Source of the DNA: Rhizophagus irregularis
Lineage: Eukaryota > Glomeromycota > Glomeromycetes > Glomerales > Glomeraceae
Direction of reading: 5' to 3'
DNA length: 64,000 bases
Assembly: GCF_026210795.1 (NCBI RefSeq)
Contig: NC_089450.1
Coordinates: forward strand, 2,604,001-2,668,000
The first letter of the stretch is position 1; the number at the start of each line of letters is the position of its first letter. The position numbers were made by a program, and so were the translations under genes. Shown here in pieces: positions 1 through 64,000 of this stretch. The notes beneath the pieces are model-generated. The model was not told where the DNA came from. It saw only the letters and a list, made by a program, of their open reading frames with translations, and did no database searches.

Positions 1-3000
1 ATTATTCATGTTGTAAAATGTTAAATTTTCTTTCTAAGTAGAAAATATCCAGTGGCTTTTATAATGGCTAACACCTTAAGTAACGCAAAGTGTCCAATAA
101 CGCAAAGTGGCTAAAGTGGCTAATAAATATCCCTATTAGTAGTACAACTTTCTCAGTAATACCCGAAAAAGATCAATTTTTGGTAGATTTATCAATGAGA
201 AAATGACTAATTCATTTGGCCATAGTAATCGATGTCGATCATGAAATGATCAGCGATTACTTATTTATTTGTTTTCCGTTGTCTTTAATAAAATTTTCAC
301 ATAATAAATTCTTGAGTATAGTTTCTTATACTAAATTTCAATTTAATAGTGCACAAAATCTAGAAGGCCGATAGATAAAAAACCACATACTGTTAATAAT
401 AAAAAATTCTAATAATAAATTTTATAATTATTAAAGATAATTCCTCTAATTTTTTTTTCTATTTTTAGTTACAAATATAAAAATAATAATAAGTTTAATA
501 AATAAATTACATGTAAATAGACACTATCTAGTGAACCCTCTATTTTAATTAATTACTCAGAATTGTACATAATAACAATACTAGAAATTTCAATATGTGA
601 TAACATAGATTCTAAAAAATATGAGTCTTTGTCCAAGTAGTATAATTAGAAGTGTGAAATTTTGAATATATATTTTTTGGAATCTGCCATCACGTATTAA
701 AATCCAGTATATAGTATGTACAATTTTGAATAATTAACAAAAATAGAAGGTCCGCTGATATGCTATTGTCCAGTGTATTACACGGAGTAATAATTCAAAA
801 ATTTTCGCACGTGATTTTTAAGTCACTTACATGATCGACAACCATAAATAAAATTACAATTTATTTTTTATTGAGATAACACACACACAAAATATTGTAT
901 AAATATTTATAACAATATGCATACGAACTATGATCGCGTAAATTAAATTAATTAATCATGCATGCAGGTGTATGACACATCGACCGATTGACGCATACAA
1001 TATTTTCTTAAAAAATATAATAAAAACAAAATAGACAAAGGAAACCAATATATTCTTTATTTCACATTCGCTAAAAATAATTAAGGTCTTACAAATACGG
1101 AAATTACAAGCATTAGTATTGACATTTACGATCATTTAAATTTGTTTTTTTTCATCGCTTGTTTTTAATATGAATACCCTGCCTCTTTTTTTTGATAATA
1201 TCAAGTTATAAAATATCTCATCATTAGGTTTTTAATTTTGGTAAATAAATACACATTCCTTTCAAATATCAAAAAGAAATAGCAGATAGTTTTTTAAAAC
1301 GAACACTAATTCGGGCGACACCACAAGCCAATATTCCTTATTTTTGTCGTGTTACAACTGTTACATCCCCTGTCTTGTCGTACAAAAAATGTATACCTAA
1401 ATATCCGAGAATTTACACTTCTTCTTAAGATCAATAAGGAAATTAATGAATGAATGAATGAAAGTAAACATTGTATAATGCATTTCGTTAATGATCCCAT
1501 TTCATGAAATCTGAATATCGGATAAATTTCCGTTAAACAAATTATCTTCTACTCATCTAATGCCAGAGGATTAAGAACATTAAAGAACATGTTAGAACAA
1601 ATTATTATCAGATAATTTAATAAATCCAACTGATGATGATAGTATTGATAGTTGCTATTGTGGTTAATTCATCAGCATATAATGATGCAACGTACATTTC
1701 AATCACATGATCGTTTTACTTTATTTATCTTACTCTTAATTACTGATAAAAAATAAGCGAAAATCAATGTAGTTCTCCTAGCTAACCATAAAATAAATAA
1801 ATAAATAAATAAATAAAAAAAATAAGCGAAAAATAAAATAATTATGTACCCTTCACTTTTAAAAATCGTTTGGTGAAACAGTAAGATTTTTTAGCGTAAA
1901 ATCCATCCTCTTTGAAGATAATAGTACCGTTATTTTTAAAGACGCTAAATAATTATTTAAAGCTATTTTATTAATTAAGAATATATTTTATACATCTAGA
2001 ATTCTAGATGATGATGAAAGAATTGCTACATTTATTTGATGATAATATATTTCATTCGAACTTTTTACTAGTATTACTGCAAATTAGAATGTTGCGCGAT
2101 ACTCATTCAATGAATTTATGATTTGGAGAAAATTTCATTGGTACGTATATTTTAATAACATTCCATTATATTAACATAATTTTAACATTCACGGCAGTAA
2201 TAAATTCATATGAACTTTGAACTCGAAGCTACTGCAAATAATTCAAAATTTTAATTTAAGTGCCGCTAACGAAACATTGGAAAAGTGAAAGTCAAATCGT
2301 TATAATCATAATAAAAACTGAAAAAGGATTGAATGATACAAGAAATGAAGATTTTTTATACTGATTGAAGACTGTAAAGAGAAATAATGAGGCTTCTGAT
2401 TGTTTTGAAGGGATTAAAATCGAAATTTTCTATGATTGAAATTATTTAAGGAACCCAATTTTAAAAATTTTGAATTACATTAAAATTTTTATAATCGAGA
2501 TTTTTTTTAATTTCAGATGCTATAAAAGCGTTATGCGATTTGTGATGATAGAATATGAATGAAAGAATTTTCAATTAAAGATAATATTTATAGTTTTGAA
2601 TTTATATTTATTATTACGAATTTAGTAGCGAATATTAAAATTTCCAGTTTTCGATTCAGTCATTAAAATATTTTACATTTTTGAAGGTCGAGAACTATTC
2701 TTCTCTACAATTAAACAAATCAATTTATGATAATTAATAATCATAGTTGTATGCAATGGATTTTTTTAATAATAATTTGAAGAAAATTTAAAAGTAATGC
2801 ATATTTGTATCAAATTTTCTATCTTATATTTAAATTTGTTGATGTCGATCCCTGTCACGTTTAGAGTACCATGTATAAATAATTTTCAATTGTGTAACAT
2901 TTCAATTGTGTAACCCTAATGTTATACTATAATCACGTGTAGCTTTAAACATGTGATCTCTTTGATGCTGCGGTTAATCTGCAAAATATCTGTCGGTTAA

Positions 3001-3316
3001 AATTAAATATTACTTTTCATAAAAAAATAAAATGAGAATCATGCATTTCGTTAAAATTTGATTGAACAAGTTATCTTATCAGATACATAAGATATTAAAA
3101 ATTTTTAGTTCTTTCAGCTAATTTAATTAGTAAATAGTTTGTTTAAACTTTATACTCATACGAATACAATACATACGTAATAAAGTTAATTGAAGTTTAA
3201 GTTAAATAAAGAAATGAAAATTGAGTTAAATAAAAAAATATATAATTTACATGAAGATTCCACTTGCTCTATATCTCATAGTTCAGAACTAGCTTCGCTT
3301 ACAAGTTTAATCATTT
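1..3316. other. AT-rich intergenic region
   Basis: I see no convincing gene in this stretch. It is very AT-rich, with homopolymer runs, a short (AAAT)n microsatellite near 1790-1815 and a short (AC)n run near 880. Short open frames here lack codon-like composition and splice signals, and are best treated as chance. Confidence 0.6.
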
Positions 3317-4407
3317 AGGATGAAGCCCCAATGACGAACCGATATGCATTTGAAGCTTTAGATCGAACTTTTGAGAGATATTATGAAGGCTTTGAATCCA
3401 AATTTAGAAGGAAAACCATTTGGAGGTAAGGTTGTATTATTTGGAGGTGACTTTCGGCAAATTCTTCCTGTTGCTGTAAAGGGAAGCCATCACCTTGAAC
3501 GAATTTGAAATTGATACGTGAAGACATTGTTGATTATGTTTATGTCAATCTACTTTGTGTAAGCATGTAAATTTTATGAAACTAAAGATTAACATGCGTC
3601 TTTTTAATGCTACTACTAATAATTCTGATACTGCTGAGCAAGCTGAATTTGCTAAATGGTTACTTAAGGTCGTGTTCCTGCAATTTCTAAAACAGAAAGT
3701 GATATTATTATACTATCTGAAGATATTGTTTTATCATCTCAAGACCTAAATGACCTAATCAAATTTGCGTATCCTGATCTTTCAATGTATTCTGATCCCA
3801 AGTATTTTGTTGAACGTAGAATACTTGCTCCTACAAATGAATATGTTAACTCCATCAAAACTATTATTATGAATCAATTTCCTGCTGGAGAAGCATTTGA
3901 GTATCTCAGTGCAGATACAGTTGAGGAAGCAGATGATCAAACAAGAGTTTCTCTACTCTTTAACTGTTAGTGGTCTTCCACCTTATAAGTTAATATTGAA
4001 ATTGGGAACTCCAATTATACTATTATGTAATCTTCAACCTAATGATGGTCTCTGTAATTGGACAAGATTAGTTTGCCGCACTTTTCAGAATCATGACATT
4101 GAAACTGAAATAATTACTAGAAATCATCCTGGAAACCAGAGTTTTCATTCCTCGCATTATGATGTCCCTTCAGAAACAGAACTACCTTTCATTTTCAAAC
4201 GTCATAGCATTTGCAATGACCATAAATAAGTCTTACGGGTAAACATTAAACTGGGTTTATATCTTCCAACTCCTGTGTTTTCTCGTGGACAATTCTATGT
4301 TACCTGTTCAAGAGTGAAATCAAGAAAAAATTTGAAAACTCTTATTACTATACGGCATGGCAAAAATGTTACACATAATGTTATGTATCCTGAAACCTTT
4401 CAATAGA
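3317..4407 (+). pseudogene. Decayed PIF1-like helicase of a Helitron
   Basis: This is a remnant of the PIF1-type helicase domain carried by rolling-circle Helitron transposons. From left to right I see a Walker-B-like DEAPM (about 3318), then a VVLFGGDFRQILPV motif (about 3432-3473). A segment around 3785-3950 reads ERRILAPTNEYV and later EYLSADTVEEAD. Next come LNPxGLPPxKL-like and LKLGTPIILLCNLQP stretches (about 3960-4040), and finally the C-terminal LYLPTPVFSRGQFYVTCSRV motif (about 4258-4318). The pieces lie in at least three frames with internal stops, so the gene is dead. The N-terminal Walker A region and the Rep domain are not visible. A typical Helitron 3' terminus lies about 190 bp downstream in the same orientation. 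Confidence 0.85.
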
Positions 4408-4569
4408 AACTTTTTAGATTATTTTATCATTCTATTATTTATTTGTTATTTGTTCGGATAGCTCATGTAAAATACAAGAAACTGTTTTAAAGACAAATTT
4501 AATTAAAATCTTACATGATTGCCACCTATTTTTAATTGTATTATGCTATTACAATATTAAACCCACGAA

Positions 4570-4598
4570 CCCGGGGCAACGCCCGGGATATCGGCTAG
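4570..4598 (+). mobile_element. Helitron 3' terminus (hairpin + CTAG)
   Basis: The sequence forms a GC-rich hairpin: CCCGGG at 4570-4575 pairs with CCCGGG at 4582-4587. Ten bases later comes CTAG (4595-4598), followed by T at 4599. A short hairpin about 10 nt before CTRR, with insertion before T, is the standard Helitron 3' end. It is GC-rich in an AT-rich background, which makes it stand out. The matching 5' TC end was not located. Confidence 0.8.
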
Positions 4599-4599
4599 T

Positions 4600-5143
4600 T
4601 ATTTATTAAAATTCTTGCATTAAAAATAAAGTATTAATATTTTATATTGGAAAAAGATCTTGCTGAGAGTTAAAAAAGAATTTTTTTTTAAAAAAAAAAT
4701 GATTGAGCGTTTCCTACCAATTGAAGATCATTAAAGAAAAAGTGGTTTTTAGGCGGTTTTAGCTCGCTTGTTGTTCATCAAAATAGGAAACTCTCTGAAA
4801 CTTTCTAATATTCTTTTGATCAATCAGAATACTTATCAGTCTAATAATTGAATTGTTTGGGAACACCTTAAAAGTTAAAAGGCAATATCAAATTTATTTT
4901 AAAGATTTCTTGCATTAAAAGTAAAATAATTTTTCTATATATAAAAAAATCTTGCCAGGAACACATTTTTGTCAAAATAGGAAACTAATATTTTTTTGAA
5001 CAATCAGATCACTTATCATATCACATGACAAGAAAATAATATAAAAGGGACAAAATTTAATCACATAAATTTGTTACTACTCTCTTTAAGTCTTCTTTTT
5101 TCTTTAGGTTTTAAATTTTCTGTTTTATATATACATAGTAATA
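4600..5143. other. AT-rich, no gene seen
   Basis: No open frame, splice pattern or RNA signature is visible. Two short stretches resemble each other loosely ('gaaactctctgaaac' and 'aggaaactaatattt' contexts), but nothing can be called. Confidence 0.5.
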
Positions 5144-5259
5144 GCGTCAGATGTCCGCTGGGTCACATGAAAATACCATAAATGGTTATGTTAATATGTA
5201 GATCATCACGCGTCAGTACATAAATCATCACATCCTATTGGCCAGTTGACATCTGACGC
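5144..5259. repeat. Inverted-repeat element, MITE-like
   Basis: An 18-bp arm at 5144-5161 (gcgtcagatgtccgctgg) matches the reverse complement of 5242-5259 at 16 of 18 positions; the outer 12 bp are perfect. The enclosed 80 bp are unremarkable. This looks like a short palindromic or MITE-type repeat. No target-site duplication is evident. Confidence 0.6.
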
Positions 5260-5277
5260 AAATTGACATCCTGAAGC

Positions 5278-5391
5278 GCAAATGTATCGTTCTTATACGA
5301 TCAGGTGCTATGTTCTTATACGACGTATATGTCACATAATATAGGTCGTATAAGATAGTATGTCGTACACGTATAAGAAAGATACATTTGC
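5278..5391. repeat. Second inverted repeat, 21-bp arms
   Basis: The arm at 5278-5298 and the arm at 5371-5391 are reverse complements at 20 of 21 positions. A nested inverted pair (ttcttatacgac / gtcgtataagat) lies between them. The element starts only 18 bp after the preceding inverted repeat, so the two may be parts of one foldback element. Confidence 0.55.
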
Positions 5392-5399
5392 TCCTGAGG

Positions 5400-6740
5400 C
5401 ACAACATATATATATAATATTTTTTACATATTCAACGAAAATTTATAATAAAACTAGTTGGATCAATTCATATTTCAATAATATCATATATAATTAATAC
5501 TAATGGACTAAGGAATTGGATGGTGGTCTTTTAACTGTTGGATGCTAATTACATCCACCTGTCACCATTACCTCTTTGAACAAGAAATTCACATTATCTC
5601 ACATCCTATATTTTTTTATTTAATTAGAAAAAAGAAAAACAGAAAATTCAGACAAGAAAGGTGAAAGCTGAAACAAATATTTATGCAATATATATTACTA
5701 GCTAGTGATGTTGACTCGTATTTTTATTATTCACTTCATTTCATTTTGTTAATATTGCAGATGTAATCTAAATGAAAATATGACAAACTTATAGTTATAT
5801 CCCCTGAAAGGCTAGACACAAATATTCCTTCTATTCCTTTTACCCTTGATTAGAAAAAAAAAATATTTTATTAGACAATATAAAAAATAATCAATCCTCA
5901 TAATAATAAACAATGAAATACAAGATCACAATTTGTAGAAAATAGCAATATTGGCCTTTTACACAATACTTCATTATCAGGAAAGAGTACTATTAGACAG
6001 TATTTCTGAAAATGTTTCATAATGGATTATATATATATTAAATGGTATACAAACATGATGAAAGGATCTTTAAAAATTTCTGGATAATAGAAGTTGGTTA
6101 AAAGAAATAGTAAATATAAAAGTTCTACCTTTGTTCTTAACAATATCAGTAAATAATCTATGGTAATTATGCTCCATTCTTTTGGGATAAAGTAAAGCAA
6201 CTTATGTCAAATAATGGCAAACTTAAGATACTTTTCCTCAATGCATACCATCCAGTATTTTTATATTAGCTGATTTAAACATATTTTTGGTTTAGATAAT
6301 CTGCTTTTAAAACAGGGTGAGTTGTAACAGTTAATTTGTAGCAACTATATTCAGCATAGTATTACTCTGGGTAGTCCAATTTTCAATATTACTAAAGATA
6401 TACAGGAAGCAATTTTTAATTTTATTAAAGGACTGTATTAATTTAACTTACTACAATTATAAATTCAATATCATAGATCTATTGGTGATGAAATAAAAGA
6501 TGTTCTGGCATGTTAGGTAGGACCCAGAAATATATAAAAGGATCAGGTTTGAGTTTGCGTATTTTGAACTAAAAAAAAATTCATGAAAATCTTTCCTTTT
6601 TTAGATAATTTTTAATAATACCAGTCAGAATTTTATTTCCTATTATAGTACTAGCTGACTGACATTATCACAATTCCGGCCCTGAAAAAATGCGTACAGC
6701 TCATAGTAAAAAATTTTTTTCATCCCCCTGACCCCTATAT
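5400..6740. other. AT-rich, no gene seen
   Basis: I found no recognisable coding exon, RNA gene or transposon end here. There are poly-A/T runs and short AT microsatellites only. Confidence 0.5.
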
Positions 6741-6747
6741 ATACTAT

Positions 6748-6801
6748 CGAATAAATGTTGTATGCTTAGCCCGCTTGGCACAAATTTGCACAAACCTTTT
6801 T
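6748..6801 (+). repeat. Dispersed repeat copy (54 bp)
   Basis: This segment (cgaataaatgttgtatgctt... through gcacaaacctttt) closely matches the right arm of the inverted repeat at 7555-7694, in the same orientation, with a few substitutions and a short deletion. It is a third copy of that repeat about 0.9 kb upstream. Confidence 0.6.
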
Positions 6802-7340
6802 ATAGGTAACAAATAAAAGAGATTTATTAAAAAGTTGTTTATTTCACAAAATTAACGCCTAAAAATTAAATGTTTACTGGTTAAAAAAAAAAAATCCAAT
6901 CAATGTATTATTGGAATAAAGAATATAAATTAATTTTTTTTGCGATTTACACAAAAACCTAACTAACTAGCTTTTTTTATCATAAATTAAATTCAATCTA
7001 ACGAGGAAAACTTTATAAAACGAACATGTTGAAAAAAATTATTACCAAAGAGGAAATGATGAATGACGAACTTACTTAATTTGTATTAAGTATTGTATTT
7101 AGAAATTTCTCTTTTTAGTTATAGGTGAAACATTCGACGTGTTAGTTGTGTTACATTTTAATTAATGATTGGCAAGTGTTGTGACATTTCAATGTCTTCT
7201 ATCGCCGATCTTTAATGAAATTAGGATTATGACAAATTTTATTTCGATGTAAAGTAGAACATTATTTATTTCGATCAGCTACATAGTACGTACTAAAAAA
7301 AAAAACAAAAAAAAAGAAAACCTTCTTAATTCTATTATAA

Positions 7341-7441
7341 TTAGACAACCTGGTCGATGTAGAAAATACCCGGCATCGGTCCCGTAACCCGATCTCCTTT
7401 ACAGATCAAAGATGCAAATTCTATAAATCGTAATTCCACCT
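7341..7441 (-). CDS. Possible terminal coding exon, unrecognised
   Basis: On the minus strand, a TAG acceptor-like site near 7442 is followed by about 33 open codons ending in ...GPMPGIFYIDQVV and a TAA at 7343-7341. The stretch is distinctly more GC-rich than its surroundings and uses ordinary codons, which is why I note it. No upstream exon could be joined to it. It could be the last exon of a decayed gene or chance. I do not recognise a domain. Confidence 0.25.
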
Positions 7442-7554
7442 ATTTCCATCGTATATGAATGAGTAAAACTAATAAGGAATAAGGATCAATAGAGTGTATG
7501 TAATCCTTACATAAACTCATTCTGCGATTTGTGTTGATAAAATATCCCTATAAA

Positions 7555-7694
7555 AAGAGTTTGTGCTAAATTTGTGCCAAATGGGTTAATCATACAATAT
7601 TTGTTTAGAATTTGTTCGAATTTTATATTACAAATTTCGAATAAATGTTGCATGATTAGCCCGTTTTGCACAAATTTAGCACAAACCTTTTTTA
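7555..7694. repeat. Inverted repeat, about 54-bp arms
   Basis: The left arm (7555-7608) and the right arm (7641-7694) are imperfect reverse complements over about 54 bp. They share the core 'gcacaaatttagcacaaac' on the right and its complement on the left. They enclose 32 bp and would form a long hairpin. A related single-arm copy is at 6748-6801. Confidence 0.65.
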
Positions 7695-7710
7695 TCTTTT
7701 TATATTTCAG

Positions 7711-7859
7711 AATGAATCGAAAAGGTATTTAAACCCTGAATTTTTCTCAAGTTTGAACTTTGTAGAATTTGCAATATCAAATCTACCATATGAAAACTTT
7801 TCTTTTAAAAATATAAAAATGTGCGAATGTGAATCTTATTCGCGAATTGTCACTACTAG
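7711..7859 (+). other. Exon-like open segment with canonical splice sites
   Basis: The segment is preceded by a polypyrimidine tract and TTTCAG (7705-7710) and followed by GTAAGT (7860). It is open in one frame for 49 codons (NESKRYLNPEFF... to ...YSRIVTT). No neighbouring exon or domain is recognised. It may be an internal exon of a lost gene or a coincidence. Its acceptor tract begins inside the right arm of the inverted repeat at 7641-7694. Confidence 0.2.
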
Positions 7860-10740
7860 GTAAGTTAATATATATTATTTTATTATTTACAAATAATATT
7901 TTTAATAAAAATCAATCAACCTCAAAAAATTAGGCCACATTTGTTTCAATAATACGTAATCTTGAAACAATAACTTTATAATCGACCGGGTGCAATTCAC
8001 ACATCACATTCTATTTCGTATTTCGTACACATTCGCTTATCGTATTTTCGTTTCGTAGTTTCGGATACGTGCACGTATTCCGAAATTAATTTATGTTTGA
8101 AAAGCCACTCATTATCCACTCATTATGCTTAAGCTTACTAAACAATTATGAACTTTTATTATTATTATATATTACCTATAAAAATCAATTCATTATTTTA
8201 TTTTTTTCGTATCATGTTTTTATCGCACAAATTTTTTAAATAAAATAATATTATATAAATATATTAATAACTTGATATAAGTCCAATTTATATATAATGA
8301 ACATATATATTATAATTAACATTTTATCGATGGTTACATAATTTTTATAAGAAAAAAGTACAGGTATGGCAAGATTTTGTACAACATGATGAGCGCAAAC
8401 CAGCTCAAGTAACTTTTTTTATATTTAAGCCAACTTTCCTAATTTTTTTTTAATTTCTGACAAGTTTTATTTGTATATTAATTTGAGTAACGTAACTTTC
8501 TATAAAACAATGTATTAAAAAGGAAACATTTAAGCTAATATATTAGCCGCTAGTTCATTGTTTACGTTTATACTTTACTTTAATTTTGTTATGACATTGT
8601 TTAATAGGGCTTTATGGAAAATTCTAGAACAAATCTCTTTATATTATACTGTAATTTCTGGAATTTTTTTTTTTATTTAAATAATATATAGTAAATAAAT
8701 CAATAATTTCCTGGTGCATCATCATAATGATACATTTCATATATGCATCAATAGAATTCCGTGAGTCCGTGACGGATATACGACAATAAGAACATCTCTT
8801 TCAATTAAATTAATTTTTAATAAAAAAAAATCTCCAAATCAAATATAGGCGTTCTTTGTTTAATATTTGAAGAATTACAAGATGATGAAAGGCTTTTTGT
8901 TCATCTCTATCAGTTAATAAAACTTTTCCTAAATATTTATTCCGATTCTACGGAAAACCCCTTGGAAATTTTTAAAAGAAAAATCATCATATTTATCAGA
9001 TGAATCAAAAAGCAACTTGAATCAAAATTGTTCATTGTAAATTTTTTATCAGAGGCCTTTGTTTAATTATGTTAATTTTGTAAACATTTAAATTTAATCA
9101 AAATCATACACGTATGTAAAAAAAAAATTACAAAGAAAATGAATACACTAAAAAATTGCATGTTTATTATTGTAAAAAGGAGTTTACATTGTACGCGCGT
9201 CAGTAGAAGTGGCTTTACTTTGCGATTTTTGCAAGTTTGGTAAATACTAAAATTACTAAAACTTACTTGTATCATAAAATTCATAACACATGCAGAAATT
9301 TATAAGGCAAAAAAAAAGTTGCACATTTATTAAAAAGAAAGTTTACAATGTGCAATCATCAAATTTCGCGGTAGTACCGATCTTAGACGGATTGGCGATT
9401 AAAAGTATAATTAATAGCGTCTACGATAAATCTGAAGTAATGATTGTTAGAGATGAAATTTTATCAGTACAGTATATACTGATTTTCCAATACATTTAAT
9501 ACATTTTATTCCTACTCGCTTTCAGATATTGAATTTCTTAATTGTAACACTAAAGTGTATGATGATGTATTATCTGGAACAACCAATTAAAGAATTAGAA
9601 CTTCTTATTAAAACAAAATATAACAATTATGGAATTGTTAAATTAATTCAAATTCAAAAAGAAAATTATTTATAAGTTTCGTCTACCAGATAATTATAGG
9701 CGCAGATACAATACAATACAATATTTTAAGATAACAAAACAACTTACCACAAGAATTCTTTCATCTTTTATTAATTTGAGAATATATTAGAATTGTATAA
9801 TAGTAATCATGGAATATGTAGTTGTTTAAAAGATATAACTTTACCTTACAAATTTTATATTACTATTTTATTGTTGCGTCTGATTATGTTTTAAGTATAA
9901 ATATGAAACAAAAAATTATAAATTTTGTTATATCAATTTAACTACCCTATGAAAAAAGAAAATGTCCGGACCCCGGAAAATGGAATAGACATTTTCTGGA
10001 AAATTATGACGTCTGAATATTGTAATTTCTGGCATTTTCGATGACAATTTTCTGTATTATGTGTTTAAAGATAATTTGAATTGAAGAATTTATTAGCGAG
10101 AGCGAATTAATTAAGACATAGTACTATAAAGATAAAGGGAATTATTCCCTGTATATTTAGAATAACATTATATACGTAACAATCGTAACGTGTTTTGTAA
10201 CTTGTCACGTGATATTCTTATTAACGATGCTGTTAAGCTTTTTTTTACTTTATCCATTTACATTGAATTTTGCGTTCTTAAATATTCTTCCATTTAAAGT
10301 TTCCTTTAAAACCTTTTAATGTAAGTTGTTTTTTCCTTTAAAATTTTAATTTAAGTTGCTAAAATAAATTTTCATTAATATATTTATTTATATAGACCAG
10401 GATTTCTCCCATATCATATATGTCGAAAATGATAATGAAGCAAATGACCCAGTGATACTAACAATGAACCTGAAATGAAAATGTTTTGCAACTCATAGTA
10501 TTATGATTCAAGAAATTGTCTTGAAAAGGATGCGAATTCATGTGGCAGGTAGAATATGCATATCCCCTCGTATCAAGAAAATTTTTTCTGAAAAAATATA
10601 TCGGATATATTAATGATTTTTTCAACAACTATTATTACTTGTTACAATAAGGATATATTGTTTATAAATGGGATTATCATAATAAATATTTATCATACTC
10701 CATATAACGACCACGAGAAGGACTATTATATGTAGCATGA
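7860..10740. other. AT-rich, no supported gene
   Basis: Scattered short open frames occur (for example 9290-9499 on the plus strand, 69 codons, including FAVVPILDGLAIKS). None has a recognisable domain or consistent splice context. A 9290-9499 product cannot be excluded but I would not annotate it. No RNA gene or transposon termini were recognised. Confidence 0.5.
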
Positions 10741-11914
10741 TTTTCATGACTTAAATATAATCTTCAATTCTATTTTTATTAAAAGAGAGCGCAAAACTAT
10801 CCTCAGTAGTTCCATAATTCTAATCAGATTTCTATTCAATTGGATTATAACCGCCAAGAATTTCGTCATTATCTTTCAATTATTACAGTGTGGGATTGAT
10901 TATCACAAATTTCATGAAATATATCTCGTGAATGTCCATCACGAGATGCACGAAATAATAATCTGAATTCTAACCTATCGATTCATTTTCAGATTAATTC
11001 AACATGTTGATGAATTATAATATTCGAATCAACAGTTCTTGGTTAATCATATGAGGTTTTAATGTCTTTATATAATTCCTTTGGTAAAATTCTTTTTTAA
11101 GGTAATACCTTATCAGTAAACTTTTTAGGTGTGAAATCATAAAATCTAATAAATGAAATGCATTGTTGTAAAGTATTTTTAAAAAGTCGTCCTTTGAATA
11201 GTTTGTAAGGTCAGAAGGGAGTTCAGAATTTTTAGCAAGTCCCATCTAAGAACTTTTTCCCAAATTTGAATTTCATTCATCGCTTTGAATAATTGAAACC
11301 AAAAGTTTTTCTGAAACTGAAGAAAAATTTGAAGACTTGAATATCTTATCTGATTCCTTTGTAACTAAGCCAGTACAATGTTTTTGAGGATGCAAGAACG
11401 AATCATTTTCAAACTCGTTTGATGAATAAAATCATAAAATCAAAATTTTGTTCAATCAAATTTGCTTTGTTTTCGATCAAAAAAAATTGTAAATATGTAA
11501 ATATGTAACTAATTCTTGAAGATTAAGTTCACTGGTAGCAATTAAGATTCAATTATATCCGAAGTATCATAATCTTTTAAAGAAAGCCTTCCATCATGAA
11601 TATACCTAAAATAAAAAATAAATAAATATTCATAAATTTAATAAATCATATCATCCATTTTATAATTTTTATATCTTAAAAATAATTTGAAAAATTTCAG
11701 GTGAAATATTTGATAATTTGATATGCGTCAAAAGTTTCATCATTCTTCTTCGCAAATAAGGAGAACGATAATATAAAATAATTATATGAGCACGAAAGAA
11801 CTTTACATAAGGAACATTATCAATTTCAATTATAATATCATATTAAATACTCTTCATTATTTAAAATCCAAGTAAATTTTGCGTTAAATTTGGTAAAAAC
11901 TTATTGCCATCTAT
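10740..11914 (-). pseudogene. Decayed tandem copy of BTB-TLDc gene
   Basis: This is a degenerate paralog of the adjacent gene at 12625-14112, in the same orientation. Alignable parts run from the BTB start through the helical middle (MGLAKNSELPSDLTNYSKDDF at 11245-11183) into a truncated TLDc part near 10740-11030. The initiator is lost: the position of the ATG in the sister gene is ATA here (11914-11912). Many stops and frameshifts follow. An intron with the same position is still visible near 11607-11695. About 100 bp upstream of the start is also similar between the two copies, so the duplication included the promoter-proximal region. It is not expected to make protein. Confidence 0.85.
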
Positions 11915-12624
11915 TTTTATAATTATAATTTTAAACGTTAACGAAAAAACAATTAATCCAAATTTGTAATACGGACAAACCTTATATGATTAGTTCTATA
12001 TTCTGTGCAACAATAAATTTCATTCAAGATAATTAAGAACGAACGTTTGCTGTAAATTTAATTTTTAAATATTTTGATGGGTCGAAGAATACTTTTTTTG
12101 CTTTGTGCGGTACGGTCAGTAAATTTTAATTATCATGAGAAAAATTATACGTACAAAAATTAGTGTAGGCGTGTATCTGGTTCATTTGAAATGTATTTAA
12201 TTGATGTCTATCAAATGGAATAAACCGCTAGCATTACCGACTTATTTATTTATTTATTGAATTCAAATTTTAATAAACTATAAACTATTTCATTACTAGG
12301 GTTTCATTCTAACAAATATATCTTATTGTACGAAGTCAAATAATATAAAAAATCATTTTTATTATAAGTTTTCTCTGTTTGACAATAATATAGTATTAAT
12401 TCATAATATTGTTTCTTCACAATATTTTTCTAAATTTATTATTTATCTGAGTTCCATAGAAAATGTGATCGTGTATCTACGAAATGTGCTTTTATCGCTT
12501 GCGTTAAAATTTTACCATTGATATTATAATAAATAAAAACAAATATGTTGTTTAAATTAATATTTAATATATAAGAAGTTGCGGAAATTCGCCTTTTGGC
12601 ATAGTAATCAATGCAACATAAATC
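11915..12624. other. Intergenic spacer between BTB-TLDc copies
   Basis: The first 100 bp or so match the region upstream of 14112 (for example 'aaacgttaacga' near 11933 and 14128). It is therefore the duplicated upstream region of the decayed copy. The rest is AT-rich with a (TTTA)n stretch near 12240 and no gene. Confidence 0.5.
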
Positions 12625-14112
12625 CTATACAATTTGAAATACTTCGCATTCTTCCACTGAAAATCTTTCAGTTTTTCTAATCGGGTATTCATAAAAATTT
12701 TTTCTGCAAATATTACCATAAGTATAACTCAATATAGCAAGATCAGTTCCACCAAATGATGGACCGACATAAGAACTATTTAAGATAGCATACCTTTCAT
12801 CCATTACACGACTTAAAGTATAATCTTCAATTTTATTATTATTAAAAGATAATATAAAACTATCTTTAGTAATCCCATATTTACCATCAGATTTCCATTC
12901 AATAGGATTATATCCTCCAAGAATTTCATTACTATCTTTCACTTTAATAATTGTTACTGTGCGTGAATGATTATTACAAATTTCATGAAATTTACCTCGT
13001 GTAAGTCCATCACGAGATCCACGAAATAATAATTTAAATTCATATAAAGAAGTTAACTTATCTGTAATATCTAACTTATCAATCCACTTTAAGATTAATT
13101 CAGCATGTTGATGTGTTATAATTTTTGAATCAACAGTCCTCAATTTAATTTCTTTACTTATACGAGATTTGATTTCTTAATTGGCTTACTATTAGGATCT
13201 GAAAGACTTAGGAACGTTGTTAATAAATCTGTAATTAATTCTTCAGGTAGAATTTCTCCATAGGGAAATACTTTATCTAAAAATTCTTTTGAAGTTAAGT
13301 TGTAAAATCTTATAAACGGAATACATTGTTGTAAAGTATTCTTCAAAATATTAAAGTCGTCTTTTGAATAATCTTTAATGTCATCAGGGAAACGCTCTTG
13401 ATTTTGAGCAAGTCCCCATCTAAGAACTTGTTCCCAAATTTGAATTTCGCTTATTTGAAGGTTGTCATTTTGAATAATTGATATCAAAAGTTTTTCTGAA
13501 ACTGAAGAGAAATTTGGTGATTTAAATATCTTATCTGGCTCTTTTGTAATTAAGTCAGTACAATATTTTTGAAGATCCAAGAATGAATCATTTTTAAAAC
13601 TTGTTTGATAAACAGAATCAAAATTTTGTTCAATCCAATTTGCTTTGTTTTCGATAAAAAAGAATTGTAAACATGTAACTAATTCTTGAAGATTAAGTTC
13701 ACTAGCAGCAATTAGAGTTTTAATTACGTCTGAAGTATCATAATCCCTCAAAGAAAGTTTTCCTCCATAAATATACCTAAAATAAATAAATAAAAAAAAA
13801 AATAAATATTCGTAAAATTTAATAAAACCATATCAATCATTTTACAATTTTTATACCTTAAAATAATTTGAAAAATTTCAGGTAAAATATTTGGTAATTT
13901 GATATGTGATAAAGTTCCATCATTCTTCTTTTTTTGGTTGATAAAATTCTTTGCAAGTAAGGAGAACGATAATGTAAAATAACCATATGAGCACGAAAGA
14001 CTTTCACGTAAGGGTCATTACCAACTTCAATTGTAACATCATAATATTCTTCATCATTCAAAATTTCAAGTAAATTTTGCGATAACTTTGGTAAAAGCTT
14101 GTTGTCATCCAT
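12625..14112 (-). pseudogene. BTB-TLDc domain protein with two frameshifts
   Basis: The start is ATG at 14112 (MDDNKLLPKLSQNLLEIL). A BTB domain follows (YYDVTIEVGNDPYVKVFRAH), then a one-intron break: donor GT at 13856-13855, acceptor AG at 13778-13777, 80-bp intron, joining IIL|RYIYGGKLSL. A BACK-like helical region comes next, and the TLDc domain covers 13143-12625 (ELILKWIDKL, FKLLFRGSRDG, ILGGYNPIEW, KDSFILSF, ending VEECEVFQIV). Two single-base losses break the frame. One is in an A-run near 13925-13935, just after RILST; the other is near 13163, before LRTVDSKII. Everything else is conserved, so recent decay or homopolymer sequencing errors are both possible. BTB proteins of this kind are usually cullin-3 adaptors; the substrate is unknown. 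A decayed tandem copy lies downstream. Confidence 0.8.
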
Positions 14113-14568
14113 TTTTATAAAATTCCAAACGTTAACGAAAGAGAAAGAAAAATTAATCACAAATTTGAAAATGGTCAAACCCTATATAGTTAATTAGTTG
14201 TTGTGCTCTGTGCAACATTAAATTTAGGTTAGAGTCGCAAAATGTGCGCAGCTCATATTTTTCATGTGACAATTTTTGCGTATTCAATATTTTCCTATTA
14301 TATTTTTCTGCATTATGAACGCACTTGATCAGATTTAACAAAAGTTAGTAAAATTTTAAAATTTATTAAATTTATTAATTCTTAAACGGTTTCACGCTTA
14401 TCGCATTTAATACTATGCTAAAAGGCGATTTTCTAAGCACAATAAATACATCGATATAATAACTCAACAAATAATATTGTAATATGCTAACGAAAATTGA
14501 ACTTATTTTATAAATTCATTATTAATTTAAGTTTTAAAGTTAAAATATAAACTATTATGACAAAAAAT
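14113..14568. promoter_or_regulatory. Upstream region of BTB-TLDc gene
   Basis: This 456-bp spacer lies 5' of the BTB-TLDc gene and 3' of the kinase-Sel1 gene, both on the minus strand. The part next to 14112 is shared with the upstream region of the decayed copy, suggesting functional promoter or UTR sequence was duplicated. No TATA box or binding site can be assigned with confidence. Confidence 0.35.
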
Positions 14569-16887
14569 TCATTCTCCTAAAAGTTCTCTTAATTTAATTT
14601 GAGCATAATGATATCCTTGTTCAGCAGATTTTTTGTACCAATTAATTGCTTGATTTATATTATTAATACCATTACTAACTTCGTACATATAAGCAAGATT
14701 GTATTGAGCGAAATAATTTCCTAAATTTGCCGACTTATGAAAGGATTCAAATGCTTTTTTCATATCAATATTAATTCCAATTCCATTTTTATAACAAATT
14801 CCTAAATTATTTAAACCATAAGAATTTCCTAAATCTGCCGCCTTTTGATAAAATTTAAATGCTTCATGAACATTAACTTTTATTCCAATTCCATTTTCAT
14901 AACAACAACCCAAATTATATATTCCATATGAATTTCCTAAATCTGCTGCTTTTCGATATAATTCAAACGCCTTTGTTTTATTAATATCAATTCCAGTTCC
15001 AACTTCATAACAACGTCCTAAATTATTTATTCCATTTGAATTTCCTAAATTTGCTGCTTTTTGATACAATTCGAATGCCCTTTTCACTCTAATAACGGTT
15101 CCAAACCCATTCTCATAACAATATCCTAACCTATTTATAGCATTTGGATTTCCTCCTGCTGCTAATTTTCTAGATAATTTAAAAGCTTTACCATAATTTT
15201 TAAAAACATGAATGCACATATTAGCATATTCTAATTGTGCTACGATATTTTCTAATTTTACGGCTTTTTCATATAATTGATATGCATTACTCTTATTAAC
15301 ATTTATTCCAATTCCATGATAATTAAAATATCCAAGTAAATAAATAGAATTTGAATCATTTTGATTATTTAAAATCCAAGTATAGATTTCTTGTAAATTT
15401 ATCTTGCAATTATTAATATAATTTAAAATACACTTCTTTCTTTCATTTTCTTCTTTTCCTTTATTTAACTCATTAAAATAAATATTAATCAATTCATCAA
15501 CCATAATACCTAACTCCTCTTCAAATATAACTTCATGAATATTTTGAATTGTAGGTCCTATTTCCTCTTTATTTATTTCAAAATTTTGCATAATTTGATG
15601 ATATGATTCTTTATATGATGAATTATTAAGATCGATAATTACTTTTAACTTGGCAACTACTTGGTTCACAGTCGGTCTATTATCAGGTTCATTATTCCAA
15701 CATTCTACATAAATTTAAAATTAACAAAAAATTATTATATTGATAACATTAATACATAGATTAAAATTAAAATTATATTTACCAGTATAAAGAATTGAAT
15801 AATTAGAAGGAGTATCTGGAATAATTTTTTCTCTATAGCCTTGTATAATTCGCATGATTAGAACAGCATCATATGATTCATCTTTAAACGGTAGTTGACC
15901 ACTTGATATCTCCCATAAAATTACTCCAATACTGTAAACATCACTCTTTTTATTTAATGAATATGATTGCATTAAATTGATATTACAATTTAACCATTTT
16001 GGGTCAATATAAGGAACTATTTCAAATAAATTTGATTTTTCTTGTTCAGATACTTCTTTGATTCTTTTTGATAATCCAAAATCACTTAATTTGATAGTAT
16101 TTTGGTGAATTAATATATTACCAGAGTGCTATTTTATTAAATATATATATAAGTAAAATCTTTAAATTATTAGAATTACAAATAATTCAATGAATTAAAT
16201 TATTAATTACCAAATCCTGATGTACAATTTCTTCATCATGTAGATATGATACAGCATCAACTAACTGATATGCTAATTTGTATTTATCTTCCCATGTAAG
16301 CTCGTTAAAATTTTCTTTCAAATAGTTTTGGAGAGAACCACTATCAGCATGTTCCATTATTAATAAATATTCCTTCAATTGATGATCGGTTTGATCTTAG
16401 AAAATTTAATTTTATTAATAAAGTAAATATTATAAATATCATTTTTTATAATAATAATTTTCATACCTTTATCAGTAATACCGAAAAATTGAATAATATT
16501 TTTATTAAAATCAAATTTATGATGAAGTTCAAACTAGATTTTTTTTTTTTAATTATAAAAATAATAATATATTTTTTAATATTTAAAAATATTTTATTAA
16601 ATCAATATGATATATATTCATTATTATATATATATATATATATATATGTTTTTTATAATTACCTCATGAATTATTTCTTTAATAATTGCAATATTAAGAT
16701 TAAATGATTTTAATATAAGATTTTGTCCCGAATTTTTCCATTTTGCACGATAAACTATTCCAAAATCAATTTTGTTTATTTTTTCAATATCTTGAAAATT
16801 TTCATATTCATAATATTTTATATACTTCTTAGAAATGACTTCTTCAATCAAATCTTTTGAATTATTAACATCAATGTTTTTTGTCAT
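14569..16887 (-). CDS. Protein kinase fused to Sel1 repeats, five exons
   Basis: Exons are 16887-16663, 16533-16467, 16395-16211, 16128-15783 and 15704-14569. All introns are GT..AG and phases agree, giving 652 aa. The kinase domain covers about residues 30-295. It has a weakened glycine loop (INKIDFGIVY, 37-46, lacking the first two glycines), the VAIK-type lysine K60 (LILKS), a catalytic loop HQDLHSGN (156-163; Q replaces the usual R of HRD), the Mg-binding DFG (175-177) and a C-lobe SDVYSIGVILWEI. Its terminal motif is NNEPDNRPTV. A linker is followed by about seven Sel1-like TPR repeats from about residue 395 to the end (repeated LGYCYENGxG...AFELYxKAAxLGN). Kinase-Sel1 fusions are greatly expanded in Rhizophagus and probably signal in the cytoplasm; substrates are unknown. 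All catalytic residues except the loop glycines are present, so it may be active. Confidence 0.9.
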
Positions 16888-18574
16888 TGCGCGAATTATT
16901 GATTTTAATTGTAACTAGGTAAGAAAAAATAAAAAATTTAACGCCCAACAATATTTATTTAATTTATGGTAGTACATTAATAGAACTCGCAGAAAATAAC
17001 TAACTAATTACAGTTTAGACTATTGCGGATCATTCTATTGCAGATCATTTCTGCACTCCGCAGTTTTCATCGATTAAAAATAATGATGCCAACCAAATGT
17101 AGCTAGTTGTTACAATTGTTAAAAGCTATAATAAAGTATAATCCCAGTAATTGATTTTGATTTTGATTTTTTTTCGTGTGAATAGTAATCTGCACCTGGT
17201 CACACCTTTTTGAAAATTTTTTAGGGCGGACTGTAACGCCTTCATTACAAAATTAAGTATAATCTTCATTGTCATCTTATAGTTTTTCTTTTGTTAAAAT
17301 TCTAGTAAAAATAGGTATTAGTTCAATTTCAATTAAGTTGCTCCTAATAATTGAGATATGGAGATATGGACATTGATATTTGCAATAGCTAAAGGACTGA
17401 CGTATACGTACAGTGCGTGTTGGATAAATATTAACACTTAATATTTATCCCTGTTCCTTTTTTTATAAGTGTCGACAGAAATTTTATTCCTGAATTTTAT
17501 AAGTATTTGCGAACTGACAATCACAAAGTTCAAGTCGATCCCAAAATAAAGCTGTCTTGTGTGCGACCATACAATTTGCTCATCTCAAATCTTCGTTATA
17601 CCACATATTCGGTAAAACCAATGTTCTAATTATATCGAACTTATTAATACAATTTTTATCAAAAATCAAAAAAATTATATTTGTGCTAAGATTATTATAT
17701 TTATTTTATTTTATTTCAAGAAGAGTAGTAATTGATTTCTATTACATTAACAGCATATGTTCATGAAAGTAAATATAGAGACTATTCAGGTAATTGGAAT
17801 GTCAAATTTCATTCCATCAAGTAGGACCCACTCTTCGAGCCAAACTGCTATATCACCAGGAGAACTACACTACCGGTAAAATTTAACAAACTAAAAAAAA
17901 AACTTAAAATAATCTACAAAAAAAGAAAAGGACAAACTAATTAAGAGAATATCTATTAAAAGTTCAATGGGTCTATATTAGTAATAAAATAAATCTAAAT
18001 TATATGAATTGCGAGATCAAGCAAAAGAAGTAGAGGACAAGTCTAAGTCCAATAATGATAGCCAATGTAAGTTATGGTGAAAATTTGATAAATCCAAAGG
18101 AAAGAATTGTCAGTAGCACGTCATGAGTCTTTAAACGGGTTGATGTATCCATGAGTAAATATTTCCATTTGAAGATGAGTCATTGGCAGAATTATTTCTA
18201 TTCTTTGCTTACTGGTATTTCGTAAATGAGATTTTTGTCAGATTCAAAGCTTTTTTTATATTTTTCCATTAGATCGAGCGTACAGACTTGTCAAATATAA
18301 TCCAACTATTATTATATGGTCGTTGGTAACATACAAAATGGGAATTTTTTTGGTATAATATTTGATACCATTTATGTAAAGGCACATCTAAATATTGTAA
18401 ATAACAATAAGTATAAATTTTAATGAAGTATAAAATAATAAAAAAGCATTTTATCATTTTTAATTATAGCTAAAAATTTTCTGGCAACATGATTCTAACT
18501 ATTTACTAAACTTTTTTTGGACTTCTTTTGATATTTTCTCCTAAAGTATACTATATAAGTCTAAATAAAAACTA
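16888..18574. other. AT-rich intergenic, promoter side of kinase gene
   Basis: No gene is supported here. The first few hundred bases lie upstream of the kinase ATG and should hold its promoter, but no motif is assignable. Small open frames at 17557-17766 (plus) and 18269-18457 (minus) have no recognisable content. Confidence 0.5.
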
Positions 18575-18872
18575 TACAGTCAACTCCCTCTATAGTCACT
18601 TCCGTTATAGTCACATTCTACTATATAGTCACACCAGTTGAATGTTCAAAACACTTTATTATTAAAATCTATCCTATATAGTCACAATCTATCTATAGTC
18701 ACTATCACACCTATCCTCAAAAATCTTATATTAAAAAGAACCGTTTATAATCACAGTTATATAAAGAATATATTAAATAACTTGGCATCTAATAATCATA
18801 CAAAGATGTATCATAGCTTGTTAGAATCGTCTCACTGAGACGAATCGAATGGTGGTAGTTTTATCCTTTTCC

Positions 18873-19851
18873 TTTGCAAGTGTTTACGGCCAGACCACCC
18901 ATTGCCTCTTATGAGACTAATCTCGGGTCTGTGTCCTATCATCTTCAATGGGCAACCATTATACCGAGTACTTAATTCCTCAGGTAACAGCACCACTATA
19001 GAAGACATCCCCCATCGGGCCATTTTAGGCTGATCTGAAGCTAGGTACACGCCGCCTACTCATCCTATACCCATTGCATGATACTGATACTCAATTTATT
19101 TAACGACCTTTAGAGAGCATCTACTTTCATGGAGGACTTTCGACAGGTAACATCAACCATCTAGTACCCTTCCATACTACCATTTTAGGTACTAAGTCTC
19201 ACTCAAAGGCCACTACAGCCCGCGATTACCTAGCACCGATAGTACAGTTGTTTACTCCAAGTGGTATACTTTGTAGTGACCACTCAGACAGGAAGTAGCA
19301 GGCATCTGTCCAGGATCACCCCTTATGGTGGGTATCAACCACCAGGGATCACCAACCAGGACCCAAGGAGTAGGGAATCGAACCCCATAGCCATGCTACC
19401 TGTTCTGTGCACGAACACCTTGGTTGGTCTAAGACCTAACAGAAGGTCTAACTACCACTAAGACATTGCACCCTCAGCTTTACCATCTAGGACGACCATC
19501 TAGCCATTACTGACCCCAAGCGGTATCGTAGAGTGACCACCCGGACAGGAAGTCCCCCCCAAGGTATAGTAGTGACCTCAAGGACAGGACTGCGCACATG
19601 CCAATGGCCTCATAGGGAACGTTAGAAGGACACCATGACCCTTAGTTGAAATGTGCGGCCTAACCGTACACACTAATTCACCATGATGCAGTCCAACTAC
19701 ACTAATCCCTGTACCTTCACGCTATTGGTTGTAGCGTCTGCAGTAAAATTCTTTTTATTTCCGTGGTCATGGGAATCGAACCTGCGACCTCACCATACTC
19801 AGGTTTAATGAGGGTCTCAGTGACTAACCACCAAGATAGGGTGACCAACCC
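18873..19851 (-). mobile_element. tRNA-derived SINE-like retroposon
   Basis: About 980 bp are bounded by a 17-bp direct repeat (tagttttatccttttcc at 18856-18872 and 19852-19868). The second pogo-like copy, near 58883-58907, has this site uninterrupted, so the insertion is real. Reading the minus strand from 19851, an A-box-like TGGTTAGTCACTG is followed by a B-box GGTTCGATTCCC (around 19769-19781), the internal promoter of RNA polymerase III. A second GGTTCGATTCCC occurs near 19377. The length is unusually large for a SINE and there is no poly-A tail at the 18873 end. It may be a composite of two tRNA-derived units. Confidence 0.7.
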
Positions 19852-19979
19852 TAGTTTTATCCTTTTCCGATCACTGGCTGACGAGTTATTCAACAAAATG
19901 TTAAACATCGGCATCATAATATTTCTTGATTTACGTTTACTGCGCCATTTAACATTTTGCTAGATTTCTCGGTACCTAG

Positions 19980-20515
19980 TGATTGTAAAAAGACGATTTA
20001 TAGCTCGTTGGAATCGCCTCATCGAGACAAATCGAATGGTGGTAAGCTCATCTCTTTGTGATCAATATTGACGGAGTTATTACTTAAAAACCATTTAATA
20101 TTTTTTAATTTCGGAAATTGATCTAGTGATTGGATTTCGATGTATCTTATACCATTAGATTCGTCTCATCAAGACGAATCAAATGGCGGTAAGATCGTCT
20201 TTCTAGGATCAATATTGGCAGAGTTATTACACAAAAACCATTAATATTTTTTTAATTTCGGAAATTAATCTAGTGATTGGATTTCGACGTATTTTATACC
20301 ATTAGAACCGTCTCATCAAGACGAATCAAATGGCGGTAAGATCGTCTTTCTAGGATCAATATTGGCAGAGTTATTACACAAAAACCATTAATATTTTTTT
20401 AATTTCGGAAATTAATCTAGTGATTGGATTTCGACGTATTTTATACCATTAGAACCGTCTCATCAAGACGAATCGAATGGCGGTAAGATCATCTCTCTAC
20501 GATTAATATTGGCGA
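19980..20515. repeat. 147-bp tandem repeat inside pogo-like element
   Basis: About 3.5 units share the phrase 'gtgattggatttcga', recurring at about 20126, 20273 and 20420 (period 147). Each unit holds the palindrome gattcgtc..gacgaatc and an 'aatggcggtaagatc' box. The same palindrome and box recur at 26998-27060 and 27170-27215 in a different transposon family, and at 58385-58930 in the second pogo-like copy. Confidence 0.8.
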
Positions 20516-20887
20516 AGTTACGTTACAATAAAGTTTTAAGTATAATTCTGGCTAAAATTATGTTAATTTTTGGCCGGAATTATGATATACAAATATAAGA
20601 AATTTTTTATATAGTCACATCTCTTTATAATCACCAAATATGGACTGTCCCAAATGTGTGACTATAAAGAGAGTTGACTGTACCTGACAAATCTTTAGCG
20701 TTAGGTTTCAAAAAATGAGAAAAGTTAGTTTTTTTAATATTTATTTAACTTGACTGTCACATTAATATTGACGTGAAAAATCTGATAATACAGAAAATTT
20801 ATTATTGTTGATCAAATCTCATATGTGACTTTAACATGATAGATATCTTTAATAAATCAAAAAACATTAATCTAAGTTTAGTAGTTA

Positions 20888-21301
20888 GGCCACGCAAACT
20901 AATATTTTACCCGGCCGGGTCACTTTTTCAAAATTTGACCAAAAAATTTTTATATGTAAAATTTTTTTTTCACGTGATTTCAAGTGATTTTATTGGTTAA
21001 ATTTTATAGTACTTTAAAATCTGCTTCCCAGAAATTAGATGACTAACATGAAAATGATATATCGTTAGAAAAATCCTTCATTTTTGTCTCTTTTTCAACT
21101 GGTAACCCTTCCCAATCTTTTAAAGTTACAGAGTTGTAACTTATTCGTACATGTATGATAGGCATTTTTAGTAACAAAATAAACTAGTAAGTTACATGGC
21201 TTATAATAAAAATTTTTTATTAATAAAAAATAAAACTCGGGTCCCCAGGTCAATTTTAAATTTTAATGTTACATGAACCGAAAATATTAGTTTGCGTGGC
21301 C
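20888..21301. mobile_element. PIF/Harbinger-like MITE (414 bp)
   Basis: Termini are ggccacgcaaactaatattt and its reverse complement, flanked by TTA on both sides (20885-20887 and 21302-21304). The 3-bp TTA duplication and GGCC termini fit PIF/Harbinger MITEs. No coding sequence is present. A shorter MITE with GGCCACTCC ends and TTA duplication is at 53545-53917. Confidence 0.75.
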
Positions 21302-21384
21302 TTAGAAATAAATTTTCTTTCAAATGTAATAAAAAAAGGATGTGTAATAAATGTAAATGTCTTACTTTTTCAAATATATATATA

Positions 21385-22703
21385 CACTACCTAGACAAAA
21401 GTAGCGGACACCAAATCTTGTTTAATTTCTCAAAAACGTACATAATAACCCAGCTTGAAATTTTTGCACGTGATTGTTTATACCTTGCACATGCTATGAC
21501 ATAAATATTATTTCATATATAAATAAATTTAAAACGTGATCACAAAAACAAGTTTTAAACCAGTTTTTACTATGTATGATTTAACTGAATCTGAACGCAA
21601 TCAAATTATTGGTTTTTTTAAAGTGGCGCTACAAAATTATATATTGCAAAAAAACTCAAATTATCTAGAACTTCAGTCATTTGAACTATTCAAGCCTATT
21701 GTGATGGAAAAAGTCTCAAAACACAGCCACGAAGTGGCTGTCCAAAACTTTTAAATATTGAACACAAAAAAACACTAAAGAAAATTGTTAAAAAAAATAA
21801 TCGTCAATCAGCTGAGCAAATTAAAAATAAATTTCAAGAGAAAACTAATATGGAAGTCTCTACCAAGACTATCAGAAGAAGCTTACATGAACTTAAATTT
21901 TTTTCTCGTATTCCAGCATCTAAACCACTTCTTAATGATCAACAAAGAGAAAATCATTTAAAATGGTGTGTTGAAAAAAAGATTGGTCTTTTGCAAAGTG
22001 GAAATCAGTTATATGGAGTGATGAAAGCTGGTTTACTATATTTAAGAATGATAGTTCCAGGTCGTATTTGGAGAATACCTGGAACAAGATTCAATATTGA
22101 AAACATAGTTCCTTCAATTAAACATGGTGGTAGAGGAATAATGGTGTGGGGCTGTTTTTCAGGAAAGGGATTAGGACCACTAGCAAAAGTTGATAGGAAA
22201 ATGAATTATCGGAACTATATCCAAATATTTGAATCACATTTGATACCAATAATTAATAATGGTTTTCATAGGTGGATTATTTATTTCAAGATGACAATGC
22301 GCCTGTTCATACTGCTAAAAATGTTAAAGAATGGATGAAAACAAAACAAATCAAAATTCTGGAAAATTGGCCAAGTCAATCACCTGACTTGAACCCATTA
22401 AACACCTATGATAAGAACTAGAAAGGCGTATCAGAAGACGACCCAAACTTGCAAAAAATGTGAAGGAATTGGAGGATGCTTTAAATGAAGAATGGAATAA
22501 AATTCCTAATGATTTTTCAATAAATTTAATTAAAAGTATGCCTCGCAGAATTAAAGCATGTATTGCAAATAATGGCTGGCCAACTAAATATTAGTTTTAT
22601 ATATGGTTTAGCTAATAAACTTTAAAATTTTAACCCCAGTTATTATGTATATTTTTGAGAAATTAATAAATATTTGGTGTCTGCTACTTTTGTCTAGGTA
22701 GTG
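21385..22703 (+). mobile_element. Tc1/mariner element, 1319 bp
   Basis: Terminal inverted repeats begin cactacctagacaaaagtag at both ends (one or two mismatches over about 30 bp). They are flanked by TA (21383-21384 and 22704-22705). It holds one decayed transposase gene. The size and TA duplication are typical of the superfamily. Confidence 0.92.
21572..22594 (+). pseudogene. Tc1/mariner transposase, frameshifted
   Basis: The start is MYDLTESERNQIIGFFK (helix-turn-helix, 21572). A second HTH (QSAEQIKNKF, about 21813) and STKTIRRSLHEL follow. The catalytic domain has WSDESWF-like (about 22010-22035), GGRGIMVWGCFS (22130-22162), [16 protein letters not shown] (about 22290-22338) and [11 protein letters not shown] (about 22365-22398). 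It ends at TAG 22592-22594. There are at least four frameshifts, the first being a lost base near 21622. The element cannot make an intact transposase. The second catalytic aspartate (QDDN) is still readable. Confidence 0.9.
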
Positions 22704-22705
22704 TA

Positions 22706-23495
22706 TCTTTACATCATCTTAATGTGCAGTAACTGCATAGACTAGATTGTATCCAAATAATTACTAAAAATTTACTATTCTGGCACAATTTAATACATTT
22801 CAGAAAAGTGTTCAATATCTTATTTTCTAAATTTGGATTTAACCTCTTGATGACTCTGCAAAAAACCTCGTAGGAGTTAAAATCTTGTGAACAAATACTA
22901 GATGTGTTTGGATTACCCTTCTTGTATTCTATTGGTACTTCTTCCTCCTTATTTAACTCACAACTTTTCTTTTTCACTGTTTGTCGATCTATTAATCTCC
23001 TTTTGGCTTATCATGTCACTAGTCGAAAAAGAACAATTTGACCTAAATTTGACCAGGTCGAATATAGGTTGAATGATGATCTAATCTGTGTCAAATTGAG
23101 GTTGAATTTTTGGGCGCATTTAGGGTGCCAATCGTCTCAAATTCGGACAAATTATTCAACCATTATTCAGGCTTAAATTGACCAATATTCGACATTAAAA
23201 CTTTAAGCCGAATTATGGTCTAATAACAACCCATTTATTTATGAATTTATTTTGATTTTTTTTATCAAATTTATTAAATAAATGTATTTATTAATGCTTA
23301 AATACTTTATAATTATATTATTATTATTGCATCTATCTAATTTACAAAAAATATTGCTAATTCAAATACAATTCCACAATTACATGATTCATGTATTTGT
23401 ATATATGAATCTTACCCGAACTTATAAAAAAAAGAGAAAAATGGTTAGTAATCGTTCATAATATTAAAAAAAAATAAGAAAAAAACCAAGATTTG
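22706..23495. other. Intergenic, possible transposon end at 23017
   Basis: No gene is supported; an open frame at 22714-22977 (minus, 87 codons) has no recognised domain. The sequence cactagtcgaaaaag at 23017 resembles the CACTAGTC/CACAGGTC termini of elements elsewhere in the window. It is followed by about 200 bp rich in imperfect inverted repeats (ggttgaat / attcaacc). A matching right end was not found, so this may be a broken element. Confidence 0.4.
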
Positions 23496-23879
23496 TGTCG
23501 TCGAGCTGGATGTGTAGTCACTACGTTCCTCCACCTTGGCCTCATGGCCTCGCAGTACCTATTTGCCCCCTACGGGGGCAGGTTTACCTGCCACAGTACC
23601 ATAGTCTGCCACGGTATTTTTCCACTTTTTTTTATCTATATTTTTTCTTATATATAACTTACTATGGCAACTATGGCAACTATGGCAGATTACTAAAAAA
23701 TGGGATAAAAACACGAATAAAGCTAAAATCAGACAGAATCTCCTGCTATAGTACCTGCCACAGTACGAAAAACCTTATGATAATACTATGGCAGCCTTAG
23801 TCAGCCCTCAGATCCCAAAACCTGATTCATGCTATGATACACTCATCTAGACCTCCCAAATATGACCACTCTATGTTCC

Positions 23880-24031
23880 AAACTATGGCAGCTGAACTAT
23901 GGCAGTATGTCCTGAACTATGGCAGCCGAACTATGACCACTGAACTATGCCCACTGAACTATGCCACCGAACTATAACTACTGAACTATAACCACCGAAC
24001 TATGACCACCGAACTATGACCACCGAACTAT
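23880..24031. repeat. Minisatellite, unit about 13-15 bp
   Basis: Repeated 'cgaactatgaccac' and variants (gaactatggcag, gaactatgcccac) run in tandem for about 150 bp. The array ends at the insertion site of the hAT-like element. Related 'ctatggca' repeats start upstream at about 23660. Confidence 0.8.
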
Positions 24032-24039
24032 GGCCACTT

Positions 24040-25035
24040 TAGAGCTCTAAACGGGTCAGGTCAACCCGAATGACCCGATGGGTTGACCTGAAAAATTCGG
24101 GTCAGGTAGCAAATTTAATGACCCGACCTCAGGTCGGGTTAGTCACAAGTTGGGTACCTGATCCAACCCGTTGACCCGATATATTTTGGGTCAATAAAAA
24201 ATGTTTCAGCGTTTTTTATATATAAAAATGCCAACCCATTTTTTTGACCTGAATCTGATATTTGTTCATAAAAATAATAATAATAAACGTCTTTTTTTAA
24301 TGAAAAAATGCTGAACCTGACGTTATTTCATTAAATAAATCAAAAAAAACGTTTTTTTAATGAAAAAACGCTGAAACTGACGTTATTTCATTAAATGAAT
24401 GAAAAAAAAATGTTTTTTAATGAAAAAATGCTGAACCCAACGTTATTTCATTAAATAAATCAAAAAAAAATGTTTTTTCAATGAAAAATACTGAATCCGA
24501 TGTTATTTCATTAAATGAACAAAAAAACATTTTTTTAATAAAAAAACGCCGAACTTGACGTTATTTTATTAAATGAATAAAAAAAACATTTTTTTAATGA
24601 AAAAACGTATAACCCGACATTATTTCATTAAATAAATCAAAAAAAATGTTTTTTTAATGAAAAAAAGCTGACCCGACATTTTTCATTAAATGAATCAAAA
24701 AAACATTTTTTTTTTTAAACATCAACGGGTCGGATCAGGTACCTGATCTGACTTGATATAAAAAATGTTTTGGCATAATCTAATATGTAAAAAAATGCTG
24801 AAACGTTCTTTTCCACAAAATAATTGTAAAAAAAAAACGTTTAGAGTTTTTTCTTATAATTTAATATATAAAAAACGCCAAAACGTTTTTTTTTGTTCCA
24901 AAATATCGGGTCAACAGGTTGGGTCAGGTACCCAAACTGACCCGTGATATTCAGGTCAGGTCATCAAATTCGTGACTCCCTCTCGGATTGGGTTAAGTCA
25001 ATTACCTGTTCCTACCCGATCCGTTCGAAACTCTA
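24040..25035. mobile_element. hAT-like non-autonomous element, copy 1 (996 bp)
   Basis: An 8-bp duplication ggccactt flanks it (24032-24039 and 25036-25043). Ends are tagagctctaaacgg and the complement of cgttcgaaactcta, that is TAGAG-type termini. An 8-bp duplication and YAGNG ends are hAT hallmarks. Subterminal regions repeat 'gggtcaggt'-like words. The centre (about 24180-24720) is a roughly 60-bp tandem repeat of aatgaaaaaacgctgaac / gacgttatttcattaaat. No transposase is present. A sister copy is at 32450-33436. Confidence 0.85.
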
Positions 25036-25209
25036 GGCCACTTGCCCGTCAGAAAAAATAAGTAATTGAACAATGGGTATACCATAAGTAATATATAAGG
25101 ATAACTAACACGAAACATGCATATGATCAACTTGCACACCGCTACTTATCTTGCCGAAGATCTCAGACTTGATCTTGTAGACATCTATGGAATCCGTAAA
25201 GGGGCCCAA

Positions 25210-25559
25210 ATGCAGGCTTCACCCTCAACGATTTCAATATAGTAGCGGAGATGATCAGAAACCTTCTGATCAAAGAATTCAGAAAGCACCTCAAAATAAA
25301 CAGACTCTGGTACAACTGTTGTAAAGCCAAGTTGTAGAAGCGGCATGAGAAAGTCAAGAAGGCATACGACAGGGCAGTAGAAAAGAAGGAAAAAGCAGAG
25401 GATGCTCTTGGTCGATCATATGAGGGAAAGGGTATTGGAAATCGTGAACTTCATGAGCTTAAATGGAAGAAATATCATAAGGCTTGTAAAGAGATATAGG
25501 AAGCTAGAAAAGAGCAAATTATGGTAAAATACACTCTTGAGCGGTTTGGATTTCACTAG
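25210..25559 (+). pseudogene. F-box-like ORF, broken copy
   Basis: This is homologous to the intact ORF at 40795-41145. One cytosine is missing just after the start (MQASP then frameshift), and in-frame stops interrupt the body (for example after NCCKAKL and CKEI). The F-box-like core LKINRLWYNCC is still readable. It lies at the same relative place in copy A of the virus-like element as the intact gene does in copy B. Confidence 0.75.
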
Positions 25560-25784
25560 ATATATGTAGATTGAAAAAGAGGAAGGGAAGATTTAGAGCA
25601 GTTGTAAAGGTTTGTAGTTTATAGTTTTTTTTTACCCCCTAGAAGATAACCAGGTATAACTGGAGAACCGCAGAACCGCAGAACCACAGGACTACAGGAG
25701 AGTAACCAGGTAGAATTGTAGATCTTTGGAAAAAATATTTGGCAATTGAAGATTAGATAACTATAAATTAGAACTCGATTCAAT

Positions 25785-26028
25785 TAAGGTTGCTTGCCGA
25801 AACCTAGGGGTTTAGGCAAGATGGCGTTTCGCCGAAAAGCGAAATTCTGCCGAAACTATATTAAAGTTATATTAAAAAACTGGCGAAACTCTGGAGAAAG
25901 GCGAAACTGCTGAAACTTATTATAAATGCCGAAACTGCCGAAACTCTGCCGAAACTATAATAAATCTATAGTAAAATTTTGACGAAACTAATCGTAGGAT
26001 TTTGAAGAGGTTTAGACAAGCAACCTTA
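25785..26028. mobile_element. hAT-like MITE, 244 bp
   Basis: An 8-bp duplication gattcaat flanks it (25777-25784 and 26029-26036). The termini taaggttgcttg and caagcaacctta are inverted repeats. The interior is made of 'gccgaaact' repeats. It is inserted just before the helicase ORF start of copy A. Confidence 0.8.
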
Positions 26029-26841
26029 GATTCAATAAAACAAAAATCGCCGCTCAAGTTCCAGCAATCTTTAACCCTAACAACCGTTTCTTCTATGATA
26101 ACCTTCTTAAAAAGTGTGTAGGTACACACACGAAAGAAAGCATCAATTCAGCAATCTTGGCTTCTGTGGCTTTCATCATCACAAAACACTAGTCAAAATA
26201 AGAAATTTCGGACATGTGACTTTCGGCTAAGTTTCAGAATAAATTTCAGCCAAAATTCGTCTGAATTTAATTTCGGCTTAATTTTGACTCACATGATTTT
26301 TGAAGTTCTTTTCCAAAGTTCTTCCGAAGTTCTTCCGATGTTCTGATTTTCTGAAGTTCCGATCATTATATAAAACTCGGTTTCCGAAATTTATTATAAA
26401 CAAGTGACATTTATGTAAAACTCAAAAAAAAGAATTTATATAAATTCCAATAAAAAGCAACAACTTCCGTCAAATTTCGACTAACAAAAATGAAGATTTA
26501 TTATTATTATTTTTAACGAATGTTAAATTTTCTATTAACAGGATTTACGGCCAAATATTCTTTCGCATTTTTCCTATCCGAAATTTTATATTTTATTGGC
26601 ACAAATCTACTGAGAATATTATGCACTGGAATTATGCAATCTCGACCTTCAGGGTAAAATTCAGTACCCCAAAGTTCGACATTGCAAATTTCATCATCTT
26701 TAATACTGAAATAATAACGAGAATTCACTGGTTGATACCATTGAATGAATGCCAAATTATGTTCCAATTCTCCATCCGGTAAGTCAACCTTGTGGGAAAA
26801 AAAGAATTGAACTTGTCCAGGATAACAATCGACGCTACCGT

Positions 26842-27376
26842 CACAGGTCGAAAAGTAAAAAATCAGGCATCAATCAGTCACCAATCGGTCACTAATCAGG
26901 TACCTGATTGGTGACCGATTGGTGACTGATTGGCATTTTCGCCAAATACCGTCACCAATCAGGCAGTTTGCTAACTTTTGATCCAGTGATCAGAAAAGAA
27001 TGAAATATAGCTCATTGGAATCGTCTCAACAAGACGAATCTAATGGTAGTAAAATCGCATCTCTAGAATTAATAGTTAATAAAATATTAAATAAAATATA
27101 AATGATACATTTTATTTTTATATTTTACTTAATTTCTCATCAAGTATTAATCCTAGAAATGCGATTTTACTACCATTAGATTCGTCTTGTTGAGACGATT
27201 CCAATGAGCTATATTTCATCCTTTTCTGATCACTGGATCAAAAGTTAGCAAACTGCCTGATTGGTGACGGTATTTAGCGAAAATGCCAATCAGACACCAA
27301 TCAGTCACCAATCAGTCACCAATCAGCTACTGATTGGTGACTGATTGGTGCCTGATTTTTCACTTTTCAACCTGTG
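26842..27376. mobile_element. Foldback element with CACAGGTYGAA ends (535 bp)
   Basis: Ends cacaggtcgaaaagt and cacttttcaacctgtg are inverse, flanked by cgt on both sides (26839-26841 and 27377-27379). Nearly the whole element is one imperfect palindrome centred near 27100. The arms contain repeated 'caatcagtcac' words and the box gaatcgtctcaacaagacga, which is also found in the pogo-like elements. Its core (ccgtcaccaatc.ggcag) recurs in the foldback element at 38660-39011. Confidence 0.85.
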
Positions 27377-27966
27377 CGTCTTGTGTTATAAATTTGGCAA
27401 AACATACGAGTTCTTTACATGTCGAGCTGACATATTTGACCCAAATGTCTCTGAACCGATTCTACATCTACCGAACTATTTCATTTTGACGGAAATGATC
27501 CTTGAATTCTCGTGACCTTCTCCGAATAGCTTTTGAAACTCAAGTGTTTCATAAGTCACCAAATAGTATTTGACCAGTAAATCAAGTATTGAATTTGACA
27601 TCACTACATTTTCAGAGGCGGGACCCAACATTTCACCTGGAAACGACTCGCTTCCAGTGACTATTGATTGTTGAATATTCTGCGAATTCAACCAAAATCA
27701 TTCCATTTCATTGGCTGAAAATTCGTCAGCCTCTGCCAAAGATCCAACAAAAGCTCGGTTATTGAGAAGTTCTAGTCCCTTTACATTTTCTCCAGAATTT
27801 ATAATACTATCAATATGGATATCAGCCATCATTCGTCACATAATTTCTGGTTTTATTTTCCTATGACTGTTCGGTAAGACACCTAAAATTTAAAATTATG
27901 ATTATGCATAAATTAAGAATAAGAATATTAAACCTAAATAAATAGTTATAGTTTACCTAATACACC

Positions 27967-28498
27967 TAAAGATGGTCATCGGTCCTACAGGTCCTACTCA
28001 GTCCTGAACCGGTCGGTCCCAGGACTTGTAGGACCAGACCGCGGTCTTTCATTTTTTCTTAGTACAGTAGGACCGGTCCTGAGACTGACCTGGTCTTTGT
28101 ATCGGTCTTTATATAAAAGTTATTACATGCATATTGAAACTTCTAGAAAAGACTGTCTCCCTGTCTCCAAGGAAAAAAAGAAAATTAACGTTAATAAAGT
28201 ATAGTAAATCCGTCTTTATACATGTTGTTTGCTTATAATATACGTCTGGAATGGTTCCTATAAATTTATATAATTAGTGTTCATTTATAAAGGAAGACTG
28301 TTCCAGTAAAGTAATAAAAGAAAAAAGAAAAATGACTGATCGGTCTTAAAAAAACTGCAGTCCTTAAAAAGACCATCGGTCTTATTGTATGTGTTACAGG
28401 ACCGAAAGACCGCGGTCCTACATCAAGATGGACCAGTCCGTCTTTTTAAGGTGTAGAACTGCGAGACTGTGATCTTTTAGGACTGATGACCATCTTTA
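27967..28498. mobile_element. hAT-like MITE, 532 bp
   Basis: An 8-bp duplication aatacacc flanks it (27959-27966 and 28499-28506). Terminal repeats are taaagatggtcatc and its complement. The interior repeats 'aggaccg.cggtcct' words. Its removal reconnects the Plavaka reading ...ERMNGV to a GTAAAC splice donor. Confidence 0.88.
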
Positions 28499-30949
28499 AA
28501 TACACCATTCATGCGTTCGAAGGAGAAACACCAGAATGCGTATAAAGGTCCAAAATCATACGTACATTCACTCAAATGAAGTGAAAGATAAAGATTAGGA
28601 GTAATTTTATCTCGTCCATAATGTTCCTCAATCAACTTCACAATTTCAATCAATCTCTCATGCGATTCTCTCACAGCATCAAGTTCTAAAATTCGACTTA
28701 CGAAAGCTATACAAACTCTTACAAAATGATGGAGAATTTTCCGATCATGTACTGTACCAAAAGATGACTCTATAGTGATACCGTAGCGTAAATTGTGAAA
28801 AAGATTTGCCATTGATCTGCTGTAAAATTTGAAAATCCTTCTCTGCAATGGATTTTCCCAGGGATTTGTCCCAAATCGGATGGAATCTGAAACTCATCCA
28901 TTTTTTTTTGAATTTTTATAAACGATTGTTAGTTCAAAATTCCTTCATCAACCCAAATTCTTTTCACTATCCATCTCGCGATGCCTAGAAATAAGCAGTA
29001 CATTGGATCGACAACAATGAACCTTATAGGGTCGAAGTATGACAACCGCAATAATTCTGACCATCTAACTCCAGTATCTTTCGTAAAACATTTTCGTGAA
29101 GCATTAGAGCTACAACGTCACCATTTCATGTGCATTTTCATGAAACTCGGCCAAATCTCGAGTAATAAACCATTCATCTATATTGTCCATCCCGGCAAAA
29201 TTATTTTGTCGATTCTCATAATTTGCTCATTTTTTGCACTAGTGATACGATGCAAATGCTGAAATATGCCCGCATATCTTCCTTGCCACAGGAACATCAC
29301 ACGAAACTAGTACTAAAGCTGTACGAATATTTTTTCCATTTTGGCACTCAAATGTTCGATTTAGAGTTATTCCACTCCATAGTAATTCTAAATCATTGAC
29401 AATTGATGCTAAATAGTGATTGATTTGGTGTAGGCTCACTTCGTTAGGACCTGGTAATATTCTGAGAATTAATAAATTTTCTCTTTTAAATCGAATATCC
29501 TAAGGCAAGTTGCAAATGGTAACATATATCACACCGGTACTGTGAATTGTCCTTCATAAGGTTGAAACCAATCCGCATTCAGCATTAAACCGAGGTGTGA
29601 ATCTGCAACTTCAGGCTGGAAAAAATTAGGCGAATCATGATAAGAAGTATCCTTAAATGTTTTCCACACTTGACTATCGTAAATGTTGGTCAATATATTT
29701 TCAGAATGTGATCGATCAGACCAATGTCTGAGTGACCTTTCAAATCCTGATCGAAGATATAGGGTTGCTAATTGTTGACGAATTGTAGAAAATGGATAAA
29801 TCATCTCAATTCGATTTGACACTTTATTTAATAATCTTATTTAATGAAATAAAGGAGTTTGGCACTTCTGGCATCTCAATGAATTTGGAAATTCGATATG
29901 TTGACATTTCATAATGGCAAGAATTTCATTTTGACGAAACTCCTCTACTTCTTGTTTGTTGTATAATTTGTGACACTTCGTACATGCCGCAAAGCAATGA
30001 AATTGATCTTCTATGTTGAGAATATTTCTCACTTTATATAAAGTGATGGGAAAATTTTCAAATGCGGTATTGCCAATTTCATCCAAAAACAGTTTTATGA
30101 ACTTTATTAGTGATTCAGTTGCTATTTCTGGAATGTTAAATCTTATTCAAAATTTCATAATCCATATTAAAATCCATAAAAACTTACTATCATCGCTAAT
30201 TGGAGTTGGAGTGACATCTGGGTCTTGATATAATTCAAAAGAAGGGCATGAATAATCTTCAAAAGTTTCAGAATTGTTATTTTCTGATTAGTCATCTCCA
30301 TTTGATTCATTATCTCCATTTGATTCATTATCTTCATTAGTGTCTTCGCTTTGATCTTTGGCCGTACTTTCTCTCAGTGATAAATCTTGTTTAATGTTAC
30401 CGATGTTACCAATGGAAACTCTAGTCGAAATGTACCTTAATCTACGTCTTCGAGGCAATCGGTCAACTCTTTGCTCATTAAAATAGTCAATTGAGATGAT
30501 TCATCATTAATATTTTCAGTATTTTCCAAAACTTCAGATGGTTCGATATCCCGAATTTCAGTATTTTCCAAACTTGCGATAGTTCATTATCCCGAATTTC
30601 AGTATTTTTGATAATTACTTCTGAAACATCTGACGAAAGTTGGCTTGATAATTCATGTCGATTCTTTGTGCGAGAAGCAACTAACATTCCTTCGCAATTG
30701 CTACAGAAACAGGGTACTTTACGAATCCTTGGCTGAACAATTAATCGAGTAGTAACTTGAGGTGATCTGGTAGTAATAGGATTTTCATCAAATACACTAG
30801 ATATCATTCTTTTTCGTCCCATTTTGTCAAAAATTTCAGATAATTTTGATAATTATGGAATTGTATCAAAATTTGTTTCGATTCAATAATTATCATATAA
30901 TTGTTGCTAGTGAAGTTTCGACTAACAAATTTTCAACTTGAGCGATCAA

Positions 30950-31140
30950 CTTAAAAGTGATTTATTGAATTCTCATCAAACTTTACGAATTTTCCATCAA
31001 CTTTAAGTGATGTATTGAATTCTCATCAAACTTTACGAATTTTCCATCAACTTTAAGTGATGTATTGAATTCTCATCAAATTTAAGTGATTTGGCGAATT
31101 TCACATCAACTAAAATTGATTTATCGAATTTCCATCAACT
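30950..31140. repeat. Tandem repeats, unit about 60 bp
   Basis: Units such as 'ttgaattctcatcaaac', 'tttacgaattttccatcaa' and 'ctttaagtgatgta' repeat three to four times. Their position next to the Plavaka start suggests subterminal transposase-binding repeats; this role is inference. Confidence 0.65.
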
Positions 31141-32449
31141 TAATGTAAAGTAACTTATCGAATTATTAAGTCGTAATCCACGAATAATCGGTATCAGATC
31201 ATATGAGTTGTGTATAGTAAATTTGGGGATAAGATACATTATAACCTGTTGTAATAAATTTAAATCTCTTGTTGACAACCTTTAAAAACTGTCATAATGG
31301 CTCAAACTTTACGCATTACTTTAATAAAACCAGGAACTATAGTTCCTGAACTTCACTATGGACCTTATTATTTTTATTGGTGGATAATTTCAAATGAAAA
31401 TGAAACTTTATTTCCGATTAGGCTGGGACAACAGACTAAAGTTTGTCTTAATGAAGTAGATTTCATTTTAACTATACAAACTGGTTCTGGTAATAACAAA
31501 TTAATGCCAATGTATTGTTGTCAAAGTGGTTTACATGTTGTTACAGAGCTAAGTTCTACAAAGGCTATTTCTACAGCTTATAAAAACCGTTTCAATACTT
31601 CAACACACTATTCAGGGTATCAAGCAATGGGTTGGAATGACAAAAATATCCTTAAAACTTTAAAACAAGATATTTAACATATTCCCGTTACTGTTAATGT
31701 AGAAAATTGTATAATTTTTATTTATGGTATAGGGACTTCTTCACGCGAAAAATGGCATTATGCAGGTTCAGGTTTTCAATCATATCTTCTTCATATGTAT
31801 GAAAGAAAGCAGTCAATTTTTGTATCACGGATTGAGGAAAAAAAATGCATTGTTAAAATTTACCGAGAATCTGCTTTAATAAAACAATTTAAAGGCGCAA
31901 CGCCAGATGAAGTGTGGGAAAAAACAGGACAACTGAAAAAATTTACCGGCACACAACTTTATGGTCTTGATAATCCAATTACAAAAAATCTAATTCAGCA
32001 GCATCGAACTCAATGCACTCTTAATGACTGGAATGATGAATATATTTTAGAAAGGTTATTTGATTATCATGTAAAAAGAAGAACTCTGGCAAATGCTAAT
32101 TGGAAATATTTTTTTACAAGTTGGATTAAAACTGAAAATCCAATAATTGAATTAGAACCTACTTTGCATGCTATATATCCAAAAGGATATGAATTTAGTG
32201 AACGTGAATTAAGTGCGTGGCAAACTATGCTAAAAGCAGTTGGTGCAATAAATATAACTCCTTGGTTATCTGAAGAATCAAAGGTCGGTAAATTTGTGAT
32301 ATTTTTATTGTTATTTTTTTTATCTTCAAACACTAAAATAAATATTTTTTTATTAGCGTCAATTATGGACAAAATTACCAAATAAAGAAGCAGATAAGGT
32401 AGCATTTGCTACTTTATATAAAAGTGGTTTTCTTACTAGTATTCCAAAG

Positions 32450-33436
32450 TAGAGCTCCGAACAGGTCAGCCAAATTCAGGTAACCTGACCTGACCTGACC
32501 TGAAATTCAGGTCAGGTATGAGATTTTTAAAAAAAATTCAGGTCAGGTATGAAGATTGACCTGACCTGATTGACCTGTTGACCTGAAACTATTAATTCTA
32601 CTATATAATAAAAGTGAGTTGCAGTATTGCGATTCACTTTTTTATATAGATTCTATATAAAAAAAGTGAGTTGCGGTATTGCGATTCACTTTTTTATATT
32701 GATTTTATATAATAAAAGTGAGTTGCGATATTGCGATTCACTTTTTATATTAATTCCATATAAAAAAAGTGAATCGCAATATCGCAACTCACTTTTATTA
32801 TATAAAATCAATATAAAAAAGTGAATCGCAATACCGCAACTCACTTTTTTTATATAAAATCAATATAAAAAAGTGAATCGCAATACCGCAACTCACTTTT
32901 TTTATATAGAATCTATATAAAAAAGTGAATCGCAATACCGCAACTCACTTTTTTTATACAAAATCAATATAAAAAAGTTAATTGCAGTATTGGGATTATC
33001 TTTTTTATATGATTTTAATATAAAAATGTTGAATCGCAATATTTCGAGAAAAAACGTTGCGAAAACGTTTTTTCATAATATTATATTAAAAAAATGTTTT
33101 GTAACGTTTTTTTTTTGATATTTCAATAATAACGTTGCGAAAACATTTTTTTCATAATGTTATATTAAAAAAAACGTTTTGCAATATTTTTCTTCAATAT
33201 TTTAATAAAAAATGTTGCAAAAACGTTTTTTTTCATAATATTATATTAAAAAAAAAAAGTTTTGTACTGTTTTTTTTTCAATACTTTAATAAAAATAGTC
33301 CTGAAATTTTTCAGGTTTCAGGTCAGGTCAGGTCAAACAGACAACCTGATATGACCTGACCTGACCTGACCTGAAAAAAAATTTCAGGTCAGGTTTATCA
33401 ATTAACCTGACCTGACCTGACCCATTCGGAGCTCTA
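32450..33436. mobile_element. hAT-like non-autonomous element, copy 2 (987 bp)
   Basis: An 8-bp duplication ttccaaag flanks it (32442-32449 and 33437-33444). Ends are tagagctccgaa and ttcggagctcta. It shares TAGAGCTC termini, 'gacctgacctgac' subterminal repeats and overall size with the element at 24040-25035. The centre consists of 50-60-bp hairpin units (agtgagttgc..gcgattcact, 32610-32990) followed by 'aaaacgtttttt' repeats. Excision would restore the host reading IPK|NTPNAIHTFW exactly. Confidence 0.88.
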
Positions 33437-34489
33437 TTCCAAAGAATACGCCAAATGCAATACATACATTTTGGATGTGTTTTGAACGTGCACTTGCTAA
33501 CAACAAAAAAACTCCTGATGGAAAACAACATATACTTTCTATAATTTCCAATGAGTTTACCTATGGAGAACTAAAACAAAATTTGAATGTAATATTTTAT
33601 AGTTTTGCTTTATATGTAAAATTTTAATGTACACGTTCTTGAATTATTTATTCTTTTATTTTTAAAATTATGTAAATAAACTAGACATAAAAAAGACAAT
33701 GAAAAATTTGCAAAAAATTATTACTGATACAATAATGTAAAATTTTATATTGTTTTTATAATAAATATATACAGGTTGGTTCACATACTATTGTAGAATC
33801 TCGCAAGCATGCACGTATCAATAGTTATAGATCCCCTCCACTTGTAAAACCAATAATTTGCCGATGAAGGTTTACACCTGAAATGCTTGAACAAATTGAC
33901 AGATTTTTAAATGATAAAGAATTTGTCAATATGAGTTCATACAAAACTGATGCAAAATCAGGAAAACCAATCAAATACTTACAAGACACGAAAAAAGCAT
34001 TATGGGAAAGATTTGCAGAAGAGTACCCTAATGGTATGCATCGTACATCTTTTATGACATGTCTTGAAGGTGGTCAATATATGTACCAAGAAAATTTAGG
34101 TGGATTATATTTTACATGTAATGACTGTAGTTATATGGTATTTGGAGATATTGGAGTAATTATTTCTGCCCATGTTATGGATGAATCTCTAAAGGTAAAA
34201 ATAAATTTTATTAAAATTTGCAAGTATGAATTCTAATATATTTTATCTTATTCACAGGTCGAAGGGCACCATTATCCAAAATTCAAAAAATGCAAATTCC
34301 CTATTTTCCTGGAAAATGGTGGGAAATTGTGGAAAATGCTGCATTACGCTGAGCAATTTTTTGGAATAGCATTGTTACAACATTATCCGATTTAGCAAAT
34401 TTTATAAATTTTATGAAAATTTGGGAAAATGCTACATTATATCTCAAATGTAACATTTCGTAACATTATTATAACATTATCAATTAAAT

Positions 34490-34800
34490 CAAATTTTGCT
34501 TTTTTTTTGTCAAATGTTCCAATTTTCTTGCAAATGGTGCATTTTTATGAAAATTCCACATTTTGCCTCAAATGTAATAACATTTCATAAAATTGTTATA
34601 ACATTGTCAATTAAAATTAAATTTTGCTTTTTTTTTGTCAAATGTTCCAATTTTCTTGCAAATGGTGCATTTTTATGAAAATACCACATTTTATCTCCAA
34701 TGTGATATCATTGTAACAACATTTCATAAAATTGTTATAACATTGTCAATTAAAATCAAATTTTGTCAAATATTCTGATTTCCTAGCAAATGGTGCATTT
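34490..34800. repeat. Subterminal tandem repeat, about 120-bp unit
   Basis: Two and a half units share 'ttgctttttttttgtcaaa', 'cttgcaaatggtgcatttt' and 'cataaaattgttataacat'. They lie in the left subterminal zone of the 5.3-kb element. Confidence 0.75.
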
Positions 34801-35819
34801 TTTAATGAAAATTCTATATATTTTGTCAAATGTTGCATATTTTCAGCAAATTTTATGTTTTTTTGGTCAAATGTTTCACTTTCGTCAGAATATTAAAATG
34901 TTACATTTTTTTTTTGAAAATGCTCAATAATATGGCATTACACTGGAAAATGTAGCATTTCACCAAATTACACTAAAAAGCATCACAATTATCACATTTT
35001 TTGGAAAATTCCACATTACATTAAATTATACTAAAAAATGTAGCACTATACTAAATTATGCGGCATTGCACTAAAAAATACCACAATTACACTAGACAAT
35101 GTAGCATTACACTAAAAAGTACCACAATTATTATATTTTTTAGAAAATTTCGTGTTATACTGGAAAATGTAACATTATGCTAGAAAATGTGGAATTGCAC
35201 TAAAAAATGCAGAATTGCACTAAAAAACGCGGAATTGCGCTAAAAAACACAAAAAAAATACTACAATTATACTGGATAATGTAGCATTACACTTAATTAC
35301 ATTAAAATTGTTAATTTTTATTTTTATTTATTTGTAAATTACGAACATTATTAAATTTATAATATTTATATTCTAAATGAATTATTTAACATTAAATCAT
35401 ATTATTAATATAAACAATGTATCAACACGATGTGTTGTGATGTTTAATTTAGTACTAAACCTTACTACTGAAGACTCCCTCTTTTTATCACTATAAACAG
35501 GCGGAGGGAGCAGCAATGGCTCTTCCCCTATAGGTACTCTATGGCCTCTACCTGTTTACAAAGGAGGGGCTTTTCGTAAAGTTATTAGATAGATATATAT
35601 ATATGTATATATATAAGTATATATATACATCTATCATTAAATTTATAAAAAAAAAGAAAAAAAAGTTTCGGGGAAAAGCCCCTATTTATATTAAATTTTT
35701 ATCACGTGCATCACGTGATATTACTTAATAATTACGGAATTACCGCAGCTTCAGCTGCGGTACAACGAAAAAAAAAAATTAAGCTTTTTTTAGCAAAAGC
35801 TTAATTTTTTTTTCTCACG

Positions 35820-36080
35820 GCTCTCAATTTTCTATTCTTTTGTCCTTTCCCATTTTCTCTTTCGCTTTCACCATACCTCTTTCTCCCTTTCCTCTTCCCT
35901 CTGCCCTTCCCTTCCCTTCTCTTTTTCTTTCCATTCCTTCCCTCTTTCACTTTCCCCTTCCTTCTTTCGCTTTCACCTTCCCTTTTTCTCTCCCCTTCTT
36001 CCTCTTCCTTCTGCCCTTTCCCTTCCCTATTTTTCTCCCACTCTTTCCCTTTTCTCTCCCCTTTCCTCTTCTCCGGAATC
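35820..36080. repeat. Polypyrimidine tract (CT-rich)
   Basis: About 260 bp of C and T with few purines (repeated 'cccttccctt', 'ctttccc'). It is open in one frame only because it lacks A-containing stop codons. It sits immediately 5' of the first intron-like donor (36100). Confidence 0.85.
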
Positions 36081-36099
36081 GTCCTTCAGAAAAACAATG

Positions 36100-37563
36100 G
36101 TAAGTTTCAAAGTGAAATGCTTCGAAACTTTTTTAAATTCTTTTTTTTTAATTCTTTGTTGTAAGGAAATGTTTCTAACGTTTCCTTTCTTCTTTTTGTA
36201 GGATTTTTGATGTTTTGACTTTAGGAAACGAGGGAACGAAATGATGGTAAGTTTTGAAGCATTTTCGCTTTGAAACTTTAAAAAAAAATTTTTTTTTTAC
36301 TTTTATTAGGAACATTTTTAACGATCCTTTATTTTTTTTGTATAGGTCCTTCGGCATGCTTCTTTGGGATTCGAAATGGTAAGTTTCGAAGCATATGCTT
36401 CGAAACTTTTTGAAATTTTTTAATTTCTTTTAGGAAACTTTTCTAACGTTTCCTTTCTTTCTTTTTTTGTGTAGGTCTTTCGGTATTCGACTTCGGGAAG
36501 CAAGGAACTGAAAGGGTAAGTTTTGAAGCATTTCGCTTCGAAACTTTTTAAAAAAAAATTATTTTTTTTTTAATTTTTTGTAAGGAAACATTTCTAACGT
36601 TTCCTTTCTTTCTTTTTTTGTGTAGGTCTTTCAGTATTCGACTTCGGGAAGCAAGGAACTGAAAGGGTAAGTTTCGAAGCATTTTGCTTCGAAACTTTTT
36701 AAAAAAAAATTATTTTTTTTTTAATTTTTTGTAAGGAAACGTTTCTAACGTTTCCTATTTTTTTTTGTAGATTTTTCGATATTTGACTTTGGAAGGCGAA
36801 TCGGTAAGTTTCGATGCGTGTTGTTGTATGCTTCGAAACTTAAAAAAAAATTTTTTTTTTTGTAAGGAAATGTTTCTAAGTTTCCTTTTTCTTTTTGTAG
36901 GAACGCCGGACGTTTGGATGATGAGTTCGAAACGAACCAGTGAGTTTCACAACATTGTGTTGCGAAACTTTATTTTTATTTATTTCTTTTTAAGAAACGT
37001 TAACTAACGTTTCTTTATTTTACTTTTTGTAGGTTCCAGACGTTAGGATGATGGTAAGTTTCACAATGTTACATTGCGAAACTCAATTTTTATTTTTTTT
37101 ATTATAAGAAACGTTTATATTAACATTTCTTTTTTACTTTTTGTAGGTTTCGAACGTTAGAATGAGTGAAACGACCGGTAAGTTTCGCAATGTTACATTG
37201 CGAAACTTAATTTTTATTTTTTTATTATAAGAAACGTTTATATTAACATTTCTTTTTTACTTTTTGTAGGTTCCAGACGTTAGAATGATGGAAACGAACC
37301 GGTAAGTTTCGCAATGTTACATTGCGAAACTTAATTTTTTATTTTTATTTTATTAAAAGAAATGTTAACTAACATTTCTTTCCTTCTTTTTGTAGGTTCT
37401 GGACGTTTGGATAATGGAAATCAAAACGAACTGGTAAGTTTCGCAACATTGTGTTGCGAAACTTAATTAATTATTATTTTTTTTAAGAAATGTTAACTGA
37501 CGTTTATTTTCTTCCTTTTTGTAAGAATGCCAGACGAAATTACGATCTGGACTTTGGTGAAAG
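36100..37563 (+). other. Array of 11 intron-like units with micro-exons
   Basis: Eleven GT..AG units of 92-110 bp alternate with 21-45-bp spacers. Units: 36100-36201, 36247-36345, 36379-36474, 36516-36625, 36667-36770, 36804-36900, 36940-37032, 37054-37146, 37178-37269, 37302-37395, 37434-37525. Each opens GTAAGTTTYG (one GTGAGT), within a palindrome such as aagtttcgaagc..gcttcgaaactt. It then has an A/T tract, a second palindrome ggaaacgtttctaacgtttcc whose centre CTAAC or TTAAC looks like a fungal branch site, a T-rich tract and TTTTTGTAG. Spacer lengths (45, 33, 41, 41, 33, 39, 21, 31, 32, 38, 38) are not phase-consistent, and the first is closed by stops in all frames. It is therefore probably not protein-coding. 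It may be a spliced non-coding transcript or a repeat that mimics introns. Confidence 0.75.
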
Positions 37564-37564
37564 G

Positions 37565-37860
37565 TAATAAGGGAAAGGGAATTAGGGGAAATTTTTTTTT
37601 TGTTTATATCTAATTTATTAAATTTTTGTTTCTTTTTCTATTTTTCTTTAAGGGAAAGGAGAAAACAAAAAGGAAAGGGTAAAATGTAAAGGAAAGAGTA
37701 AACAAAAGAGGAAGAGGAAATGAAAATAAAAGGAAAAAACGAAAATGGAAAAGGAAAAACGAAAGGTGAAAAGGGTAAAACGAAAGGTGAAGGTGAAAAT
37801 GAACGGGAAAGGTGAAAATGAATAGGGGAAATGAAAGGAAACAGTGAAAATGAAAGGAAC
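37565..37860 (+). repeat. Purine-rich tract
   Basis: This is rich in gggaaagg/gaaaatga words from about 37565, interrupted by a T-rich stretch, and continues 37650-37860. It forms a strand-asymmetric counterpart to the pyrimidine tract at 35820-36080 on the other side of the array. Confidence 0.75.
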
Positions 37861-37869
37861 ATTTCGAAG

Positions 37870-38196
37870 GTATACTTCGAAATGTTTGTTTTTTATTTTG
37901 ATTTTTTTTAACGAAACATATTAATGTTTCATTTTTTTTATATTTTTTAGGTTTGGCGGCTCATTGGACAAACCGGAATTCAATATTTCGAAGGTATACT
38001 TTGAAATATTTTTTTTATTTGATTTTTTTTAACAAAACGTATATTAACGTTTCATTTTTTTTATTTTTTAGGTTCAACGGTTTTTGGACGTATGGAATTT
38101 AACATTTTGAAGGTATATACTTCGAAATGTTTCTTTATTTTGATTTTTTTCAACGAAACGTTTATTAACGCTTCGTTTTTTCTTTTTTCTTTTTAG
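37870..38196 (+). other. Second intron-like sub-array, three units
   Basis: Units are 37870-37950, 37994-38071 and 38113-38196 (78-84 bp). Here the donor is GTATAC, and the palindrome spans the exon-intron junction (catttcgaag|gtatacttcgaaatg). The second palindrome is gaaacgtttattaacg..ttcg with TTAAC, then TTTTTTAG|GTT. The same subtype opens the array at 52140. Confidence 0.7.
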
Positions 38197-38659
38197 GTTT
38201 TCACCGGCTTCTAATTTGGCACTGGACATTTGATATATGATTGAATTAGAGTGTGGATCCATAGATCATTGGATATCCGATGAATATAGATTATCGTTAA
38301 ATAATAATAATTGTGCATTTATTAATAAATAATATTATAATAAATTGTGTAAAATTATTAAACCAGTGTTTTAAATTGTCATGGCATTCACACTAAATTG
38401 TTTAAAATTATTACTAAATTTCACACAATTGTCTGAAATTATTGCAAAATTTCACTCAATTGTCCAAAATTATTGCAAAATTTCACTAAATTGTCTCTGA
38501 AAATGTTGCATTTTATACCGTTTACACTCAATTGTCCAAAATCGGTAAAACATTTTCACTCAATTGTCTAAAATTATCCTAAATTTCACTAAATTATTCA
38601 AAGATTTAACTAACATTTACCGAAAAAATGCAAAATTTACCACAATTTGTATTACATTA

Positions 38660-39011
38660 CACAGGTCGAAATTAGTTAAATAAGGTATCAATAGGTTATC
38701 AATCGGCTATCAATAGGCTACCCTATTGGTAGCCTATTGAACTTGCGCCATAATCCGTCACCAATCGGGCAGGCTGATTGATAACCTATTGATAACCTAT
38801 TAATACCTTATTGATAACCAATTTGATAAAAATACCAATAGGATACTAATAGGTTATCAATAAGTTATTAATTGGCTAACAATCAGCCTGCCCGATTGGT
38901 GACGGATTATGGCGCAAGTTCAATAGGCTACCAATAGGGTAGCCTATTGATAGCCGATTGATAACCTATTGATAACCTATTGATACCCTATTTAACTAAT
39001 TTCGACCTGTG
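38660..39011. mobile_element. Nested foldback element (352 bp), CACAGGTCGAA ends
   Basis: Ends cacaggtcgaaattag and its complement lie at 38660 and 39011. The whole sequence is a near-perfect palindrome centred near 38835, built from 'caataggttatc' words. The core ccgtcaccaatcgggcag is shared with the foldback element at 26842-27376. The flanking trinucleotides (tta and gtt) do not match, so the target duplication is lost or the boundary differs. Confidence 0.7.
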
Positions 39012-39099
39012 GTTTGCACAACATTGTTGAAAAATTCACCTAAATTTTTAACAATTTATATAACATTACTAAAAATACACTACAATTCACTACAATTTG

Positions 39100-39330
39100 C
39101 ATTACGTTAGTATAAAATTACTAAAAATTCACTATAATTTACCACAATTTGCATAACGTTTGCATAACATTACTAAAAATTTAACTAAATTCACCACAAT
39201 TTGCACTTCGTTTACATAACATTACTAAAAATTTGACTAAATTCACCACAATTTGCACTTCATTTACATAACATTACTAAAAATTTAACTAAATTCACCA
39301 CAATTTGCACTTCGTTTGCATATCATTACT
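39100..39330. repeat. Subterminal tandem repeat, about 55-60 bp unit
   Basis: Four copies of 'cattactaaaaatttaact', 'aaattcaccacaatttgca' and 'cttcgtttacataa' lie in the right subterminal zone of the 5.3-kb element. Confidence 0.75.
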
Positions 39331-40794
39331 AAAGATTTGCCTAAAATTTCCCACAATTTGATGATAATTTACTGAAAAATTTCTCAACATTTGAATTAGG
39401 AATTCTGTAGGAATTCCGCTATTTTGACAAAATTTGCCAAATTGTAAGACCTCCATTATCCAAAAATTGTAACACAATTTACCCCAATTTACCGGGATAA
39501 TTCTCAATTTGCCAGAAAAATTCCAGGCAAATTTTGCGACAATGACATCTGTTCGACCTGTGATTAGAAACGTTTATTAACAAAATCACAAGAATTGCGT
39601 TAATACATACATCGAGAATATTCAAAAGAACTGGAAGTTACAGCAGCTGGTATCGCAGTTCATAATTCCTGTATTAGTCATTGTATACGACATGCCTTTG
39701 GAGACTGTAATCTTAATCATCCAGTTACCTGTTCAAAATGTGAAAGTATTTTTAGTTTTTTTGAAGAATTAAAAGCAGCAATAAGTGAAGAGTATTTTGA
39801 AATTCTTGATGAATATCAGCAAAAACTCATAGCATGGATGGCACATCATGCCCGTAAAACATACTTGAATATTCATGTACGAACAAATTTAGAAGAATTG
39901 GATGAAGAAAGTGCTGTAATGATTGTAGATTACAAAATGAGGATATTACCTCAAAGTGCATGTGAGACCGAAACAGAGTTTTTTGGAAAATGTGATTGGA
40001 GTTTTTATTCTGTACTTGTATATACCAAAAATATGGAACAAAATCGACTGGATGTTCAAGTATTTGATCATTAGTCTAACGATACGCGCCAAGATGCATG
40101 GTTTACTGCATCTTCCCTCCATACTGTAATTGAAACATTGAATCCAAAACCCAAATGGGTAACAATAATGTCAGATAATGGCATGCATTACCACTGTACA
40201 GAGTTAATGTTGATTATTGCACATTGGGTCGTCGGGCTGGATGTGGGAGGTGCAAGCACCACCCACCTCCGGGTCTACGACCCGTCGCAGTACCTATATG
40301 GCTCCTACGGGGCTTAGGAATCCCCATATATCTGCCACAATCTGGGATAACATATGGAACAAATATATATACCAAATAACTAGAAAACAATAGAAAAGGA
40401 AGCAATAACGGATATAATGAGAGGGTTGTCCCGGACGTGGCAGATGTAGCAGATGTTTCAGAAAAATTATAAGAGGACATCCCCCCAGAAAAAGTTTTAT
40501 TTTTACCCCCCAGATCTGCCACATCCGGAACATCTGGAACAAGTCAGGATTCCGTCTAATAATCTGTTGGAAGCAGTGAGATAGCAAACCAGGTAAGTTA
40601 GCAGGTAAGCCCCTAGAAGGTCTATAGAGCCAGTAAGACCAACCCTGTCCTGCCCCCGTCAGAAAAAATAAGTAATTGAACAATGGGTATACCATAAGTA
40701 ATATACAATGATGAACTTACACGCAGCCACTTTTCTTGCTGAAGACCTCGGACTTGATCTTGTAGACATCTATGGAATCCGTAAATAGATCCAA

Positions 40795-41145
40795 ATGCGG
40801 GCATCGCCCCTCAACGACCTGGACATAGTAGCAGAAATAGTCAGAAACCTTCCGGCCAAAGAATTCGGAAAGCACCTCAAGATAAACAGACTCTGGTACA
40901 ACTGTTGTAAAGCCGAGTTGTGGAAGCGACATGAAAAAGCCGAGGAGGCATACGACAGGGCAGTAGAAAAGAAGGAAAAAGCGAGGGATGCTCTTGGTCA
41001 ATCATTTGAGGAGGAGGGTATTGGAAATCGTGAACTTCATGAGCTTAATTGGAAGGAGTATCAAAAGGCTTGTAAAGAGTTAACAGACGCTAGAAAAGAG
41101 CAAATAATGGTAAGGTGGGCTCTTGAGCAGTGTGGATTTTACTAG
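40795..41145 (+). CDS. F-box-like protein of virus-like element
   Basis: The intact 116-aa ORF starts MRASPLNDLDIV. Residues 6-45 look like an F-box (LDIVAEIVRNLPAKEFG then LKINRLWYNCCKAELW). A charged, probably coiled-coil helix follows (EKAEEAYDRAVEKKEKARD, to about residue 100). F-box proteins dock to Skp1 in SCF ubiquitin ligases. Viral F-box proteins often redirect host protein degradation; that role here is inference. No substrate-binding repeats are present. A broken copy is at 25210-25559, and another F-box-like ORF is at 59457-59862. The spacer to the next gene (41146-41363) carries a short 'gaaccgca' repeat near 41250. Confidence 0.6.
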   Translation: MRASPLNDLDIVAEIVRNLPAKEFGKHLKINRLWYNCCKAELWKRHEKAEEAYDRAVEKKEKARDALGQSFEEEGIGNRELHELNWKEYQKACKELTDARKEQIMVRWALEQCGFY

Positions 41146-41363
41146 ATATACGTGGATTGAAAAGGGGGAAGGGAAGATTTAGAGCAGTCGTAAAGGTTTG
41201 TGGTTTATAGTTTTTTTTACCCCTAGAAGATAACCAGATATAACCAGAGGACCGCAGAACCGCAGAACCACAGAACTACAGGAGGGTAACCTGGTAGGAG
41301 TGCAGATCTTTGGAAAAAATATTCGGCAATTGAAGATTAGGTAACTATAAATTAGTACTCGAT

Positions 41364-43938
41364 TTGATAGAACAAAAAATGACTGCCCAAACTAGCACTC
41401 AAGCTCAAGTTATCCCCAAGTTCGGTGAACAGAAAAAGGCTTTTAGTATTGATGAGCTTAAACGGCTCATTAATGCTGCAAAGAATATGAGGGATCTCAA
41501 TCAAGCTAAAGGTTATCTTTGCAGTTACTTTATCCCCTCTCCAACCCGCATGGAGTCTTCATGTGGTGGTCAGAAATCAAAAACCTCGAGCACATCCCTG
41601 ATAAAAATATTAATAAACTTATCCGTCCAATTACCAAAGTCTTTTACACACAATCTGAACAGGGTCCTTAACAAAAGGTTGAATTTAATATTAACAAATA
41701 GTTTATGATTGAATATAGTACTGTATGTGTAGCTACCTGTGACCCTCAAAAATCCCGTATCTTTAAACTAGGTGGCCAACTTTATCTCAATATCTTTCCA
41801 GGATTCCTCCATATCCTGCGTCCGATATCCACTTTTGAATCTACAACCCACCTCGCGGTTAAATTTATCTTCTTCCACATTCAGGATATCTGGTGTTCAG
41901 GCGATTGGAATCTTACTGAGTATATCATAAAGTGGTTGGCCGGTGTGGCAGCTGGAAGGAAAATGTATTCGATTCTCTACCTGAAATCTGGACAGGGTTG
42001 GGGTAAGAGTATTATAACAGATTTCATTCAACGTAGTGTCTTAGGTACTCAACTTGTTTATAAGACCAGCGATCCTCAAACGATTCTTGGAAGTTTCAAT
42101 GGGCAATTACAAGGTAAGGTTCTTCTCCTTCTTGAGGAAATGCCTACAGAAAAAAGCCAGTGGAATAATCTGTATCGATCATTGAAGGATAAGGTAACAG
42201 GCGACATAATGGAAATCCATGAAAAATACAGACACCAACACATTACAAAAACTTTATATCTACCATTGTACTCACTAATGAAAATGCTCTCAGAGTGGAG
42301 AATGACGATAGGCGCACAGTGTTCTTGGATGTGTCACCATCCCGCAAGGGAGACCTCAACTACTTTAAGAAACTCAGTGACGCTATGAAATAACCAGGCG
42401 CCAGTGAGGCATTCTATGCTTACTTGAGAGCCATTGCAGATGCTTACCCAGACTTCAATGGAAATCCACCACCTATGACAACATCTAAGCAGGATCACAT
42501 CATATTGACTCTTCCACCCCTATTTCAATTCATAAAGGACACTTACCTCATAGTAAAAAATCATATAACCGACCTACCTGTTCAAGAATTTTATAGGGTA
42601 TATACTTCATACTGTGAAACTCATTGCATTACACCCCTATCAAAGATAAACGCTTCTAGAATCCTATCAAATGAGTTGGGTATAAATAGCAGAAAAATAC
42701 GTGTAGGTAAGGCAACACCACGAGTTTACAACATATTCAGGAAGGACCTTTACAAGAAGTTTCTCACCAAAAAATGGATCCACAAAACAGATGAAATCAA
42801 TATAGAAGGAATAGATGTAGAAACTCCTGAGAAGCCCGCATCTGATCCAAATGCCTTGGTGAAGTTCTTAGCAAATATATATAATCCAGCTAGTAAATCG
42901 CAAGTAGATCAAGAGGAAGTGGAGCTAGTTGTTGAGAAACCTGTTGAAGAAAGACCTACTGAAAAGCAACCAGTTGCCAAAAAGGCTCCTCTACCAGTAC
43001 CACCTAAACCTGATTGCTTGAAGGTAAAACCTGCACCTGTCATCAAAGAGGATCATATTCCTGAGGAATCTCCATCTCCCATAGAGTCAGATACTGATGA
43101 AATTATAGACAGTTTCTCAGACTGTTATCTATCTGATGAGAAACCTGATCAAGAAAATGAGCCGCCTGCTGAGGAACCTGCATTTGAAGCTGATGATGAC
43201 TATGACGTTTTAGATGACTTGCTATCTGACTCAGATCCTACAACTGCAGACCAAGTTCCTGAGCAACAACCCGAGTCTCCTGCAGAATCTTCTGCAAAAT
43301 CCGAATCTCTCGCAGATTCCAAATCTTCTACAGAACCTGTAGTAGAACTGACTCTCAAAGAGCAACCTATCCCAGAACCCGACACAGAACTAGAAGTTGA
43401 CTGGGACCCTGAACCAAAGGAAGGTACTCGAGCACACTGGGCTTGGCATGAAAGGCACCGATGGGATCATAAGCCATGGGTCAAGAATTCAAAGGACCAG
43501 GTCTTCAATGATCTCTACAATACAGGTAAGGATTTATGGGCTAAGTACCAAAACGCGTCAGACGAGTATGACTGGGAAATACTCGCGTTTGAAGTAGAGG
43601 AATGTCTCACAACACGTATTGAGGACGAGTACCAGTACTACTTTAAGGAGGTAGTAGACCACTTCAAGGACTGGATCGAATATAATGAGAACTCACCTAA
43701 AACACCTAGCCGTAAAGAACTCGCAAATCTAATAAGAGTATACAAGGAGGATCGTGATGCCGAGATTATCCCTACTACCTCTGGTTATGAAACTATAAAG
43801 ATGAATAAAGGTAAGGCATGAGAAATCCCAGAGAAACGTCCAAAAACTGATATGGAACATGAATGGGAGGCCGCCAATGGAATCATCGATGACTGGAACG
43901 AAGAGGATACTGAGGGCGCTATCAACGACATATTGTAA
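41364..43938 (+). pseudogene. D5-like primase-helicase, frameshifted
   Basis: The N-terminal part (41364-41560) reads AFSIDELKRLINAAKNM. The SF3/D5-type ATPase follows in another frame: SGQGWGKS Walker A at 41987-42010, LLLLEEMP Walker B at about 42121-42144. A sensor-like segment FISTIVLTNENALRVENDDRR (about 42243-42305) comes after a frameshift near 42225. The helicase C-terminal region (RVYTSYCETH, about 42596-42627) resembles the winged-helix end of D5 proteins. A long acidic, Pro/Glu/Ser-rich tail (42800-43420) ends the protein. Breaks are one frameshift near 41560, a stop near 41670, a frameshift near 42225, TAA at 42391 and TGA at 43819. The frame continues past the last stop to TAA at 43936-43938. 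A D5-like enzyme unwinds and primes viral DNA; this copy is inactive. Confidence 0.7.
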
Positions 43939-44022
43939 GCGCTATTTGAGATTATTTCTTTTTTTTTCGTATATATATAGAAAGATATTATTTATAGTTG
44001 AAGACAAATCATATACATAAAA

Positions 44023-45878
44023 ATGCAATACTCAAGAATCGCCCGCACTTTACCAACACGACCTGACATCAAGGAACTTCAGTATTCCAGTGCCCGCTTT
44101 TCCAGAGGAGCTATCGCCAGACTCGGTCAGACTCTCCAGGCGCAATTTCCAGATAGAAAGTTTCAGATCCTACTTCCCTATGAAAACTGGAAACCCAGTG
44201 GATGGACATCAGGAAACCAACCAGCCAGCCTCTTCTCACTTTTGGACCACTATGATGAAGCACAACTACCGGATGATGCAGATCCTGATTACTTTGAACG
44301 ATTCATAATTTATGTGAGAGATGCTCCACCGGTTGCAGGGGGATGCAATGGGGAGCTAAATGATTGCCTGTATGAATGCCTGAAGCATATCTATGGTATA
44401 TTCTCTAAAATACCTGAGACTATAAAAAAGCCTGAATATATCAAAAAGGCATTAGGTCTCAATCGTGATGCTCCAGTTCCAGTCTCATATATGGATAAGG
44501 TTGAACAACTTGCAGGAAGCCTTGCACTTAATATTGTAGGGGATTCCACTCAAATTTTCAAGAGCAAATCTGACAGACGTGCAACCCTCATCCTGTCTGA
44601 AGGCCACTACTCTCTTGCACTGAATCCTGGAAGACTTCACCCTAGTAAATTAGATAGAAAACAAAAGTCTCCCTTTGTTTATCGTGAAGATGGGGTTAAT
44701 AATGTAGTAACAATATACAATGGTAAGACAGTTAAGTCTCTTACAGTTGGACAGTTTCAGAAAGGTAAGAACTCTGATAGTTACTCCTTCATCCCTATTG
44801 AGAAGAATCGTAAAACTGGAATATATGAAACACTTGAGGAAACATACCATAGGATCCATGAAGAGCGGGATTCCTTTCTACAGGCTACAAAGAAGTTCGG
44901 TCTAGGAATCGACTTATCTTACCACAACTGGTCGTACAAGAGAACTGCTCTCTGGCTTTTTGAACGGTTTAGTGTAGGAGTTCCAGCTAATGATCCTCTT
45001 GCTCCAGTCGAAGCAGAGTGGATAAGTGATGCAATGATGGGAGGTCTTATCTGGGCAGATAATGAATGGAAGGGCTATGGAAGACAATACGACGTGACAA
45101 GTTTGTACCCAAGTATTCAGCAATCGAATGCTAACTTTCCAATCTAACAAGGTAAGTTTCAAATACTCAAAGACTTTGTAGACCACAGAGGTTATGCCTT
45201 GTATGGATTATTTCATGCTAAGGTAAGTGGTAATGACATTCTCTTCTGACAGAATAAGAGGGAATCTATACATTCATTGACTTACAATGAGCAAAGAAAC
45301 TTGGTCTTGATATACAGTTAATCCAGAATGGAAAGCCAAATGCCTTGATATATGACAGAGAAGCAAGAATTCCTGGAACTGTAATATTTGGTGAGTATGT
45401 CCACTTTCTCTTCAATATAAAGAACCAGGGTGGCGTGGCTGGTTGTGTTGCAAAGAGAGTTCTCAATACATTATGGGGAGCACTCTGCCAGAGGAAACGC
45501 AATTACAAGACACTCACCACAGATCAAACAGATCCATTCAAGTTTCCGAAAGGCCACACACTTGACTCCATCATACCAGTAGGATCTGACCAGTGGCGAT
45601 TCCAATTCACAAACCCAGGTAGTCCCTTCAAGGGTGAGCATCCTAGGATCGCTCCATTCTTATTAGCACATGGACGGAAGACGACTTCAGAGTTATTAGA
45701 ACCATATAAGGATAAAGTACGATGCATCCATACAGATGGATTTATTCTAGAGGAACAGCCGAGTAGTCCTACACTTATCACTTGTCCAGAAAATGCATCC
45801 AAAGCATTGAAAGCTCTCAAGTTTGAAACTGCAGGATACTGCCATGTGAAAAATGCAAACAAGGTTATCTGGACATGA
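44023..45878 (+). pseudogene. Family B DNA polymerase, protein-primed type, broken
   Basis: The start is MQYSRIARTLPTRPD (44023), 84 bp after the helicase end. The N-terminal region has a Cys-containing GGCNGELNDCLYECL (about residues 106-120) that faintly recalls OTU-type peptidases or is polymerase-specific. Polymerase motif A is YDVTSLYPS (about 45087-45115). Motif B is KRVLNTLWG (about 45452-45480) and motif C is HTDGF (about 45729-45743), with a C-terminal end at 45878. The frame is broken by a stop at 45145-45147, another near 45248 and a frameshift near 45290. Short length and the SLYPS/TDG motif set fit protein-primed PolB of polintons, virophages and linear plasmids. It should copy the element's DNA but is now inactive. 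Confidence 0.75.
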
Positions 45879-48800
45879 TTGCCAAGAATGCGGTTGGGTT
45901 TACAGTAGGTATATATATTTTTTTTTGCTTGAATGTAAAGTCAATTTGGAGATTCCTATTTATTACAAAGTACAAAAAAGTATAAGAAATCATGTCAACA
46001 TATACTGAATTAGCAAGTATTGTTAATAGTACTGACAGTACTAGTGAGGAAGTTATCTATGAGGCATCACGCAATCAGTTTACCATTGTTTCTGATGAAA
46101 CTGTCCTCAAGATTATCCGTGCATTGAAAGACACTATAGTAGTCGCATTAGTATCTGGGTTTAGCAAAACCAGCTACCTTGTCCAGGATCATGTGAAGTA
46201 TGTCAAGAGAATCTAGACGGCAAGGTCTCCTGTATCATATGTGAAGTTCGTGGCCAGAAAACTCTTTCCAGATAATGCGGCATATACAGTCAACTCTCTT
46301 TATAGTCACACATTTGGGACAGTCCATATTTGGTGATTATGAGCAAACAGTCCTATGACTTTATCTTTTATTATTAAATTTAAACGAAAAGTACAATAAA
46401 CAGATCGAACAATATTACAAATATCAAAATATAGAAAATAAACATAAAAAATAAAAAGAACTAGCTTCACGATTCATACAAGTAAAGAAATCTAAACAAA
46501 ATAAAATTAAGTAAAGAAAAACTAAACTATTACAGAAACGCATACCCCATCTTTACCCGAAGGCCAGTGTGAGTCAACTATCCAGCATGTCCTAAGATCC
46601 AATCCGTTACCAAAAAGAAATCCTAAGTAGAGGCTGAACTGTTAAGCGGCGCCAAAAATCCAAATGTGAAATCCAAGATCCCCCACGGATTATAGAAGAG
46701 GAAACCCAAGAAACCCAGGAATCCAAGGAAGCTGTCGCCAAGGAAGGTGTCGAAGAGTCAAGAGGAATATTAGAAGAAGGACGAAGAATAGAAGAAGGCC
46801 CAAGAGCTGACGATTTCATTTTTTTTGTAATGCCTTGAGCTAATTCCCAATGATGAAAGAAAATGGAACGGCACAACCAGATTTGGACATAAAGGTCAAA
46901 GTGAAAGTCGTGCAAAGATGTATCTAAGACAGACCATATGGTAAGTGAAGAAAAGTAATTCCCAAGAAATTCTACAAGGGATATCGGTATAAGTCCTCGT
47001 GCGAGTCTCAGACAAGAAATTGAAGGAGGGTCACAATTCCAACAATCAAGAACCATAAAGTCAGCAGCAAAAGAGTCCGGTAAAGGTATTAAAGATGATG
47101 CGGAAAGGAATTTGTCCATATAATTAGCCCGGAGAGCCAATAAAAGCGTTTTAAAAGTATTTAAAGGGCTAAATTCCGGTAAGATATAAGGACAAGTCCA
47201 CAAATGGTCTAAAGTCTCAGGAGAAGAGTTACATTGAGGACAAAGCCAACTTGGATTATAAAGGTGAGGCTTCTGTCTCTGAATAGTTGTAAGCGTTGGA
47301 AGCATATCTAAAAGTAATTTGATACGGAAACCATAAAACTCGGAACGGCCATTCCGATGAGAGGCAAATTGCTTATTGTTATTGAGGCAAAATTTGGTGC
47401 AAACCCAATCAATATCAGAAGTCGGAGAATAGGAATTAAATCTTGGTAATACAGCAAGAGTTAAAAGAGTTTTGGCGTCAAAAATGTCTCTAATAAATTT
47501 CCGGATATTCATATCCACAGGTAAGGAATTAAATTGTAAAATACAAGGAGCCAGCAATTTCAATGATGGATGAGAAGAAAGATGTGAGTCCATATGAGCA
47601 GCTTTAGCTAATGCATCCACATGATTATTCAAAGGGTCGTCAGCATGAGCAGGAACCTTGATCAAGGTAACATCCAAATTCTTTAGTGACTTGATAGCTC
47701 GTATGGAGGACCACAAAAGGTGGTTAGGCTCTTTAAGCAATTTAGGAATAAAAGGAGCAGCCACATACAAAGACCATAAAGAAAGTAAATGAGCACAATC
47801 AGTGGCAACAGTAATCTTTGAATTCCGAGGGAGGGAGTCCAATCCATGCAATAAAGCAAAGATTTCTGAGTGTAAAGCAGAAGGGAAAATAGAGGAAATA
47901 TTATTATAGTGGGATTCCAAAATAAAGCCATCAGGATCTAAAGCAGTCCATGCATAAGCCATCGAGGATTCCGGATGACTGGAAGGAGGAAGGAAGGAAC
48001 TATCAATATAAAGTGTAGACACCGAAGAAGGAAGTTGGATATCAGAAATCCTAGACACTTGATTACTTATAGGAGGTAGTCGAGCTGGGGCAAAAAGTTG
48101 AAATAATAAAAGAGATTTGGCATAGCCTAACGAGGCAGAAAGCGAAACCGAACGGGTATCTGCATGTATATAAGTACGAGGTTTTGTAGGATAACGGATC
48201 AAACTTGATATCGGAACATAAGAAAAACACCCTTCAGAGGGACACCGTTTAAGTAGAGTCTTAGAGGTAGAGAATCGTGAAATAGCAGAGGCACATCCTT
48301 GGCATGCAGTAAATTCAGAAAGCAAATCATCAACTGAAGTCGCAATCCAATGTGAGATGAGAGCTTCATTACGTGGAGCAGGATAGGTAGTAATCACACG
48401 GCCAACAAGAAAAGAGTTAGTATTACGATTAAAAGAAATAGCCCATTGAGGGTTAAACCAATAATTTCGACTAATATCTATAAAAGAAATAGAAGCTACA
48501 GTATGAGAACTAGGAATTCTAAATTGTTGTAAAATAAAAAAGGAAGGTGAATTAGGAATAACAATAAAATTAAACAAATAATTAAACCAAGCAGGCACAG
48601 ATCCTTTGTTCGATACTCGTTTAAGAAAGTGCAAATCTTTCCATGAGAGAAGTCGAGAGCCACACGGTGTAATCAATTGGGCGAGATAACGAGTGCAGAA
48701 ATTTTTCCGAACATTTTTCATGGAAGTAAATAAATCTTTTGGTAAAATAGACCGGAGTGAAATCGCCGGACGTAAATCTTTCCTCAGAGGTCGGAACAAT

Positions 48801-51800
48801 AAAGACCACGTGATATTTAAACGAGAAGAGAATAATAAAGAATTGAACAAAGAATGTATTCGCAATGAAAAGGTATAGGACCATGGTTCCAGGTCAATAG
48901 TAGAAGGACAGGCATCACAGTCCAAAAAACCTTGGAGATAAGTAATCATATAATTGGCAAAAGGTTTGTATGAAGGGTGAGAAAAAATTTTCTGCCATGA
49001 AGCCACATGGGATAAAAGAAAATGACCAAATGCTTGTTGGATTGAAAATGGTAATAATGTGAAAAGCGCAGAAAGAGGAGTGACTGAGGCAAGACCAGCC
49101 TTTTGTCGAATAAGAGAAAGCATTGGAGAAACCATACGATTGATGGTAGATTCTGCAAATAATGTGGTTTGTAGGCGAAATTCAAGCCTCGGAAGTAGGA
49201 CAACATTATAGAGATAAGCCACATGTTGAGCCAAAAGCTTTTTAGGACTAAGTAAAGCAGCCATGTCTTTAACCATAGATGTAGTTTGGTTGTGAACAAA
49301 ACGAGAAGAAGCCGAAAGGCAGAACCAAACACCTAAAAAACGGAAAGACGTTGATAAGGCTAAAGCCTTTAAAGTAAGGGTAGAAGTCATAATTAAGGGA
49401 GACGGAAAAAGATCAAACTCTATAGTTTGTGAAAATTGTTCAGAAGAAAGAAGGATATATTTTGCTGAGTTTGCTTGAGTATTATTTAAGGTATAAAATT
49501 CAGCAGTAATGGAAAGGCGATCTTCAATGCCTCATTTAGATGAAGCAATTAAAGTAGAATCATCCATAAATGTAATATGCGAAATAGGAAGACTGTATTG
49601 TTCGTATTCAATTGGAGAATAATCCAATAATGCAGCAGATTTCAAGATAAAGGGATCACAAGCTTCTCGATTAAGTGTGGTAAGCAAAGGATCCAAGTAA
49701 ATAACCCATAATAATGGAGAAATGATTTCACCCTGGTCAATACCAATTCTAACTCTATATCCAGAAGTATCACCATGATGGGTAATAATTTTATTATTAC
49801 GTCTTGTAAAAAGGTTGATGATAAATTTAATCAATAAAGACGGTATATGTAGACGGATTAAAGCTAATCTGAGCATGTTTAAATCAATTGAGTCAAAGGC
49901 CTTAGAAATGTCCTGAGAAACAATCCATAATTCTTGGTCATCGCTTTTATCAAAGCGTCGTTGATGAATAATAGCATCCAGCATCTTAATAGGGATATCA
50001 GTGGAACCACCTGGCAGTCCAGCAAAATTACCACCTTGGAGTACATGGTTATCAGCTAGGATTTTTGAAAGACGAGTTGTAACGACCTTAACCACACATT
50101 TTCGTACAGTTTCCAACAAAGTGATAGGTCGCGTATTCTTCAGTTGGGCATCAAATTCATGAGGCTTTGGAATAGGATAAACAAGCGCTTCACGCTAATC
50201 AGCAGGAATATCTCCATGAATAAGGCAGGCATTTGCTAATACAAGGGACAAATCAAAAGCTTCTCCAGTTAAATGTTTGAGCATCTCATAAGAGATCTTG
50301 GAAGGACCAGAGGCTTTATTATTAGGCATAGAATTGAGAGTGTTCTTCCATTCATCGGCCAGAATAGGAGACATGACCAAGTTGTATAATGATGAGTCAA
50401 TGTCAGGGAGAGGAGTATACGCACGTTGCCATCGTGGAGGAAATGAATCTGTAGAAGAATACTGGACCAAAAGAGGGGTAACAACCGATTGGAAATGTTT
50501 GATAGCCGCTTGTTTAATATCCAAAGGATCAGTAAGAAGAGTGGGTTTAGAGTCAATTACAACCAAAACTCTGTTAAGAACGATAGAACGATGTTCCACT
50601 GATAGGGCTGAAGAAATAAAAGAGCCCGGAGACGTAGAGAAGTGTTCATCTCTAAGAGCAGTATAATATTCAATGGAATCGACATGATGTTAGTGAAATT
50701 GCGTGGAAAGATAAGCTGAGACCAAAGCTTTTTGTGAACGCAAAAATATGATAAAGGTGGGAAGTGGTGTCATACTATAAGAAGGTATAGTATAATCTTT
50801 TAAAAGAGATTTAAGAAGAGTTAATTGGGTAGGTAAAGAATTGATCATTTGTGAAATTTGAGCAGGACGACTAGACCTAGATGTGGTCAATTTAAACAAT
50901 AATCTATCCAAGAATTTGTTGATAGCAATAAGCATGGTAAGCTCGGGAGGATATTTATGATGGTGAGTATTGGATACATGTTGAAATAGTAAAGAATCAA
51001 TGGCACCACCAAGAATAGAACGTTTAAGAGCGTGCCAAAGTTTGTCCAAAGAAAGAGCTGAAAGTGAAGATATAGAAGGATGATGTGTGGCCAAATACAA
51101 CTCAAGATGTGAGTTTACTTCATTAGAAAATTTGTCCCAAATATCGTCCTTCAAATTTTTGTAGAGAAAAATGGTGCGTTGTTCACTTTTTTGTTTTAAT
51201 CTAGCTTTAGCCAAAGTAGCGAAACAGGAGCTAAAATCAAAAGCCATTATAAGTACACAGTGATCAGTAAATTGATTATCGTTCAGCTTAGGACAAGTTT
51301 CAACTTGAGAGAAAAGACCAGGAGCAGGAAATCCAGGAGAAGACCAAATATAATCAAGTCGTGAAGAACCATTCTGATAATAAAAGGTAGGACTAGGACC
51401 TGCAGTTGAGGAAATATGGGATTGATGATCTGTAAACACTGGTCAAATGATGAAATATCGGGTAATAACGTATTGGTCAAATATCAGGAAATAATCAGAA
51501 ACCCGATATGGCATGATAGGCAATATTAAACATTTACAAGTATCGGTAATCCGAAATGTTTAATAATATTTTATGAAAAAAATCTGATTTTTTAAAGACA
51601 TATCATTAAAATATCAGAAAATTTTATTATACCTATCAGTAGTCTGATAGGTCATTGGAATAATTTACGGCATGTAATTATTTCTATTCCCACAAAAATC
51701 TTCGATCTTTTTTTTAATTGATAAACTTTTTTTTTTTACACTTTAAAGTTAATTTTTTTTTAACTTTTTTCTTACAATACTTTAAATAAATAAATTTTTA

Positions 51801-52093
51801 TCACACCTTTTGAAGAACCAAATATTTAACTCGAAATCAAATTTCTAACTTCTGGCAAGCTCGTCCAACGTTCGGAATATAATCTGCAACATGCAGAAAC
51901 GGATTAAAAAGTTTCACTTTAGTAGTCTCCGGACTTCTTTTCTTTTGAAGGAAACGCCGGACTCTTGGAGACTTTAAGGAAGCCGAAGACATATACCGGT
52001 ATCTAAATTAGTTCCAGTCTTCCGGAGTAAGCAAAAAATTTTTTTTTATTTGTTTTAATGAACGTTAGCACTAATATTCTTTTTTATTTTTTA

Positions 52094-54760
52094 GGTCCAG
52101 AACGCTGAAGGTATAGGTTCGGAATTCGACATTTCGAAGGTATACTTCTTCGAAATAATTTATTTTTTTATTTTTTCGACTAGCGAAACGTTTATTAACG
52201 CTTCATTTTTTTTGCTTTTTTAGGTTCGGCTGGGCAGCTCCTTGGAGACGGAACTCGATATTTCGAAGGTATACTTTGAGTATACTTCGAAATAATTATT
52301 TTTTTGTTTTTTTCGACTAACGAAACGTTTATTAACGTTTCGTTTCTTTTTTCTTTTAGGTTCGGCTTCTTTGGGCGGCTTCTTGGCTTCTTGGACGGAC
52401 GGAAATCAATAAGACATTTTGAAGGTATATATACTTCAAAATGTCTTTCTTTTTTGGGTTTTTTTTTCAACAAAACGTTTATTAACGCTTCGTTTTTTTT
52501 GCTTTTTTAGGTTCGACTTCTTTGGGCGGCTCCTTACTCGACATTTCGAAGGTATACTTGAAGTATACTTCGAAATATATTTTTTTTTTGTTTTTTTTCA
52601 ACGAAACGTTTATTAACGTTTCGTTTTTTTTTCTTTTAGGTTCGGTTTCTTTTGGGCGGCTCCTTAGACGGACGAAATTAAATTCGACATTTCGAAGATA
52701 TACTTCAAGTATACTTCGAAATATCTTTTTTCATTTTTCAACGAAACGAACGGTAAGTTTCGCAGCAGCGTTGCGAAACTTACAATTTTTTTTTTCTTTG
52801 AGAGTTTGAGAAACGTTATTCTGACGTTTCTCTCTTTTTTTTGTAGGTTCAAGTGGGGAGCTTCGAAATGGCAAACCTCGAATGGTAAGTTTCACAACGC
52901 GAAACTTATTTTTTATTTATTTTTTTGTAAGAAACGTTATATTAACGTTTCTCTTTTTTTTGTAGGTTCAAGTATTTCGGCCTTGTGAAATTCAAAATGA
53001 CGGTGAGTTTCGCGACGTTTAGTTACGTTACGAAACTTAAAAAAATTTTTTTTCTTTGAGAAACGTTATATTAACGTTTCTCTCTTTTTTTTGTAGGTTC
53101 AAGTGTTCGGCTCGGTGTTTCGAAACGGTAAGTTTAAACATTGCGAAACAATCTTTTTTTTTATTCTTTTTTTTGTAAGAAACGTTATATTAACGTTTCT
53201 TCTTTTTTTGTAGATACTCTCTGGATATTGGATTTCGGTTAGGTTTCGAAGTTTCGTTTTGAAACTTCGATTCTTTTTTTTATTTTTTTTTTTAAAGAAA
53301 CGTTACTAATGTTTCTTTATTTATTTTTGTAGGCTCCCTTCGACTTTTATACCGGACTGGGATGCTAAGGCCTAAGAGAGGGTAAGTTTCAAACTTTCAA
53401 TATTTTTTTTATTTTTCAAAGAACGTTTCTAACGTTCTTATTATTTTTTTTTTTGTAGAATCTGTAGGCTCCGCCGCTCCGGTACTCTAAGGTCGAAATG
53501 GTAAGTTTCGTAACGAAAATCGTTACGAAACTTTATTTTTTTTAGGCCACTCCAATTTAATAGTTTGTTTAACGTACCCCACCCCCCTCATTTTTGAAAA
53601 ATTTTTAAAAATAAACAAACATATGTTATATCACGTGACTTATAATAACATCACCGATCTGTATAATATTTAAAAGAATTTCTTTCCAGTATAATTGAAT
53701 CTACCAAAGAAAATGGTATAATTAATAAAAGTAATATATGTAAACTTATTAATTGCATTATCTGTAATAAATTAAGATGTATTTTTAGTAAAAATGCATT
53801 GAGTGATAAAGAAAAAACTATGTTTATTTTTAAATGTTTACTTAATTTGACCCCCTCCCCCCCCTCAATTTTTATATAAAGTTAGGACGTTAAACAAACT
53901 ATTAAATTGGAGCAGCCTTATTAAGAAACGTTTTAACGTTTCTTTTTCTTTTTTTTTGTAGGATTTGTTGAGCTCGGTATTTAAATTCGGTAAGTTTTTT
54001 TGTCGAAACTAAATATTTTTTTTTCAATAAATCGGATTTAGATATATGGGGGCTGTTAAAGAAACGTATCAACGTTCTTTTTTCAATTTTTTTAGGTTAC
54101 CGGACTCCTAGGAACTTGGAAGTCTCGGTATAATATATGGGTGGCGTATGACGTTTGATTGTGTTAAAGAAACGTACTAACGTTTCTTTTTCATTTTCTT
54201 AGGTTACCGGACTTGGAAGAATCCGGTAAAATATATGGGAGGAGTGTATGGCGTTAATTGTATTAAAGAAACGTATTAACGTTTCTTTTTTTCATTTTTT
54301 TAGGTTACCGGACTCCTAGGAATTTGGAAGAACCCGGTAAAGTATATGGGGAAGTGTATAGCGTTGGTGTTTAATTATGTTAAAGAAACGTATTAACGTT
54401 TCTTTTTTGTTTTTTTAGATTACCGGACTCCTAGGAATTTGGGAGAACCTGGACTTAGGTATATGGGATAATGCGGTGTATGGTGTTTAATTGTTTTAAA
54501 GAAACGTACTAACGTTTCTTTCTTTTTTAGTAGGAACGCCAGACAAGATTACGAACTGGACTTTGGACGAAAGGTAAATAGAAGGGTTTTTCTATTTTTT
54601 TTTTGTAACATTTTTAACGTTACTTTTTTCGTTTTCTTGTAGGTAATTCGCTCAAGATGAAATTGACACAAGGTACCAGAACTTATTTTTTTTAATATTT
54701 TTCGTTAAGAACGTTTACTAAACATTCTTTTTTTTTATAGAGAACGAAATAATATTTCAC
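52094..54760 (+). other. Second intron-like array, at least 12 units
   Basis: Clear units include 52140-52223, 52269-52359, 52425-52510, 52552-52639, 52753-52846, 52885-52965, 53003-53096 and 53128-53213. More divergent ones follow to about 54735. Early units use the GTATAC donor with a junction-spanning palindrome. Later ones use GTAAGTTTCG with an intronic palindrome; the last group (54090-54530) has lost the 5' palindrome. Nearly all keep gaaacgttaNtaacgtttc upstream of a T-tract and TTTTGTAG or TTTTTAG. Spacers repeat gttcggcttctttgggcggc, gttcaagt or gttaccggactcctaggaa. A late spacer (gccagacaagattacgaact) matches the last spacer of the first array. One unit is interrupted by a MITE. 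Confidence 0.75.
53545..53917. mobile_element. PIF/Harbinger-like MITE (373 bp) inside an intron-like unit
   Basis: Ends ggccactccaatttaatag and its near complement are flanked by tta (53542-53544 and 53918-53920). The inverted repeats extend about 32 bp (to 'tttgtttaacgt'). The interior has C-tracts (cccaccccc, ccctcccccccc) and no gene. It lies between the 5' palindrome and the branch-site palindrome of one intron-like unit and is the innermost insertion of the stack. Confidence 0.85.
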
Positions 54761-54885
54761 TCACAATTTTACCAAGTCAAAATCAACCTAATCCACCACA
54801 ATCTAATATCCATCTTCTGCTTAATTCGTTTGGTATTAGTAGGCAATAGTTCGGAAGAGTTGGCATAAAAACTTTGGGAAAAATA

Positions 54886-54937
54886 GTTGTTTGTTGGAAT
54901 CGAACCAACTGGAATAATATTCCAAACCATTAACAAC
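54886..54937 (-). ncRNA. tRNA-like fold lacking a D-arm
   Basis: On the minus strand, gttgtta (acceptor-like 5' strand) is followed by a perfect 5-bp stem-loop tggaa-tatta-ttcca. A perfect T-arm gttgg-ttcgatt-ccaac (with the B-box GGTTCGATTCC) comes next, then aaacaac, which pairs with the start at six of seven positions. A D-arm and a normal 7-nt anticodon loop are absent. It is not a standard tRNA; it may be a degenerate tRNA-derived segment. Confidence 0.35.
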
Positions 54938-55985
54938 ATAATGTAGATAGATAGAATAGGATAAATTAACGAATATAATTTTTAAAAATATAATAATAAA
55001 ATAAATATATATATATGTTATTATGTTAAATAAATAAATAAATGAATAATATATAGTATATATAAATGAATAAATAATAAGTTTCGGGTTTCGATGTAGC
55101 AAATATACATCTAATATTATAAATAGTTCGGAGAAATATCGGATTGCTGAAATTCTCCCGATATTCATATAGCACTTTACCGTTATGTTCTAACCTGAAA
55201 GTCACATGACTTATACCTGATCTGCGCCGAGAACCGGTCACAAATCGGGTGGATCGATCAGCTGCCATTCAGGTTAAAATCGAAAACATATAATAGGGCT
55301 ATCGGGTATATGAAATTTACCCGGTAGCCCTTCATTCGACCAGTGAAAATATCGAGAAGAAAGTGATCGTAAAATTTTTAAATGATGTTGAGGAAGATGT
55401 GAATGTGAAATTTCATCTGCATTAAAATCGCCAAGGATGACTACGTGATAGTTATTAAAGCGGGCTTTATCAAGCCATAAATTAAGTTGGGCAAAAATAG
55501 CATCACGTTCTTTGTAATGAATAGAATGATAAGGAGGAATATAAACAGAAATAATAGAGATTTTTGTTTGATGGAAAAAAAGATCTAATTTTAAAAGACG
55601 ACCTTTCCAAGGATCAATCTTCTGAACATGTTTATGTAAAGGATGGCGAAGTAAAAGACCAACACCATCATGAGGTCGTGAATTAGAAGGGGAAGGAGCC
55701 CAATAGGACTTAAAATTATGTTGGGAATGTTCATTTTGATAAATAAATTTAGCACTGGAAGAAGTAAGACGAGTATCATTTAAAGATAAAATGCCAAAAG
55801 AAGAATGGAGAAAATAATTTAACAAGTGTAGTTGTCGAACAGGGGAACACAATCCATTAACATTGATTTGTCCAAAAGTAACAAGAGGGGAAGAAGAAAA
55901 AGAAGGACTATTAGGATTATTAATATTAGGAATCGCACTATTAGGGGGGTGAAATCCCTGTGATGCATCCGATATAAATTGGTGT

Positions 55986-58109
55986 TCAATCATTAGAAGG
56001 GGAGGGTTTTGAGGGAGAGAAGGAGTCCAATTTTTCCATAATCGAACCAAGTTGGGCAGAAAGATTCTTTTGTGTAGTAGTAACATTAAAAATTTCTGAT
56101 TGCAAACGGGAAGTATTGACAGCAGGGGTGATAATTGTATCTTGGGAGACAGGTAAGGGGACATGTCTTAGTGATAGGACGGAGTTAGGATCCAGAGCTG
56201 AAAAGGAAGTGTCAGGAGAAACGTCCATAAGAGAAGAGGAAGTATGAGGAGGAAGATTAAATCCAGAATTCGTGTCTTGGGTAGGAGCATCATCCCAGCC
56301 ATTATCATAAGAATGATGATAATTTTCACGATCATTCTGAGGCGAATGCAATTCAGAGTCGCCAGAAGCGTCATAATTCATCATCGATTCCAGCTCAGAT
56401 AGCCTATACTCATGAGACGTGATAGTATCATTCATCCAAGAGACAGTTTCCTCGAGAGTATGGAGGGTGTTAGCGATCTCTTTAATCTGCACCTTTAATT
56501 CATCAATGACATGTTGGGGAAGTGTAGGAGCAGGATTACCAGATGGAGAAGTGTGTGATGTAGAATTGGTAGGATGGAGTTTGTGTGGAGGTTGAGTAGA
56601 ACCAGAAGGATTTGCTTTGTTCCTGGAAATATTGTTGTTATTGTTGTTAGTTCAGTTACTACTTCGTGAAGTGATGGGACGGGAAGTGTTAGTATTATAG
56701 TTATTATTGTTGGAACGAAGTGAAGAGGAATTATTATTGCGGGATCTAGAGTTGGAACGCGATCTTGAATGAGAATTGGAATTGTCACGTGATTGGCGCG
56801 AATTCTGACGACCACGTCTAGGTCCAGCATTGAAACGAGAATAAAGTTTGTTAAAGCGATCATCCACTTTTCGTGAAGGACGTGGATTACATTCAGAGGG
56901 AGAACAACCAGGACGCCCACACACATGGCATAAAGTCTGTGCTTCATTGGGAGGGTGCCATGTTAATCCTTTGCCGCGGAAAGCCACGGTCATTTCTTTG
57001 GCAGCTTCAAGAGATTCAAACGAGGAGAAATTCAAATATACATAAGGTTTAAGCTTGTAAGAGCTGATAGATAAAGGAACGTTAAGGGCCTTAGCATTAA
57101 CTTGAGTGGCAATTTCTAATAGATCAGCTTCTTTAATATTCTTGGGAATGCCGGCAAGGATAGCAACATGTTCTCTGCGGCTATCGCATTGGGATTTCGA
57201 AAAAGATGCCGGGCAGACACGTAAAGAATTACCAAGGCAAATGATCACCCAAATATCATTAAATTGGATAACTGCATCCGTGGAAGAAAACTGGATATGA
57301 CCATTATAATAATGTTTTCTAGGAGTAAGTTTGCACTTAATTACAGTGCCATATCTGGAAAATGCTTGACGGACTTGAGTCTCGGTTAGGAAAAGCAGAA
57401 TATCAGTGACGAACAAAGACTTCATCGCATCACTGAGTTTGGCGTCTGCAGGGGAGTAATGGATAAAGACCAAATCAAGGAGATCGGCACGTGGAAAACT
57501 GACACAATCGGTATAATCATGTTGATCATTAAAGAAGACAAGGATCTTTTTGTTATTGCCTGATCCTTCACAACGTGCACGAGCGCCATAAGAAGAGTAA
57601 CGGGAGAGTGAACAATCCACTTCGTCGCACATGGAGTGATTGGTGGTGAATTTAGCTTTGAACGCGTCAGGCGTATCGCATAAATATGCCGCAGCATAAT
57701 AACGAGAAGGAGCGGATTTTATAGCAGCGGCATTACCATCAGGGGATGGTCGTCATTCTGGGACATCAAAGGCAACAGCTTTGCCTTTACCACTGGTGTT
57801 TGAGGGAGCATGGATAGAAGCGTCAACAGTTTCAACAGGAGTGGTAATAGTATTGGAAGATGTAAGCACTTGGACTTTGTTGACAGGAAGACCTGAAGGA
57901 GCGGTAGAAATAAGGTTGGGAGCCGAAGCAGAAGGTGAAGTTATATCAACATTCATCGCGTCATCAAAGACAGTATGTGTACGTTTACTAGGTGCGCCAG
58001 CGGTACTAGTGGGAGATAGAGGTCAGTCTCCAGAGGGAGTAGAAACAACAGGACGCGGTGGCGGCAGAATATCTGGGTTAATAACAGAAGGAGCTGGAGG
58101 TGTAGTCAT
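55986..58109 (-). pseudogene. LINE ORF1: RNA-binding protein with zinc knuckle (three stops)
   Basis: One reading frame of 707 codons runs from MTTPPAPSVINPD (58109) to SPSND* (55988-55986). TGA stops interrupt it at 58025-58023, 57755-57753 and 56654-56652. An RRM-like domain lies near 57440-57250 (LFVTDILLFLTETQVRQAFSR). A second RRM-like segment follows near 57170-56970 (VAILAGIPKNIKEADLLEI), then one Cys cluster CHVCGRPGCSPSEC (about 56940-56900). An SR/RN-rich basic tail (56870-56660) and a coiled-coil segment (VIDELKVQIKEIANTLHTLEETVSW) end it. The product would bind LINE RNA as a chaperone in the RNP. All three stops sit where CGA (Arg) would be expected. Confidence 0.85.
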
Positions 58110-58384
58110 AGTTAAAGCTCAGTAAAGAGGAAAGCAACTGTGGAAATATTAGTATATTGAACGAGCACTTAGAAATTTTTGAACGAAAATTTCAAAAATA
58201 AATTTTTATTAGTATTTTCAAAAATTCAGGAAAGAGTTGCGATGATCCTCATATTTGGTGATTATAAAGAGATGTGATTATATAAAAAATTTCTTATATT
58301 TGTATATCATAATTCCGGCCAAAAATTAACATAATTTTAGCCAGAATTATACTTAAAACTTTATTGTATCGTAAATTCGCCAAT

Positions 58385-58930
58385 ATTAATCGTAGAGAGA
58401 TGATCTTACCGCACTTCGATTCGTCTTGATGAGACGGTTCTAATGGTATAAAATACGTCGAAATCCAATCACTAGATTAATTTCCAAAATTAAAAAAATA
58501 TTAATGGTTTTTGTGTAATAACTCTGTCAATATTGATCCTAGAAAGATGAACTTACTACCATTCGATTCGTCTTTATGAGACGAATCTAATGGTATAAGA
58601 TACATCGAAATCCAATCACTAGATTAATTTCCGAAATTAAAAAATATTAAATGGTTTTTAAGTAATAACTCCGTCAATATTGATCACAGAGAGATGAGCT
58701 TACCACCATTCGATTCGTCTCGTCTCAATGAGGCGATTCCAACGAACTATAAATTGTCTTTTTATAATCACTAGGTACCGAGAAATCTAGCAAAATGTTA
58801 AATGGCGCAGTAAACGTAAATCAAGAAATATTATAATGCTAATGTTTAACATTTTGTTGAATAACTCGTCAGCCAGTGATCGGAAAAGGATAAAACTACC
58901 ACCATTCGATTCGTCTCAGTGAGACGATTC
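58385..58930. repeat. Tandem repeat of pogo-like copy 2
   Basis: This is the reverse complement of the 147-bp repeat family at 19980-20515, with about three units recognisable by 'gattcgtct' palindromes at about 58426, 58563, 58714 and 58908. It lacks the SINE-like insertion, so the site 'agttttatccttttcc' is uninterrupted here. Confidence 0.75.
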
Positions 58931-59456
58931 TAACAAGCTGTGATACATCTTTGTACGATTATTAGATGCCAAGTTATTTAATATATTCTTTATATAACTG
59001 TGATTATAAACGGTTCTTTTTAATATAAGATTTTTGAGGATAGGTGTGATAGTGACTATAGATAGATTGTGACTATATAGGATAGATTTTAATAATAAAG
59101 TGTTTTGAACATTCAACTGGTGTGACTATATAGTAGAATGTGACTATAACGGGAGTGACTATAGAGGGAGTTGACTGTACTGCTAAGATAGCAAAAATAC
59201 ACGAATCATACAAGAATAAACAAGCTCTTCTAGATAAACTTGAGGCCCTCTTCGAGTTGTATTATAATGTGACTAAGGACTCATCAACAGGTCCCCCAAA
59301 GCGAGCTATTACTAAAAATAAGGCTAAGAATACTTTAGCAGAACTTCTTGCATAAGCGGCTCCTGCGATCCTGTACGAATTTAGTCTATATTTTTTATCC
59401 ATGTATAATGGACATACAGTAATTGAAAATAGCTATAGTATAAGTAACATAACATC

Positions 59457-59862
59457 ATGTTGGACCGGTTACCAGAAGAAATAGTCGAACGCATTATCGC
59501 AAAGATCCTGAATACTGATCTTATTGCAGCAAGTAAAGTAGATAGTGTGTGGTGGCAGGAGGTTCATCAAGAAGCATATAAGAGGTGGAAAAATTTATGC
59601 CACTATAATCAGGAATATGTACTGGAAAATCCGAGCTGTCAGAAAGCAGTATGAAAAAGATAATATTGACTGGATAACATTTGAAAGTGTAATTTACTCC
59701 TATAAAGGATGGATAGACTGCCTTACCAAGAATCAGCTTTATATTATGGAGAAAATGCTTAGGAATGGGATGGTTGTGCACCCCCAGGAAAGGGAAACCA
59801 TAGAGTATGCATTAAGTGAACAAAGATGGGGAGGCGATCCTTGGGGACTGAACTGGGAGTAG
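59457..59862 (+). pseudogene. Second F-box-like ORF, one frameshift
   Basis: It starts MLDRLPEEIVERIIAKIL (59457), a good F-box beginning (LPxEIxExI), followed by DLIAASKVDSVWWQEVHQEAYKRW. The frame then shifts between about 59595 and 59655 and continues YEKDNIDWITFESVIYSYKGWIDCL to the stop at 59862. About 134 codons in total. It resembles the F-box-like ORF near the left end of the element only in general layout (F-box then helical tail). It may act as an SCF adaptor; inactive if the frameshift is real. Confidence 0.55.
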
Positions 59863-59865
59863 AAC

Positions 59866-60359
59866 GAATGGACTCAACAGGAGTAAGCATTTTGTACTTG
59901 CAGATTTATATTTTTTATATTATAAGTGTAAACCCACCTAATACCTCCCGGATGTCTGTTGGATGTCACGTGTATAGATCCGGCCGGCATTATGTTCGTA
60001 ATCTAGAATTACCGAAAAAGGGAGGCGTCTAAAGCGGAGTTAAATCATGTGATCAGTTTAAGTCACGTGACTCTTAGGTGACTGTAATTTGTACAAATTT
60101 AAAGAAAAAATCATATTATTTAATGATTTAATGCCGAAAATTGTTATTATTTATTTATTATACTTTGCTGGAGTTTACAATCGATATTGATTAGATATTG
60201 CAATGATATCATTACGATATCATTACGATATTTTGATAAAAAATAGATTCGACGTCGTTAAGTTAGTCGTAACTATATTTATTCGACATTGATTAGTTCG
60301 ATATCTCTGCGATATCGCAGTGATCATTATGCGATGTAAATATTATCATGTAATCACAT
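59866..60359. other. Spacer between virus-like element and repeat array
   Basis: No gene is visible. GC-richer sequence ends at about 60070 (cacgtgactcttaggtgac), which may be near the right border of the virus-like element. AT-rich sequence with GATATC words follows and leads into the tandem array. Confidence 0.4.
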
Positions 60360-60990
60360 CGTAGTGATGTCGTATTAACATTGAATTAATATTACAAAAA
60401 TATTTGACATTTATTTGATATCGTAACCATGTCGTATTAACATTGAATTAATATTACAAAATATTTGACATTTTATTTGATATCGTAACCACATCGTAGT
60501 GATATCATATTAACATTGAATTAATATTGCAAAAATATTTTACATCTATTTGATATCGTAACCACATCGTAGTGATGTCGTATTAACATTGAATTAATAT
60601 TACAAAATATTTGACATTTTATTTGATATCGTAATCACATCGTATTGATATCATATTAACATCGAATTAATATTCAAAAATATTTTATCTATTTGATATC
60701 GTAACCACATCGTAGTGATGTCGTAGTGATATCATATTAATATCGAATTAATATTGCAAAAATATTAAAAATATTTTACATCTATTTGATATCGTAGCCA
60801 CATCGTAGTGATGTCGTATTAACATTGAATTAATATTACAATTTTATTTGATATCGTAACTACATCATAATAATATCATATTAATATCGAATTAATATTA
60901 CAAAAAATGTTTTACATTTATTTAATATCGTAACTACATCGTAATGATATTATATTAACACCGAATTAACATCACAAAAATATTTTTATT
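60360..60990. repeat. Tandem repeat, 70-80 bp unit, about 8 copies
   Basis: Units read 'tttgatatcgtaaccacat', 'cgtagtgatgtcgtatta', 'acattgaattaatattac' with small length changes (starts near 60416, 60477, 60548, 60625, 60692, 60786, 60847, 60920). GATATC and ATCGTAGTGAT words make each unit partly self-complementary. No coding content. Confidence 0.85.
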
Positions 60991-61079
60991 GTAATATATG
61001 TTTATTATTTATTATACATTAATAATAATAATTTTTTATTAGTGGATTATTATGGGTGAGTGGAGTACGTTTCTTTTCT

Positions 61080-61327
61080 TCCTTTTTTTTTTTATTCTTT
61101 TCTTCTCTTTTTTATTCTTTTCTTCTCTTTTTTATTCTTTTCTTCTCTTTTTTATTCTTTTCTTCTCTTTTTTATTCTTTTCTTCTCTTTTTTATTCTTT
61201 TCTTCTCTTTTTTATTCTTTTCTTCTTTTTTTTATTCTTTTCTTCTCTTTTTTATTCTTTTCTTCTCTTTTTTATTCTTTTCTTCTCTTTTTTATTCTTT
61301 TCTTCTCTTTTTTATTCTTTTCTTCTC
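61080..61327. repeat. 20-bp pyrimidine minisatellite, about 12 copies
   Basis: The unit ttcttttcttctctttttta repeats with almost no change (exactly three units per 60 bases); one unit near 61220 has ct to tt. It is open in all plus-strand frames only because of its composition. Confidence 0.95.
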
Positions 61328-62496
61328 GTATGTGAGTGGATGGATACGTCATTTTCAATTTTAAAATATATATATATATATATATAAAAAATAAAAAAAA
61401 CAATCATGATTAATAAAATGTACTCTTTGTAAAATATATTTAAAATTTAATACATAACCTTGGGATAATAGTTAGAGCAGGTAATTCCGGGATTTTGTAA
61501 AGAATAATAAAAATGATAATATTTTTAAGTTAGTTCTTTCTTTAAATTTTTTTGAAAGTGTTTTGTTTCTTAAAATCATAATATTGTAAAAAAATGCTGG
61601 TTGCTACGACTGACGGACAACGACAAATTGTCAGGCTACCCCCGGACAAAGTAATTGGAAGGCGGAAAATGCCATAAATATCCAGCCCTATTTTACAACA
61701 TTTTCTTCCAGGCTAAAGCAAATATTACAAAAGAAATTGCAAATATATTTAACAAGCAATAGATACATGGCCGTTGAAAAATATATTCACACTTCATATT
61801 GTAATACCACAGTCTAACAAAGAAATTGCAAATATATTTAACAAGCAATAGATACATGGCCGTTGAAAAATATATTCACATTTATACCACAGTCTAACAA
61901 AAAAATACTCAAACCACAACATATTGTAAAAAAAATATGAAAAATACGCGTATATCCTATTTTCATACCTTGCTTAACAGCTCCACTATTTATTTAAAAA
62001 ACGGCTTTTTTCTCTTTTGTATGTGGGTAGGTGGGTACATTTTTCCTTTCTTTTATTCTTTTCTTTCGTATGTGAGTGGCGGGTACATTTTCTTTTCTTT
62101 ATTCTTGCTTTTATTCTTGCTTTTCGTATGTGGGTGTCTTACTATGTTGAATATATAAACTAAAGTGTCCCAAAGTATTGTTAATATTGTAAAAAGATAA
62201 TTAAAGTATACTTTAAAAAGAAAAAAGAAGAGACGAACTAAAATACCGTAAAGTATTAATATAAAAGACAAGAGAAAAGCGTATTTTTGAAAATAAACAA
62301 AAAAAATCTCATTAATAAACGCGAATTTTAGCTATTTTTAGATATCACATGCATGATATCACATGCATGTAATTAAAGTGATTTTAATTGGTTAATTTTA
62401 ATTTATTATTACATCATGCATATGATTTTATTGGTTAAAATTTTATATGATACAAATTAAAATAATTATTTTATTATATTTATATAATTAATATAA
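61328..62496. other. AT-rich region with duplicated segments
   Basis: No gene is supported. A 64-bp segment (agaaattgcaaatatattta ... aaaaatatattcaca) occurs twice in direct orientation, at about 61730-61796 and 61818-61882. A short phrase 'cgtatgtgagtgg.gggtacattttc' recurs at about 61326, 62019, 62067 and 62126, next to T-rich runs like the minisatellite upstream. Confidence 0.55.
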
Positions 62497-64000
62497 TTAT
62501 ATGGCTGTAAAATAAAAATTATTTTTTATCCAAATTCTATTTGTAGTATCATGATTTGGTAGTTGGCACCTTTCTGAATTACAATTATGAATAAAATGTA
62601 CTTTTTGAACATTATCTATTACAGTAATTGGAAAAATACGTCTCCATTTATCTCCTGTTGCTTGGAGACGGTAAAGTGGACATTTTAATACTGAATGTTC
62701 AACCATAGTATCTTCAAACCAATCTACAACAATAAATGCATAATATTTGTTATTGTTACCCTTATGTTGAAAGATACCTTTGATTATTGCATAAGATTCT
62801 TCATGATCTTCTTCATAAATTGTGATAAAATCATCGAGATGTAGGTGAACTTTTGAAAGGATACCATTTTCTTCTTCAATCATATATGATGCAAATTTGT
62901 ACCAACTAATTGAAGAGTTTATAAGTGCCGCCTCAAATTTCATATCCACATAAGATAAAAACAATTCAGTTTTAAAATTATGTAAAGTTAAAAGAAGTTT
63001 ATCACGTTCCTGCTTTGGCATTCTTTTTTTTAATGAAATATTGGAAATAAAGTTTACTGGAGATATAACTAAATTAAAAGATTAGTAAATATAAATATCA
63101 AACATGTACTATTATATGCAATAAAATACTTACTTTTTGTATCATCATCGTCTTGAACTTGTTCAGTTGCTTCAGTTGAATATTTATCTTCTGTAACATA
63201 CCAATTTAAAAATAATTGTCCAAAATTTGAATTTGTAAATCCAGTACAAGATCTATTAAATCTTGGATCAATACCACCATCTGCTAAATGTCGAATTGCA
63301 AATAAAGTATTGTAACGCTTTAATAAATCCAAATCTATGTTTTTGCAATTAGTCTTTAGTACCATCCCCTTAAAAATACGATGGACCATTTCTTTTATAC
63401 CAACTTGGGTATTAATAAGTGTTCCAAAGGTTTTAGCATGCATCAAAAGATGCATATTAACATGTATATTTGGTAAATTAACAAAATTTACAAAAACCTA
63501 TAAAAAGTAAAATATTGTTAATTATTTGAAATTATTCCATATTTCAATATCAAATTTGTAACTATACCTTTGGAAGGATTGAAAACTCTTCTTCAAGACA
63601 TTGTTGCAATTCCTCATAGCTATCTGATGTAAATTTCTTGTTAAAAACAGCTTTCATAGTTTTTGCAACATGTATCCAACAAGATATAATAATTTTTGGA
63701 ACTGAACTAACTCGAAATGCATCAATTCTTTGTTGAATCATGGCTGTTTCATTACGTTTGATACTTGATTCTTTTAAAAACTGGTTTAACAAAAATGGCA
63801 TAATCATAGCTAATCTAAGTAAATCTGACATCATAAAACTATTGTAGTGAGTAATCGGATTTGGTAAGCGAGACCATCTTTTTGGGATTTCAAAATTTTT
63901 CCAAATTTCGATAAAATTATCTTCTCCTTCTCGTGAAAATAATTCACAAGTTAATTTTAGTAGCCGCCCAATCTTTCCTGCAGTCGCATGATAAACATCC
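62497..64000 (-). CDS. Repeat-family protein, 3' part of a multi-exon gene (partial)
   Basis: Three exons are open: beyond the window to 63568, then 63497-63134 and 63068-62497. Introns are 70 and 65 bp, GTATAG..ATAG and GTAAGT..TTAG, with matching phases. The visible 455-residue C-terminal part starts DVYHATAGKIGRLLKL. It contains HYNSFMMSDLLRLAMIMPFLL, LPNIHVNMHLLMHAKTFGTLINTQVGIKEMVHRIFKGMV, RYNTLFAIRHLADGG and ends VHFIHNCNSERCQLPNHD...FYFTAI. No stop or frameshift is seen. The pattern (long helical protein with a C-terminal Cys/His end) resembles very abundant, transposon-derived proteins of Rhizophagus, possibly of the KDZ/Plavaka type. I cannot name a catalytic motif. Confidence 0.7.

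Follow-up and report, generated by a model that had tools for sequence, protein, structure and literature searches.

Why would a DNA transposon carry a row of complete introns? The question is raised by a locus of Rhizophagus irregularis that lies in a window of 64,000 nucleotides (NCBI RefSeq assembly GCF_026210795.1, contig NC_089450.1, forward-strand positions 2,604,001 to 2,668,000); coordinates below count from the first letter of the window. We propose, with a confidence only slightly above even, that the array is a noncoding, many-intron transcription unit carried as cargo by nonautonomous CACTA-type transposons and that splicing, not its product, is what appears to be selected. The intron anatomy, the transposon context, the orientation, the apparently noncoding exons, and the pattern of constraint argue for this at the level of sequence, and we infer transcription from the leader, actual splicing, mobilization by long relatives, and a protective role.

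The array consists of introns with U2-type signals

At positions 36100 to 38196 the window holds 14 GT..AG introns of 78 to 110 nt, separated by micro-exons of 21 to 45 nt and by one exon of 344 nt. The array and its carrier have the following features.

34253..39562, + strand, apparent nonautonomous CACTA-type (CMC) DNA transposon bearing the array; 11-bp inverted ends CACAGGTCGAA, TSD ATT
34253..34263, + strand, left terminal inverted repeat CACAGGTCGAA
35840..36090, + strand, C/T-rich leader (pyrimidine content, 91%) ahead of the first donor; presumed promoter or 5' end
36100..36201, + strand, intron 1, 102 nt
36247..36345, + strand, intron 2, 99 nt
36379..36474, + strand, intron 3, 96 nt
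36516..36625, + strand, intron 4, 110 nt
36667..36770, + strand, intron 5, 104 nt
36804..36900, + strand, intron 6, 97 nt
36940..37032, + strand, intron 7, 93 nt, GTGAGT donor
37054..37146, + strand, intron 8, 93 nt
37178..37269, + strand, intron 9, 92 nt
37302..37395, + strand, intron 10, 94 nt
37434..37525, + strand, intron 11, 92 nt, 3' end TGTAAG
37526..37869, + strand, 344-nt exon, G/A-rich from about 37653, composition complementary to the leader
37870..37950, + strand, intron 12, 81 nt, GTATAC donor, stem-loop across the exon-intron border
37994..38071, + strand, intron 13, 78 nt, GTATAC donor
38113..38196, + strand, intron 14, 84 nt, GTATAT donor
38660..39011, no strand, 352-bp palindromic MITE with the carrier's terminal motif, nested in the carrier's right part; no TSD seen
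39552..39562, - strand, right terminal inverted repeat, reads TTCGACCTGTG on the + strand

The spacers measure, in order, 45, 33, 41, 41, 33, 39, 21, 31, 32, 38, 344, 43, and 41 nt. As counted in a preliminary description of this DNA, 11 units are of a first type (introns 1 to 11, 92 to 110 nt) and three of a second (introns 12 to 14). That description gave GTAAGT, GTGAGT, or GTATAC as donors and TAG as the acceptor. We found that 13 of the 14 units end in TAG, unit 11 being the exception, but that GTGAGT begins just one unit (at 36940) and that intron 14 starts with GTATAT. It also called the units near-identical, which is too strong: mean identity is 0.81 among units 1 to 6, 0.85 among units 7 to 11, and 0.72 between these two groups, and it is 0.84 among units 12 to 14 and 0.65 between these and the others.

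Each intron has two stem-loops, one at the donor and one around the branch point. The first-type donor is GTAAGTTT or GTGAGTTT, and its stem-loop begins 1 to 3 bases into the intron (AAGTTTCGAAGC..GCTTCGAAACTT). Downstream of this stem, an A/T linker leads to the second stem-loop, which holds the branch point (GGAAACGTTTCTAACGTTTCC) and is followed by a pyrimidine tract and TAG. Introns 12 to 14 differ in that the palindrome on the donor side lies across the exon-intron border and has GGTATA between its two arms. The units thus bear every sequence signal of a working U2-type intron, from the donor and branch point to the pyrimidine tract and acceptor, and the label of intron mimics is unsupported.

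We linked introns into chains by scoring donor, branch point, pyrimidine tract, and acceptor. The window gave a chain of 10 introns with a score of 94.4, against a longest run of 3 and a best score of 13.0 in 40 dinucleotide shuffles of the region, which excludes chance. We conclude that the intron array is real. The chainer misses or misplaces some units, since it linked 10 of the 14 window introns, and some of the exons of 60 to 80 nt that it calls probably conceal a missed intron.

Related arrays are spread through the genome

We searched the genome (146,748,485 bp in 32 contigs) for the motif GTAAGTTTCG and found 1717 occurrences, whereas its reversed control gave 220. For the pattern of both stem-loops, GTAAGTTTCG..CGAAACTT..GTTTCYT, the count was 258, compared with none for its reversed control. 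Among the 100 of these 258 places that were listed (contigs 1 to 10), pattern introns have neighbors within 1.5 kb on the same strand in 69 cases and on the opposite strand in none. BLAST with the window array returned at least 230 matches; 40 of 730 candidates were scored, so the arrays described here are part of the genome's total.

A further array-bearing transposon lies in the window itself.

51437..55345, + strand, second array-bearing transposon, ends CACTGGTC, TSD AAA

Its called intron runs span 52753 to 53213 (four introns) and 53990 to 54642 (six introns). In the CACTGGTC family, a 3-bp TSD flanks five of the seven copies with both ends read; in an eighth copy only the left end was found. 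A 221-bp piece of this transposon occurs at 18 places in the genome, the window included, at 98 to 100% identity, which indicates that the family moved recently. Related arrays were also found inside CATCAGCAAG-ended elements, as at loci L009 and L015, where the ends read CATCAGCAAGTTT and the flanking repeats are of 2 bp (AT and AG). Other arrays have a similar intron design with different stems. The array module is therefore present in at least three differently ended transposon groups, and the window (CACAGGTCGAA) and CACTGGTC-ended groups may be related to each other. The preliminary description's idea that complete introns stand in tandem within a transposon is supported. The units do not always sit inside CACAGGTC- or CACTGGTC-ended elements, as it had asked, since the CATCAGCAAG-ended elements hold related arrays too. 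Searches elsewhere gave no match to Rfam at gathering thresholds in the window and no exact match to one 31-nt donor stem-loop in viral contigs, a collection from which records close to this genome may have been left out.

The carriers look like nonautonomous CACTA-type transposons

CACTA/CMC elements are recognized by terminal inverted repeats that start with CACTA, CACTG, or CACAG and by a 3-bp TSD. The 5.3-kb window carrier has inverted repeats of this type (CACAGGTCGAA, 11 bp), and its TSD, ATT, stands at 34250 to 34252 and 39563 to 39565. Both flanks were read for five array-bearing CACAGGTC copies, and four of these show a 3-bp TSD (ATT in the window, CAT at L052, TTA at L053, and CAT at L014; L054 has none). 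The longest stop-free frames of the window carrier, at most 135 codons, are low-complexity, and no CACTA-type transposase is among its frames.

Genome-wide, we found 83 right ends (6 in the reversed control) and 56 left ends (0 in the control); the window's own left end is 1 base off the left-end pattern and is outside the 56. The exact right end GTTCGACCTGTG follows within 8 kb on the same strand in 34 of the 40 BLAST-scored arrays and on the opposite strand in none. Six arrays lack it, three of which (L028, L047, and L049) have an altered right end. Pairing succeeded for 42 of the 56 left ends, and 24 of these 42 pairs contain a BLAST-found array. On contigs 1 to 10 there are 18 paired-end elements. 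All 14 that are under 7 kb contain array-type introns: 8 have a BLAST-found array, 4 more have three to eight listed pattern introns, and 2 have one. Three of the four longer pairs have no such introns by BLAST or by pattern, and the fourth, of 9.5 kb, has an array. Among the 100 listed introns, those inside elements lie on the element's strand in 43 cases and on the opposite strand in none.

Two long relatives, L067 (on contig 5, among the three array-free pairs) and L068 (on contig 16), have ends in common with the window family. No intron chain in either one reaches a score of 20, and each has several long frames antisense to the element direction. One of four tested frames of L067 weakly matches Transposase_21 (PF02992; E value, 1.7e-4; 21.3 bits, below the Pfam cutoff of 28.6). 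L068, with TSD GTG/GTG, is 93% identical to L067 over most of the length of L068; L067 has no TSD. The end regions of L067 and the window carrier are about 81 to 88% identical, and the middle is not common to both. The array elements thus look like nonautonomous CACTA-type elements with the array as their middle, presumably mobilized by longer relatives with the same ends. A Plavaka profile (PF18759) gave 123 genome matches, for which no link to the array-element ends was established; it was the pairing of ends that led to the long relatives.

Splice sites are conserved between lineages

We projected sites between 26 loci where the flanks were at least 60% identical. For 107 ordered pairs at 72 to 80% identity, the splice GT was intact in 0.924 of cases (n = 725), compared with 0.531 for exon GT (n = 1013), and the splice AG in 0.896 (n = 694), compared with 0.277 for exon AG (n = 725). 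Nonsplice intron dinucleotides were intermediate (GT, 0.615; AG, 0.671). A second test compared 228 units from 21 loci with the raw sequence of other loci. In the 0.75 to 0.80 identity bin, the splice GT (0.973), the AG (0.975), and the branch A (0.962) exceeded the rest of the intron (0.78 to 0.79), and in the 0.70 bin GT and AG were at 0.908 and 0.981. Exon flanks (0.875) were also above intron interiors (0.79) here, though local alignment favors flanks.

We then compared the window element with eight copies. Of 356 aligned splice GT or AG cells, 7 carried a substitution; this total leaves out another 6 splice-GT cells, which lay in alignment gaps. Non-CpG substitution was 18.7% in micro-exons (with 9% gaps), 13 to 14% in stem regions, 12.7% in linkers, 7.5% outside the array, and 3.7% of 82 at the branch A. 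GT, branch A, and AG are thus the most conserved positions of the array and the micro-exons the fastest changing, although alignments may pair paralogous units and so inflate exon divergence. The reference is annotated by its own intact splice sites, which can lower the apparent loss rate as much as twofold, so half-rates are the fair comparison. Against these, the splice-site deficit is weak relative to sequence outside the array (P = 0.042) and strong relative to hairpins and linkers (P = 6e-5) and exons (P = 1e-8).

Young copies behave in another way. In two groups of 10 and 5 members (mean pair identities, 0.961 and 0.976), splice GT or AG was changed in 5 of 560 cells, a rate close to that of other non-CpG array sites, and exon CpG sites change about 5 to 13 times faster than non-CpG sites. 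We read this as suggesting that inserted copies decay neutrally and that the lineages still moving keep their splice sites. The preliminary description had held that GT and AG without constraint in other copies, along with an absence of spliced reads, would speak for a plain satellite; as to constraint, we found the opposite between lineages. Since the sequence of the product seems free to change and the splice sites do not, splicing itself would be the favored benefit.

The leader, the G/A-rich exon, and the spliced product

Of 23 family loci scanned for a C/T-rich leader, 22 (all but L028) have a 150-nt stretch that is at least 88% pyrimidine in the 800 nt upstream of the called array. In 15 of the 23 loci, the best such stretch starts 172 to 257 nt ahead of the first donor called. 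This leader is plausibly a promoter.

The leader also bears on another explanation, in which the mature spliced RNA is the functional product (a structural or regulatory RNA or a decoy) and the introns serve to make it. In the window, a long hairpin could form between the leader and the G/A-rich exon once the introns are removed. For the joined transcript of 1145 nt, such long leader-exon pairing is predicted, with an MFE of -323 kcal/mol, and the G/A-rich exon changes less than the micro-exons do (9.5% non-CpG substitutions, nearly all from the copy L052). However, the pairing is little better than composition alone would give (-132.8, compared with -122.2 +/- 5.9 in shuffles, the lowest of which reached -136.1), and in 10 loci that belong to related subfamilies the called array is not followed by a comparable purine tract. 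We rejected the hairpin as a function, as it is mostly compositional and was not seen in every subfamily. In addition, the micro-exons are the part of the array that changes fastest, and exon number and length vary by copy. We therefore consider a functional spliced product unlikely.

The element relative to host genes

Splice sites could also let a transposon leave host transcripts after it lands in a gene and so reduce harm. Two insertions, read by eye, would suit this: the window element lies in an apparent host intron, just upstream of that intron's AG, and L014 interrupts coding-like sequence. The geometry argues against it. Splicing would leave element sequence behind, since the outermost splice sites stand about 1.4 and 1.85 kb in from the element's ends; the introns work in one orientation; and one donor-acceptor pair would be enough where the window has 14. 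We regard harm reduction as quite unlikely. Given the same distances and the single orientation, the preliminary suggestion that the array makes the element spliceable in either host context is not supported.

Stem-loops within the introns

The stem-loops are far more frequent than chance would give. A donor-region stem of at least 9 bp was present in 162 of 347 distinct introns (about 5 in shuffles), and a stem of at least 7 bp over the branch point was present in 220 of 347 (about 16 in shuffles). We examined covariation of the donor stem in 215 introns with 40 distinct arm pairs, selected on the outer stem only. Inner pairs 1 to 3 form in 0.78, 0.80, and 0.65 of introns, compared with means of 0.34, 0.59, and 0.37 for re-paired arms, and each exceeds the maximum of 1000 re-pairings; the fourth shows no covariation (0.42, compared with 0.33 in the null), so that three of four inner pairs covary. 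RNAalifold found two-sided changes at 5 of 12 pairs, in a biased set of 33 introns picked for having stems. In the stems of the two young-copy groups, CpG changed to TG 25 times and to CA 40 times, so the G-U-compatible direction is not favored and RNA-level selection on the stems is without independent confirmation. The inner stem pairs lean the other way, with 16 G-U and 7 A-C among the printed types.

Palindromic, CpG-containing stems, tandem layout, and variable unit number are also what a satellite or an array of DNA palindromes would show, for example one of transposase binding sites in which the splice signals are incidental. It would not explain why conservation is highest at GT, branch A, and AG, why the stems keep a fixed placement with respect to the donor and the branch point, why the orientation is single, or why other arrays combine a similar intron design with different stems. 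We consider a satellite very unlikely.

The joined exons look noncoding

We joined the micro-exons of 28 arrays (chain score of at least 60, at least seven introns) and compared their reading frames with shuffles. The longest open stretch averages 61.1 codons, compared with 59.7 in shuffles, and the lowest single P value is 0.07. As the joined exons are no more open than shuffles, the array looks noncoding. The preliminary description had argued for this from the first spacer (36202 to 36246), which by eye does have a stop in all three frames, and from spacer lengths that were said not to be multiples of three. The latter argument is weak, since half of the 10 spacers that precede the 344-nt exon (45, 33, 33, 39, and 21 nt) are such multiples, even though the remainder are not; the test on 28 arrays replaces it. 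Its view that the splicing apparatus is conserved and not a product agrees with this test and with the constraint on splice GT and AG.

A decayed or unusual micro-exon protein gene, such as an effector gene with repeated exons, would fit two observations: exon 1 ends in ATG just upstream of the donor in many printed copies, and R. irregularis has SP7-like repeat-containing effectors with conserved exon-intron structure, as reported in part of PMC11333574. However, the joined frame from the exon 1 ATG stops after 3 codons in the window, 12 in L030, and 10 in L043 (by eye), and the number of 31- or 38-nt exons in a row varies between related copies, with frame shifts that a coding sequence would not tolerate. 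With open frames no longer than in shuffles, we rejected a coding gene and give the protein gene very little credence.

Growth of the array

The least probable account is that introner-type mobile introns inserted singly into the transposon, which the many similar introns in several transposon families would suit but against which border repeats of single introns (same register, both junctions) match the re-paired null over 347 introns, making one-by-one insertion improbable. In L043, exon and intron repeat together as units with constant exon lengths (31, 31, 31, 31, 38, and 38 nt), which makes tandem duplication of the exon-plus-intron unit the likely route of growth.

We also looked for retrocopies. 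A 199-nt query of joined exons gave 74 matches, with 40 of 49 candidates scored, and no match continued past a junction for longer than about 4 letters, which is evidence neither for nor against splicing. Long genomic matches of the joined L050 exons were attributed to a miscalled 80-nt exon and dropped.

Discussion

According to our model of a noncoding, many-intron cargo, the C/T-rich leader would drive transcription of a pre-RNA in which introns recur about every 130 nt. Transposing lineages would retain donor, branch point, and acceptor, and exon sequence and length would drift. A transcript spliced so densely and efficiently might be taken by the cell for a proper mRNA and be protected from nuclear decay and RNA-dependent silencing, and the protected element would stay transcribed and accessible to transposase. 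We hold this last step, the protective role of splicing, to be possible but doubtful, as it is drawn by analogy with other systems. Part of PMC3744415 reports that introns in Cryptococcus raise mRNA levels cumulatively with their number and that intronless RNA is degraded. In R. irregularis, transposons carry CpG methylation and small RNAs, according to sections of PMC8647823, and an element exposed to this kind of surveillance would profit if its transcript appeared fully spliced. A passage of PMC11075540 counts about 40 AGO-like genes in this fungus, only one of them significantly expressed. This low AGO-like expression counts against a protective role.

If the model holds, the arrays would be a class of cargo maintained solely to be spliced, a mobile intron cassette that exploits splicing as the mark of a legitimate mRNA and that at least three differently ended groups acquired in one fungus. 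We offer this tentatively and think it may well be wrong. It is an open question whether splicing serves genomes to tell self from transposon, and transgenes have been the main approach to it. Selection on transposons seems to have repeated that experiment many times here, with copies that vary in how many introns they have and in which splice sites are intact. The RNA, small-RNA, and methylation data that are public for this fungus could link intron dose to expression and to escape from silencing. The arrays offer a route to rapid intron multiplication, and they may explain part of the unclassified repeats of arbuscular mycorrhizal fungi, which make up about two-thirds of the transposable elements in the part of PMC11075540 that treats them.

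Among the papers listed by our searches of the open-access literature, we found no description of tandem intron arrays in transposons, which is no proof of absence, and no paper there on such arrays that joins "Rhizophagus irregularis" with introner or microexon. The word "intron" does not occur in the main texts of PMC11075540 and PMC8647823, nor do "tandem," "Rhizophagus," "Glomero," and "Mucoromycota" occur in PMC9860276.

Several known systems resemble parts of this one. Nonautonomous CACTA/CMC-EnSpm elements likewise have CACAG or CACTG ends, a 3-bp TSD, and ends in common with longer elements (here with a weak Transposase_21 match), but the cargo of the window family is a one-way intron array with apparently noncoding micro-exons. 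Introners, as described in part of PMC9860276, are likewise multicopy introns with common sequence and links to DNA transposons. Unlike introners, the arrays are tandem within a transposon, show no TSD at single introns, and seem to have grown by duplication of exon plus intron. The Bicycle genes of aphids are protein genes with micro-exons or repeated exons. They and the SP7-like effector genes (part of PMC11333574) also have many small or repeated exons; those exons encode protein, whereas the array exons are not open beyond chance. Intron gain by tandem duplication has been described in a plant gene (in a portion of PMC4974935), where splice signals were carried along too; here the process would have been repeated many times, in a noncoding mobile cargo. 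Finally, parts of PMC3744415 and PMC5554785 link splicing, transcript level, and transposon silencing through the stalled spliceosome and intron-dependent surveillance of Cryptococcus. That system is a surveillance by the host, whereas here, by analogy, a transposon would exploit such surveillance.

Insertion site, a MITE, and a nested insertion

We found that the main element, the CACTA-type transposon, seems from its surrounding sequence to lie within a host intron, inserted directly ahead of the acceptor. When read by eye, the flanks on either side of the element resemble pieces of a single gene.

34195-39567: putative host intron around the main element, read by eye; GTAAAAAT at 34195, AG at 39566-39567

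We also found a MITE and, within the second array element, an insertion.

26842-27376: MITE, 535 bp; ends CACAGGTCGA/CACAGGTTGA, TSD CGT
53542-53918: insertion, ~375 bp, in the second array element, inside one of its introns

A 537-bp relative of the MITE is present at L019, another locus of the same genome. The insertion has inverted ends similar to GGC(C/T)(A/G)CTCCAATTTAATAGTTTGTTT and is missing from the copy of the second array element at locus L021.

Other tandem repeats and arrays

20011-20520 and 58381-58720: tandem 147-bp units in a repeated element
61088-61327: minisatellite, 12 copies of a 20-bp unit, 99% match

The minisatellite is very young. The 147-bp unit at 20011-20520 was called as an 85-nt intron plus a 62-nt spacer. 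The repeated element, present also at loci L010, L012, and L021 (about 92-97% identity), is perhaps a further intron-bearing repeat.

Further arrays were found elsewhere in the genome.

L013 6025-7913, minus strand: array of 15 called introns, differing in design from the main array
L019:1873-2855 and L033:3404-3971: simple arrays, introns alternating with a repeated exon

At L013, a palindrome resembling CCAAGATTC GTAAGTAC GAATCTTGG has the predicted donor close to its center, and GAACGGTTACTAATAACCGTTC contains the branch point. In the simple arrays, the repeated exon between introns is 25-26 nt or 19 nt, and these arrays resemble satellites whose repeat unit is an exon plus an intron.
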